From assembly GCA_008802785.1 (NCBI GenBank), contig VUYT01000004.1:434001-498000 (forward strand): a stretch of DNA of 64,000 nucleotides. The letters run 5' to 3'. Below are positions 1 to 64,000 of the stretch, piece by piece. A program made the position numbers and the translations under genes. Under the pieces are notes generated by a model, which was not told the origin of the DNA, searched no databases, and worked only from the letters and a program-made list of their open reading frames with translations. The stretch comes from Symmetrospora coprosmae. Its lineage: Eukaryota; Basidiomycota; Cystobasidiomycetes; Symmetrosporaceae. How positions within the stretch are numbered: position 1 is the stretch's first letter; each line of letters begins with the position of its first letter.

Positions 1-496
1 CCGCCCCCGTCTGCTCCGGGATCGCCTAGACTCAGGTCGGGCATGATGACCCCTGGCGATATTGGTACTCTGTGAGTGCCCACAAGCGCTGGCGAGCGCG
101 AGCGTGAGCATGATGCGGAGCGCTGACGGCTATCTCTGCTGCGATGACGCGTAGCACGGAGGAGATGCAGGGCCTCGGCACATCCGACTACATGGGCTCC
201 GCACACTGGCGATCGGCCACTGCCGAGGAGGATCCAGAGGAGTCGTACCCCTTCGTGAGTAGCGGCCCTCTCGCACACTCCTCTTCGCCAGCTCACTCAT
301 GCCTACCCTCTTCATCCTCTTGCAGCCGCTGGTCTTGAAGAAGCGAGGCAACAGCATCTCGTCCGGCATGGCGAGCGGACAGACAACGCCGGGTGGCGGA
401 CCCAACGGCACTGCCACGGCAGGCAGGCAGAAGACACTCAGCGAGGGCGACCTCGCGCGAGCCGATGCGGCTCTCATGTCGAACGGGCACGCATGA
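1..496 (+). CDS. 3' end of an unrecognised protein gene (partial)
   Basis: The gene enters from the left edge, so its start is not visible. Three exons fit in phase: 1-71, 155-254 and 326-496, separated by introns with gtgagt donors and tag/cag acceptors. The visible 113-residue C-terminus is rich in Ser, Gly, Pro and Thr, with a short acidic stretch (AEEDPEESYPF) and a Lys-Lys-Arg patch (LVLKKRGNS). It ends ALMSNGHA. The frame is continuous over both junctions, which is the main support. I do not recognise the family. The tail looks disordered, as in the C-terminus of a larger membrane or signalling protein, but that is a guess. Confidence 0.6.
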
Positions 497-1134
497 GAGT
501 GCAATTTTAGCGGTCAGTCCGAAGGTGACCCTGCCGCGGTCATCCGTCTGGCTCTGCAAGCACGCAACGAAACGATTTCCGTCTGTGCCACACTCTACTC
601 GTAATTCTCGAGCCTGGTATGTGTACGACCGTCGACAGGTGCATCCTGCTCGGCCGGGCTTGACGCCCGCTGTACCACCCCTTACCCTCCATGGTCATCT
701 CTCGCATATCCCTGGCCTCGCCTTTCAGTCTAGCTGAGTGTCTAGTCGAGCTCCTCACACACACCCACACAACCCAAAGCATGTCCACCATGTGTAAAAA
801 GAAGAGGCTAGCAGTGTCTCGAGTTGGTTCAGAAGCGTGGTCGAGGCCAAGTGCGAAGAATGTTGTGCAGGCGCTGCAGAGCGATCGCACCCGGACATGG
901 AGTGCTTGTCGGAAGTGAGGGCCTGAACGGTGCGCAACGAGGCTCGAGAAAGGTGAGGCAAGTCAGGATAGCATTCACGACGCCGTGATGGGTTGCGCAG
1001 CTCGCCCCCGGTCTACGCCACATTGAAGGGCACTTATTGGCTAGCCAAGGAAGCTACAGGTTGAAATCGGCCGAGAGGAGCACGGTCGCGAACTATCGGA
1101 TCGCGTCGAGTCCCATAACGTCATCAGTCGGATC
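497..1134. other. Intergenic region, convergent 3' ends
   Basis: This lies between the stop of the partial left-end gene and the end of the M28 peptidase. It holds only short overlapping open frames with no recognisable protein and a brief CA-rich run near 760-775. I see no RNA gene or repeat. Confidence 0.5.
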
Positions 1135-3059
1135 CTACATCTTACGCAAAGCGGTGGCAAGCTCAATCTCACCATGACCTTCGCGATAGCCGCGATCTGC
1201 TCAAAATCGTAATTTGGGCGGTCGGAGAGATCGCCCGAGTTGTGGTACCTGGTACGCCAGCAGGGAGACAGACCGTCAGCAAGTCTCGGTGCACGTCGAC
1301 GCATTCGTTCCTCACTTGGGATCAGCTCTGCGAGGTATACAAGCACACAGTAAGAGACGAGGATTCAGCTTCGCGGTGAACGGCCTTGCATTGATCGTCG
1401 GTATCTGCGTAAACGCACATAGGCCCGTTGCGCTCAAAGACCCAGGTCGAGACGAATCCCTGCTGGTCGAAGGATTGGTGGTCTGAGCAGCAAGCAGGGG
1501 TCTCGCCAACGACCAAGTCTGGCACGTAGAGCGTCGAGATGTTGCCGACGAGCCAGCGCTGACATTGTGCAGACGGGAGCACGTCAGTCCCGCTACAAGG
1601 GTCATAGGATCAGGCCTGCTACTCACCGCCTCGATGGTATCGTATTTGTCGGGCCGAGCAAGCTGCATCGGCTCTCCTGCCTCTCTGTACCCAAGCATAT
1701 CCGCTTGCAGCATCAGGCGTACGCTGGGCGTGCTTGCATTCGTGTCGACGTGCGCACTACCGTCCTGCAGCTCGCGGAGGTGCTTGGCGTAACCTCGAGA
1801 CCCCCACAGACCCTGCTCCTCGCCGCTGAAGAAAGCGAGGACGACGGTGTGTGTGAAGCGCAGGTGGTACCCATGGAACAGGCGGGCGAGGCTGAGAAGC
1901 GCAGAAACACCCGAGGCGTCATCGTCCCCGCCTGAGACAGCGGACGCCCCATGTAAGCCTGCCTGACCGGAAGTGCGAGAGTGCAGTAACGGAGTCTGGA
2001 CTCACCAGGAGCGCGAACATGACCGAACGATCCTCGCGAGTCGTAGTGTGCGCCGAGGATGACGAGCTCGTCGGGATGAGTAGTCCCCTTGAAGGTGCAG
2101 ATGACATTCGGGTTGAAGCCCTCATTATGCTCGTGGAAGACGCACTCGACTCCTGGCCCGGCCTCCTTCTCGACAGTCGCCTTGATCCACTTGGCAGCCT
2201 CCGCGCCGCCCGTCGTGAAGCTGTGCCGTGTGCGCCAGCTCGCCTTGCCGTCTTCGCCAGTCAGGTGCCTGACATCCGCCTTGATCTGCGCAGGGTCGAT
2301 GTCGGCAATGAGCGCATCGACGAGCGGGCTGTAGTGCAGCTTGCTGAGCGTCGCATTCAGCCACGCTGGGGCAGCATTGGCTGTCTGAGCGCGGGGAAAA
2401 GGCAGCCTGTCCGGAGAGACGGAGACGAGGACGGCAGACGAGGGGAAGAAGTAGTCTGCGATGGGGAGGAGGTGCCGCGGGATGGAGAAGAAGGCAGAGT
2501 TGCCCGAGCTGGAGCGATGCAGTAGCTGCGGGCGCGCTAGGGAGCCGATGTCGATGAGCTCGTCTCGGTCGCCAACTTGCGGGGCTGCGAACAGGACGCG
2601 CTGGGCGGCTCGGCCGATGGACGAGGCGGCTCTCTTCTCTGCTGCAGCCTGAGCATATACGCCGTCCATGAACTGGGCAAGCTCGTCCGCCCAGCTGGCT
2701 GCATCTGCAGAACTCGCAACCTCGCGGGTGGCTACAGCAGCCCGCTGGACGTGGAGTATGGCGTTCCCGCTGCTCGGGCCATGAGATAGCGGGACAAGGC
2801 TGCCGCTGTCGAGCCATTCCTCTGGACGTCCATCGCAGTCATCCTCGACAATGTACACCGACACAGGAGCGTCCTTGCTGCTGCTGCTGCTGCCATCGCT
2901 GTAGCTGCCACGGTACGAGACGCACGACGTCGTTGCCTCGTCGCTCAAGAGCGCTGCCTGCGATGGCGCCTCCTCGGTGAAGACGATATGGCTCGCCTCG
3001 ACGGCGAGAACAAGGGCGGCAGAGGCGGCTAGCGCCGTGTGGGCGAGGTTGACGAGCAT
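1135..3059 (-). CDS. Secreted/vacuolar M28-family aminopeptidase
   Basis: Zinc-dependent exopeptidase that removes N-terminal residues. Exons on the minus strand are 3059-2006, 1931-1627, 1558-1419 and 1248-1173, giving about 525 codons plus an uncertain tail. Residues 1-22 (MLVNLAHTALAASAALVLA) form a signal peptide. A long pro-region precedes the catalytic core. The M28 zinc and catalytic residues are visible: HYDSR (His about 338), GGGDDDASG (Asp about 355), FFSGEEQGLWGS (Glu pair about 389-390), LQADMLGYR (Asp) and CCSDHQSF (His about 480). The core closes with MYHNSGDLSDRP. The last codons are ambiguous. In the assembled frame the reading runs on to 1041. One base out of frame the sequence reads EIELATALRKM followed by a stop at 1135, which looks like a normal family C-terminus. 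A one-base deletion near 1170, a sequence error or a very short last intron could explain this. The family call is firm; the exact end is not. Confidence 0.85.
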
Positions 3060-3730
3060 GGTCCTTATAGCACTAAGCGGTTCTCAGTGGTCCTGAACCG
3101 ACCAGACGGCCTTCCCAGCCAAGGTGCGGTGCGGCGACACGGCGTCATCTCTTATTGCTGGACACACGCGGAAACACATCATACCATCCTGCAAAGTCTT
3201 CTGCGAGCATATACCAACCTTGCCTCTCCATTGAGGTAGCTGGACTCGAGGGGCAGTGTTGTAACAGCGACCATCGCTGCGCTCATCGAGCCCTGCCGTC
3301 ATTCTGGAAAAACGCTGAGCAGACGACATGCTAACCTGACCTGACATCGGCTGCTGGTCCAGACGCTCAATGCACTTGTCTCAAGGCTGTGCTGGTCGAA
3401 AAGCCGACTTCGATGGCACCCGTCTTGCGTTTGCTACGGCTGCACTGCCGCGGCTGCAGTTTGCGTGATACGAGGTGCACGGCTAGTATCGGACTTCAAA
3501 GACGCTGTGCAGCGAAAAGTCGGTGCTAGCGTCAGTCGGACTGATCTGACCTGACCCTTTTGCCGCTAAGACAGGCCAATGTACTGTCAGAGTCGCTTGA
3601 CGCAATCACTGAACGAGACGCACGGGACTGACTCTGTAAACGGCTTTGCTCGAAAAGCAAGCGCGAGCGCAATGGCATTCTGGCCAACCTTCGCTCCTGT
3701 CACTTTCTGTCACGCATAGCTCCAAGCAGG
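3060..3730. other. Divergent intergenic region
   Basis: Shared upstream region of the peptidase (-) and the next + strand gene. A short motif of the form ctgacctgac recurs near 3335 and 3550. Just before 3731 an acceptor-like ...aagcag/G appears, so the following gene may have an unseen 5' exon here. Nothing else is recognisable. Confidence 0.4.
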
Positions 3731-4597
3731 ATGCGGCGCCCCCTCGACGGCGGCTACCTCTTCTCGGCGAGCCATACTGAGCGGCGCTGGCAGAAGCTGC
3801 AGACGCCGAATCTCCGGCGCATCACCTCAATCGCATCAGCATTGAACGCCGTCGAGCGCTTGGTGGCGCCGAAACTCCGGCACATCAGCTTATTGAAGGC
3901 AGAGTCTAGCGAAGGAAGTATGAAGAGACTCCGTTATATCATCGAGTCGGATCGTTTCCCATGCCTATGCAGCATCAACTACGGCCTGGTCGCCCCGGAT
4001 TCAAATATGTCGTTCCATTTCGAAGGATGCTGGGGTATGCTGAAGCGTGCCTGCGAAACTCGTGATGTCACGCTCATCCTAGCAACCCTCGAAGTGACCA
4101 GCTCGCACATCGGGCCCTCAGTGCTCATCCGGTCTGCCATTGGAGGATGTATGCGGGACCTCAGGTCGCTCGAAGTAGATCTTGACACTAGGACACACGC
4201 TTCCTCACCGCCCCGCATCCATCTATCAGCTCTGCTTGACCTCTCCCTCCACGTCAAGACTGCTGGGCCAAGTTCTCGTATACTTGCAGACGAGAGCTGT
4301 ATCTGCTTCTTGCGTGCCGTCGATGCCCCGACCTTGAAGACCTTGGAGCTTCAGATCTGGCGGACCACTCCGATACTTCTCCGCGAACTGCAGAGCTGGA
4401 TCCTCGAACGACGTAGAAGTCAGAATCTCACAACGCTGCTCCTTGTCACGGGGGTACTTTCCGGGTGGTCCACCAGGGCGGGTGCATCTTCTGCTCTCCG
4501 CAATTTCGAGGATGCCCTCAATTCGGCGAGTGTGTACTTGAAGACGATGTTCGCCTCGAGCGGCAATACCAGCACAGCCGTCTACGAGATCGAGTGA
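3731..4597 (+). CDS. F-box/LRR-like protein lacking an F-box (possible 5'-truncated copy)
   Basis: A 288-codon open frame. The translation shows spaced leucine-rich strands such as LRRITSIASALNAVERL, LRSLEVDLDTR, LLDLSLHVK and LKTLELQIW, the style of the C-terminal half of basidiomycete F-box proteins. No F-box is present at the N-terminus. Translation begins directly after an acceptor-like sequence at 3730, so the ATG at 3731 may be internal to a longer or decayed gene. It sits beside a complete F-box gene at 4955-6246, and the two may be old duplicates, although I cannot align them convincingly by eye. Function is unknown; if intact it would be a substrate-recognition surface. Confidence 0.5.
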   Translation: MRRPLDGGYLFSASHTERRWQKLQTPNLRRITSIASALNAVERLVAPKLRHISLLKAESSEGSMKRLRYIIESDRFPCLCSINYGLVAPDSNMSFHFEGCWGMLKRACETRDVTLILATLEVTSSHIGPSVLIRSAIGGCMRDLRSLEVDLDTRTHASSPPRIHLSALLDLSLHVKTAGPSSRILADESCICFLRAVDAPTLKTLELQIWRTTPILLRELQSWILERRRSQNLTTLLLVTGVLSGWSTRAGASSALRNFEDALNSASVYLKTMFASSGNTSTAVYEIE

Positions 4598-4954
4598 GTG
4601 ATGCCTTGCTCTTCTGCCTGTAGAGCACAGCTCACGCACGTTTGCGAGCCGCAGGATTGGCGGTCAGGTGACAGGTCCGTGGCTGTAGCGGTGAACGGAT
4701 AGCGTCGAGCTTGCTAGAAAGTGTCCCATGTGCTATAGCCTGTCGGATGTGTCATAGACGGGAGTCAATCTGCATCCGCATGTCGAGGGTGTATATGCGT
4801 TGCCCGGCGCCACAGACGCCTCCCTCTAGCTGCTTTCATGTGGCCTATCCCTTGCCTTAAGGTAACCATACGCTGCGATCGATGACCCGCGTAGATCTCA
4901 CAGGCCATATCAACGCTCGAACAGTCGCCTCAAGGAGAACCCGCCGCCTCTCGA
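4598..4954. other. Intergenic spacer between two F-box-like genes
   Basis: About 360 bases with no convincing coding or structured feature; presumably terminator of the upstream gene and promoter of the downstream one. Confidence 0.4.
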
Positions 4955-6246
4955 ATGCTAATTCCACCCATCCTCCGGATCCCACCCGAACTCCTTTCCG
5001 CCATCACTGTCTTTCTGGACTTGGACGCCCTCAGATGCTTGAGGCTCGCAGCGAAGGTCTTCGATGACGCAGTGCACATTGTTCCCTTATCATGCTCACC
5101 GTGCGCACCCGATGATGCTGACGTTTCGCTTTGTGGTCACCCGGCTCCGCCTCGCAGGTCGCAGGGACGCTCTTCAGCAGTATCGACCTTGCATCTGCAC
5201 GACACGCCCTCGACGCCTACGAGCCCGCATGCTTTTCAGCGAGCGTTCTCGCGCGCGTAACACACGTCACGCTCGTCGGACATGCCCCTGTCGCGGACAA
5301 CAACCGGCACGTCCAGGACATCATCGCAAAGCAGGACGCGCAGATCCGTCTGCTGCGGTGTTTGCCAAATGTCCGCTCCCTAGCCCTCACGATCGCCGTG
5401 TTCTGCGCGACAGACGAGGAAGAGCAGGAGCCAGCGCCTGACCAGTGCCGGTCATTCGAGGCGTTCATGGACGCCATCTCCAATCTGCCCGAGCAGTCAA
5501 TAATCAGCCTAAGCATCGATCCAGATGGTGCTTTGACCGCTCAACGCGCGACGCTTCTGGCTAGTATCATTGGAACACTCGTTAATAGGAGCACGGCCAT
5601 CCCTTCGCTCGAGCTGCACGATGTCAGCCTGACGAGGGACGCGCCCGAGCTCATCAGGGCTCTAAACAGCACCAGAGCGACATCTATCCGGATGGAGCGG
5701 TGTCGGTGGACGCAGCAGGCTGTCACTGAGCTGGACTTTTCCGCCGTCACTGATCTGGCATTGGACGTATCGAGCGGGGGCTTGTCGCCAGGTTCAGGAG
5801 GTCAGCTCGCGCGGGAACTGGTCCGGAAAGCAGCACCGACGCTCCGGCGACTGTTCCTATCACCAGACTTTGGGGAACCAGACTGGATAGGCAAACAAGA
5901 CCTTCACATGCCATGCCTGGAGCATGTCATCCTCCACCAAACCGCCCTGTCCGCTCTGTCCTCCCTCTCCGCCCCTCGTCTTCTCGTCATTCAAGTGGAG
6001 TACGGCACACAGTTCCACGCCTACACTGCATTCGGCCACCAGGTCGACGTCCGCCAGACAGGTCTGCGCGCTCGGCTGCTGCACTCAGCGCTTGAGACGG
6101 GCAACCTCGCTCGAGTGCGACTAGTCGAGTTCCGCCAGTTTGCGCATATCAGCAGAGCTGAATTCTGCAGTGCGACAGCCGTACTACAGGAGCTATGTGT
6201 AGCTAGGGGCATTCGTCTTCTCCATGACTCAGAGACTGTTGTCTGA
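4955..6246 (+). CDS. F-box protein, 401 residues
   Basis: Predicted substrate adaptor of an SCF ubiquitin ligase. Two exons, 4955-5071 and 5158-6246, join in phase 0 (donor gtgcac, branch-like tgctgac, acceptor cgcag). The N-terminus reads IPPELLSAITVFLDLDALRC, a typical F-box beginning. Splicing restores KVFDDAVAGTLFSSIDL, the continuous block expected after an F-box helix. The remaining 330 residues contain irregular leucine-rich segments (VRSLALTIAVF, IPSLELHDVSL, AVTDLALDV, CLEHVILHQ) that probably form a recognition surface. An earlier in-frame ATG was not chosen because the F-box starts at once after this one. The target protein cannot be predicted. Confidence 0.7.
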
Positions 6247-6379
6247 GCTGTTTGGGCGGTCCGCGTGCAGAATCGTCGCGAGGATGCATTTGCGCGAACC
6301 AGGAAAGACTGCCTACTTATACAGTCGCAAGTACTGCATTACTGTACCTGGTCCTTCCGCTTCCTCCTCCTTTGGCTAG

Positions 6380-8287
6380 CTACGCTTCAACTCTCGTCTT
6401 TTTGTCTGCCTCTCCTTCTGTAGGTGCGTCATCCTTCTTCAGCTCGTCTTCAGCCTTCCTCTTCAGCGCTCCCGCTGTCCCAACGTCAATGGTCGTCTCT
6501 GTCGGCTGGATCACCGTGGCAGATGCTGGTGCCGGCGCAGGCTGGCCTGCCAGCTGTGCAGGCTTCTTCTTCTTCTTAACCATGCTGCTCAGGTCGTTGA
6601 CCTCGCGACTGACGCCCTCCGGCAGCTGTGGGCGGTCTGACCCGCTCAGCTGCTCTTGCAGGCTGAGGGGTTTCTCTGCATCCTTTGCCATTTGCTTCAG
6701 GTCGTCCATCTAGGTACGAACAGCCGCGGCAACGAAGCGAGGGTCAGCCAGCAGCTCTTGATCAAAGAAGGAGGATGCCTTCGCATTGCAACGCACCTTG
6801 AGATCCAGCTCGCCCGACAGTTCGTCGATGTCCTTCAGCTCGTCCTCATCCTTTTCGCTCAGCTTCTTTCGCGGCTCGAGTTTCTCGACTTCGCTCTCCT
6901 TAGCTTTGCCCTTGCCCTTGACGTCCCCGCTATCACCGTTGGTCTGCGACGCGCCGAGCGGGGCCGTCTCGTCCGGGTATCCGAGGATGTGATTTTTCCT
7001 GAGGCCGAGAATCCTCTTCGCCTCGCCCACATGCGCAATGGCATCCTCAAAGCTCTTCTTGACAGTCTTGTCCTTCTCCTCGGCGCTCTCCTCGCCAAAG
7101 TGCGAGTTGGGGACCATCTCGAGTGCGAGCGCGATGAAGAGGTGCGTCTGCGCGACGAGGCGGTCCCACGGGGGCAGAAGGCGCGTCTGGATGGCGAGTG
7201 CAGCCTGGTACTCGGTCACGCTGTCTGAGAAGCGCTCCTCCTCGGACGCGACCTCTGCCATGGTCGTGTGGATGCGGGCGAGCTGCAGCTCGCGCTCCCT
7301 CTTCTGCTCGGCGGACAGGCTGGCAGAGTCGTTGTCGTTGCCGACGGCAAAGACCTTGACGAGCGTGGCGCGAGCCTGGTCGAGGGCGTTCCAGGCGCTC
7401 GCGTAGTCGTCTTCGCCCTGCTCGTCGCCCTCTTCGCCTTCGCCTTCGCCTTCTGCCTCTCCTCCGGCACCTTCGTTCTCCTCGGCGTCCCCTGCGCCGT
7501 CCTCCTCGTCAGAGGGAGCATCACCTCCAAAGTGGAACTTGTCGTTGCTCGGAGCGGCGCTAGCTTTCTCCTTGGTTGCAGCGGAGGCAGATGTCGACGC
7601 GGCGGGCTTGCTCGAGCTGGCGGTCGGCGGGCCAGAGGCAGTGGCGGTGGCAGTGGCTGTATGTGAACGAGTCTGTTAGCTTGCTGTGATATCCAAGGGC
7701 GACCTCTCCTTCAGTCCTTCAAATGCGCACGCGCAAGTACGCACCGTCCGCTGCGTCGCCCTCTGGCAGCTTCTTGTTGGGCCCACCTGGCAGGACGGCG
7801 CTGGTGGCAATGGCGTTCCTGAGGAGGGCGTTTCCGTACGCCTCGAGGACATCGACAGTCTCAATGGCGAGCTCGCCGTGCTTCTCGACGCTGTGTGTGG
7901 GGACAAATGGACAGGATGGCGTCAGTTGAGAGCGGGCAGTGGTTGTCCAGTCCCGAACAGCTCTCGCTGGACGCGTCAGGAGGGACGCGTTCAGGGCTGG
8001 GCTGCGGGCGGGGCGGACAGACGCACAGCTTCTCGACTGCAAAGGCAAAGTGCTCGCTCGCCTCTGCGTGCTTTCCAGCGGCTGTCGCTGCATTCCCATC
8101 AGCGATGAGCTCGTCAACGCTCTTGCTGGCCTCGGCGGACTCGTTGACGGCCTCCTGGGAAGGCACGGCGGCCTGCTCGACCACCTTCGAGGCTTGGGCG
8201 AGGTCGCTTTTGGGGGTGGTGCGAGAGGCGGGGGCGGTCAGTATATAGTGAGGAGGCACATATCATACTAGAGGCTCACTCTGCCAT
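6380..8287 (-). CDS. NASP/Hif1-type SHNi-TPR histone chaperone
   Basis: Nuclear chaperone that binds histone H3 (with H4 or linker histone) through TPR repeats. Five exons on the minus strand: 8287-8280 (8 bases), 8206-8027, 7890-7745, 7656-6797 and 6709-6380, 507 codons in all, every junction in phase. The first TPR-like unit (DELIADGNAATAAGKHAEA) is followed by LAIETVDVLEAYGNALLRNA. A long acidic Glu/Gly/Asp tract then interrupts the repeats, as in NASP, Sim3 and Hif1. Further TPR units follow: YASAWNALDQARATLVKVF, and FSDSVTEYQAALAIQ with LVAQTHLFIALALE. The C-terminus has a KKKKK patch and KRKAED, fitting nuclear localisation. The 8-base first exon is unusual but gives the natural start MADDLAQASK. 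Confidence 0.85.
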
Positions 8288-8915
8288 TGTTCTGTGGATC
8301 GAATATGTTGTGCTGCTGAGTTTACTGCTGCTGCTGCTGCTGCTGTTGCGTGAGTGGTGGGAGCCGCGTCAAGCCAGGCAAGGACGCGCACTGCGGCTTC
8401 AGCAGGATGCCCCCGTCCCTCCTGCCAACCCGATGCAAGACAGTATCTCAGAGAGCCCGCAAGGATACCATGGACAGCATATTCGTTAATCCCTCATCGC
8501 TCTTGGCTTCATCCCATCGCCCCGCAGCGCAATCTGGCAGCTCGCTGGCCTGCCTCAGGGGGCCACACGGGTCGATGCAGGACAGCATGCGGGAGCGAGG
8601 ATCATCAACGGTCCGGACGGCTGCTCTACATGCAGGCTACTAGAACCGCTTCCATCCACTCGAGCTCCTGACTCAAGCACGGCAAAGCAGCTGGATGATA
8701 TCCGGCCGCATTGCACCTACCTGGCTGCGCGGCCCTTTCAAGGGCCACCTGAACCTGCACATCAAGGGGAGCCACTTGCGATATATTCAAGCCACCCACT
8801 GCTTTATCAGTCTCTCTCTCTCTCTACCCTATTCTGCACTCTCGCTTGCAACGAGGGCCAGTCCAAGCGCAATCCTCCCGCCTGCCTAACCAGCTCGTCG
8901 ATACACCCCGATACG
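8288..8915. other. Divergent intergenic region with simple repeats
   Basis: Shared upstream region of the NASP gene (-) and the small + strand orphan. It contains a (CTG)7 run at 8325-8345 and a TC run at 8811-8825. No coding feature is convincing. Confidence 0.5.
8325..8345. repeat. (CTG)7 microsatellite
   Basis: Seven perfect CTG units about 40 bases upstream of the NASP start codon, in its 5' leader or promoter. Confidence 0.9.
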
Positions 8916-9410
8916 ATGGGCGCCCCTGCTGCGCTCGCTTCCCCGCGAATCAGTCGCATGCTCCCCTCACCTCTCACAGTCGCCTCTCGCGACCTCCTCG
9001 TCCGGGACTTGCTCTCGCCCGCGACACCCTACAGCCCAATCACCCCGTCAAGCAGCACGGCGTTCGCCCTGTACCGCTCCTCGCCCAAGGATGACAGTAA
9101 CGGTCCATCAGCCGAGTTCAGGCTGTCTGCACCTCCTACTCCCGTCGCTCCTTCTTCGTCAGCTACTGCAGCAGGCTCGGGCGCGGGCCAGCCTTCCTCG
9201 AGCAACGTTACTGCAGGCACGGGCATTGTCGTCAAGCTGAGCGACGGCAGGCTGGCGGTAAAGACGACGAGCAAGCTGCTCAGGATTGCTAACGACCCGG
9301 ATGACGGGCCGCAGGACAAGTATGGAGCTGGAGGCAAGCCTCTAGTCGAGGGCGAGGAGGTCTCATTCAGCTCGGACGGCTCTCGGGCCTTCCGTGTCGA
9401 GAGGGTCTGA
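8916..9410 (+). CDS. Small orphan protein, 164 residues
   Basis: A single-exon frame starting at a clear ATG (cgATGGGCG). The first about 100 residues are Ser/Pro/Ala-rich and probably disordered (SPRISRMLPSPL, TPYSPITPSSS). The last about 60 residues are more ordered and look like a small beta-rich module: GTGIVVKLSDGRLAVKTTS, then KPLVEGEEVSFSSDGSRAFR. Codon use matches the neighbours. I do not recognise a family. A TATA-like atatattcaa lies about 135 bases upstream. It is probably a real conserved fungal gene of unknown function, but a non-coding transcript cannot be excluded. Confidence 0.55.
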   Translation: MGAPAALASPRISRMLPSPLTVASRDLLVRDLLSPATPYSPITPSSSTAFALYRSSPKDDSNGPSAEFRLSAPPTPVAPSSSATAAGSGAGQPSSSNVTAGTGIVVKLSDGRLAVKTTSKLLRIANDPDDGPQDKYGAGGKPLVEGEEVSFSSDGSRAFRVERV

Positions 9411-9896
9411 TGGCTCTCCCGCGCGTCACGGAGCAAGAGGACGGGACGGTGACTCTGTATTCAGGGGGCAGTGCTGCTCCTCGATACGTCCACGACCCTC
9501 TGCCTGCTGCTGCTCTCCTCTTTTTCTGTTGTGCCCCTCGTCTTAGTGTTGTACCCCTGTGCCTGGTTTGCCGCGCCCCAAGCGACCCAAACAAATGACG
9601 AGTCCGGATCGCAGGTCAATCGTGTCAGACGCGTCTGCGATAACGCAGATCTCAAACGCCAGTTTCGAGTGACCTTCTTTTCTCCCCCTTTACCCGCTTT
9701 TCACGCTCATCCTGGCTGGACCCTCCTTCGTCATCGGCCGTTCTCCGCAGTTCAGTCGCACAGACCGTCCCTCTGCTGGGGTACAAATTCCCGAGCTGCC
9801 CCCTTCCTTCGCTTCTCTCCTCTGCTTCCAGTTGTTCATTGTCGCGTCTACCTCGAGCATCCTATACTACCGACTAACCTCACACCAACCATCAAA
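9411..9896. promoter_or_regulatory. Pyrimidine-rich upstream region of the repeat-protein gene
   Basis: About 485 bases rich in C and T on the + strand (for example near 9674-9690), ending in accatcaaaATG. Long CT tracts before the start are common in highly expressed fungal genes. Inferred from composition only. Confidence 0.4.
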
Positions 9897-12213
9897 ATGC
9901 CTGCACGAGCCAACGGAGCAAGGTGAGTCCTCTGGCGGCCTCGCTACTATCGCTCCCCCTCCTACCTCATCTCTCCTCAACGTCGCCATTTATCCTCACA
10001 CTGTCTGTCAAACCACTCCCCTCCCCTCCCCTCCCCTCTCCCCTCTCCCCACTCGCCAGAGCCGGCGCCGAGCTCGACAATCTCACCAGCAAGTCCTTCG
10101 AGAAGATGGGGTACCAAGCCGGCGCCAAAATCGACAACATGGCCTCGGATCTCAACGAAGCCATGCGCCTTCGAGGAGGGCCCACTCCAGAGGAGCACTT
10201 CAAGGTGGGTCTCACTGTATATGGTCCGCGTTGACGGGGCTGACGCTATATGCTCCCCTCCGTCAGGAGCTCTACCATGACACTGCATCCCTCGTCGGAC
10301 ACACGTACGACTACGCCTGGAGTGAGTCTCCTTCATATGTCTCTATCCCACCTGTAGAGCCTGCTCTCTATACCCGAGACTGACAGATACACATGTCTCC
10401 CCCGCACAGGCTGGGTCCCCTTCACCAAGTCCATCATCCGCGACGCCGAGTACACGGCCACCCACACGAGCATGGCCGACGCCGTCAATGCCGTCTCGCG
10501 CGAGATGAACGACGCTCGCCGCAAGATCGACAGCTTCGCCTCGACCCTGTACCACATGGACCTGGCAACGCTCAGCAAGGAGACGCAGATGCAGCTGCAC
10601 CACTTCCAGTCCGTCCTCCACCACTCGGACCTCGCCGCACTCCCCGAGACCATCAGGAACCAGGCACAGCACTACGAGAACATGATGCGCAACTCGGACG
10701 TCTCTGCCATCTCTGACGAGATGCGAAGGGAGATGGACTCGTTCTTCAGCCGCATGATGGGTGATGTGTGTGCAGGAGCGCTGGACACTGATGTACCAAC
10801 CTTAGCACACAGGCTGATGATCCCTTCTTTCCTTTCTCTCCCTCTCCCCTCTCCTCCTCTTCCCGCCTAATACTCGCATCTCGTCTTTTCCCTCACAGCA
10901 CATGCCCGCCGAGGCTCGACGCAAGGTCGAGGCCAACAAGAGCCTCTTCCAGCACACGGACCTGAGCAAGCTGTCCAAGGAGATGCAGGACAAGATGCAC
11001 CACGCCCGCCGCACCATGGCCACTTGCGATGCCAGCAAGCTCTCGAAGAAAGACCAGGCCCGAATGTCCGAGTACAGGGACATTGTGTCGACCCAGGACA
11101 TGGCTGCCATGCCCCAGGAGATGCTGGCCGAGATGGATGCCTTCATGACCAAGGTCTCCCACGACGTGAGTCCCATACCGAGGCTGGCTTCATCCTCTTA
11201 CACCCTTCGTCGCATCGCAGCATCGTGTCGATCGCCGAGCGCTGACCTTTTCTTGCTCCTCAACATCGCCTCTACAGATGAAGATCGAGGAACTCAAGGC
11301 CACCCTGCAGGAGATTAACGTCATCGACCTGGTCCGAAACGACAAGGGAAATGAGAAACGCGACAGGTACATGGATCTGCAGAGGTCCCTCAAGCGTCCC
11401 GATGCCTTCGAGTCGCTCAGTGACGAGATGGTACGCGACATCAGGACTTTCGCTAAACGCTTCCCGCACGATCACCTTAAAGTGCGTCTGGGGGCCGCGC
11501 TCCCTGTCCTGACATCTGACCTGGACGCTAACACTAGTTCTCTTGCCTTCCTCAGCACACGGGCAGCAAGAGGTCCCCTCCTTCCAACAAGGCTCCCACC
11601 CTCGGCTCGCTCATCAACGAGACTCGAGGCCTCGTAGGCAAGTTCCTCAACACCGCCGTCTAGTAAGTTGAACTTGTGTAGTCGCACTGCATGCGAACGT
11701 TTTCCTTGCTGACGCTAGATCATACCGCATCTCTCTCCACACCTCCTCCTCACCGCTCGCAGCTACATCAAGGTCGCTGAGGAGAAGGGCGAGGAAGCCA
11801 TGGAGGATGCACCCGGCAAGCTCTCTCACGCCGCCGACCGCACCCGACACGACGCTGATGCCGAGGCCCACAAGCTCAAGAAGCACAACAAGCGAGAGCG
11901 CAGCAGCAGCCTGACTACGACCGCTCGCAACGCCACTGCCTGGGCTCTGGAGCTCACCTCCGAGATTCTGAGCTTTGGCCTGGACAAGACGCACGAGATT
12001 CAGCGAGATGGCTACCGAGCCATGATGCCCAACATGCCCGATGCTCGTCTCAAGGGTCAGATGCACTTTGGCTCGGTCGGAGCGAATGTCGACATGGGCG
12101 TTGGCAATGCTGGCAATCGAGTCAAGGGCGGCAAAGGTCAGGCAGGCGTTCACGTTGACGGGCATGTCGGAGGCAATGGGATGCAGGCGGATGCACACGC
12201 CGGCCTGCAGTAG
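9897..12213 (+). CDS. Helical repeat protein with about 23-residue repeats, 536 residues
   Basis: Eight exons fit in phase: 9897-9922, 10060-10204, 10267-10321, 10410-10765, 10899-11165, 11278-11481, 11556-11662 and 11763-12213. The middle of the protein, about residues 85-250, is a run of eight or nine units of about 23 residues with the pattern D-(L/V/A/M)-x-x-(L/I/M)-(S/P)-x-E. Examples are DLATLSKETQMQLHHF, DLAALPETIRNQ, DVSAISDEMRREMDSF, DLSKLSKEMQDKMHHA and DMAAMPQEMLAEMDAF. All are amphipathic and full of Met, His and charged residues. The C-terminus has a Lys/Arg-rich helix (EAHKLKKHNKRERS) and a Gly/His-rich end. No signal peptide or membrane helix is seen. Intron 1 carries a striking cccct tract at 10020-10050. 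I do not recognise the family. The amphipathic repeats could bind lipid or pack into a solenoid, like apolipoprotein or perilipin-type proteins; this is inference only. Confidence 0.75.
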
Positions 12214-12423
12214 AACTCCGAGCCTTTCTTCTTCTTCCTTACGAGTCCCTTCCGACCATCGCAAAGTAGACACGGTAACGACCCATTGAGTACACGAACG
12301 TCCTTGTACCGCTACCAACCTTAGATTCTCCACGCCGTCCGGTGAGACGAAGAAGCGTAGCCTTCATTTCCTCCTGCGCTGTCCTGGCCTTGCTTGCCCT
12401 TGCCCTAGTTCGTCAGCTCACCG

Positions 12424-14230
12424 ATGACGACGACGACGACGCACAATGACCTGCCCTCGGTGGAGACGCTGTCGGACCTCTCGGTGTGCTGTCAGCCGCG
12501 CAAGAGGATCCATACCGGCGATGACATTGAGCCATGGCTGCGGAGCACGGCGTATCGGCGTCTCATGTCGGTCCTCGCCAGGCTGAACGCTGCCGTCAGA
12601 GGGCAGCTGCACGAGGAGCAGCAAGAGGCAAGAGCATCTGGTCGAAGCCAGCCTCTCTCGGCCGTGAGCGGGACGTAGCACAGTCGAATGCAGGCTCGAT
12701 GGTGCAGCACACTGATGCTCTTCAATGCGCTGCTGTGTCCGCCTTCACCAGACCTCGCAGGGCATCCTGGACACGCTCGATCGCCTCGACGCGTGGGTTG
12801 ACGAGATCCCCTTGGACACGCGCGTACAGCGCTTCGGGAACCGTGCGTTCCGAGACTGGGCGGCAAGACTTGAGGAGGTACGTCAGCCCATCTCTACCCC
12901 GGCCTCTTGATGCTCGACGGGCTCGCCCTGGTTTCGCCGCCGCCTTCTGACGTTGAGGCCTGTATGGTTCTTCCCCTATCTGAAGGAGGCCCGCCCGCTG
13001 CACGAGCGCTGGCTCCCGCTCTCGACGCATGGCGCGGTCCTACCCGAGCTGCTGTACTACTTCACGCAGGCCTTCGGCAATGCGACCCGCCTCGACTATG
13101 GCTCCGGGCACGAGCTCTCGTTCCTGGGCTACCTGACTGTCCTACGGTACACGGGCCTGCTGGACCAGGAGGACGAGGCAGACATGGTGCTCGTCCTATT
13201 CAGGCGCTACTTGGAGACGTGCAGGAAGCTGCAGCGCGTCTATAGGCTCGAGCCTGCGGGAAGCAAGGGCGTCTGGGGCCTGGAAGACCACCAGTTCCTG
13301 AATCTGCTCTGGGGCAGCTCGCAGCTCTGCGGTGCGTCTTCTGGATCTACAGTGTGTACGTGTGTGTGGACTGAGGACCCCTGACATCCCGACCTGCGGC
13401 GCTTCGTAGGACACCCTAACATCCAGCCGGGACACATCCTCCGCTTGCAGACCCTACCCCAGCCTACAGTCGATAGCTCGCTCTTCCTTTCGTCCATCGC
13501 TCACATCCACGCCATCAAGCGCGGACCGTTCAACGAGCACTCGCCCGTGCTCCACAGCATCGCGAGCACCGTCCCCACCTGGCAGAAGGTCAACAGCGGC
13601 CTGATCAAGATGTACCAGGCCGAGGTGCTCGAGAAGCATCCCGTAGTGCAGCACTTCTGGTTCGGAGGCGTCTTGCCGTGGACGGACGCCGAGACGGGCC
13701 AAGAGCTGCCAACCAGCGCGCTGGCTGCGGCTGCTGTTGCGGAGGAAGTAGAGGCAGATCTTGGAAACGACTTGCCGGGCGGTGCGCCGACAAAAGCACC
13801 ATGGGCTGTCACGGGTTCGACTAGGTCTGGCGATGCCCATCCGCGCAGTACAACGGCGGCACCGCGGGCAGCCACGGCCGCCCCGATGGGAGCTGCAACA
13901 GCGGCAATGCCCCCGATGGCAGCGACCGGTGCGCCCTGGGCCAGCCCCGCCAATCAAGGCATACCTTTCATCCCTCTCACGACAGGCGGCGTCCCTGCAC
14001 AATCCGCACGAGCGTCCCGCCTCCCTTTTAACGTGCAGGATGGCCCGACGCGCTTCGCGACAGGAAGCGCCGGTACAAGCCGCCCTCTTGCGGAGAGTGG
14101 CATTTCGAGTCGCGGAGGCCGGCAGACTACACTGGCAGCTACTGGATCGGCAGCAGCGATGAGCAGTCCGATGGGCGCGATCTCGCAACCGAGCTCATAT
14201 CACCCTTCTTCGCGGCAGGGCCGGGGTTGA
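12424..14230 (+). CDS. PP2A activator PTPA (peptidyl-prolyl isomerase, Rrd1/Rrd2 family)
   Basis: Prolyl isomerase that helps activate PP2A-type phosphatases. Four exons in phase: 12424-12663, 12752-12877, 12986-13331 and 13410-14230, 510 codons. PTPA signatures are present in order: DEIPLDTRVQRFGNRAFRDW, LEEEARPL, FGNATRLDYGSGHELSF, GSKGVWGLEDHQFLNLLWGS, then NEHSPVLHSIASTVPTW, HPVVQHFWFGG and TKAPWA. In the family TKAPWA is close to the C-terminus, but here about 150 more low-complexity residues (Ala/Thr/Ser/Pro/Gly) follow, which makes the protein much longer than yeast Rrd1/Rrd2. The short intron ending ctgaag at 12985 was chosen because it restores RLEEEARPL. The SAPS gene downstream (19543) acts on the related SIT4/PP6 phosphatase. 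Confidence 0.9.
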
Positions 14231-14610
14231 CGCGGCTCATGCGGGAGCAGCCCGTTAATCAGGAAGGTACGAGATGGCGAGTAAGTGCTTTGTTGTTGTA
14301 ATATTGACCCGCGCTGCAATCGTTGTGCATTATGCGATGACCCGGCTCTGCAAGCCGTCGAGCTGAGTGATGTGTTGCGGAGATACTAGCGACGCAATCT
14401 GTCTACAACTACAACAACAGGTGGTCCATATCGCTGCCTACCTTTCACTTCGTGGCTTGGATGGGCCAACACTTACTCAAGGAGCCTGACCTGCTCCTTT
14501 TCGTGCTTATTCCGTCCGCTACTGAGACCGGGGATGCCTTCTCGGATAAGAGCCAGTGCGATTCTGTGAGGAGGAGAAAGTCCGAGTCGGCTTGGCTGGT
14601 CACGCCGATG
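14231..14610. other. Convergent 3' intergenic region
   Basis: Between the PTPA stop and the RMND1-like stop. Nothing recognisable; presumably 3' UTRs and polyadenylation signals of both genes. Confidence 0.4.
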
Positions 14611-16331
14611 TCAGCGACGGTACCAGAGACAAACGCACTCGATGGCGATGAGGACGATGATGATCCATTCGAGGCGGTGCGAGACCTTTGTGCTGTTGAG
14701 GTCGAGCAGCGTGTCCTGCAGCTCGAGGCTGTAGTCGAGCTTTGTGCGGAGGTTGCGCATGCGGAGCTCAACGTCTAGGGCGGTCGTCATCTGTTTGAAC
14801 CAGACTTTGTGGGCCGCACGAAAGCCACAATCGATGTCAGTCAAGGAGCTTGCCACCCTATCGCCAGAGAGGAAAACAGGCGACCCACTCTCGAGCTCCG
14901 GGCTGCTCCAGAACATTTCTGGCATGTCGATCAGGTTCTCGTCGTTCAGGTACAGGTACTGCCTGATCCGAAGCAGGTTGCCCGTGTTACGAATGATGTC
15001 CTTTTTCTTGAGCGCGCCTTCGGACCCGCTGGCAAGGATCGAGGGGATGTGCTCGACGCTGCGGCCATGCACTGCTCGTCAGCTCGGACGTGGGCAGACA
15101 GAACCTGCAGAGGCTAGGAGACACACCTGTCCATGTGCGCATCGAGCATCTCCTCGTATACGGCGAGCTTGGTGGATCGCGCCAGGCCGCGCGAGAGCGA
15201 GAGGCGGGCTTTGAGGTCGTCTTCGGAGCGGGGCAGGACCGTCCGCCTGCTCATTGCCTTGTCGAGAGAGGCCTGCCCGGACGTCGCACTGCTGCCGTGC
15301 TCGTCCACTCGCTCTGCTCTGGCGTAGCGCGACCGCTTGCCAGCGCCCGCGATGTTGGATGAGGGCGGGTGGATGGCAGTCGCGAGTGGGGCAGGTGCAG
15401 CGGCGGCTGCGGCTGCTGATGCCGAATGACCGCTGCTGTCGCCACCTTCGGGCTCGAAGCGTTCGTCGGGTGCTCTCTGGCGCGCATCGCTTGAGCCAAT
15501 GATGATGAGGTCCCCTTTGACACCAGTGGTCTCGCCGGACGAGACGACAAAATCCATTGCCTCTTGCTGGCGTTCCCCGTACCGGTCAATCTCGACGGCG
15601 GCTGCATTTGTCGAGCTGCTGGGCTTTACGACGCTCCCCAGCGCGCTGCCAGCGATGGAGGTCGTTGCTGACCCCAGCACTTGTTCTGCAAATGACCTGG
15701 CGTCCGCTTCAGACATGTGCCACGAAACGAAAGCGCCCGACTCGAATATGAAGATTTCGCCTGCAGCCGCGCGTTCGCTTGTTGATGTCGCAGGTCTCTG
15801 TCCTTCCCGCGGCCCCTCGTCACGAGGAAGCGGCCAGACGGGGACCCATATGGCTTCTCCCATGAGGTTGACGGCATCCTCGCCTTTGCCCCTTCCGAGC
15901 AGGCCGTTCTCATAGAGCGAGCTCCGGAGGGCATCAATGTGGTAGCTCTCGGCGGTGGAGAAGGCTATCGCCTGTCCGTCGGGTGAAGCAGACGCGCGGT
16001 GCCGTATCCGAGACGAGCGGTCCTGCCGGAGCTGTGTCTTGTGCGGCCCTGGTTTTTTGGATTGCTTCAGGGTTGTGGTTGTGGGCTGCGAGGCTGAGCT
16101 GCCTCCGGCGGGGCCTGTAGCGAGCACAGAGGCGAGAGGAGAGGAGGAGGATCTAGGTGTGGATGTGGATGCAGTGGAGGTGAAGCGGGCCTGAATGGGC
16201 GGAAGCTGTCCCTTTTGGTCGCTGGCCACCTTTGTCGTCATTGTCCGAATACGCGGCCGACATGACGGACGGGAGGCTGACTGCAGCAGCCTGCGCACAG
16301 CAGCGGCTGACGAGGAGGGTGGTGATGCCAT
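14611..16331 (-). CDS. RMND1/Mrx10/Rmd1-like mitochondrial membrane protein (DUF155)
   Basis: Two exons, 16331-15127 and 15058-14611, 550 codons. The first about 60 residues are Ser/Arg/Ala-rich without acidic residues (VRRLLQSASRPSCRPRIRT), a good mitochondrial presequence. The DUF155 core follows: AIAFSTAESYHIDALRSSL, GEIFIFESGAFVSWHMSE (the typical FxxGxxVxW motif), GDLIIIGSS and LDKAMSRRTVLPRSEDDL. It ends with the hallmark HRLEWIIIVLIAIE, a C-terminal transmembrane helix after a coiled coil. In yeast and human the family supports mitochondrial translation at the inner membrane. The intron uses donor gtgtgt and acceptor ccgcag, giving MDSVEHIPSILASG. Internal Ser/Ala linkers make it longer than human RMND1. 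Confidence 0.87.
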
Positions 16332-16670
16332 GTGTGAGTGTGTGTGAGTGTGTACACAGCTGCCCTTGCCTCTCTCCTCTGATCTAAGCGTGACTGTGCA
16401 AGGAAGAGAGTGAGAAGCTGAAGCTCCGTCTGTTCTCCGTCAATCGCCACCGCCGACCACCCCTCTGCAGCCATGCTCGTCCCTTCCTCTCCTCCCTCTC
16501 CGCCCCACACGCTCGGCGAGACGAGGGATCTCGTCAGCCAGCACCTCCACGCGCTGCGCATCGGCATCGGCACTGACACTGGCATCCCATTCCGCCCATC
16601 ACTTCGTCGCCGAGTACCGGTACCACCACCACGCGTCGCCGTGCCTGGATCTCCATCCCCATCCATCACC
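16332..16670. promoter_or_regulatory. Divergent promoter region, RMND1-like / ULA1
   Basis: About 340 bases between two head-to-head genes. The open frame of ULA1 extends upstream to an ATG at 16473, but the intervening 66 codons are low-complexity and Pro/Arg-rich, so I treat them as leader. A TG/CA run lies near 16330-16355. Confidence 0.5.
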
Positions 16671-18856
16671 ATGGACACCCCACCAGGCCACGAGGCACCC
16701 TCGCAGGTGGTGCACCAGTCAATGCACTACCTCCCCGACGCAAAGCAGCAGCGCTACGACCGCCAGCTCCGCCTGTGGGCTGCATCCGGGCAGGCCTCGC
16801 TCGAGTCGGCCCACATCCTCGTCGTCAACGCCTCTGCAACGGCCACATCCGTCCTCAAGAACCTCGTCCTCCCAGGCATCGGCGCATTCACCTTGCTCGA
16901 CGACAAGCGCGTCGACGAGGCTGACCTCGGGAACAACTTCTTCCTCGAGCCGGGTTCAACGAAAGTCGGAGACTGGCGCGCCGTCGAGGCTGCGAAATAC
17001 CTCGGAGAGCTGAACGAAGGCGTCAAGGCGAATGCGCTGACAAAGGTGAGCGCGCCGTATGCGTCCCTGGTCAATACGCAAAGGCACTGCGCCGACTGGA
17101 CTGACCGGGCCGGCCACCACCCCATCTCGTCTTCCGCCTGTGTCCCGCAGAGCGTCAGCACCCTCCTCGAAGGATCCGGAGGAGAAGGAGCGTCCACCTC
17201 GGATCCCCTCGCGCCCTACTCGCTCGTCATCTCCGTCGACGCACCCCCTGCCGACACGCTCCTCCTCTCTGACCGCTGCTGGAATTCCGGCATCCCGCTC
17301 GTCGCCGTCCGCTCGTGCGGGTTCGTCGGGACCGTGCGCACCCAGATGGAGGAGGTCCACTTTGTCGAGACGCACCCAGACCACGAGCTCACCCTCGACC
17401 TCCGCCTCGACCACCCATTTCCGTCTCTCGGTGCGCACGCCAGCTCCGTCGACTTTGCCGCGCTCAACTCGCACGACTACGCACACATCCCCGCAATCGT
17501 CATTCTCCTGCAGGCGCTCGAGCAATGGAAGGACGCACACAATGGTCAATTGCCACAGACGTACAAGGAAAAGACCGAGTTCAGAACGAGCATCGGGGCA
17601 ATGAAGCGGGGCGGAGCGGGGGCAGACCACGAGAACTTTGACGAGGCAGTGGGCATGGTCATGAAGGCAGTCAGGCCGACGGGTATCCCGAAAGATCTGG
17701 AGACGCTGTTCAACAACTCGAAGTGCGAGAGTGTGTCTGCGCAGGTGAGTAAAATTCTCGTCTTTGTGGCATTGTTGAGTCGGACGATTGACTGGATCAC
17801 CTCAATGCCGCCCGAAAATCCCTCGCGCGCCGATAGTCTCCACCCTTCTGGATTCTCCTACGAGCCGTCCGCAACTTTGTCCGCAATCCCGAAACCAACG
17901 AGGGTGCCGAACTGCTTCCCCTGAGCGGCTCGCTGCCCGACATGAAGGCGACCTCGACGGGCTACGGCACGCTGCAGACGCTCTACCGCGGCAAGTCCAA
18001 GGATGATCTCGCGCGCGTCCGCAAAGAGCTCTCGGATGTGCTGCAGCACGCCGGCCTCCCCGACGACGGGTCGGTCGTGAACGACGAGGCGCTCGCCGTG
18101 TTTGTCAAGAATGTCGCGTTCGTCAAGGTCGTCAGTGGGCGAAAGATGCGAGACGAGTACGAGCGGCCTGAAAAGGGAGCTATACGTGCGTGATCACTCT
18201 CCGGCTCGCCTGCTTGTTCTCGCTCGTCTCTGTACCGAGCGCTGACAAGCTGAGCCGTCGTCACGCCCGCAGGAGCCGCTCTGATCGAAGCCTCTATGCC
18301 CGATCCGTTCGCTGCCCCAGACGACGAAGGCAACACACCCGCTGCAAGCGTGAAGCCGCTGCACTTCTACCTGGCCCTGCGCGCTGCCGACCTCTTCCAC
18401 ATCGAGCACGCCCGCTGGCCCGGCTCGCTCGACCCTAACGTGAGCGAGGGCGGCGATCCGGATGGCGAACAGGACGTCGAGGAGATGCAGGCATGCTGGG
18501 AGAAGGTTGCCAAGATCTGTCTGGGTGCGGGAGAAAGCGAGAGCGAGGGTGGACCTGCACAAACGGAGCTCGGCCAGGAGGAGAAGGATATGGTCGAGCA
18601 GGCGCTCAAGGAGATGTGCGTCGAGCTTCCTCTGGACGCTCGTTGCACCGCCTTTCGTACAACGAGCATGCTGACGCGCCACTAAATGGCCGACAGCACG
18701 CGTGCAGGAGCATCCGACATGCCGCAGATGGCCGCTCTTCTCGGCGGTGTCGCTGCGCAGGAAGTCATCAAGATCACGACGAGGCAGTACGTCCCGCTCA
18801 ACGGCACGTTCATCTTCGACGGCCTCAAGAGCACCTCGCAGACTGTCAACTTTTGA
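16671..18856 (+). CDS. ULA1: NEDD8-activating enzyme E1 regulatory subunit (ULA1/APP-BP1/NAE1)
   Basis: With Uba3 it forms the heterodimeric E1 that activates Rub1/NEDD8 for cullin modification. Five exons in phase: 16671-17045, 17151-17744, 17837-18185, 18273-18615 and 18697-18856, 606 codons. The start was chosen at caccATGGAC, an ideal context just before the conserved AKQQRYDRQLRLWAASGQ. Further E1 hallmarks are HILVVNASATATSVLKNLVLPGIG, DLGNNFFLEPGS, VRSCGFVGTVRTQ and SPPFWILLRAVRNFV, with the C-terminal AALLGGVAAQEVIKITTRQY and TFIFDG. For the last intron, donor gtgcgt with acceptor gccgacag was preferred because it yields KEITRAGASDMPQM. An in-frame ATG 66 codons upstream is possible but adds only low-complexity sequence. 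Confidence 0.92.
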
Positions 18857-19542
18857 GGCGTCGTCCATGGAGGTTGAGCAAGTGTCCGTGGAGGTCCAGC
18901 CAGCGTCCAGGGAGATTGAGCGAGCGTCCGATGCAGTGCATGGAGAGGAAATGCAAGTCGAGGAGTCAAAGGAAAGAAGGCGAAAGGCGAGAGGAAGGAC
19001 TCCAAGGCAGTATCAACAAGGCCACCCTCTCGCGCCATCGCCGACGTGTAGCTATAGTCGTTTGGTCGAGGGGAGAGCAACCCGCGGGCGTGATCCCTGC
19101 AATTGGGGCAGCCTGCAGAGCCATGCTTAAGGAAGGAGGTGAATAGACGCTGCATGTCATCGCCTGTGTGCCTGTATCATCCTCAACACGTCACACTTCT
19201 TTACATGCCGAATTTCGGGACGGCGCGGAGACGGGACGACGCTCGGAGCGCATCTCAAGACAGCTGAGCCGGGCGGTCCTTGAGCAGATCAACCGGACAG
19301 GACGGATGGCAACGAGATAAGGCGGATACACGCATTGCAGGTAATACTTGGAGATAGCGCACAGCAAGTGTCGAGCCGTCATTCAACTGCGGCGCAGCGG
19401 ACGCCAGGAGGGGATCCTGGAGTCGAGTACAGCCTGCGGGGCGCGTGCAGCACAGACATCATCGGGCAGGCAGAGTAGGCACAGCCGGCGACTGTGAGCG
19501 AGGACAGGCAGGCAGGCAGCAAAAGGAAGAGGGAGTGCAGCA
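18857..19542. other. Intergenic region after ULA1
   Basis: About 685 bases. It starts with an imperfect 21-base tandem repeat (18863-18946) just past the ULA1 stop. The rest shows no convincing gene. A frame of about 90 codons runs through the repeat from an ATG at 18868, but nothing supports translation. Confidence 0.45.
18863..18946 (+). repeat. Imperfect 21-base tandem repeat, about four units
   Basis: Units begin at 18863, 18884, 18905 and 18926, each starting gtcc and three of them continuing (a/g)(t/g)ggag(g/a)t. The first three are clear; the fourth has diverged. It begins six bases after the ULA1 stop codon and is a multiple of three long. Confidence 0.7.
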
Positions 19543-22500
19543 ATGGCCTTCTGGAGGTTTGGTTTCGCGCAGGAGTCTGGGATAGATGGCCTCCTCAAGA
19601 GCTGGGAGCCATCATCGTCGTCCTTGTCGTCGTCCGCGGGCGCACCAGCATCCGGCAGTGGCAGCAGTCCCTCATCAGCCTCGTTCAGCGGCGGTAGTAC
19701 CTCGCAAGGGCCATCAGCGTCGACATCCAACCCGTTCGTGCGGAGCAGCCCGGCTGACCCCACCGCAGAGGCAGATGCTGCTACCGCGCCATCACTGTCC
19801 GCACCAGCCGGGTCGTCGCAGCCGTCCGCCGGCGGCACTCCTGCAGAGCCGGAGGAGAAGCCCACGCTGGAACAGCTGCTAGAGGAGGAGGACCTCCTGC
19901 AGGAATGCAAGACGGGGCACACCAAGCTGGTGCGTCGAAGGCCGAGGCCTTTCCAGGCGTTCGCGGTCTGGCAAAAAGAGCCGACCGCGGCCGGCCATGT
20001 GTATATCATGCTGACTTCTGGGAGGATGTGCTCGCTTGTAGCTCGAGTACCTCTCGAGTCCGTATGCAGTCCACCGCATGCTCGCCTACATCTCTGGCGA
20101 GGCCTTTCTAGGCCAGCCTATACCTCCACCGCTGCCGCTGCAGGCGCCGGACGGCAGCACGGACGCGCCAAGCGAGCCGAGCGATGAAAGCAAGGAGCTC
20201 ATGCGCAAGCGGATGAAGTTAGTTGCCTGCCTTGCTGGCTTCCTGGTCGACCGTGAACTGACACGGCCCTATACTCGCGCACGCAGGTATCCGTATCTAT
20301 GTACCGAGATCCTCAATATGGACCCGTGGCAGGTGACGGAGACAATCTTCCGCGATACTGACACCTACCTTGGTTCGTGCCGACGCACCATAGCCTCCCG
20401 CACTGCCCACACGACCAAGCTGACCATCCGAGCCGGCCATCTCTTTTGCCCTCATAGTGCCATTCTGGAACGCCATCCTCGACAAGCCCTCCTCCGAGCT
20501 CGTAGAGATCTCAGTCCAGGTCGGGCACTGGGCAAAGATCAACTCGGTCTGGCTGTCCAATACGCGCGTGCCGCAGATGATCACCTTCCTGCGGCAGCTG
20601 CCAAACCTATTCCCACGGCTGTTGGCGCACCTGCCGTACGTCTCGCCAATCTCAGACATACTCAACAAGCTCGTCACGACGGACGATGCGCATCCTCAAC
20701 TGCACGTCATCGACTGGCTGCTTCAGGACCAGCTCATCTCGCAGACGCTCGAGCTGCTCGATCCGTCAAAGCACCCGATAGAAGCGCATGGGCCCGCCGG
20801 CGACTTCCTGCGGGGCATAGTGGCTGCTGCCTCGGCTGCCTCCGCCACAAAGCAGCAACAGCAACAGCAGGCGCAGGCAAAGATTGTGGATGAGGCTGGC
20901 GGCGGTGGCAGCGGCTCGCCGGCAATGACGGAGGAGATGCGCCTGGCCTGGACGGGATATCCGAACAATGCCCTCGTCCGGGAGCTTGCGAGCGAAAAGA
21001 CAATAGAGACTCTGCTGAGATACATGCTCGATGTCGAGCCAGCGCCAGCTTCCGAGGCCGGCACGCCAGAAGGGAGCACATCCGAAGGGACCACTACCAT
21101 GGCGACAGTGCGCGATGTGAGCCCCACCATGTCGCCATCGTCGAACGCACCTGAAAAGGCAGCGGAAAGTAGCGGCCTCTCTGTCGATACGGGGCTGGCC
21201 ACGAGCCCGCAGTCGTCCTTCGAAGCAGGTTCGACTGCTGTCACGCCGACTGCATCAACGACTGGCACCACGCCTACGGTCAGCAGTTTCTCCAACATCA
21301 ACCAATCCGAATCTACCTCGAGCGTACATCAAACGTCATCGCGCGGGACACCAACACCTAGCCCTGCCCTACCATCACGCGCAGCTGTGACATCCTCCTT
21401 GCTCAACTCGCTCACCCTCATCATCGACATCATCCGCAAGAACAACTCGGACTTTACCGAGCTGCAGATCCTGCAGTACCTTGAACGGGCAAATGGCGGG
21501 TTTGACCCTGAAGCAGACGAGGACGAGGATCTCGGCGGCGAAGGGGAAGGGGAGGAAGGGTTCGGGGCCGTCGGAGTCATGGATCAGGGGCCGAGCTTGG
21601 TAGATCTGAGTCCACTCCTGGTACAGGTGGCCAAGCGTCTGCCAGACCTACACAAGCTTCTCCTGTATCCGAGATCGCAAGTGAGTCTAATCCTTCCCAG
21701 TCTGGCCTGGTTTCTGCAGGCAGGACAGAAGGCTGAATCAACAGGACCTGCTCGCGCTCAGATCACACCGATCCCAACAACGCTACAGGGCAAGAAAGAG
21801 CAAGAACCTCTTACGTTCGAACGCTTCCGCTTGTGCGAGCTGTATGCAGAGCTACTGCACTGCTCGAACATGGCCATTCTCAACCGTCAAATACCTTCGG
21901 CCTCTCCTTCAACACCCGTGCCATCTCAAAAGCTAGCCTCGTCCATGCAGCTCCCTGTGCCGATCCCACCGCCCACGTACGATCCAAAAACCGGCAGGAT
22001 CTCCGGCACCCGCAAACAGGCATTCGAGCGCCTCAGCCGTGCTCTGAACACACAACAGCATCCCGAGAGCGCAGAGGTGCCTACGGAACATGCGCAGCCG
22101 AATGGTTTTGCCTCAACAGGCCGACACGATGATGTTAACAGCGACGAAGGCATGGTAGAAGATATATCGCTCGAGGAAGACCCTTCGCGCCCGGTCACGG
22201 CGCAGAGCGACGTCACCTCGTCTTACACCAGCGGAGGCTCAGACGGGGAAGGAGGCAGGATGCGGCCAACAGGGAGCGGCTCCGATGGCGATGTCTTTGA
22301 CTCGATTCACGCGACTGCCGCGGAAACGTCGTTTGACGACGATGCCGCAAGCTTGCACTTCGCTCACTCAAATCCGGCCAGCGCTTCAAATTCACCCATG
22401 CCCCCTTCCACCGGTACTTTCGGAGATGTAGGAGGCGTGCCACCTTCGAACTCGCCTGCTATGAAGGGCAGCCCTCTGCAAGGCTCTGCGGGCGCGTCTG

Positions 22501-24768
22501 GATCCGCAAAGAGTCCTGGCGATGCGCCGAAGGTCGGTCCTCCTCAGGACGGTCCAGGTGTCGCCAGCGGCCAAATAGCCGCAAATGCGACCGAGTCTCG
22601 GCAACCGCAGCCTTCTCCGCCGGTACTTCCTGGTGTTGCGCTCAAGCGGGCCTTTATCGACTTGCAAGTCGTCCCCGCTGTCTTGGACCTCTTCTTCGCC
22701 TTTCCGTGGAACAACTTTCTCCACAACGTTGTCTACGACCTCATACAGCAGATCTTCAACGGCAAGCTCGACGCAGGCCCGAATCGGGAGTTATGTCTTG
22801 CTGCTTTCGGGCGAGGACAACAGGGCCTCATACCGCGGGTGTTAGATGCCATCGACGAGAACCGTCGCATAATTTCGAAGCCAGGCGGCGTGCGGCTAGG
22901 GCACATGGGCCACCTGACCCTGATCAGCGAGGAGATTGTCAAGCTCTTCTACAACAACCCGCGCGATATCCTCCCGCATATTCCCAGCGAAAGTTTCCAT
23001 AAGATGCGCTGGGAAGCCTATGTGGAAGGTACACTGCGCGAGACGCGCGAGCGAGATCTCCAGCCGCTAGGTGGGGGTGTCAGTCTTGGCCTGCAGCAGT
23101 CTGCCAGCGCTGGTGGAGCGACTTCGGCCATCGAGCTGGACGACGAGTTCCCCTCAGCAGGGCAGCATGCAGGCAACATGTATGCTGGTGCAGACGAGGA
23201 GATGGGAGAGGACGGGAGAGAAGGCGAAGCTGCCGATAAAGCACACTTTGCGCGGTATCTCGCGAGTCAGATTCATTCTGAATATGCGCCCTCTGCGAGC
23301 AATGGGCACAGCAACGGGGATAGAGCTGGGCAGCCGCGCCGTGCATCGATGTCTTCGTCATCGTCGTCTTCAAGCGACTCGTCCTCCGATGACAACCTTT
23401 CGCCCGCCGGCGCATTTGGCAGCTCGCCGACCTCTGCAAGCACTGCAAGGCGGCAGCCTCCGCCGGGATCCACAGCGACAGGGCTCGATAGAGCGGCAGC
23501 AAACTGGTTCGGCAACGGCAGCAGCAGCAGTCGATTCGACGATGATGACGAGGGAGGCATGGGCGACTCGGCATTTGACGACTACGACGATGACGATGAT
23601 GAAGACGAGGATGAAGGGACCTCTTCCGGGAGCCGCGTCATGTACGGTGTTGGTGCCTCGAGCAGTCGGCGGAGCCAGCATCAGGACTATGACTTTGCTC
23701 TTGGTAATACCAGCGCGGGTGTACCGTCAAGCTCAGCAAGCTCAACACCCAGCTCTGCGGCTCAGCATTTAGATCAGAGCCGGAGGATTCACAATCCTGC
23801 TGCAGGTGGAGCTCGGCAGGAGCGCTTTGGCTTTGATGACCGCTTTGACGGAGGCAAGTTTGGCAATGGGGATAGTTCGGACGAGGATGACGAGGACGCG
23901 GAGAGTGGAGGCTGTGCTTTGGGAAGGGATGACGACGACGATGATGATGATGGCTTTGGGCCGTTCTCGGACAACTTCGCCGCGGCTCCGTCCAAAGGTC
24001 AAGCTTCGGCTGGTGGCTTTGCTTTTGATGACGACTTCACAGGCACGTCGTCATCAGCAGCCGGTCAGAGCAACAAGGGTTCCAGCACGTCCAGTGTGGG
24101 CGAAAAGGCCAAGCTTACGCGTGAGTCCGATCCAGCACGAGACCCAGGTCTTCGCTGGCGACTGACATCCCTGAGTCTGCGCAGCTGCAGATTGGAACTC
24201 GTCATTCCGAGCAGCAGGTCAAGCCTCCTTTGGCGACTTTGGCGACTTTGCCTCGGCTGGTGATGATCTGCTCAGCCCAAGCAGCGAAAGTGGGACAGGA
24301 TTTGGCGATGAAGACGACGATTTCGGCGACTTTGAAAGCGGCACGCCGACGGTCGAGCACGATGAGGAAAGCATGCACGGCGACTATGACTTTAGCCAGA
24401 CGGCGTCCGCTACATCGGACGACTCGGCTAGTGCGCGTGCAGATCCTCCTCCTCCACGGTCGTCGCTGGTCTCGCCAACGTTACCTGCGCTCAAGTCGCC
24501 AGCGCGGAAAACAGCCTCGCCGAAGCGAGCTCCCCCGATTCCAGTCAAGCCCCGCCGAGCAAGCCTGGTCCGCCAACCGTCAGCGGGGCCCGAGGTTCTT
24601 GGCCCTGGCGTGCACGACGGGGCTCACCTGTCGCAGGATGGCAAGCACGTCGAGGCGGAGGTTGAGATGGACGGGAAGGTTGTCACGGTGCAAGTGCCGC
24701 GGGACGAGCTTGCTCTCCATCCGGAGATGGCAGCGGGTTCGCCGGAGACATCGCCACCAAGGAAATGA
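19543..24768 (+). CDS. SIT4-associated phosphatase regulatory protein (SAPS/Sap190, PP6 regulatory subunit family)
   Basis: Regulatory partner of SIT4/PP6-type phosphatase. Five exons in phase: 19543-19929, 20042-20217, 20287-20372, 20458-24120 and 24185-24768, up to 1631 codons. It opens MAFWRFGFAQESGIDGLL and continues LEQLLEEEDLLQECKTGHTK, LEYLSSPYAVHRMLAYISGE, RYPYLCTEILNMDPWQ, VPFWNAILDKPSSELVEISV, and later FERFRLCELYAELLHCSNM and DLQVVPAVLDLFFAFPWNNF. These are classic SAPS helical-repeat blocks. The C-terminal third is disordered, with long Ser and Asp/Glu runs and FGDF motifs. Inside the long exon, 21681-21719 has a perfect donor, branch and acceptor and is exactly 39 bases without a stop; removing it gives a more natural sequence. 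It may be a thirteen-codon intron. Confidence 0.92.
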
Positions 24769-25154
24769 AGAGCATCGCGACGCCATTGTGCAGTAGCCTC
24801 AGCATGCGAATCGCGGCAGGAAGACACGACAGAGAAAACCCCGCAGACCTAGATATACCCCCTTTTGGTGGCGTGAAACACAGGCAGAAAGGACCAAGCA
24901 TGATGTCCTCTGTAACTTTGTTACATGTCTAGATCAAGCATTAGTCTGTACAGCATGTTCATCCTCCGCAAAGGCTCTCCCTTCGTTTGTCCCGGGGTTA
25001 CCCCTAGCGTCCGCACAGGTCGCGTTCCGCTGTTCCGTCCCGCTTCCAGCTTTGCGATCTATCACGAACATCTACGCTTGCTCCATCCGGTGCTGCAGCA
25101 GCGCTGAGTTGGCCGAGCAAGACACTTTAGCACAGCAGCGGGCAGCTGGGTGAC
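24769..25154. other. Intergenic region SAPS / Rax1-like
   Basis: About 385 bases; terminator of one gene and promoter of the next. No other feature seen. Confidence 0.4.
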
Positions 25155-26992
25155 ATGGCGGACCAGAGAGCGATGGTGTCGCCCGTGGTCCCCTCCTCGG
25201 CGCCATCATCAGCGCGTCAACAGCAACAACACCACCCGATGCAGCACCAGTTCAGCAAGCGGGACCGGCTGCCGACGCTGCAGGAGGTGCTCTCGAGGAA
25301 CACACGTCCACCGGTGGATCTGTACTGCTACTACCTGTTCCTGCAGCGGGAAGGGTCGGAGGACACGCTCGACTTCTGGCTGGACGTCCACCAGCACGAG
25401 AACCTCGTCCGCGCGTACTTCAAGGACCTGCAGAAGAACGGCAGGAGCGTGAAGGACGAGTGGCCGCGCTACTACGAGGTCGCGAAGAAGCGTGGATCCG
25501 CCTGGAACGGTCTGAACGGCGTCACCCGCGAGGCCATCGCGAACGAGGACGAGCTCGAACGCGACGGGAGTGGCAACTGCCTGCACAACAATGACACTGG
25601 CGAGAAGGGTGCATCAACGGCAGATGACGGGCAGCACTACATCACCCCGGTGGCAGGACAGAGGTACCGGGACACGCTGTCCTCAGACGACATTTCCGCC
25701 AGTCAGCCTTCGCAGCAGGAGGATTCGGCACGGCACGCCCAGCGGACACCCTCACCGACCTCGAACGGACCGCGACCCAACTATGCGTCGAACTTCTCGC
25801 CCACACTGCGAGCGCTGTATCCGCACGACGATCCGGTCGGCCGGCGCGGTACCCTCGGCAGCACCGGCCGGTCGCCATCCCCTTCGCCGTCCGCCTCGCC
25901 GAACCCGGACCACCCCACCGTGTCTGGCATTGCCAACAACAGCAGCAACCTGGGCGTTAACGAGCTTGGCGTCAGCGACATGCCTTCAACCTCCACCCGG
26001 CACTCGACAAAGTACGGCACGGCGCGCCGGTCGCTGGGCGCCATGTCGTTGCGCGGTAAGCAGCAGAGCAGCACGATGCCGTACATCCCTCGCGACTCCG
26101 CCATCACGCGCACGGATCTCATCGCATCTGCAGAGCGCATTTACGCGCGGTACCTTATGCCCGGTGCCGAAAAGGAGATCTACCTGCCCAATGTCCTGCG
26201 CGTCGACGACTTTCCCATTTCGTCGGGAACGCTGCCGCACACGTACCCGGAGCCAGGGTATGACGTTGAGTCGGACACGCTCGCTCGCGTCCCAGACATG
26301 TTCCACTCGCAGAAGGAATGGGTCTACCGCGCGATGGAACAGGACAGCTTTCCGCGCTTCTTGCGCAGCAAGGCATTCGGCAATCTTACACCCATGAGCG
26401 CGATGATTCGCCTCATTGCTGGACTTCTCGTCCTCTGGGTTGCCCTTAGCACGTCATTCTCGTTCATCTTCTTGGACGTGACGCCCAAGTCGAAGCGGTT
26501 GTGGGTACGTGGAGATGCCTGTCGGGCAGAGGCGATGGCCATCGCTTTAGCAATGCGGGACCATGTCTGATCGATTACTTGATCTACCTCAGATCATACT
26601 GCCCTTCACCCTGGCCTTCCTCTTCCTCCTGTCGTATGCGTACGATCTGGACCCGCTCATGGTCTTCTGGGGCGTGTCGGAGACGGTGCGTTCGCACCGC
26701 ATACTCTTATGCACTCGGCTGTCACTGAGGTTGGACATCTCGCGCGTGCAATCACAGACCACCTTCCGCACTCTGCGCATCCGAGAGCCCTACGTCAAGA
26801 AGCTGCTCATTGGCAGATCTGCATGGTGAGCTGGACCCATTTCGGATCGTCATTGCGCCTCGCGCTTGCTTGTGGCTGACGTGCTGTGCAATGTCTTTTC
26901 TGTGCACCTCTAACAGGGTCACCTTCCTCACCATCCTCGTCACTGCCCTGGCCACCGTGCTGTTCACGCTGGTCCCTGGACACCGCCTCTGA
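25155..26992 (+). CDS. Rax1-like protein: RGS-like domain plus C-terminal transmembrane helices
   Basis: Four exons in phase: 25155-26504, 26593-26685, 26758-26825 and 26917-26992, 528 codons. An RGS-like N-terminal half (LPTLQEVLSRNTRPPVDLY, EDTLDFWLDVHQHENLVR) is separated by a Ser/Pro/Asn-rich linker of about 180 residues from the rest of the fold (ITRTDLIASAERIYARYLM, QDSFPRFLRSKAFGN). Three hydrophobic segments follow: MIRLIAGLLVLWVALSTSFS, IILPFTLAFLFLLSYAY, and VTFLTILVTALATVLFTLV near the C-terminus. This layout matches yeast Rax1, which with Rax2 marks bud or division sites, rather than soluble G-protein RGS proteins. Each of the last three small exons carries one piece of the membrane region, supporting the model. 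Confidence 0.82.
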
Positions 26993-27360
26993 CCTGGTCC
27001 TCTTCAGGCTCTCACGATCTCCCGCCCACATCCACGAAGTACCCGTTTCACGAGAAGTAACCTGCATGCTGTGTTTGCCTCAAGATTAGGGTGCGGGGAG
27101 TCCCTGCTCTGGAAGGACGTCTGTAGGAAACCCTCTGGACACTTTCAGCTCTTCGGTCGGCAGTATCGTCGTTGTTATATAGCAATATGTCTCTCTGTCT
27201 CTTGGAAGCACGTCTGCTCGTCTGTCTACCAGCCGCGCCGGGCTGCAGGACTGTCCCTGTTTTTTTGCCACCTGTGCCCGAAGCGGACGCGTAGTGACGC
27301 AGCATGTTTCCCCTTGCCCATCATTCCCAGTTCCCCATCTTACAGCTATGCAATCCCGTA
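26993..27360. other. Intergenic region Rax1-like / Rad17
   Basis: About 370 bases with no recognisable element. The Rad17 frame is open from an ATG at 27304, so the end of this region may be coding. Confidence 0.4.
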
Positions 27361-30300
27361 ATGGTTAGAGAGAGCAGCCGCAGCGGGGGCAGCTCGAGCA
27401 AGCTCAGCGGAGCAGCCAAACCGACAACGAAGTCGCTCAAGCCCTTGTCGAGCTTCCTCGCTGGCGGCGCGTCGAGCTCGGGGACCTCCTCCAGGACTGC
27501 ACCAGCAGGAACAGCAGCACTGCGATCATCATCATCGTCGTCGTCGTTGTCGAGGCCATCCCACAAGAAGTCGAAGCTCTCATCTGGTTCTGCCGCGTCT
27601 GCAAACAAGCAGACAGACGCGATAGAGCTCTCCTCGTCGTCCTCGGATGACGACGTGATTCTCGAGGAGGAGGAGGAGGAGGAGGACGGAGGCTCCAATG
27701 GCGCAGACAGCCGCTCCAGAGCTGCAGGCGATAGCGACAATGAGCTCGTCATCACTGGACACTCTGACGCACCACCGTCCTCCTCGTTCGTCAAGCCTCG
27801 ACCGCCAAAGAAGGATGCGAGCTCTACCTCCAACTCCACCACCTCCTCACGGGCCCCGCAGCGCACTGCCGAAACACGCCAGAATGGCAACAAGGCCCTC
27901 TCGCCCGTTGTATCGAAGAGCAACGGGAGTTCAGGCGCGATCTCGGCAAAGTCCAAGGGAAAGCAGCGAGCTGCAGATCAGGACGAGGACGGAACCCCTA
28001 CCGATGGCGCCGCCGACTTGATGCACGGTACGCAATTCATCCAACCGGTCTCGCGCTGGTCTGAGCTCACGACAACGGCACACCGCAGCGCTCTGGTCCG
28101 AGAAGTACGCGCCAAGAGACCTCGACTCGCTATGCGTGCACAAGAAGAAAGTGGCAGACGTGCAGAAGTGGCTCGAGGAAGCCTTCGCTGGCGGAGTGAC
28201 GAGCAAGTACAGGGTAAGCTCACGTTAATTTATGTCTGTCGCAGCTTGCGTAGACCTGAGTAGCCTCTCTACAGCGCATCATGATCCTGTCGGGTGGCGC
28301 GGGGAGCGGCAAGACAGCCACGATCAAGGTGCTCAGCCGGGAGATGGGCATCGAGCTACTAGAATACAAGACAACGGAGGGCAATAGCGGTGCGTCTTCT
28401 CGTCGGCACCTGAAAGCCGGGCTGAGCTGATGCAGCACGCCCTTCAGAATCGTTCATCAATCAGTTTCCATCTTTCCTCAACAAGGCCACCGTAACCTCA
28501 GCTCTCGCTTTCGGTACACTCACTGCGGACAACAAGATTATAGCACCCAAAGCGCCGCAAGCATCAACCTCCGCCTCTCCGCCTCCTATCCCCGCAAATG
28601 CCTTCAGTACTTTCAAGCCCGTCGCGCACGGCGGAGCCAACCCGACAAAAGCGAAAGCCAAGCTTCCATCCGCTCCGGCTCCTACGCGCCGCTTAATCCT
28701 GCTTGAAGATCTACCCAACATCTTCACCTCGCAGCCCACGCGCAATGCCTTTCGTTCTGCCCTCCACGCATTCTCCGAGAACAAGCGCTTGACAAGCAAT
28801 CTCGCGCCCAATGCGAACGTTCCGCTCGTCATCATCGTCAGTGAGGCTCTGAACCGGCCCGGGCAGAATGAAGGAGAGAACGCGGTCTTGCGGTACCAGG
28901 GCACGTCCGAGCAGAGCGTGTCGGTCCGGAGCGTGGTGCCTGCAGAAGTAATGCGTGCCCCAAGCAGTAGCGAGTTCAAGTGAGTCACAGACGCAGAGCT
29001 CTCTAGCAGTCGGGGCTGCCTAATATCGTCATGCTCCTTCGCACAGATTCAATCCGGTTGCAGTCACCTTCATGAAGAAAGCGCTCAATAGCATCGTCGA
29101 CCGAGAGTATGCGCGCAACCCGAGCCAGAAGCCCAGTCAAAAGGCCATCCAGCTCGTCATGGAGGCAGCGGACGGCGACATACGCTCCGCCCTCAATACG
29201 CTCCAGTTTGTGGTCGGTAACAAGACGGCCGCAACATCTGCAGAGCTGGAGGCGGCGGCTGCAGCCGCGGGCGGCAGCAAGAAGGGCAAAAAACGCAAAT
29301 CGAGCGGGAAAGTCAAGGAGAGCGAGGATGAGTCCGCCAATAAGGCACTGTGAGTCGTTTGCCCCTGCCTGCAGTTGGATAGTGCCTTCTGCACGTACAC
29401 TTACGCTGTCAGGTCTAGGCTGCACCTGGTCGCTACGAAGGAGAGCTCGCTGTTCCTGTTTCACGCATTGGGGAAAGTACTCTTCAACAAGCGTGCGTTG
29501 TGCGCTGAACTACGGGGGTCGTGCTAAGCTGACCATATCTTCTCACCTTGTTCTGCTCAGGGTGGGGAGAAAAGCCGGACGAAGACGCCAAGAGCACGGC
29601 AGTCAGGCCGCCAGATCCTCCGAAACTCCCTAAGCACCTCAAGCATTGGGATCGCCGAACTTCAAAGGTCGATTCGAACGTGAGGTGCCTGTCTGTATGT
29701 CTAGATCTACAGTCTTGCTGATTGTTAGGGCTGTTCTGTCGTTAGGCCTTGTTCTCGGACGCGCCGGTCGACTCAGACATGTTCATGTCGTACCTCCACC
29801 ACAACTATCCGCCCTTTTGCGACGACATCGAGAACACCGACCACCTGATGAACTACATCAGCGTAGCAGATTCGCTTATGCGCATGGAGGGGGACAATGT
29901 AGGCTGCGTGAAGTGGGAGCAGCGCACGTTCTTCTGTCTCGCTGACATATCGACCTTTGCCTTGGCGTGTGACGCAGTTCACCCGTCACGCTCTCACTTC
30001 ACATTACTCCTTCCAAGTCTCCGTGAGAGGCGGCCTGCTGTCGCTGCCTTCACCCGTACAGCGACGCGGACAGAAGATGTACAAGTCCGAGATGTGGGAG
30101 TGCCAGCGTCACGAGAGGGACAATGCGCACATGATTATCGACTGGATTGCAAGCATCACCAAAGAAAGGGCACGGATCATGGACGCACGAAGCGAGGCAG
30201 ACGACAGTGCCAGAGGAGCAGGCGTTGGTGTGGACGACGACGCAGACTTGGATGCGGACCCTGAGGATGGCGAAGACAAGGACGACGAAGCCGATATCGG

Positions 30301-30859
30301 GGAGCTCATGCCGAAGAAAATCAACCTCATCCTTGAGATCATCCCGTTCCTGGGCTTAATGCAGGCTCCTCAGCGCACATTTACCAACGCCAGCTCCGCC
30401 GCTTCCGCCAACTCCAGCTTCAGGCCGAATGCGAATTCCTCCGCGTCCGGCTCCTCGCACTCGTTCAGAGGCGCCGCCGGTGTTGGCGGTTCCAGTAGCA
30501 ACGGCTTCAAGCTCGCCCGCCCGTCCTCTCTCGGTCAGCCTCGTCTCGCCTCGGCCGGAGTCAACCTCAACAAGCTCCCGTCGGCACTCCTCGACATCGC
30601 GTTCATGCCGCCGCTCCAGGTGGCGAGCTCCGGACAGGCGCTCAACGAGAAAGACGTGCCGGACTCGGAGGAGGCAGACGAAGACGATATGAAGCAGAAG
30701 CCGAGCGCGCCTGCGGTGAAAGTCGAAAAGGAGGAGGAGACGGAGGGAGGGACATCCGATCCGCAGGCGTCGGACGAATCGAGTTTGAAGCAGGGCGAAG
30801 AGCCGGACGTGGCGCTGGACAAGCTCTACTTGAGCGATGACGACATTGACGACTTCTGA
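27361..30859 (+). CDS. RAD17: Checkpoint clamp loader large subunit Rad17/Rad24
   Basis: Loads the 9-1-1 clamp at damaged DNA together with Rfc2-5. Nine exons in phase: 27361-28027, 28089-28213, 28275-28389, 28448-28979, 29047-29349, 29413-29492, 29561-29679, 29746-29898 and 29978-30859, 991 codons. A Ser-rich and Glu-rich disordered N-terminus of about 225 residues precedes LWSEKYAPRDLDSLCVHKKK. The Walker A motif ILSGGAGSGKTATIK sits near residues 270-280, with LILLEDLPN as Walker-B-like motif. Then come FNPVAVTFMKKAL, DGDIRSALNTLQFV, LFLFHALGKVLFNKRW and NYPPFCDDIENTDHLMNYIS, the characteristic Rad17 C-terminal blocks. The tail is acidic and ends DDDIDDF, as is common for Rad17. The ATG at 27304 is an alternative start 19 codons upstream. 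Confidence 0.93.
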
Positions 30860-31139
30860 GCGGTGCGCTCACCGGGCATCCCCCTACTGTCTCCCTGAAT
30901 CACGCCCAGCTCGCCATGGGATCTTGTGGAAGTCGCATGCGCGGTGTATCATTGCGTTGCGATTCTTCCGATCACCACCCACCTGCAACCCAGTGGCAAT
31001 CGCGACTTCGCGCACCGGCTGTAGCAATACTCTCGCACTCTGCAATGCACGACCTCATTGCGCGTTTCTCCGGCACCCTGTGCGTTGCGACGTGACACGG
31101 CCATTCCTCTTAGACTGCTGGTCGCATTGCACCTGCATT
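30860..31139. other. Convergent 3' spacer
   Basis: About 280 bases between the stops of Rad17 and the HEAT-like gene; no feature seen. Confidence 0.4.
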
Positions 31140-33516
31140 TCAGGCGAGTGCTCCAACCAGCCTGTCTAGCGCATCTTGGAGGATGACTATTCGTATGGAT
31201 TCGTCAGGGTGGTCATCTCCCGACATGGCCTCGCTCCAGCGCCGGACGTCCGCCTGCATCGGCTCAATGAAGCTCTGTTGGACCTTCTCCAGATGGCTAG
31301 CTTGCCAAAGATCGCTCTGTTGCCTCGGCTAGGGTCAGCTTGTCGTCCTCCTGTTAAGGTGCAGTCGCTGAGAAGCGACACCTACTTTCCTCGCGAGGCG
31401 GTCTCGCTGATATACGAGGTACAATAGGTTTAGGATAGAGACCAGATAAGTCTGCGTCTTGTCCTGCATGAACAGCTCGACTGTAGATGGCGAGGTGTAT
31501 TCCAGTATGAGTCCACCGTATCTTGCCGTGAATGCTGCAATCCTGTTTGTCGCCTAGCGGATCGCCCCTGCCATCAGATGTGCTCATTGTGTGTCACATC
31601 ACTCTGTGCCTCACTTCTAGCGATCCGTCAAGCAGCATCGACCGCAAGATCTGGATCCCGATGGACCTGATGTGCGTCGCTTGACCTGCTCCCAGCAGGT
31701 GTGCGAGCAGCTCATCTTGGACGCCCGGGCTGTCTTGAGGGAACTCTCGCACGGCGTACGCTAGAAGCGCAATGCTCGGCGGTAGGAGGTGCGCAGGCAA
31801 ATCGTCCAGATGCGTACAAATCGCCTGTTAAGAGTGAAAAAAGGCGTCAACCGCATAAGCCGCCCGTGCTAACTGTGTTTAGCTGACCCGAGCTCACATC
31901 AATAGCTCGTCCCGTCGAACCGATCACTTCGTCATTAAGCTGCAAACGTTTCAGAGCCGAACGAAGCAGGTAGAGCGAGCCATCCGCAGCCATGGCAGCC
32001 AGACGCCGCTTATCCCTCGTTCTCGCGCCGGCAAGGATGCCCGGGAAGGCACGTAGCATATCGAGGGCCAAGTCCGCGTCAAGGGGAGATGAAGATGTTT
32101 CTGTGGACCGCAGCTCGTAAGCGAGAAGGACCGCGACGACTTGAGCATGCGCTTCTTGGCATCTATTTGAGGAGGAATGTCGGAAGGCAGTCTTGAGATT
32201 CAGGTCGAGAACATTGACTGTTGCCTAATTGGGGTGGAAGAGGCATCCAAGTCTCATCAGTACCAACCCGGAGCGCTCGAGCTGGGGGCATCCCGATAAG
32301 CTTGCAACATACGAGCAATTGGATGGCATGCGGCGCCGAAGAGGGCTCGCACTTCTCGCTTGACGCCAGCTGTGCGCTCCCGCTCGCGGATGGCAGGATG
32401 GACTGGCCAGCATCCAGAAGAGCTTGACGCATCTCCTTGGTGTCGGAGAGGGCTGGCTGTAAGCTTCCGTCATGAAGTGCCTATGGTTGAGGAGTCTGCT
32501 CACCCCAGATACCTGCGATCTGTCTGCCTCCTTGATGTCGCCATTACTACTGAGGAAGGCTGCCAAGGTCGAGAGTAGCTCGAGAATACTGCTGAGCAAA
32601 AAGTCGGCCTCGGGAGATGCGGTATCGTCGTTGTCAAGCGCTTCGCCAATCAACGTCGCCGCTTCGCGCAGGACTTCCAGGAACGAGCACAGCGGAGGAG
32701 CGAGCCTGCGCGTTTTGATTCCCGGTATGGCTGCAACGCGTTATCGCGATACGTCAGATGTTGATTCCGCTACCAAAGTCAACCCGTACATGGAAAGGCT
32801 CACCGACCCTCGCGGCTAGGAGGATACGACCGAGCTGGGAGCCTGGCTCTTCCTCCCAGTCCTCACCGTCATTGCCAAGAGCCAGTCTCGCGAGTGCTTG
32901 CTCGAGGCCTACCAGGAGTTCCTTTGGATTCGCTCGCTGCGCTGTCAGGAGGACAAGTCGGAGCACGCTTTCGGCGGCTTCAGCTGAGCTTGCCGGGAGG
33001 CGGACCAGAATGGGAAGTAGCGTGATGGAGGTTGCTTGAAGGAGGGTCTCCATGGGTACGATCTCTTTGGGGCTGGCCACATCTGCACGTCCCTGCCGAT
33101 GCGTCGGATGCCGGCATTAACATGAATCAACCAAGCCGGACCGGCCTGCGACGCCAAACAAGCGAGTTTGCTCACGCTTCCAGAGTGCGCTGTTGGGTCG
33201 GGCGCTGCCAGTTGTGAAGACGAGGATGCAGAGCGTACAATATCGTTGACGACGATGTCCTCGATTTGAGCGAGGACTGTGCTTAGACCGTCTTCGGAAC
33301 CTGCATCTTTGATGAGGTCGGTGAGCAGCTCGACAAGTTCATCGGCCACGAAAGGGTCGCCGCTCTGTGCGTGAACGAGCAAGAGAGGATGAGGGTGCGA
33401 TGAGTGTGTTAGTCAGCTGGTCCCCCCGGTGGAGGGCAGGAATGTGTAGGGGAGGTCAGGGCGCGCACGGAGTAGTAACCGTCAGCAAGGGACGCCAGGG
33501 ATGGGACCAAAGACAT
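31140..33516 (-). CDS. Unidentified all-helical (HEAT/ARM-like) protein, 606 residues
   Basis: Nine exons on the minus strand join in phase without internal stops: 33516-33469, 33364-33176, 33092-32804, 32730-32504, 32456-32264, 32217-31898, 31824-31615, 31553-31386 and 31316-31140. The protein is almost entirely alpha-helical with repeated Leu/Ala helices: ADELVELLTDLIKDAGS, METLLQATSITLLPILVRLP, LLSSILELLSTLAAFLSSN, LALDMLRAFPGILAGA, HLLPPSIALLAYAVREF and YLVSILNLLYLVYQRD. It ends with SDLWQASHLEKVQQSF and VILQDALDRLVGALA. This suggests a HEAT or armadillo solenoid such as a transport or scaffold protein. I could not assign a family; importins and Tel2-complex-like proteins were considered without decisive motifs. 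The consistent phases across eight introns make the model itself strong. The first exon is short and the start could lie further upstream. Confidence 0.72.
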
Positions 33517-33685
33517 TGAACGAAACGCGCGAGGCGTTCCCGGGTGCGAGCGTGTATACGGTATAGTTGTGATGTCGGTGGATGTGCGCGACCTCCCGAG
33601 GCGAGGCTGTTTGGTGTCGCGGCCGTGTCGTGGTTCACAGGGATATCGATGCCGACACTTCCCGAACGGCGTCCGAGCTTCCCCG

Positions 33686-33716
<31 letters not shown>

Positions 33717-33906
33717 CTCTGGAGCCCCAGACTCTTCGGGGCCGGGCCCCCCTCTTCCCCTTTGTCAGGGGAGAGGACACAGCGAGCACAGCGAGACTGG
33801 GGCTCTGTCTGTCTGACTGACGTACGCACATCATACTTGTCAACGTCGTACAAGCAGAGTGGGAGAGTATTACATCGGATCTCAGCGGAAGCTCCTCCGT
33901 CGCAGA
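33517..33906. promoter_or_regulatory. Divergent promoter region with GGCT repeat
   Basis: About 390 bases between the HEAT-like gene (-) and the bHLH gene (+). It holds a GGCT tetranucleotide run (33686-33716) and GC-rich flanks. The bHLH frame is open from an ATG at 33859 as well. Confidence 0.5.
33686..33716. repeat. (GGCT)n tetranucleotide repeat, almost 8 units
   Basis: A perfect run of about 31 bases of GGCT lying about 190-220 bases upstream of the bHLH start codon. Confidence 0.9.
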
Positions 33907-36900
33907 ATGGCCGTCCCCAACTCGCCTGCGTTTGTGGTCCAACGTGGGTTCCAGCTGCCAGCGGCACCCACGGCCAACTCCGACACCGCCGCTGTCATGA
34001 GCCAGCTGCTGTCGCCAGAGCAGCAGGCGCAGTTCTATCAGCAGCAGCTCGCCCAGATGTACGCCAACTCGCAGGCGCAGCTGCAGCAGCAGGATCATAG
34101 CTCGTCGTCCATGGTCATCCCGCACTTCAGCTCGTGGCCGTCCCCTGGCTCGAGCGACGACCTGACGGAAGCCTTGCACAGTTTCATCAATCTCGATGGA
34201 CACCCGTCGCCGCAAGCGCAGTCGCTGTCCTCGTCAGTGTCCACTGTCACCAACAATACCGATGCTCTGGCTGCTGCCGCCCGCTCGCAGTCTGCGTCGA
34301 CGACGACGACTCTGCCGGCTGCGAGTTCGCCCGGCAGCAGCGGGGCCCCTGCTGCGACCGCTGCCCCTGGCTCGATGCCAATCGCATCAAAGCCCTGGAC
34401 CAATGCAGCCGATCGTTTTCAGCACCAGCATGCCAATCCGCACTCGCTCGGAAGCACCATCGCTTCCTCCTCGTCGTCTTCCTCGGCGTCAACCTTCGCC
34501 ACCACCCTTCCGTCGCAGAGCTACAACAGCCAGAGTGCGCATGCAGCGGCAGCAGCGGGAGGAGGAGGCTTCAATGGTGCAGGCAACGACAACAGCGTCA
34601 AGTCCATCTTCAACTTTCACGGTTACAACCCAGTGCCGGGCCAGCAGCAGCAGCAGCAGCCACAATCTCCGCCTTTCCTGCTGCCACAACTACCCATGCA
34701 TCAGCAGATCCCGCCGGCCTTCTTGGCTTCGCAGCTGCCTTACAGCCTACAGGCACAGTGGCTCCAGTTCCAGTCGCAGACGCCTTCCCCGATGAATCTG
34801 CCCTTGTCCTCAAATACGCTGAGCCCGCAGACTTCGATCTCGCCTCTCCCGCCTCAATCCCCTCTGTCTGCGTCGAGCTCTCGACCAGAGTCAGGACAGA
34901 GAGTAGATCGGGACGGTGCGCTCGATCGCGCCACCTCGCGAGCTCAGGTCGCGACGAACGCGAACGGGGCCAGCTTGTCGCATCACTCGCATGGTCGATC
35001 GTTCTCGTCTGCCTTTTCGCAAGCGGCATTGCACAGTCCGGGGCAGGCCGTACCCAGCCCCGCACTCTCGAGTGTCTCGAGCGGCGCCATGACACAGCCG
35101 CCACCTGCCGAGATCAGCCCCACTGTCAATCCAGAGGATCTGGCACGGAACACTCAAAGCGTACCAACCGAAGCGTCATCCCACGCTGCAACTGTGGCGA
35201 AGCGCAATACCAGTAGAGGCAGGTCCTCAGTCGTCAAGTCGCCGACAGAGGACACGTCACGCGGAAGGACGCCCAGCACGGGACGCGCACCTGTCCAACG
35301 TCCATCGCGTAGCAAGACGCGGCGTCCGAGCTACTCTCGCACGATCTCGCCGCATGCAAGCAAGGATGGAGGCCACCATGGGCAGATGGCGGCTGAACGA
35401 GGGAGACCGGGCCCAGATTCGGGTCTACGGCACAGCGTCTCGAGCGGGACGGCCGGTGCCAACGGCTCGCAAGATGCCACGGGCGCAGCGAGTCTGGCGA
35501 ACGGAGGCGGAGGAGGACCTCCTACGAGGCAGATGGGCAGCAACAATGACCCACTCTCGCGCAGCGTGTCGAGCTCCTCTGCTATGCCATATATGCCAGG
35601 CTACCCTGGCGCCGCCAGCTCGCCCAGCATTAATATCGGTAGTGCCAAGAGCAGCAGCAGTGCCGGCAGCACGCAGGGTCCGCCTTCGAGCATGCAGCGG
35701 TATGGCGCCTCCATGCCTACATACATGGAGGGTTCCGGGAGCTGGCAGGGAGGCAGTTTCAGCGCTTCTGGTGCGTTGCGCTCACCTCAGCTCGATGGAC
35801 GCAACGATTTCGGCAGTGTCCGCGGAGACGAACCGCGATCGCCATCGTCGTTCTCTACGGTGCCACCGGCTCTCCATCGCAGGCAGTCGGACACGTTCAG
35901 CGTTGGCGTCCACCAGGCTGGCTCTGGTGGCCTAAGCAAAGACGACTCACCCATGAGCAGGAATATTCCGCTGCCGAACCTGGGCGACTTTGGAGATCGA
36001 GTCGCCATCGACAGTCCGAAGACTGATGACAAAGAGGAAGGCTTGATAGCAGCTCCATCAAAGCGGAGCAAAGCAAGCAAAGAGGCGGCTGCCACCCTTG
36101 CGGTCAAGCATGCGAACGGAGGACAGGTAGCCGGCAGGCCGACCATCTCGCCTACTGAGGATCGGGAAATGGGATCGCCCGGAGTCGAGAGTGATAGAGA
36201 CGGCGACGACATGCACGAGGGCGACGACAAGGTCGGCAAAGGGTGAGGCATTTGCGCCGAACGCGATCGTCACGCGCCGGCACTTTCTGACTAACTGCGT
36301 GTGAAACCCCAGTGGGAAGACTGTTGAAGATCGCCGCAAGAAGCGTCGCGAGTCGCACAATGCCGTTGAGCGGCGGCGCAGAGACAACATCAACGACAGG
36401 ATAATGGAGCTTGCCCGCCTCATCCCGGAAGTTCTCCTCGATCCGGCGAGCGCAGCTGCGGCAGCTTCTGCCAGCTTGGGCAGCAAACGCTCCAAGGACC
36501 GGAATGCCGGCTCTGCTGCTTTATCCAACGGTCTGGCTGGGTCGCCTCCGCTTCCTACATCGGTCGCGACCTTCACCCCGGCACAGCTCGCACAGCAGCA
36601 GGCGAGCAACAAGCCCAACAAAGGCATCATCCTCACCAAGTCGGTCGAGTACATTGAGTATCTGCACCAAATTGTGCAGATCAGCTCGCGGAGGAATCGC
36701 GAGCTCGAGGAGCGGGTTCAACACCTTGAACAGGAACAGGCGCGGATGGCTGCGGAGGCAACCTCGGCCGGGTCTGCCCCACAGGCACACGAGATGGGCC
36801 ACAGCCCGTATGCGACATATCACCAGCATCTAAGTGAGCAACAAAGGCACAAGAGCAGCGGCTCGAGCGCGTCTGCGTCAGGGTCTACCTCGACTTCGGG

Positions 36901-37123
36901 CGGGCACCGCAGCTCGGCATCCGCATCGGCGAGTCCGAGCTCGCTACTTGGCGGCCACTGTGGTGGGCAGCCTCTTGCGACGGTGGAAGAGCGCATGCTC
37001 GAGGAAGGCAACGCAAGTGACAAGAACGAGACGAGCTTGACGTATGCGGAACTGCTCGGGTATGCGAATGCCAGCCCTGCCAAGGTCGAGGAGGACGAAC
37101 ACGATCACGAGATGGTCATCTGA
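33907..37123 (+). CDS. Large bHLH transcription factor with extended HLH loop
   Basis: Two exons, 33907-36242 and 36313-37123, 1048 codons. The first about 790 residues are low-complexity (Gln, Ser, Pro and Ala runs; QFYQQQLAQMY; QQQQQQPQSPPF) and include an SR/basic patch (RSKTRRPSYSRTISP), typical of activation regions. The DNA-binding part lies just after the intron: RRKKRRESHNAVERRRRDN gives the basic region with the His-Glu-Arg pattern for E-box (CANNTG) contact. Helix 1 is INDRIMELARLIPE and helix 2 is NKGIILTKSVEYIEYLHQI. They are separated by an unusually long loop of about 60 residues. A leucine-zipper-like segment follows (RELEERVQHLEQEQARM). This arrangement resembles the SREBP/USF/Rtg3 type, but no membrane segment follows, so it is not SREBP. 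The ATG at 33859 would add 16 residues. Confidence 0.88.
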
Positions 37124-37637
37124 ACGAGACGAGAAGGTTGCAATGCTGCTAGAGATACAGAAATAACGGCTTAAGTACCTAATATCGAGTTGTGCGGTGC
37201 GTTGCGGCAAATCACTAATAACCGTTTCGATCCGCAAAGACTGATTCTGCTTGCCTCCATCCGCCAGCCGGGCATGTCTCATGCGACTAATTCGGATATG
37301 GAATGATACCAACTCCTTCTTTAGTGTCTTCGATATTCTGGGCTCCTCTGCTTTCTCGTAATCCTTCTCCGTTGGCTTGCAACGCAGAGATGGCTTCGGG
37401 CTTCGGACTTCCGGTTGCTGCCTTGTCTGTGCACCTGCCCTTCTGACACTCGTCATTCCTGGGGGAGCTCGTTCATTACTGCATAATGCTAAAGCGCCTG
37501 CATTGCATCGTGATATTGAAGGAAGGCAGAAATTGTCGTTACAATCAAGACTAGCCGAAGTCAGTACCTTTGAAGCGCGCAAGCGTGAATGCAGCACGAC
37601 ATTGAGAAAATAACGAAGAGGCGGGACGTCTCGACCG
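37124..37637. other. Convergent 3' intergenic region
   Basis: About 510 bases between the bHLH stop and the GPI-protein stop. AT content is locally higher than in the genes (for example 37140-37215), fitting 3' UTR sequence. No gene seen. Confidence 0.45.
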
Positions 37638-38522
37638 TTAGGCAAGACTGACGTAGAAGATGGCAGCTAGCGTTGACATCCCGGCCAGGAAGGGCGTGGA
37701 GAGTCTGTGGCGGTGGCCAGGAGCAGCGGGCGGTGTATCAGGAGCTACTCGTATGACGGCAGAAGAGCAGTCCAGGGCACTCACCTCTGCTCTGCCGCAC
37801 CAGTCTCGCTGGCCGAAGGCGATCCGTTGGCACCGCTACCGACTCCACTCGACACTGGAGTGGTCGTCGGGGCAGGCGTCACGATTGCCCGCGAGGACGA
37901 GGCGGAGGTCATCGTAGGCTCTGGGACGCTGCTCCACTCTCCCGACCAAGTGCCCTCATCGGAGAACCGGTTGCTGTCGTACGCGCTCGTGTAGGACGAC
38001 CAGCCGTCGCCGACGGCCTCGGTCGCTTCGCTCCAGTAGCTCTCGACGGCGCCCTGGTCGCCCGCAGCAGCGGCAGATGAAGCGGCCATGAGTGCGGAGG
38101 AGGCCTGAGTGTTACCGTAGACTGCGGTCGGGGGGAGGTGAGCGGAACACGGCAGGGACAGGCACGGCAGTCATGGTCAAGTCAGCACGCGCCCTTCCGA
38201 TACCGCGACGCATGCAGGCACCTCCCACTTGCTGCGGCTGCGTATTACGTAGGAAGTGCGAGACCGTCACTCACTGGCGCTGATCACCGCAGACTGCCCA
38301 TCACCCGCAAGCGAGGCGATGAGGCTGGTGATTTCGGGAAAGAAGCCCGGACGATCGCTGTCCTGCGGGCCTGTTGACAGCTCACAACGTCAGCTTGAGC
38401 TCACTCGCTAGGAGCTTGGTGCGGAGCATGCTGCACTACCCACTTCGCGCCTCGATGACTGGCCGTGCACTGACCGCTGCAAACAGGGCCCCACCGAGAC
38501 AGAGGAGGGAAGAGGGGTGCAT
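37638..38522 (-). CDS. Small secreted protein, probably GPI-anchored, 192 residues
   Basis: Four minus-strand exons in phase: 38522-38444, 38370-38275, 38121-37785 and 37704-37638. The N-terminus MHPSSLLCLGGALFAAVSA is a clear signal peptide with cleavage likely after VSA. The mature part begins RPVIEARSPQ and has a short helical region (FFPEITSLIASLAGDGQS, AVISAIYGNTQASSA). A Trp/Tyr-containing acidic stretch follows (SYWSEATEAVGDGW, DEGTWSGEW). A Ser/Thr/Pro-rich stalk (VTPAPTTTPVSSGVGSG) comes next, and a hydrophobic C-terminus (TPFLAGMSTLAAIFYVSLA). Signal peptide, stalk and terminal hydrophobic tail are the GPI-anchor layout. No cysteine-rich domain is seen. The family is unknown; it could be a cell-wall protein or a host-interaction protein. 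Only the third exon is obvious as an open frame, so annotation may have missed it. Confidence 0.68.
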
Positions 38523-39172
38523 GATGGGATACTGTACTTCGGCAGAGGCGACGCGGGAAGAGCAGCCAAGTGGGACAACAAAGAGTGTGCAGTATGAGCG
38601 AGAGGGTTCAAGGAGGAGAGATTGAGACGAGGACGAGAGCGACTAGTGACCAGCACTCGGATCGCTTTCCGTTTGCGATGGATGTTTGGGCGATGGATGG
38701 ATGGACGGTTGCAAGGGAGGCGATTCTTTGAACTGGGCAACAGCCAGCAAGCGCGGGAGCGGCAAGCAGGGCAATGAGACGGGCCCTTCCAGCCTGATTG
38801 ACAGATATAGAGACACTGACGTCTGTTATAGTGTGGTCGTACTGTAGCGACCACTTGCGGTGACATGACTTCGCCTTCTGCGAAGCTAGGCTGCGGGTGG
38901 CATGCCACGGACGCGCCGACGCGTTTACAGGTGGAGTTTTGCAGACAGGGGTGCCTGAGGTGAAGCACGGGTGACGTGTACATTATCGAGCTCTATGCTC
39001 GCAGGAAAAGATGCTGGCACTTCAAGCGGTCGACAGTGGCCAGGACAAGACGTCGCAGGCGGGCCACGAGGGTCCTTGCGTGAGGTCTAAGAGGACCGCG
39101 CAGACGTCAGATGGCTAAGCTGTTGCACGAAGCGATCCTGCAAAGCTTGCTCACCGTGGACTTCGTCGCCCT
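38523..39172. other. Intergenic region
   Basis: About 650 bases upstream of the GPI-protein gene and downstream of mL58. It contains a short GATG-type run near 38690-38710. No other structure recognised. Confidence 0.4.
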
Positions 39173-39874
39173 TCACCACAGCTCCCTCCTGCGTAGCCTG
39201 ACCTCCCTGTCTACCCGCTTCTTGAAGCCCCATGATTGACGTCTCTCCCAGTCCTGCTCGGCATGCGCCTCCTGCACCGACTTGCCCGCTTTCCTGGCTT
39301 CGGGCGAGTCACCAAAGCCGCTGATGGCGACAAAGAAAGGCGACACGTTGTACTTGCGTGCGAGGCGGTTCCTCGTCCACGTCTCTGGGTCGGAGAGGCG
39401 AAGCGCCTGCATCTCTGCCACCTCTTCCGGGGTCATCCGGCGCTTGTCTGGCACCGTGCTGTCTGCAGATGCTAGTGCAGGTACAGGGTGCAGGCGAGGC
39501 GGCAGGTGCTGCACAGAATGTGTCGTCACATTAGGTGGTGACGCTGCAATGGTCGGCGGAAGCGGTGAGGGCGCAGGGCGGATGGTGAAGCCCAGCCCCG
39601 GGCTGGCCGTCACGTTGAATGTCCTCGCACTGGGAGAGTGCCGCCGTGCAAGCGAGTCAAAGTTGCGCCGGTTGGTTTGGAATGTCGTACTCCGGCCGCT
39701 TGTCGAATCCTCCTGCGGCTTCTGCTGCTGCTGTCCTCCTCCTTCTCCCGGTGATGCTGCCGAGCTGGTACTCGCTACGCTGCAGCAGCAGCTCGTTGTA
39801 GACAAATAGCGCGCTGAACTGGCTAACACTGCCTGTCGCATCGAGCGCATTGAGCTGTGTTGGACTTGCTGCAT
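39173..39874 (-). CDS. MRPL20: Mitochondrial ribosomal protein mL58 (MRPL20 family)
   Basis: Large-subunit mitoribosomal protein; single exon, 233 codons. The first 40 residues (SMRQAVLASSARYLSTTS) make a mitochondrial presequence with an RYLST-type cleavage region. After a variable linker the family motif appears: RRMTPEEVAEMQALRLSDP, then WTRNRLARKYNVSPFFVAI. The protein ends in a basic helix (RRQSWGFKKRVDREVRLRRR), as MRPL20 proteins do. Length agrees with fungal homologues (about 200-230). ATGs at 39874 and 39850 are both usable; the longer form was chosen. Confidence 0.85.
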   Translation of the reverse strand: MQQVQHSSMRSMRQAVLASSARYLSTTSCCCSVASTSSAASPGEGGGQQQQKPQEDSTSGRSTTFQTNRRNFDSLARRHSPSARTFNVTASPGLGFTIRPAPSPLPPTIAASPPNVTTHSVQHLPPRLHPVPALASADSTVPDKRRMTPEEVAEMQALRLSDPETWTRNRLARKYNVSPFFVAISGFGDSPEARKAGKSVQEAHAEQDWERRQSWGFKKRVDREVRLRRRELW

Positions 39875-40186
39875 TGCGAAAATACGAATGCGTTTGTGTG
39901 TGCTGGACGAGAAGGAAGGAAGGGAAGCTGGCCCGCTGTCTCGTCTTGAGGCTCGAGTCCCTCCTTCCCACAGAAATCAGACAACCCTCCTTGCATTCCC
40001 TGCTTGCTCTTCGCAACACAATACCGTCTGTGCAACGCTGACAGTCTATCTTTACAACATTTGGCACGTCCCGCCCACGCTTAAAGCGCCAGGCTCTCGC
40101 GCTGGCTCTTGACTGCTCCCTGTAAAATATCGCCACCATGCACATATGCGCTGTATCCCCTGCCCTCGCCCCATACGTATCCCGCT
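39875..40186. other. Spacer between mL58 and the F-box-like gene
   Basis: About 310 bases, promoter of mL58 and terminator of the upstream F-box-like gene. Open frames here on both strands belong to shadow frames. Confidence 0.4.
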
Positions 40187-41137
40187 TCACATCCACACCA
40201 GATCCAAGTCTCTTCCCAGCAACCCTTCTTCCAGAACAGCCTTGAATCCCTGCAGCCTCGTCTCGGCCATGAACCTGCTCTTGCGCATCCTGACCTCCTT
40301 CAACCGCGACCCGAAAGGCTCGCTGCACAGCAGAGAAGCCAGATCCGACAGCTCCCAGTTGTGGATGAGACTGAACGAGAAATGGACAGGCTGGATGGGC
40401 AGCTGCCGCAACAGGAGCTGGCCGGTAGGGGTGTTGATGTCGGCAAGGTGAACGTTCGTCAGGCTGGATGGGAAGGCGGGCGGCGCGGACTTGGCCGACT
40501 GGCTTATCGTAGCAGTTTTTCCGTCGAAGATATCGCCAGCAGATGCGACCGGAAAGGGATCTGCGACGGGCGCGCCCACAAAAGCCGGAGGCGAGCCACC
40601 CAAGCCGGGCGAGAGGAGCTCGAGCTCCTCGAGGGCCGGGAAGATCCGGCCGAGCTCTGCCAGCTGGCAGAAGAGACTCTCCCCCGACATGCGGAGCTTC
40701 CTGACCTTCTTCATAACAGGCCATTCTCCAAACAGAACGAAATGGCCATCGAGGCTGAGCTCGAGCGTGTGGAGGTTCTCGCACGCCGCAATGAGCTCGA
40801 CGACCCTCTCGTTGAGCGTGGTAGTGCGCTGGACAAAGTTCTCTGCCCGCACTTCCAGGTGCGTGAGGTACCGAGCTGGGCCGCAGCTGTGTGCCGTGTC
40901 GCCGAGGAGGTACGACATGAGGTGCTCGATCGAGGCAGCCGAGCGCGGGTTGATGACTATCTTGCTGTGCTTGATGACCGCGACGCTGAAGATGGGCGTT
41001 AGGCTAGGATGAACGAGCCTCAGGTCCAGGTCGTCCACCATCACCGGCCGGCTGTGCCAGCTAATGCACTCCGAGATGGTGTACGCAGCGATCTCCTCGA
41101 GGAGCTCCACAGGCAGACCGAGCAAGCAGACGGGCAT
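40187..41137 (-). CDS. F-box-like/LRR protein, 316 residues
   Basis: Single exon. The N-terminus MPVCLLGLPVELLEEIAAYT is an F-box start (LPxELLxxI). The body contains leucine-rich strands: RYLTHLEVRAENF, NLHTLELSLDG, KKVRKLRMSG, PALEELELLSPG and SLTNVHLADI. It is probably an SCF substrate adaptor. It is not obviously a close relative of the tandem family at 54.9-60.4 kb or of the gene at 4955, so it represents a separate F-box lineage. A non-ATG extension is open upstream but has no support. Substrate unknown. Confidence 0.7.
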   Translation of the reverse strand: MPVCLLGLPVELLEEIAAYTISECISWHSRPVMVDDLDLRLVHPSLTPIFSVAVIKHSKIVINPRSAASIEHLMSYLLGDTAHSCGPARYLTHLEVRAENFVQRTTTLNERVVELIAACENLHTLELSLDGHFVLFGEWPVMKKVRKLRMSGESLFCQLAELGRIFPALEELELLSPGLGGSPPAFVGAPVADPFPVASAGDIFDGKTATISQSAKSAPPAFPSSLTNVHLADINTPTGQLLLRQLPIQPVHFSFSLIHNWELSDLASLLCSEPFGSRLKEVRMRKSRFMAETRLQGFKAVLEEGLLGRDLDLVWM

Positions 41138-42222
41138 GCTGAGCAAGTGTCAGGAGTCCTGCAATGGCTGTCCGATGCTTGATATTGCGCGTATGTGCTG
41201 CAAGACTAGTCGATAGCGATAGTCACATGAGTAAGAGCGTGAGGAGAAGTGGGGTTGCACCATACTCACAACTGTAGGGAGAGCAGTGCCAGTACTCCCA
41301 CAGGTGCTGTCGTGCTATTGCTGTCGAAAGAGCAAGTATGCACAGCTATGTCCGTGGCCACGGGTCTTGCCGGCGTCGGTGTGTGCTCGAGGACGCGCTT
41401 ATTGCCGGCGGTGAGCGAGCGGGGAGATAGGGCGGCGCAGCCGAGATTAGGGGGGAATTCGAGGTGGAGACAGAGCGCGAGCTGTATGTCGACATGCGAG
41501 AGAAGGAGAAGAGAGGGAAGAGAGCTCGGTATGCAGTAGAGGTGTGCGGACCGTCGCGTATGCAGGCTCTGCCTTCCTCCTGCACAGGTGTGGGCCTTTG
41601 CAGTGCACCACACCCTGCAAGACCCCTCTTTCGGCCCCGATCGGATCGCGCAATCTCATCAGATAACTCGGTCGAGTCGGAGGACAAGGCCGGATCTCCA
41701 GGACCATCAGGCATGGTGAAGCGATCCCACTGGACGCGTCGTTGTCATGAGGAACATTGACACCGTCGCGCCCTCTCCTCCGCGCGTGTTGCCGCCCTCT
41801 TACCGGACAAAGTCGCAAAAGACGGCGTGACACAGCTCGCCATACTCGCACAAGGAACTCCACAGGCCACACGCCGAACAAATCGTACGAGCTCGTTCGA
41901 AGGTTCTGGGGCAGAAGATCGTGCATATCGCAATCGACCGCGCACGCCTCTGGTGTCACACTCGGCCTTCACGGACGGGCATGGGCTGCCTTATACGGTA
42001 CATGGTCAGCCAGCTCCGCTCGGATATGCATGGTCATGCTAATGCCGATTCCTTTCCAGCACTAGTCCCATTGTGTAGCTGGAACGCTACTCGAGCAGCA
42101 AGTTCCGATGCAGGCTCAAGTCTCGCATATATCAAGGCTTGCATTGCATGCACAGCTCTCGCGGCGCACATTCTACTACCACGTCTGCTCCCACGGATAC
42201 TATCGTACAGGGCAGAGGAGGC
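41138..42222. other. Long gene-free interval (about 1.1 kb)
   Basis: The largest gap in the window. Several overlapping open frames of 70-170 codons exist on both strands, but all have skewed Arg/Ser/Cys-rich translations, none shows a family motif, and I could not join them with plausible introns. It may hold the promoter of the F-box-like gene, the Cox4 3' UTR and possibly a non-coding transcript. Confidence 0.4.
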
Positions 42223-43222
42223 TTAGTGGTGGTGAGCGTTCGCGTCACCGTGGACTGATGAGTACCGGCAGGGCGATAGCATCAGCCTCGCACGCTGAGG
42301 ATTCCCGGAGTTACGGACGACGTACAGTCGATGGTGTAGCAGCACCCGCACTCCGTGCAGCGCCAGTCCTTGCCGACCTTTACCTTGCTGTACAGAGTGC
42401 TGTTGTTGGAAGGAGAAGAGAGGAGAGCGAGGCTGGTCAGCAGTACTCGGGATGCAACGCCGGAAGGCAACCTTGGTTGAGCAAGGGCAAAGACGCACTC
42501 GTGCGAGTCGACGGGGAAGCCAGTGCATCCGATAATGCGCTCAGTGTCGAGCGAGAAGACTTTGACCGGGTTCTTTGGCGTTCCCATGTACGGGACCTGC
42601 CGGTCGGTATCGTTGGCGTATGGGATAATACGGGGTGAGCGGGTGCGGCCCTGCGACATGTCCACGGACAACCGGGGCAGTGCCGGGTTGCGACGACTAC
42701 GAACTCACGTCCAGCGGCGCCATGTGGAAAGGGTCCTCGCCCCTCATCTTTGCGAGCAGCTCCATTCGCTCCAGACCGGTCGCCTGCTCAAAGTCCGAAG
42801 GGACGCTTCCAACTGGGAGAGCCAAGTGCGTGCGAGCCAATGCAGGCGGCAGCGCGAGGGCAGAGAGCGGGGGCGGCCATGAGGATGTCCGAATTTGAAC
42901 AGCGAGGCCGGACGTTTAGTGCATTGGTGCATGCCAGGTGCAGTGAGATGGTCGGCAGCGGCGGCAAGCAGGAGTGAGCGGCAGGTTCCGGGAAACAACA
43001 GGGCGGGAGACGCAGACGTCAGCGCATCCTGCGGGCAGCAGCATCTCCAACCTGCTGTCCGGCAGCCATGCACGCACCCTTTCCTCCCTCTCCCTGGATG
43101 ACGGGCGCCTTGTCGGCCCGCTTGGCCGCAGAGACGGTGAAGGAGCGGGCAAGCACCGGCGAGGGCTTTGCGGCAGCCCGCGCGACGGACTGGGCGACGG
43201 AGCGACGTGCGACGGAGAACAT
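42223..43222 (-). CDS. COX4: Cytochrome c oxidase subunit 4 (Cox4, zinc-binding, mammalian COX5B)
   Basis: Nuclear-encoded subunit of respiratory complex IV. Five minus-strand exons in phase: 43222-43078, 42812-42709, 42596-42499, 42399-42326 and 42254-42223, 150 codons. The presequence is MFSVARRSVAQSVARAAAK. The mature protein follows the family: VPSDFEQATGLERMELLAKM, then PKNPVKVFSLD. The zinc ligands are IIGCTGFPVDSH (Cys about 107, His about 115) and WRCTECGCC (Cys about 131 and 134). It ends HGDANAHHH. Family length is about 155 residues, in good agreement. The final exon is only 32 bases. Confidence 0.93.
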
Positions 43223-43711
43223 GGCTGCCCTTGTATCGTTGATGCTGCTGTTGCTATGAGATGGTGAGGCCGTATTCGTGCTGCTGTAGCGGGAAGGAAG
43301 CGAAGTCCGCTTCGGGTGAGCAAGGGGCAGAGCTCGTGCACCGAGCCCACGGCAGGCCCCTCAAGCTCTGAACGATTGCAGCGCATACGATACAGGACGT
43401 TGTTCCCGATAAACCGCAGGGAAGCGCTCAATGCTACGGCTTGCCTCTCCGTTCTCCTGCCGCATCTTCCGGGTTGACTTCCCTCTCTCTCGGCCTGCGC
43501 TTCTGGGCAAATCGTGATTGGACGTCACGACAAGCAATGCGCAGGCACCCGGCACAGTTCGATCTCTTAGCGAGCCAGTTATCCGCGTGAGGCTCCCACG
43601 AATCTTCGGTAATAAGCGCCTGCTTCCTGGTTTCCCTACGACTACATCGTCCTCGACCATCCGGTTCCCTGCCTATGCAATATTCGCCCAGGAGTTTCCG
43701 TTGCTCCATAC
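43223..43711. other. Intergenic spacer Cox4 / lactonase-like
   Basis: About 490 bases; Cox4 promoter and lactonase-like 3' flank. No feature recognised. Confidence 0.4.
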
Positions 43712-45457
43712 CTACTGCAGAGGCTTGCCTTGCTGCTCGTCCCAGACGGCCTGGCACATGCTGAGGAAGAGAACGGTGAAGCGTCAGCCGGGTCGCGCGG
43801 GACCAGACACTCTGGAAGGGCAGATCTCACGGAGCGTCGTGACCGACTGCGGGCGGGCACCAGCAGCGAGGAGGTCAGCATGCTATACAGTTGGCTCCTG
43901 ACGAGGAGAACTTACCAATGACTCGTGCAGCGAAGCGTGCCTCGATGCGCTTGATCCGGTTGTGCGAGGTGAACCAGGCACTGCGAAAGCCGGCTAGGTC
44001 AGCGAGGGTGTCGGGCCTTGCACCATCCATCATGTCCGTGCGCTTACTGGTGATCTCTGGCAAGATAGCCCTGAGTGATACCGTCTCGGAAGCCCTCTCC
44101 CTGTTGACCGAATGCATCGGGTTGTTAGGCGTGCCTAACGCAGGTATACGTGGCGCGATCAGGAAGACCTGGAGTCTTACTCACAACGTGGTACTGATCC
44201 GAGGTGAAGAGCCATGTTCCAGATTGAGGTACTGTCACGTATCGTTACCTTTCAGCCTCTACTTCTGGGCATGCGGTCAGAATGCCTAGCTTACGGTTGA
44301 TCTGCATGCCCATCAGGCCTTCAGTGTGGCCGGGGAAGTGGTGAAGGGTAATGCCCTGGCAGAAGTCGACCTTCCTCTCGTCAACAACCTTCCAATTGAG
44401 GTCGAGATCCAGGTAGTGCTTCAGATAGACGCTGGGAGAAGATAGGCGTGTGCTCAGCACTTGCGCTGGGCATGCAGGTGGGATGAGTCCTACTCACGCA
44501 TCGTCCATGCCCGTCGCGACACACATGAAGGCTGCCTTCAGCTCAAGTTCCTGGCACCAGACTATTTCGACTGGTCAGACTTGTCCCCTGGACCTCAGTT
44601 GACTGGCCTAAGTTCGCCGCTCACTTTGCGTGTTTGTGCCCTATTTGTCAAGTCATGTCAAGTTGAATCAGCTCAGCCGATAGCGACTTCGCAAGAGTTG
44701 CCGCCAAGCGTACTCACCTTGAACCAGCCCAGACCTCCTGCGTGGTCGAGGTGCAGATGTCCGAGAATGACGTGCTTTACATCCTTGATGTTGTGGCCCG
44801 TGCTGGCGATGGCGTTCGCCAGGTCGTGCTCCTCTCCGTATCTGATTATTGATCAACAATCAGCGGGGCATCATGCGAATGTCCAGCGTTGGGTCTGCTA
44901 CGTACTCGACTCGAGGGCTGGGTGAGGGAAAGGGCGATAGATGATTCAGTACATGTGATTGGCCGGACGGTAGTCGGAGACGCGAAGCTTACAAGACGTC
45001 GTTGATGTGCTCGCCGCACTGTCAGTTGAGGAGAACAGCATACGTGATAGCATCATCAGCTGTCGCCAGGCGCCTGAAACATTGAGTCCGCACTGACGGT
45101 CCTGGGCCAGTCCTGCGGGGGGAAGGTAGAAGGCAAGATTGTCAGCCTTTCTCTTTCGCAGTCAGTAGCAAAGACCTTGCTTACCTTGTCACCACCAGTC
45201 TCCCACAGGATGAGGCCAGCGGTAGGGTGCTCAATGAGGACACAGTACATGGGAAGCTTGCGGCGCTTGTTGACGAAGCTCTCGCCCTCTGTGCTCTTGA
45301 GCGAGATGTTGGCGCCACGGACGAGGAAGGCGTCGTCGGCCTCGAGCCACCCGAGGCAGAGCATCCAGACCTTTGTGCCCTCTGGACAGATCTCGTGCGG
45401 AGCGAGCGTCTGCTCCGGCACGCCCTTTGGGTCCTGGTTGTTCGGGTTGGCCGGCAT
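43712..45457 (-). CDS. Metallo-beta-lactamase-fold hydrolase, lactonase-like (AttM/AiiA type), 12 exons
   Basis: Twelve minus-strand exons fit in phase: 45457-45185, 45112-45098, 45018-44993, 44841-44718, 44640-44625, 44561-44498, 44431-44295, 44231-44185, 44100-44048, 43980-43916, 43846-43831 and 43760-43712, giving 294 residues. Three exons are only 15, 16 and 16 bases. Spliced motifs are those of N-acyl-homoserine-lactonase-like enzymes: PMYCVLIEHPTAGLILWETG, GHNIKDVKHVILGHLHLDHA (the HxHxDH metal site), the microexon joint WFKGTNTQIWCQELELKAAF, ITLHHFPGHTEGLMGM (metal His), GTWLFTSDQYHV (metal Asp) and RVIVGHDAPMCQAVWDE (last His). It probably opens a lactone ring using two metal ions; the substrate is unknown. 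It has no signal peptide, so it would act inside the cell. The very small exons carry moderate individual uncertainty. Confidence 0.8.
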
Positions 45458-46198
45458 TGTGAAGTAGAGCTACTCGGGTTGGTATTTGGTGTTGGAGCAG
45501 TAATGATTCAAGCAGACAGGCGTCAAGACGAAAGAGGAAGAGAAGCACAATTGCGAGGCAGGACAAGGCAGTGGATCCTGTTCCCCCTCCTGCCTTCTCC
45601 ACCTCCCGCAGTGGTGACGCGGGGACAAGCTGTCCAGCCCCGGCGCGAAAAGTGCGCCGGAAGCCTCGGCCGTCACGTGTGCCCGGTGCCCGCGGGCCGG
45701 TGCGCTCTGCAGATCCATCTCCGGACGTGTGTCCTAGGTAGCACTTCGCGTTGCATGCAGCTGCCCATAGCAGGACTACGTCTGTTCGCTGTATATGACT
45801 GTCGTGGTAACTTGCAGGTACACTCCTATAGGCCTGCTGTACGTGTCCGGCGAGCGTCGTTGCGCCCAGAGCTGGGCGCCAGCTGGCGATTATGCCAATT
45901 GCATATGTACAGTGCGGAAGCTGGCACGAAAAGGTGACTGCCTTCCCTCGAGCCCTTCCCCTTTGTGAGATGGGCGGTCTGCTCATCGAGGGGCGCTCGA
46001 AGCGCAGGGTCGCCTATGCTCCTCCGCACATATGTAGGCCTAGGGTATGCAGCTCGAGCTGAAGGGCATGGCGGTCTCCGTCGCGCCCTGCTTGCTTGCG
46101 CCAACTTGAGGCGTATTGTCCCACCGATAGAGCTGACGTCCTTATAGCGGAGGCTGGCGAGCCTGCATGGCTGCTTGAGAGGTCTGAGACGCGGGGCC
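45458..46198. other. Gene-free interval (about 740 bases)
   Basis: Between the MED8 3' end and the lactonase-like start. Overlapping open frames give unconvincing Arg/Pro-rich translations. No repeat or RNA recognised. Confidence 0.4.
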
Positions 46199-47125
46199 TC
46201 ATCCCGCCAGGATGCCTTCGCGCATGAATCTACCCAGGGCTTCTGTCGAGTACTTGGGCGGCTTGATCTCTTGCTTCGGTTCCCGGTCGGCTTCCTCCTC
46301 CTCTTCCTCATCATCCTCGTCGTCACCCAAGATCCGGGCCTTCCAATTGAATTCTCTATCCTCGACGCCGCTGCGGAGCCGACTGCAGGCGTCCATCGCA
46401 GAATCAACAAGGCTGTCGTGCGCCTTGAGCTGCTTGTACAGTGCTGCAGGATCCCAGATTGGCGGTACGCTCTTGAGGAGATCGGCTTCCTGCGCCTCGA
46501 CCTCAGGGACCTGCGAGCGCAAGGGACAGTATATCAGCCGCATCCCAGGCGCAATTGTGCAGCGGTAACATGTCAAACACGCCTGCTTGGTCCGCAAGAG
46601 GACGCCGACAATGAACTCTCGATCCAGGTCGACCGTCTTGCCAGGATGTACAAGGCTCTGGCTTAGGGTCCGCTTCCATGCCTCTGCTTCTGCACTCGCG
46701 AGCGCCCTCTGTTCCTCTCGCGACTTGTAAGCCGGTTTCTCGATGCCCAACGCCGCCTTGTGCGCCTCGACTGTCTTTGCGAGCTGTGGGGATGTAACGA
46801 GGAGGTCAAAGACCGAGTGGGTGTACGAAGTGAGGAGCGAGTACTTGGCGAGGATGTCCTGCCTGAGCGAGGGGGGAAGGGCGTTCGGAGGAGAAGCGAT
46901 GCAATCTGTCAGGGTAGTCTGTAGCAGTCGTTGCTCCCCTCGCTGTGCCATGCTCGCTCACCATCCCATCATGCCCCCGTTGCCTCCGTACTCGATCTGC
47001 TGCTGGAACTCGGCCAGAGACTCTACGAGCTGCAGCAGCTTGGCGTGCACAGACACCAGACGATCTTGCACTCCATTGGGCATGGATGCATCGCTCGATA
47101 CGCCTGCTGCTCCCGTTTCGTCCAT
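46199..47125 (-). CDS. MED8: Mediator complex subunit 8 (MED8)
   Basis: Head-module subunit of the RNA polymerase II Mediator. Three minus-strand exons: 47125-46962, 46862-46583 and 46510-46199, 251 codons. The N-terminal helix is LVSVHAKLLQLVESLAEFQQ. The intron ending ccctcgctcag joins it to WQDILAKYSLLTSYTHSVFD. The conserved MED8 block reads DREFIVGVLLRTKQ joined to VPEVEAQEADLL. That junction requires a GC-AG intron (46582-46511, 72 bases, no stop in frame); without it the protein keeps 24 extra Cys-rich residues in the middle of a conserved motif. The C-terminus has an acidic run and ends STEALGRFMREGI. Assignment rests on the LLRTK-PEVE signature and the helical layout. Confidence 0.75.
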
Positions 47126-47311
47126 CTTGCGGGTCTGGTTGCAAGCGGTGCGTGTCGAGCAGAGAGGCGCACGTGAGGAGCACGACTTGGAAGTACCCTC
47201 GACAAGCCAAGGCGACAGACTCTTTCTGCCGCTAAGTACGTCTGTGATACACACGTCCTTGTATACAAGCGGTGCATCACATCACTCCAAGCCTAAGGCT
47301 CGCCTATCCCC

Positions 47312-48531
47312 TCAGCGATGCCTGCTGCCAGACCGCCTGCTGTCGTCATCCCACCGGACGTCCCTGTACCCTCGAGCCTGCCTCGTAGCCTCCCTATTGT
47401 ACATGCCCGTCTCGTAGCCAAACTCGCTCCTTGGTGTCGAGCTCATCGCTCGCTTGGACGCGAGCAGGGCTTTGGCGCGCTCCCGTTCGGATGACTCCCT
47501 CGTTGCCGCGGCTTGCTGGATTGACTTGGCTGGCGGAGGTGGACGAGGTGGACCTAGTTCAGGCGAAGGTGTCCGCTTCCGTTGCGGCTCGTCTCTCCTA
47601 GAACCCCTCTTCGGACCAAGCAGCTTCGGCTGAACGGGTGTCCTATCCGGGCGGAGCGTGCGAGGCGTATCGTTCCACGGGTCGGCTCTCTGCCGCTCCT
47701 TCGCAGCCCGTATCTCGTCCCGCCTCGTCAGGTACGCCTGCATGGTCGCCAGAGGGTCCTGACCGTTCTTTGCCTGGTTGTCCTTGTACGTCCGCTCGAT
47801 ACGTTGATCCTCTGTGCGCTTCCGCTCCTCCGGACGGAGCCCATCTGTGCTGTTGTACCAGCTCTTGGGTGGGTCCTTGATGTACATGGTGATCTGGGCT
47901 TCCCATTTGTCGTCCTCGGCTTTCTTCTCTGCCTGGTAGTCCTTGTTGCCGCTCTTTGACGTTGAAGCGTCGGGTCTTCCTTGTTCGGCATCCATCCAGA
48001 AGTTGACTGCGGTGCAACCGAAGATGGCATAGGTCAGAGTCACTGCCTCAGCTAGTCCTTGGGAGTCGATATCACCCACAGTGCCCCTCCTTGGTCGTGA
48101 AGCTGTACTCCGGACGGCCCCCTTGAGCCGGAGGCACTGTCGCCTGCGGTCTGATAATGGTGGCGCGACTCTCCCTGTTCTTCTCCTCCTCTTCAGACCC
48201 ATCCACCGCTCTGCCCTTCCCTTTCAGCTGATTATCAAGCTGCTTCTCTGCAGCATCCTCTTCGGCGGTCTTCCCCTTCTTGGCTTTCCGGCGCAGCAAG
48301 GCTATCCGGGCTTCCGAGTCAGCCTGGACGACCTTGGCTCGGTCCCCAGCCTCGATGGCAGCGGCTCGCTCCTCATCTCGACGGACGCGTTCGATGTTGT
48401 CCGCCTTGTACGGGTGGTAGCTCTTGTGGTGTGCGATGCTGCGGGTGTGTCGAACGGGGTCATTTAGCGAGCGTCAGGCGCAGGCGTCAGTCAGTCTCAG
48501 CGACCGAGCACACTCACTTGAGCTTGGGCAT
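47312..48531 (-). CDS. LENG1-like protein with CIR_N domain
   Basis: Three minus-strand exons: 48531-48518 (14 bases), 48438-48080 and 48006-47312, 355 codons. Splicing gives MPKLNIAHHKSYHPYKADN followed by IERVRRDEERAAA, the CBF1-interacting co-repressor N-terminal signature (K-S-x-H-P ... N-I-x-x-V-R-R-D-E). It continues DSEARIALLRRKAKKG, and GHFNFWMDAE, comparable with the GHINxFE motif of LENG1 proteins. The remainder is highly charged, ending in SR/RD-rich sequence (RWDDDSRRSGSRHR). LENG1 and CIR_N proteins are nuclear and linked to splicing or transcription; the exact role is unknown. It lies 186 bases upstream of MED8 on the same strand and head-to-head with the gene at 48827. Confidence 0.78.
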
Positions 48532-48826
48532 GTCGGCGGCTCCGTCGTGGTGGACACTGGCCTCGTCGGAGCAGTCAGTGCCTTGTAAGCGCAAGCTTAG
48601 TCAAAGCGGTTTTAACAGGGTGAGGGAGGGAAGAAAGAGGGAGGGAAAGAGCAGCCAGGCCTGCACGCGACCCAGACTGGGACAGGATCACGTGTGCCGT
48701 GCCTGGGTGACACCGGCGATCCCTCACCGGAGAGGATCGTCACCGCAGGCAGTCGCGCTTGTCTGCTGCTCTGTCCTGAGCCTCCCAGTCTGACAGCTTG
48801 TAAGCGACAGCATCTACATTGAGACC

Positions 48827-50237
48827 ATGACAAAGTACACTATCGAGCTCGACCCCTCCCAGAAGCTCCCTCCTCTGGCGGAACCTGCATCAGCCCAGCC
48901 GCCGACACATCTCCCACAAGCCAAGCACCACCATACCCATGCTGCGTTCCCAGTACAGGATGTGCAGGAGGACAACAAGCTCTCAATCTACTTTGTCGGA
49001 ACGGTGCGCCGCCCGCATTGCGCGGATCAGCACGCTGGCCCACATGCAGCTGTGTCGGCTCATCTCCACTTCGTGCATGTCTTGCAGGCCACGACCGTGT
49101 TCGAGAGCAAACACTTTGTGAGCGTAGATCCCTAAGGTAGCAGAAGATCCCCACTGACGCCGCTCAATCACATCCTTCCAGCGCCTTATGACCGATCCCA
49201 ACTTCCTGCACGCCGGTGCGCCCTGGCCCCGCCTCGAGTGCGAGACCAGGTGGTAACCAGACTGAAACGCGGAGCTCTGATCACCTCTCCTTCTCCATCT
49301 TCTCCGCGACTTCCTTTGCTAGGCGACCATGTCCACCTGGGGCCGGGCGTGACAGCTCAGCGCAAGACGGATCCTGCAGTCACGATGGACGAGCTGCCTG
49401 CCATCGACGCAATCCTGGTGCGTGACATGATGGCCTCGCTGCATCAGCTCGAGCTGAGCGGTCATCCACGTACACGGCAGCTCTCCCATTTCCATGAAGA
49501 TCACTTCGACAAGCAAGTCCAGGAACGTCTCCGGAAGGACCTGCCGATTGTGACGACCATCGAGGCTTGCGAGCCATTGAGCGAGCTGGGCTTCTCCAGA
49601 GTTACTGGACTGAGCACATGGGAGAACGCGTTGCTCCGCACAAAGCCAGATGGGTCATCCCGCAACCTGCAGCTCAAAGTCACCTCGACTCCCGGCAAGC
49701 ACGTCGCTGGTCCGATCATTGAGCAGCTAAACGACTTCATGTCGGCCGTCCCGCCTACGACCGGCTTTGTCCTCGAGTTTTTGTGGGAGGATCAGGCGGT
49801 CCAGGCGCAGGCATCTGCCGACGCCGCTGCCTTCCGAATCTATATCTCGGGAGACACCCTCTTCGTCAAGGACCTCGAGGAGATCCCGCAGCGGTACCCA
49901 GAGATTGACCTCCTGATCGTCCACCTTGGAGGCACGACGATCCCAGGACCGCATCTCCCGCTGCTCATGGTGACGATGGACGCGAAGCAGGGCGTCAAGT
50001 TGGTGCAGCTCATCAAGCCAAAGGTCACCTTGCCGGTGCACTATGACGGTGAGTTTGGGTATCGCTGGATGCGAGATTGGACGCGGACAGTACTGAGCAA
50101 ATAGGGATGCTTCAGACTACGATGTCTTCTTGAGCCCGCTGTCCGACTTCAAGAAAGAGATGGAAGCGTCAGGCTTTGCGGACAAGGTCGTGTACCTCGA
50201 CAGAGGAGAGCGATTCGACTTTTCCATCAGGTCGTAA
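48827..50237 (+). CDS. Metallo-beta-lactamase-fold protein (UlaG/NAPE-PLD-like), 341 residues
   Basis: Six exons in phase: 48827-49003, 49088-49117, 49182-49215, 49323-49417, 49481-50048 and 50116-50237. After a short linker the fold begins SIYFVGTATTVFE, then TDPNFLHAGDHVHLGPG, the metal motif LLSHFHEDHFDK, YISGDTLF and VTLPVHYDDYDVF. The pattern (TDPNF...G, HxHxDH, GDT, HYDD) is that of the UlaG/NAPE-PLD branch, which is distinct from the lactonase at 43712-45457. It is a likely metal-dependent hydrolase; the substrate is unknown. The intron at 49418-49480 is 63 bases, stopless and in frame, but it must be removed to bring the ligands together as AILLSHFHEDHFD. No signal peptide is seen. 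It ends 46 bases from the MFS gene, tail to tail. Confidence 0.82.
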
Positions 50238-50283
50238 GGTGCAGTTACATGTAACATAACGCCATGTAGCGCGCAAACACCTG

Positions 50284-51957
50284 CTAGACTACCGCCTGCT
50301 CGTTTTCATTCTCGCATTCGGGCTTTGTTGCCAGGTCCTTCGGGTACGTCCGCACGACCAGCCCGATGAGGACCGCAGAGATGGCACCCAGCACGAGCCA
50401 GACGAGTGACCCTTGCAGTATCTGCCTCTGAACTCCGATGGCGTAGAGGCTTGAAGCGGCTGCCGGCGTGATGGCGCGCATCACCAGCGACGCGGTCAAG
50501 CACATGCTGTTGAGCTTTCCAAGGGCCATCGGGCTGGGTGAGACGGCCGTCAGGGATATCTGGATGGCAGCTACGCGGTAACGGAGACCTCTCAGTCTCT
50601 ATGACGGTGACTCAATGATGGAAGAGGCTCTCACTGAAGGACCATCCTTGAACGCAGACCAGGATGACTGACATAACCATGATGATGAAGAAGACAGGAC
50701 CGCGCGCCATGCTCAGTATTGGCTGGAGCACGTAGGTAGCCAAACAGGTGCCGGCGGCAATGACCATGACGGAGCGTGTGCCGAAGCGACGATGCGCTGG
50801 CGGGAAGACAAGGAGGAGGAGGATGGCCTGTGCGATACCGTTCGAGCCTAAGAGGACCGATATCTGACGCGAGTTCATGCCAAGACCTCCAAGAGATCGA
50901 GAGGTGTACCAGAAGATCGGAGCAACTGCAAATCGAATCATATGGGAAGGTCAGCCAGCGGCCGAGAGAGCAGACTTGAAGCAGCGGCACATACTGGTAA
51001 AGTATGCAAAGCAAAGCAGCGCCACCAAAACGTTAGATAGGAGTACCGGAAGAACGCCTGGACTGGAGAGCACCTCGTGGGACGATGGGCGCTTGAGGGT
51101 CTCTCCAGCCACATGAGTCCACGGCCTGGTCTCCTCAAGGAAGAAAACGCTCAGCAGGCAGGCGATAGCGCCGAGACCGCCGGTACTGAGGCTCGGCAGT
51201 AGGTAGGGATGGGTGCGGAATAGATGGCAGTCGAGGATTGCGTATCTGTCGGCCGGGCGGGCAAGAAAGCCGCCGGCGAAAGGAGCTAGGATTGTTGCCA
51301 TGCTGCCGGCGAATGCGAAGAGCGAGAAAGCTCTGCTCTGCGTCTTGGTGTTGGATATCTCTGCAACCATCAGGCGCAATGTGCTGCGGAGAGTAAGGGC
51401 TGCATCAGGCAACCAAGCACCCTGGGTGGTCTGCCAACCGGTATGCACTGACACTAGACTGCCAGAGAATACACCACCGAGGCTCCTGAACAGGACCATT
51501 TGCCAGACCGTCTGCGAGAGGCCAAATAGGGCGGCTGCAAGGGACATCCCCACCAGGGTGACCACCAATACTGGCTTTCGGCCGTAGCGGTCGCTTGCGC
51601 TTGTCCAGACGAGCAGCATGAATGTGCATTGGGTGACGGAGAAGACGGACTCGACCACACCAGAGTAGAAGCCAATGCTGCTTTGCTCCACGCCCGTGTC
51701 CTCTATCATGGCAGAGATGTAGGGGAAGATGGAAAAGAAGGTCCTGCGGGATAGTCACACAACGAAGGCATCGGCTTTAGGCCTGTGCGGTGTATAGGGT
51801 TCAGAGAGACTCACCAAGCCTCCATCATCCTAGCGTAGCAGATGATCGCGAGCTGGACTTTCGGTAGCGGCTTGTCGACGGGAGCGGAGTCATCGGTCCC
51901 GTTGCGGGCCAGCAGAGGTGACCTTTCGCTGGAGGGAGAGGTCTCCTTCGCCGACAT
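50284..51957 (-). CDS. Major facilitator superfamily transporter, 466 residues
   Basis: Five minus-strand exons in phase: 51957-51815, 51743-51453, 51383-50995, 50925-50635 and 50570-50284. About 12 hydrophobic segments are visible, beginning LAIICYARMMEAWTFFSIFP. The MFS loop motif SDRYGRKPVLV (D-R-x-G-R-(K/R)) follows helix 2. Later segments include FAFAGSMATILAPFAGGFLA, VLLSNVLVALLCFAYFT, VFFIIMVMSVILV and LQGSLVWLVLGAISAVLIGL. The N-terminus has ERSPLLARNG, a dileucine-like sorting signal seen in some vacuolar fungal transporters. It belongs to the drug:H+ antiporter/zinc-induced-facilitator-like group by appearance. The substrate cannot be inferred. It is divergent from the sorting nexin gene. 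Confidence 0.9.
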
Positions 51958-52524
51958 TTGTGAAGTATGTCCTTGCTGTGGGCTCTCGGTGGAGTAGCTA
52001 CCCTATAACTCACAAGCCGCGACAAGGAGAGAACGAAAGAGAGGACCGGCAGCATCGATGGGTCCGTCCGTCAGTCCGTCAGCAGGACCGTATGCGGACG
52101 AGCCGAGTCAGAAGCGGAGTGCAGAAGGAAGCCGAGCAGTTTGATCGCGCGCCCGAGACAAAGGTTGTGCGTCGTCAAAGGTCTTGGTGTGCATCGCTTT
52201 CCATGTGCGGACCCGCTGGGCAGGGTTGCAGGACCAAGTGGAAGCTCTGGGCTCGTAGAAACGCCCTCGAGGCGCGATGTGGCGGCCCACTTGACATCGC
52301 GGGCCAACGCGAGGTAGCGGGATGTATGTCGTGCAGTAGATTTGCAATGCTCGATGCTGCTGAGAAGCTCAATCTGCAACGACGTGGGTGCGTGGGAGGG
52401 CAAGGGAAGAGGGACTGCTCGGGCTCCAGCAGCTCAGGGATGACGCGCGCGCCCTTCCGCAGGAGGGGCCACCTTGAACTGACGCGGACACCTGCATATC
52501 AGTTGCCATTCGACGTTCAGCAGC
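51958..52524. promoter_or_regulatory. Divergent promoter region, MFS / SNX41-like
   Basis: About 565 bases shared by two head-to-head genes. A gtccgtc direct repeat is visible near 52060-52080. No other element recognised. Confidence 0.4.
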
Positions 52525-54628
52525 ATGTCGTCGTCGCACCACCAAGACGACGATGCCAGCTTCAACCCGTTCATGGCGGATCCTGATGAGGACAGTCGGC
52601 GCAGCAGCGCACTGCCGGAGGTAGCCCTGGAGCACGGCAACGGCGGCGGCGGCGGATTCGAGGACGTGCAGCAGGATCACACGCAGGCAGAGGTGCAGCA
52701 GCAGGCGCAGCAGGTACCTCTGCCACCTCCCGGCCAGTCGCAATACGTTGAGCCGTCATCCTTCGCCCATGGTAACGAGGAGGAGCAAGGCCAGGCGCCT
52801 GCCCCGCCTCAGCCCGTTAGGCGCCCAACTCGCCTCACCCTCAGGGACAACCTCGACTGGAAGGATGAGATCAAGGTGGGGTGATTGCGCTCGCAATGAT
52901 GGCCTCGGTCCTCTGACGCCCAAGCTCCATGCACAGATCATCGACGCCCAGAAGACGAGCGAGGGCGCCACGTCCACCTACATTGCCTATGTCATCCGGT
53001 CACACGTAGGTTTCCCCCGCCTAGCTTGACTGGCAAGGGTGAAGCATCGCTGACAGCGCTCGCCTCACCCTTCACCAGCAAGGAGACGCTCGCCGCCGCT
53101 ACTCGGAATTCGAGAGTCTCCGCGTTACGCTCATGAAGCTGTACCCGGTGCTCATCGTCCCGCCCATCCCGCCGCACCACAGCCTCACAGACTACGCTTC
53201 CAAGCAGTCGAAAGCCAAGGAGGACGCGTCCGTCATTGCTCGTCGGAAACGCATGCTCCAGAACTACCTGAACCGCTTGGGCCGGCATCCAATCTTTGGC
53301 GAGGAGCGCGTGTTTCAGCGGTTCCTCGAGCCAAACCTCCCTTGGAGTGAGGTTCTCCACTCGCCGCCCGCCAGCTTGCTGCCAAAGAATGTGCTCAAGG
53401 CATCAGCGCGGACGCCTACCGACCCTTCCACGTCCGCCCTTTACGCGAGTCTCCCAGGCCCGTCCTCGACCTCGACATCGGGGTCGGGCTCAGCCTCTGG
53501 GTACGGCCCTGCTCTACAGGAACCCGACCAGCGCTTCCTAGACAGCGAGCACTTCACCAACAAGTTCTCGGCACACCTCAGCGGTTCGCTGGAAAAGGTC
53601 AACCGGAGAGCCATGAAGCGGTGGAGCGAGCTCAGTGCAGACTACGCCGAGCTCGGTGCCGTACTCAATGGCTTCAGCCTCAACGAGGGTAGTAGCGGGA
53701 GTGGCTCAGCCATCGCTGGAATGCAGGGTCCGCAAGAAAGGCAAGCGGTGGAAACGTTGTCGCGGGCTATCGAGAGCACAGGACAAGCGGTTGATTCCAC
53801 GTATTTGCATTCGAATGCGATGGTGCGTGCGGTATTGGATCCCAGCCTGCAGCGAAGAGAGAACTGATGTGCCGCACTTGCCAACCCCTACAGCTGCAAG
53901 AGTGGGAGCGTCTCTTCACGGAACCGTTGGCAGAATACTCGCAGTTCAGCAATATCATCAAGGCGTTGCTGAAATATCGGCACTCGAAGCATCTGCAGTT
54001 CGAGATGACAAGGGACAGTCTAGAGACGAAGAAGATCACACTCGAGGAACTCGAACGGTCAGAGATGGAGGCTCGGCGACTGGACCAGGCGCTCGACCGG
54101 GCGCTCACGCGGGGCAAGCGGGGCGAAAGACCAGGGGAAACCGACAACGAGGTTCTAGGAGCGTCCCACAGTGACCTCTCATCGAGCCAGTCTGCGCGAT
54201 CACAGGCCAGCACTGTCGCCCCAGCGGCGCCAAGCGGAGGAGGGCGATTCGGCTTCCTCGGTGCTCTCAGCCACACACTGAACGGGATTGTCGACTCGGA
54301 TCCGGACATGACGCGGCGCAACACGATCGGCAAGACGCGCGAGCAGATCAACGGACTCGAGTCGAGCATCGACGCCATCACGTCGGACCTGCGGTACGCG
54401 AACCAGATGATCCAGGCAGACCTCGACCGGTTCCAGCGCCAAAAGGTAGGAGATCTCAAGGAGATGTGTACGAGCTTCTCGAGCTTTCACGTCGAAATGT
54501 GCAAGAAGAACCTCGAGATGTGGACGGAGGCGCGGAAAGCCATCGAGGAGATTGATGACGCACCGGCGGCGCTCAACAGCGGCAAGGGGGCTGGGGCAGG
54601 AGAGGGCGGATATGGGAGTGAGCGGTGA
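52525..54628 (+). CDS. Sorting nexin SNX41/ATG20-type (PX-BAR)
   Basis: Endosomal sorting and selective-autophagy protein that binds phosphatidylinositol 3-phosphate. Four exons in phase: 52525-52875, 52937-53005, 53079-53822 and 53894-54628, 632 codons. After a disordered N-terminus the PX domain begins about residue 110: SEGATSTYIAYVIRSHQGD, ARRRYSEFESLRVTLMKLYP (basic RRRYSEF lipid contact) and VPPIPPHHSL (Pro-rich loop), ending FLEPNLPW. A BAR-type helical region follows: RRAMKRWSELSADYAELG, LQEWERLFTEPLAEYSQFS and NQMIQADLDRFQRQKVGDL. Snx41 and Atg20 look alike; I cannot decide between them. Intron 3 uses acceptor ccctacag to give AMLQLQEWERL. Confidence 0.88.
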
Positions 54629-54865
54629 TGAGTCCGAGCAGACTGTGTAGGTGTGGATATGACCCTTGACGCCAATTAGCCTTGTTGTGTTCTACGATGA
54701 ACGCCTCTGTGTTCGCCCCTGATGCTTCCGTCGCGGTCCGCGTGGGCCTCGGGCCCCTTCCGCCCTCGTCCGTCTCTCTCCTTTCGAACGACTCGTGCGC
54801 CTCACCTCGACTACCCTTCACTCTCACATCTCACACTCCGAGCTGATACACAAATCCACTGCGCA

Positions 54866-55967
54866 ATGCCCTCGAAGCGCAAAATCCACCTCCTCCTGCT
54901 CCCGGATGAGATGCTCCTCCGCATTCGTTTCCACCTGCACACCCTCAGGATCACGTCTACTTCTCACGCACCTGCAGGACCATCCGCGACCTCTACAACG
55001 AGGACTTCTTCCAGTTCGCTGTGACATCAGCGGGATGGGGGCGATCCGCGTTCGACTGGAGGACCAACAGGAGCAAGACTGACCCAGTCTGGAGGGAGCT
55101 GGCAGGAACCATCGTCGCGGACGCTCGGACGTTTGAGACGTACGCAGAGATACCCAAGTGGGCAACTCAGGAGTGTGAGTCGCATCACAGACCCTGAGCT
55201 ACGGCTCTCCGGGGAGGGAGCTGACGCGCAGCTGACTGGGCACTATCCTGTACCATCCATAACGCGCAGCGATCTTCGAGCAAGGAGACCCGATGCTCCA
55301 GGAGCCGACGCTGCGTGTCTGGTCTCGAGCAGACGTAAAGCAGAAGAAGACATGCCTCGAAATCGACAAGGCCTGGTACACTTACGACGTCGAGGACGAA
55401 GACGCCCCCGGTCAGTTCACAGTCTTTGACTACGCCGACGATGCACCCGAGCGATCTGGCCCCGCACCGAGACTGCTGGATCATCCGTACCTCGCGAACC
55501 GCTTCTTCTCGACGCCGCGTATCTCGGTCATCGACGTTGACGACGGCAAAGTGGGACTGGCCATGCCGATCTGCAACGAGAAAGGCGTCCTCGTCCTCGA
55601 TGTCTACTTTTACCTGACGTTCTGGTGAGCTGAAGCACCCTCGAGCCGAAGCACCCTCGAGCCGGAGAAGCGTTCACTCTCGCCGTCTGACTCTGACTCA
55701 TTGATCCCCACAGTCTCGGCCACGTCTCCAACGAGTACTGGCTCGAGGTAGGTGGCGTCACATAGGATTGCCGCATGCGCCATACTGACAACTTCTGGAC
55801 ACTTCGCGAACATAGGGTAGCCATACGTACGTACATCTCTGCGTGCTTCATCCTGATGTCTATGTCTTCTGTGCGCTGACTCTTGTCAACCATCTTACAG
55901 ATTTTTCGAGGGTTTCACAGCATATGGAGCAGGCGATTGTTCCGTCGAGGTCAACTGGGGTAGCTGA
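54866..55967 (+). pseudogene. F-box-like family copy 1, frameshifted
   Basis: First of four tandem relatives. The exon layout matches copy 2: 54866-55174, 55270-55624, 55714-55747, 55816-55826 (11 bases) and 55901-55967. The F-box-like start LLLLPDEMLLRIRFHLHTL is followed by a one-base loss near 54946-54947 compared with copies 2 and 3, which read CTGCAGGAT or CTCCAGGAC where this copy has CTCAGGAT. After that point the conserved DHVYFSRTCRTIRDLYNED continues in another frame. All later exons remain open and in phase, with DHPYLANRFFSTPR and FFEGFTAYGAGDC at the end. The damage therefore looks recent, or is a sequencing error. If read normally the protein would stop after about 100 residues. 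Confidence 0.75.
55632..55663 (+). repeat. 16-base direct duplication inside intron 2 of copy 1
   Basis: The unit gaagcaccctcgagcc occurs twice without a gap, directly after the donor of intron 2. A simple slippage duplication. Confidence 0.9.
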
Positions 55968-56415
55968 ACAGATTGGAATGGCTACTCCTGCGTGGACAGG
56001 CCGAGGGTCCCGCCTGGCTAAGGACTCCGAGCGACCGGTCTTCTAGGGCAACGCGACTCCGAAGACGCAGGCCAGAAATATTTAGATGTAAAGCTGCAGC
56101 AATGCCTGCTGTTTGTCGGGTACCACCGGGCAGCTTTGCCGTCTCCGTACACATCTTACTCGTCTATCTAGTTGTCGCCTTTCCTGCTTGATGTTCGGAG
56201 TCGGATACGACGCACTGTGCGCTTCCTTCGCTCCCGTCGAGTCTGGGTCCGCCATGGCCGACGCGTCTCCGCTCTCCGTGTTGTGACGTCGGAAAGGGCT
56301 CGACCGCCCTTGACGACCACCACGCTGCTCTCTTTCGCTCCACAACGACCATATCACGTCGTTGTGCACACATCTGCGATACAGTCACTGCCGCACCTAC
56401 AGCGAATTGTCGACC
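55968..56415. other. Spacer between F-box-like copies 1 and 2
   Basis: About 450 bases with no recognisable coding or repeat feature; likely promoter of copy 2. Confidence 0.4.
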
Positions 56416-57522
56416 ATGTCAACCCCGACGAAACCTGCGAAACCTGAGCGTGGCCTCCTGGTGCTCCCGAACGAGATGCTGCTGCGTGTCCGATCCCATC
56501 TGCACGCCCTGCAGGATCACGTCTACTTCTCTCGAACCTGTAAGAGCATCCGCGAGCTGTACAGCGAGGAATTCTTCGAGTTCGCCGTCAAGTCCGCGGG
56601 ATGGGGACGCACCCTCTCCGAACAGGTGCAGGCCAATGTCACCAGGACCTGGCAAGCTTTCGCGAGCACCTTGATTGCCAACGGACGCATTTTCAAGGAC
56701 AACAAGGACATTCCCAAGTGGGCGCAGTACGAGAGTGCGTGTTGCCCTTCCGCCCCTCTGGCGTCTGCCTCATGTTCGCCTCACTGGCGGGGAACGCTGC
56801 GGACATGAGCTGAAGCATGTCCGACAACCCGCTACATGACAGGCATCTTCGAAGGAGAAGGGCAAAGCCTGACCAAGGCAAGCCTCAAGGTTCTCAAGCC
56901 GGACGACGTCAAGCGGGGCAAAATCCGCCTCAAGGTCGACTCCGTGTTCTACAACTGGGACGTCAAGAATGAGCAAACACCCGGCCAGTTCACAGTGCCC
57001 AACTATTCTGACGACGAGCCGACCCAGCGAGGCGAAGACCCGAAGCTGCTCGACCACCCCTACCTGGCGAATCGCTTCATCACCACCCCTCGGGTCGCCC
57101 ACCTCGACGTCGATGACGACAAGGACTTGGGCGGCTTCGACATAGACAATGACGAAGGAGTCACGGTGTACGATGTCTACGGCCTCTTGGCTGACGTGTA
57201 AGTGAGGTAACTGCACTACCCGCAGCCGTTCACACTGGCTGAATGTACTGCCATTCTGCAGACTCAACAATTGCATGGATCCGGAGTACTGGCAAGACGT
57301 GCGTGACGTCTGAACTATAATACCCGTCTGTCCCGACAAGACTGCTAATGTAAGCCTGCTGTCGGACTGTACAGGGCATGCACACGTGAGTCGCTCCATC
57401 AGTCAGCTCCATTTGCGCCCGCTCATCCCATCCGTGCCCGTCCTCTTCTCATCAGCTTCTTCGAGGGCCTTCAGAATTACCGAGCCGGAAGCTGTGCACT
57501 GATGGCCAATTGGGGTTCCTGA
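56416..57522 (+). CDS. F-box-like family copy 2, intact, 262 residues
   Basis: The best-preserved member. Five exons in phase: 56416-56734, 56843-57197, 57262-57298, 57375-57385 (11 bases) and 57456-57522. Residues about 12-60 form an F-box-like helix set: LLVLPNEMLLRVRSHLHAL, then DHVYFSRTCKSIRELYSEE, FAVKSAGWGRT. The second half carries the family block GQFTVPNYSDDE, LLDHPYLANRFITTPRVAHL and EGVTVYDVYG. It ends FFEGLQNYRAGSCALMANWGS. I know no named domain for the C-terminal half. The F-box suggests an SCF adaptor. The short repeated duplication suggests a fast-evolving, lineage-specific family; this is inference. Confidence 0.75.
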
Positions 57523-57932
57523 GTTGGCTCTGACAAGAGATTGTGAGCCAGAGATGCAGGCGCGTCCGCCCACGAAAGCGGGTTTAGCACTGAAGTAATC
57601 ATCCTCTGTGCGGGCCGACTGTCCTCCGCTTTTTCTCGGTGCCAGCTTCGAACACAGGGCGATGCTTGAGCGTTGCAGCTATCGCTTGTGAGGCGGAAAG
57701 AGTCTTGCCCATGAGCTCGATGTCTAGCTTGCTAGGCCTGTGTACCCTTGTGTACGCCCAGCTGCAGCGACTCGGACTCGCCTGTTGACCCGTTTTCTCC
57801 GCTGTACCTGAATTTGCCACCGACGCGTTCCTGTCTCCGCGCGTGTGACGTCCGTTTGGGGCCTGGCCTTAGCAACGCCTCTCTCTTCCGCTCCAACCCG
57901 TAGTCAGAGGTCACATACATCGGGACAGAGCC
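57523..57932. other. Spacer between F-box-like copies 2 and 3
   Basis: About 410 bases; no feature beyond a likely promoter of copy 3. Confidence 0.4.
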
Positions 57933-58846
57933 ATGTCGACCTCCAAGATCACCCTTCTGAGCCTGCCGAACGAGATGCTGCTTCGAGTGCGTTCCCACCT
58001 GCACTCCCTCCAGGACCACGTCTATTTCGCCCGAACCTGCAAGACCACACAGAGCCTGTACAATGAGGACTTCTTCAGATTCGCTGTCCGATCTTCAGGG
58101 TGGGGAAGGACTGCTGTCGACCAGAAGGTTCAGACGGGCAACGAAGGGCGCGCCTGGACAACTCTGGCGGGCCGCCTCGTCGAGGATGCACGGATCTTCC
58201 AGCTGTTTGAGGAGGTCCCGGACTGGAGTCGCAAGGAGCGTGAGTACATCAGGTCTGGCGCAATGCGAAGAGACGTACTCAAATTCCAGTGTGGCAGTCA
58301 TCTTCGAACTTGCAGGCACGTTCGACGGCGGCAACGTCGCCACGGTCAAGTCAGCTGCAGATCTCAAACGAGCCGGGCAATGTCTGGCACTTGCCGAGCC
58401 AGTCTCCTACAGCTACGAGAGCCGGAAGCCTGGCCACTTCGCTATCTTCGAGCTGGACCACAAGAAAGAACTCGGAAAGGCTTGGCAACAGAAGATGCTG
58501 GATCACCCATACTTGGCCAACCGCTTTCTTACGTCGCCCCTTGTCGACATGGTCGATCTCGATGCAGACAACGGCAAGATACTGCGAAAATTGTCCAACA
58601 AGGAGGGCGTCACAGTTTACGACGTCTATCAGCCCTTCACTGCCAGGTATGCTGCACGCCATCTGCGGCGAATAGAGCGAACCCGAACTCTACCTGACGT
58701 AGCTGCAGTCTCTCGATGTTCAGGCCGCCAGAGATGCGGGATGGCGATGTAGGTGGCAGATCCCGCGCCCTGAGTTTGCCTGGTTCTGCGTTCAACGCTG
58801 ACATCTTTGCTTGTAATGTTTTTCGTATCAGGGAGGAACTGCGTGA
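57933..58846 (+). CDS. F-box-like family copy 3, 3' end altered
   Basis: Exons 57933-58239, 58298-58646 and 58709-58748 join in phase and match copy 2: LLSLPNEMLLRVRSHLHSL, DHVYFARTCKTTQSLYNEDF, MLDHPYLANRFLTSP and EGVTVYDVYQ. The 11-base exon is present at 58832-58842 (GGAGGAACTGC) with flanking splice signals. The intron that should follow has shrunk to about ten bases, so the sequence resembling the last exon (LFEPFVGF) lies almost directly behind it. Without splicing, translation ends at a TGA at 58844-58846, giving about 236 residues that lack the normal C-terminus. The protein may still be made, shortened; or the copy is decaying. Its end is uncertain. Confidence 0.6.
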
Positions 58847-59384
58847 GCAAGGCCTTTTTGAACCATTTGTCGGTTTCATCAAGTGCTGAAATGCGTCAAT
58901 TCGCCGAAATGCGCTTCCTGGCGCGTCCAGCTTTTTCATGGGGCTGGAGACGTCTCGTCGACAAGGGGTCTGTCTCCTCGAAGCCATCTGGGAGGGTTAG
59001 ACGGCTGCACACGCCGTCTGGTGCGTGTCAGTACAGGACAGTTCGAGAGCAGCCAATTCTGGCCCCTGATCATCAGGCCTGATACTTTTGCGTTCCTACG
59101 CGTCAAGAGACAGGCCTGATAATTCTTACGAGCCTGCCTGAAAGCTACTATCGCTCATCGAAGCGGGTTGGGAAGATGGCAGCAGGGGATGGAGCGAGAG
59201 ATCTGTGCTGCCTGCGAGGGGAGGTATCTGCTGGTCACTTGCCCACTCTCGTGGGGACATCATTGCCTGGCTTGCCGTGCCTGAAAGTGTCATCGCCGTC
59301 GCGTCTCCGCTGTTGCCCCGGTGGCGTTCGCCAGGGGGTTCTGAGCAGGTCTCTCCTTCTCACCATCTCACGTCAGCAAGCACC
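58847..59384. other. Spacer between F-box-like copies 3 and 4
   Basis: About 540 bases. The first 45 bases contain the remnant of the copy 3 last exon. The rest shows no recognisable feature; a gcctgat/atcaggc inverted repeat lies near 59070-59120. Confidence 0.4.
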
Positions 59385-60362
59385 ATGCCCAAGAAGGTCA
59401 AGGGCAAGGAGAAGCGCAAGAACAAGTTTGACAGGGGCTTACTCTCGCTGCCCCGCGAGATCCTCCTCCTCGTACGCGCCCAGATGCACTCGCTCGAAGC
59501 CCACGTCGCCTTCAGCCTCGCCTGCAGGGCGACCAAGAGCCTGTACGACGACAAGTTCTGGCGCTCCGCACTCATCACATCGGGGTGGAGTCTCTCGAGG
59601 CTCTCGGATGACACCAAGCAGGCGCTCAGGGACGACCCGAAGATCCAGATCTGGGCGGGCCTCACAAGGATCATTGACGAGGATGCTCGAAGCTGTGACA
59701 ACGAAGACTGGCGCATCAACATGTGGGCCGAGATCCCCGAGGAAGCCGACTGCGTTCTCCACACTACCAAGGACAGTCAGTTGAGCGGACGTCTGCTCGT
59801 CCCCACTTTGCAGTCCAGCTGATGCATCCCGCTTTCCCTGCCCTATGGGTCAGCCATCTTCGAGGAGGAGTTCCCAGACCGCGAGCATCTCAAGCCGCGT
59901 ACCCCGAAGGAGCTGAAGGAAGCCAAAGTCAAAATTAGGCAAGCCTACGAAGTCGCCTGCATCTGCTCGTGGTCTTGGTCCCCGCCGGGGGAGATCTTTA
60001 AAGTTCAGAAGCTCGAATCGCTCCTTGAGCATCCGTACATGGCCAACAGGCACTTCACCGATCCACCTACGACGTGCATAAAGGTATCAGATGGCCTAGA
60101 GGCGGTTCTTGGCTACTATGACAGCGACATGCCGGGTGGGATGGGAGGTCCGCAAGAGCAGGAGCTTAAGGTTGTCAATCCCTGGGGAGTAACTAGCGGC
60201 GAGGCATATCTGGCTACCGCGGTTCTGTGGGTAAAAATCGACTTGCAGTCAGAGGGAGTGGTAGTATCAGCTCTGACAGCCATTACCGCCTGGGCCTTCA
60301 GCATCCACGAGGCTTTGGAAGGCATCGAGGTCAGTCAGCAATTGCTCAGGCGTCCGAGTTGA
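59385..60362 (+). CDS. F-box-like family copy 4, most diverged, 299 residues
   Basis: Two exons, 59385-59775 and 59854-60362. A Lys-rich N-terminus (MPKKVKGKEKRKNKF) precedes GLLSLPREILLLVRAQMHSL and HVAFSLACRATKSLYDDKFW, clearly the family F-box-like region. The first intron sits at the same place as in copies 1-3 and opens onto the same IFE motif (TIFEEEFPDREHL). The block LLEHPYMANRHFTDPP corresponds to DHPYLANRF. The last part (YLATAVLWVKIDLQ, AITAWAFSIHEALEGIE) has no clear match, and the 11-base exon is not recognisable. The model reads through to 60362; additional introns near 60240-60330 are possible. Confidence 0.6.
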
Positions 60363-60917
60363 CTGCACAGCTGACGGATCCCAAGTGTCCACGCAGAGCA
60401 CTGGTGATCTCGCGATCTGTAAGCAGGAGTAGGCTGGTTGACGCCGGCCTCGCCATTGCATGCTGACGGCGCAGGATCGCACACAGGCAATTCGCTCGCT
60501 TCACGAGCCGTGGCTGCTACTTCACAGCAGACTGGAACTTTGATTCGTAGAGGAGCACCACCATCCCGCATCGACGTGTGAGCGTGAGCTGGCCTTGTCC
60601 ATCCCCGCGTCACGTGTCTATGTAGCCAGGCTTCGCATGGGTAGGGCGTCTTTCGCCAGATGACGATTCTTCTGTCATCATCTAGAAGGACACAGGACTC
60701 GCTGCCGACAGTTAATGAGACATCGAGCCTGGTCATGGACAGAGTCTTCTGCGTCTCCGTCTCTGCCGTTGCTTCTTTCTTTCCCGCACTGCCACTTTCC
60801 CACCTTCCCACGGCCATGCCCGGCTACCTGGGACGCGCAGAGTTGCCGCTTTCTCGAGTCGCCTATTCGACACAGCAATGCATCTTGATCCGCCTTGAGT
60901 GATACGGCAAGACGAAT
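60363..60917. other. Intergenic region before aconitase
   Basis: About 555 bases, promoter of the aconitase gene. Pyrimidine-rich near 60750-60810. No gene or repeat seen. Confidence 0.4.
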
Positions 60918-63899
60918 ATGACCGCCTCACCTCTACTGCGTCGCGGCCTCGCTACCGCTGTCTCCAGCACGCGGCCAGCGTCCGCTCGCCCAACCTTGCG
61001 AGCCGAGTCCATTGTCGACTATCCGGCTCTTTCGCACAACATCGAGCGCGTTCGTCAAAGGCTCAATCGGCCTCTGACGCTCTCTGAAAAGATTCTCTAT
61101 GGTCATCTCGACGACGTGGAGCAGAACATTGAGCGCGGCAGCTCTCAGCTGCGTCTCAGGCCGCGAAGGGTCGCCCTGCATGGTGAGAATCCGCCGTGCC
61201 TTTTGCCACAACGCGTCAAAGCCCAGCTCATTGTCCATGCTCGTTTCAGACGCCAATGCGCAGACGGTGCTCCTCCAGTTCATGACCACCGGCATCCCGC
61301 GCGTCAAGGTCCCGACATCTGTGCACACAGACCACCTCATTGTGGCGCGGGAGGGAGCAAAGGCCGACCTGGAAGCAGCGAAGCTAGAGCATGGCGAAGT
61401 GTACCGATTCCTTGAGAGCGCGTGCCAGAAGGTGAGTTGTCCTACACATCCAATCAGGCTAGCTCCAGCTGACCCGCTCTTCGTGCGCCATCTCCGACAG
61501 TACGGTCTTGACTTTTGGCGACCTGGCGTGCGCATCGTCCCTCGCTACAGCAGAGACGTCATTGGCCGCACAGGCTGACTCTCTTTCCCTTCATAACAGG
61601 CCGGCATGTGAGCCACTTCGCCCGCTGGACGTGATGAGATCGAGCTCTTCAGATTGACACCATCACAATGCTACCAGTCTGCACCAGATCATCTTCGAAC
61701 GCTATGCTCAGCCAGGAGCCCTGCTGGTCGGCTCTGACTCGCACACACCAAATGCTGCCGGGATGGCCATGCTTGGCATTGGTGTCGGAGGGGCGGAGGC
61801 AGTAGACGTGATGGTCGGCTTGCCATACTCCTTGCGCTGCCCGAAGGTTATCGGCGTGCATCTTACAGGCAAGCTCAGCGGATGGACATCAGCGAAGGGT
61901 GAGCTGCATCGTCTTGGCCGAAATGGTGTATGGGGCTCATACCGATCGATCCTACCGCAGACATCATCCTCAAGCTCGCCTCCATCCTGACGGTCAAGGG
62001 TGGTACGGGCTCGATCATTGAATACTACGGAGAGGGCGCGCAGACCCTCTCACCTACAGCGATGTCTACCATCGGCAACATGGGTGCGGAAGTCGGCGCA
62101 ACGACCACCATCTTCCCGTACAACTCGTCCGTTGCGGAATACCTGCAAAAGACCGAGCGCCAACACATCATTGACGAAGCCAAGCCGTACCTTGGACAGC
62201 TACACGCCGACAAGGGATGTGAATACGATCAGCACATTCACATTGATTTGAATACTCTCGAGCCTCACATCAACGGCCCATACTCGCCAGATATCTCCCA
62301 GCCCATCTCCAAGTTTGCAGAATTCATCAAAGGCAGCAACTCGCCATCCGATATTTCTGCTGCCCTCATTGGATCCTGCACCAATTCCTCGTATGAGGAT
62401 CTGTCCCGCGCTAGCGGTATCGCCGGAGAAGCGCTCAAGGCCGGACTCAAGACAAGCACTTCCTTCTTCGTGGCGCCAGGATCCGAAGAGATCCGGGCTA
62501 CAGTCGACCGAGACGGCATCTTCGACAATCTCACCCAGGCAGGAGGCACGCTATTGGCCAATGCATGCGGAGCTTGGTGAGTTGACCAAGGTTCCCGCTC
62601 GTTTGGCCATGAGCTGATGTGCTGGCATCGGCAGCGTCGGACAATGGGAGCGTCCGAGCATGAAGCCGGGTACGGTCAACTCGAGTGAGTCTCGAGTCTG
62701 GAAGGTCCATGCCGAATGCCACAGCTAAGACACTCATCTCGGCAGTTATCTCGTCTTTCAACCGCAACTTCGCCGGCCGGCAGGATGGCAACACCTCTAC
62801 GCACTCCTTCGTCGCCAGCCCGGAGATCGCTACAGCCATGGCTTTTGCCGGCTCTTTGACATTCAACCCGGTGACCGACTCGCTTCCCTTGCCAAATGGC
62901 GGCTCCTTCAAGTTCAGCGAGCCGAGCGGTCTCGCCTTTCCTCAGGAGGCCTATGAGCGGTCTCTCGACTTCTACTCTGGCCCGGTCGAGGATGGCAGCG
63001 CCGTTGAGGTCGATGTCGACGCCAGCTCGGAGCGCATTCAGCTCCTCCGCCCTTTCCCCGCCTGGAACGGCGAGGACTCGCAGGACTTGACTACGCTCAT
63101 CAAGGTGCAGGGCAAGTGCACGACGGACCACATCTCACCAGCGGGGCCGTGGTACCGATACAGAGGTCACCTCGAAAACATCTCGGTGAGTCCACTTTGC
63201 TATCTTGCGCAGACTCCCGACGTTCAAACTGACATCTCTTGACAATAGCAAAATCTGCTCATCGGCGCCATCAACGCGGACAATGGCAAGCCCAACTCGA
63301 TCCTCAACAAGCTGACGGGAGCCTGGGAGGATGTGCCCAAGGTCGCCGCGCACTATCGCGATAACGGAGTAAAATGGGCTGTCGTGGCGGGAGACAATTA
63401 CGGAGAAGGATCGTCTCGCGAAGCCGCAGCTCTGTCGCCGCGGTACATGGGTGGCTTTGCGGTGTTGGCGAACAGTATGGCGAGAATACACGAGACGGTG
63501 GGTGCTCATCCGACAGCCAAAGAAGCCGCAGCTCGTGCTGATCATGCTGCTCCTTCCGTCACCCGCAGAATCTGAAAAAGCAAGGTCTACTGCCTCTCTT
63601 CTTCACCAAGTCTGGCGACTACGACGCCATCTCCAGTGAAGACAAGCTCAGGATCTCTGGCCTGAAGACCCTTGGCCCGAGCAAGCCACTCAAGCTCGAG
63701 ATCATCAAGCCCGACGGCACCGTCGTTACGACCGAGCTGTCTCATACACTGACGATGGACCAGGTGGAGTGGTGGGTAGTTCTTTCTCGATGCCCAAGTA
63801 TGAGCGGACACGCTGACCGGTCCCTTGCGGTGGAATAGGTTCAAGGCAGGAAGTGCGCTCAACACCCTCCGCCCGCACGATGCGATCTGGATGAAGTGA
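60918..63899 (+). CDS. Mitochondrial aconitase, Aco2-like
   Basis: Iron-sulfur hydratase of the citrate/isocitrate or homocitrate/homoisocitrate type. Eleven exons in phase: 60918-61182, 61250-61431, 61501-61527, 61600-61607 (8 bases), 61678-61898, 61961-62576, 62635-62684, 62746-63185, 63249-63497, 63569-63771 and 63839-63899, 773 codons. The presequence is [18 protein letters not shown]. Core motifs: [57 protein letters not shown] (joined by the 8-base exon), [37 protein letters not shown] (cluster Cys), NACGACVGQW (two cluster Cys), [13 protein letters not shown] and [15 protein letters not shown]. The TSVHTDHL variant suggests the fungal Aco2 paralogue rather than Aco1, which in yeast contributes to lysine synthesis; this subgroup call is tentative. 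Confidence 0.92.
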
Positions 63900-64000
63900 C
63901 AGCTGGTGCGAGCCAGGACACAGTAGGATATCCGCAGTTTATGTTGTTGCAAGTATGAGGATCCGCTTTGGCCGCATTTGCAGCAGTGTCTCCGCAATCT
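63900..64000. other. Right edge, 3' flank of aconitase
   Basis: The last 100 bases hold only 3' flanking sequence. Confidence 0.4.

Follow-up and report, generated by a model that had tools for sequence, protein, structure and literature searches.

F-box adaptors are known as a fast-diverging class of proteins, which makes an array of such adaptors ordinary in kind; there are also F-box proteins that function outside SCF complexes. Their fast divergence is stated for plants and Caenorhabditis in published abstracts. What is new in the locus described here is the identity of the half that follows the F-box, which resembles DUF6699 (PF20415), an uncharacterised fungal domain with named members from Scleroderma, Tulasnella, Armillaria, Desarmillaria and Mucidula. 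A literature search over 5.39 million papers found no occurrence of the name DUF6699. In contrast to this locus, the 13 DUF6699 proteins that were fetched carry PF20415 alone, without an F-box, according to the precomputed Pfam field. The F-box/DUF6699-like fusion makes the role of DUF6699 testable, since it can be asked what this domain binds.

The window, which is the whole stretch of DNA that was analysed, comprises 64,000 nucleotides (C44:434001-498000) of a genome of 20.05 Mb in 77 contigs, with a GC content of about 60%. Together with the short introns, this size and GC content would fit a basidiomycete yeast of the Rhodotorula type. Four paralogues are arranged head-to-tail on its + strand between 54866 and 60550. 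The initial annotation had described a tandem array of four, which holds for the window itself, but the family has five copies in total, as a further one lies 121 bases past the end of the window. The features are the following, in window numbering:

54866..55174, + strand: copy 1, exon 1; the start is F-box-like, and a frameshift of one base falls near 54945 (from the translation)
55270-55624, 55714-55747, 55816-55826 (11 nt) and 55901-55967, + strand: copy 1, exons 2-5
56416-56734, 56843-57197, 57262-57298, 57375-57385 (11 nt) and 57456-57522, + strand: copy 2
56458..56565, + strand: copy 2, F-box-like region, residues 15-50
56956..57522, + strand: copy 2, DUF6699-like C-terminal region (Pfam match at residues 145-236, drawn on to the stop)
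57933-58239, 58298-58646, 58709-58748, 58832-58842 (11 nt) and 58931-59000, + strand: copy 3
59385-59775, 59854-60226, 60302-60329, an uncertain exon 4, and 60487-60550, + strand: copy 4, diverged
64121-65471, outside the window: copy 5, 311 aa; exon 2 carries an insert, and there is one additional intron

The F-box array is real and old and is apparently restricted to a lineage, and the assignment of its C-terminal domain is informative. The proteins present a divergent F-box at the N terminus, a linker split by the shared intron 1, and a DUF6699-like C-terminal half.

Concerning the gene models, the intron phases 1, 2, 0 and 2 are common to all five copies and all introns are GT-AG; copy 5 has one intron beyond these four. 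The first intron, which had been placed at a matching position in every copy, does lie there throughout and is always of phase 1, and the IFE motif follows it directly. The DHPYLANRF block is also present, with the variants EHPYMANRH in copy 4 and CPYLYAR in copy 5. The 11-base exon that three copies were said to keep is exon 4 of copies 1, 2 and 3, while the same exon has 26 nt in copy 5. The descriptive part of the initial annotation was thus confirmed in part, with corrections to the copy number, to copies 3 and 4 and to the intron phases.

Copy 2 is intact and fully open (262 aa, with the tail FFEGL...ANWGS), and copy 5 is fully open as well. The frameshift described for copy 1 was found in exon 1, where one base is deleted relative to copy 2 and a stop appears after 52 codons. 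Beyond it there are no stops in 76 codons of exon 1 or in exons 2-5, which are open from IFE to the stop (154 aa, with the tail FFEGF...VNWGS). Since the frame stays open downstream, either the F-box reading frame of copy 1 was lost recently or the assembly contains an error at that point. Copy 3 had been considered shortened because its exons 3-5 are small and separated. However, exons 3, 4 (11 nt) and 5 are present downstream, and the gene is of full length, with five exons, a fully open frame of 258 aa and a tail (FFMGL...AIWEG) comparable to that of copy 2. Copy 4 is strongly divergent, as had been noted, but it does not end at 60362, where the stop is intronic in both models that were built; its last exon lies at 60487-60550. 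These models differ in exon 4. One candidate (60371-60384) is in frame, with a 41-base intron before it and a weaker donor, and the other (60397-60418) resembles the relative P0007 (STGDLAI vs YTGDRCL) and throws exon 5 out of frame. In exon 4, copy 4 may have undergone a separate frame change.

The splice models are supported by two relatives from other records which are intron-free and read through the exon junctions. P0001 (251 aa, on a contig of 1249 bases) is 50% identical to copy 2 across 95% (E = 3.7e-66) and covers the residues of all five exons, including the 11-nt one, and P0007, a relative of copy 4, spans the end of exon 1 through exon 5. Both carry the source tag 'lgn', presumably for Logan, and we take them to be assembled transcripts of relatives. 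In addition, P0002 and P0003 are unspliced relatives of copy 3 (99% and 87% identity in exon 2), and P0006 is a relative of copy 4 (97% identity in exon 1). The C half of P0007 is 68% identical to that of copy 4.

A profile search at E <= 10 returned eight proteins from 3973 candidates, three of them the window's own, and none of the other five was tagged as coming from NCBI, nr or UniRef. The same database did return NCBI, nr and UniRef records of other basidiomycetes, namely DUF6699 proteins, and for this reason the family looks narrow. Its distribution is apparently lineage-restricted within the reach of this word-based search, in agreement with what had been proposed, and the searches, as far as they reach, turned up no single-copy gene that is widely conserved. 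Inside the genome, a search with copy 2 as query gave best E values of 6.7e-31 for copy 3 and 2.8e-28 for copy 1, and of 3.7e-13 for copy 5 and 4.6e-11 for copy 4, the last two through the first exon only. With copies 2, 5 and 4 as queries, 12, 9 and 8 matches were obtained at E <= 10; those at E < 1e-3 all fall in a single place (C44:488946-499468), and the remaining five, among which is the beginning of copy 1, have E values of 0.03-0.6. Since these searches score the best candidates only, they may overlook relatives that are more distant. The proposed local duplication is supported.

The N-terminal half is, at the level of profile homology, a divergent F-box, which upholds the F-box-like start reported before. 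Copies 2, 3, 4 and 5 and P0001 have an N-terminal match to PF12937 (F-box-like) with E values from 4.1e-4 to 0.03 (6.9e-4 in copy 2), and P0006 has one with E = 0.059. In one scan such a match appeared in five of six members, the sixth being exons 2-5 of copy 1, which lack that half. None of the members scanned reached the gathering cut-off of 24.3 bits, the best score being 20.5 bits. A profile of seven N halves (copy 1 taken from after the frameshift; six used by hhalign) was compared with 16 F-box domains of the same genome, 17 having been fetched and one dropped for an internal stop. This gave a probability of 95.5 and a score of 42.1 over 42 columns, against 15.5 for the best of 100 column shuffles, and the crossed comparison with DUF6699 gave no match (probability 0.2). 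Like the F-box-like domains of SCF substrate adaptors (PF12937/PF00646), the array presents an LP.E.LL.V..HL pattern and a second half with TC/R...L., a different domain after the F-box, and tandem clustering. It differs from them in that its scores lie below the curated cut-offs and in its conserved DHVYFSRTC-type core, which is absent from the 16 domains compared.

No named domain had been recognised in the C-terminal half, but by profile homology it is a distant relative of DUF6699, although it misses the Pfam cut-off. In a whole-library search PF20415 matched P0001 with E = 3e-4 and 21.4 bits, and it also matched copy 2 (E = 0.066) and copy 5 (E = 0.12), that is, three of the six members scanned; the Pfam scan gave no match for copies 1, 3 and 4 or P0007 individually. 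The matches overlap on the profile (positions 23-86 of 131 in P0001, 3-80 in copy 2 and 24-67 in copy 5) and are 43-92 residues long. The score of P0001 is the best one, and the gathering cut-off of 24.1 bits was reached by no member. When seven C-terminal pieces were compared with the 13 DUF6699 proteins, hhalign gave a probability of 66.2 and a score of 34.3 over 52 columns; the best of 100 shuffles scored 15.2 and the reversed control 12.9. A second run with alignment A1, made largely of the same sequences, gave 63.9, and the C half showed no match to the F-box (probability 0.1). Shared with DUF6699 are an AT.PP-like stretch, a hydrophobic strand and VTV.DV at the start of a helix, in the same order, but the alignment covers only part of the domain. 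On these results, the half is termed DUF6699-like and is not filed as a member.

The C halves conserve the motifs HPYLANRF...P...N..GVT.. and a terminal W(G)S, and they are similar to each other in a proper alignment. Against copies 1, 2 and P0001, hhalign scored 138.5 for copy 3 with P0003, 56.2 for copy 4 with P0007 and 40.3 for copy 5, well above the maxima of 100 shuffles each (18.2, 20.6 and 23.2, respectively). The predicted structure of P0001 is poor (mean pLDDT of 42) and confirms neither fold; residues 181-220, the part modelled best (block means of 63-71), are strand-strand-helix. The model of P0009, a DUF6699 protein from Scleroderma, is better (mean pLDDT of 75, pTM of 0.68) and reaches good confidence across most of the domain, with block means of 87-94 at residues 101-170, 61-78 at 171-200 and 88-94 at 201-227. 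Searches of this model against the PDB with Foldseek and VIA gave no useful match among solved structures, which does not show that DUF6699 has a new fold.

Regarding the age of the array, dN/dS was computed by NG86 in ten comparisons, copy 1 being taken in two pieces and compared with copies 2 and 3 only. Synonymous sites were saturated in all ten, with a dS of at least 1.22 wherever it could be computed. Omega was 0.08-0.59 in nine comparisons, values that are rough because of this saturation, and the remaining one was saturated beyond computing. Close relatives of copies 3 and 4 occur in other records, so the array is older than those splits. Judged from these sequence comparisons, the array is a set of old duplicates with one or two frameshifted copies rather than a recent burst, and the copies appear to be under constraint. 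The ongoing birth and death that had been inferred is weakly suggested by the frameshift of copy 1 and the uncertain tail of a second copy, and it is opposed by the saturation, the omegas below 1 and the relatives kept elsewhere. Calling the family fast-evolving agrees with how little identity the copies share, as a statement about identity and not about a clock- or strain-based rate. The interpretation given in the initial annotation is, overall, partly supported.

We consider it fairly probable that the array encodes lineage-restricted short F-box adaptors (about 250-310 aa) with a target-binding DUF6699-like half. The F-box would dock on SKP1 as part of an SCF ubiquitin ligase, and a target protein would be bound by the DUF6699-like half. 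With their diverged C halves, the tandem copies could recognise different or co-evolving targets. A decaying array, in which the majority of copies would be pseudogenes or relics of an old duplication that are not expressed, would fit the frameshift of copy 1 and the possibly out-of-frame tail of copy 4. However, copies 2, 3 and 5 have full frames of five or six exons with GT-AG sites, nine of the ten comparisons gave omegas below 1, even if rough, and copies 3 and 4 have relatives preserved in other records, all of which makes decay very improbable. The proteins could also be F-box-like but work outside ubiquitin ligases, binding SKP1 or another partner without degradation, with a structural or regulatory DUF6699-like half. 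Every F-box score lies below the Pfam cut-off, which speaks for this reading, but the N half can be aligned with ordinary F-box domains from this genome across 42 columns, which makes it unlikely.

Alternatively, a short beta-beta-alpha stretch of the C half could match DUF6699 by chance, the half being an unrelated orphan domain. The match spans only 52 columns at an hhalign probability of 66%, and half of the members lack a Pfam match. Nevertheless, the hhalign score is more than twice that of the best shuffle, the E value of P0001 comes from a whole-library search, and copies 2 and 5 match at overlapping profile positions, so a chance match seems quite improbable. Returning to the adaptor reading, a broader proposal is only tentative: that DUF6699 is a protein-recognition module, joined here to an F-box to form dedicated substrate receptors, with most of the divergence between tandem copies falling in the recognition half. 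The C halves of copies 1-3 and P0001 are 31-49% identical and the N halves 51-66%. However, the values are 26% and 27% between copies 2 and 4, and 26% and 37% between copies 3 and 4. With copy 4, the two halves thus differ little or not at all in conservation, which weakens the view that divergence sits in the target half.

F-box-like genes are also clustered elsewhere in the genome. At E <= 1 there are 89 genome-wide hits, and neighbouring hits lie within 6 kb of each other in 13 pairs. Random placement, with contig ends and gene density disregarded, predicts 2.3 such pairs and gave at most 9 in 1000 trials. Three of the 13 pairs belong to this array, and one pair is on opposite strands. The pairs correspond to 10 clusters, at C1, C3 (two places), C12, C25, C29, C32, C37, C44 and C76, and this array, with four hits, is the largest.

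With respect to the neighbouring genes, an aconitase-family gene (E = 1.1e-56) lies between copies 4 and 5, and on the side of copy 1 the array is flanked by a PX-domain protein (ORF 53043-53867, PX E = 2.1e-18). The next ORF, at 53795-54628 in another frame, shows FAM92 and Vps5 matches just below the cut-offs. Joined across an intron, the two ORFs (53043-54628) probably form one sorting-nexin-like gene.
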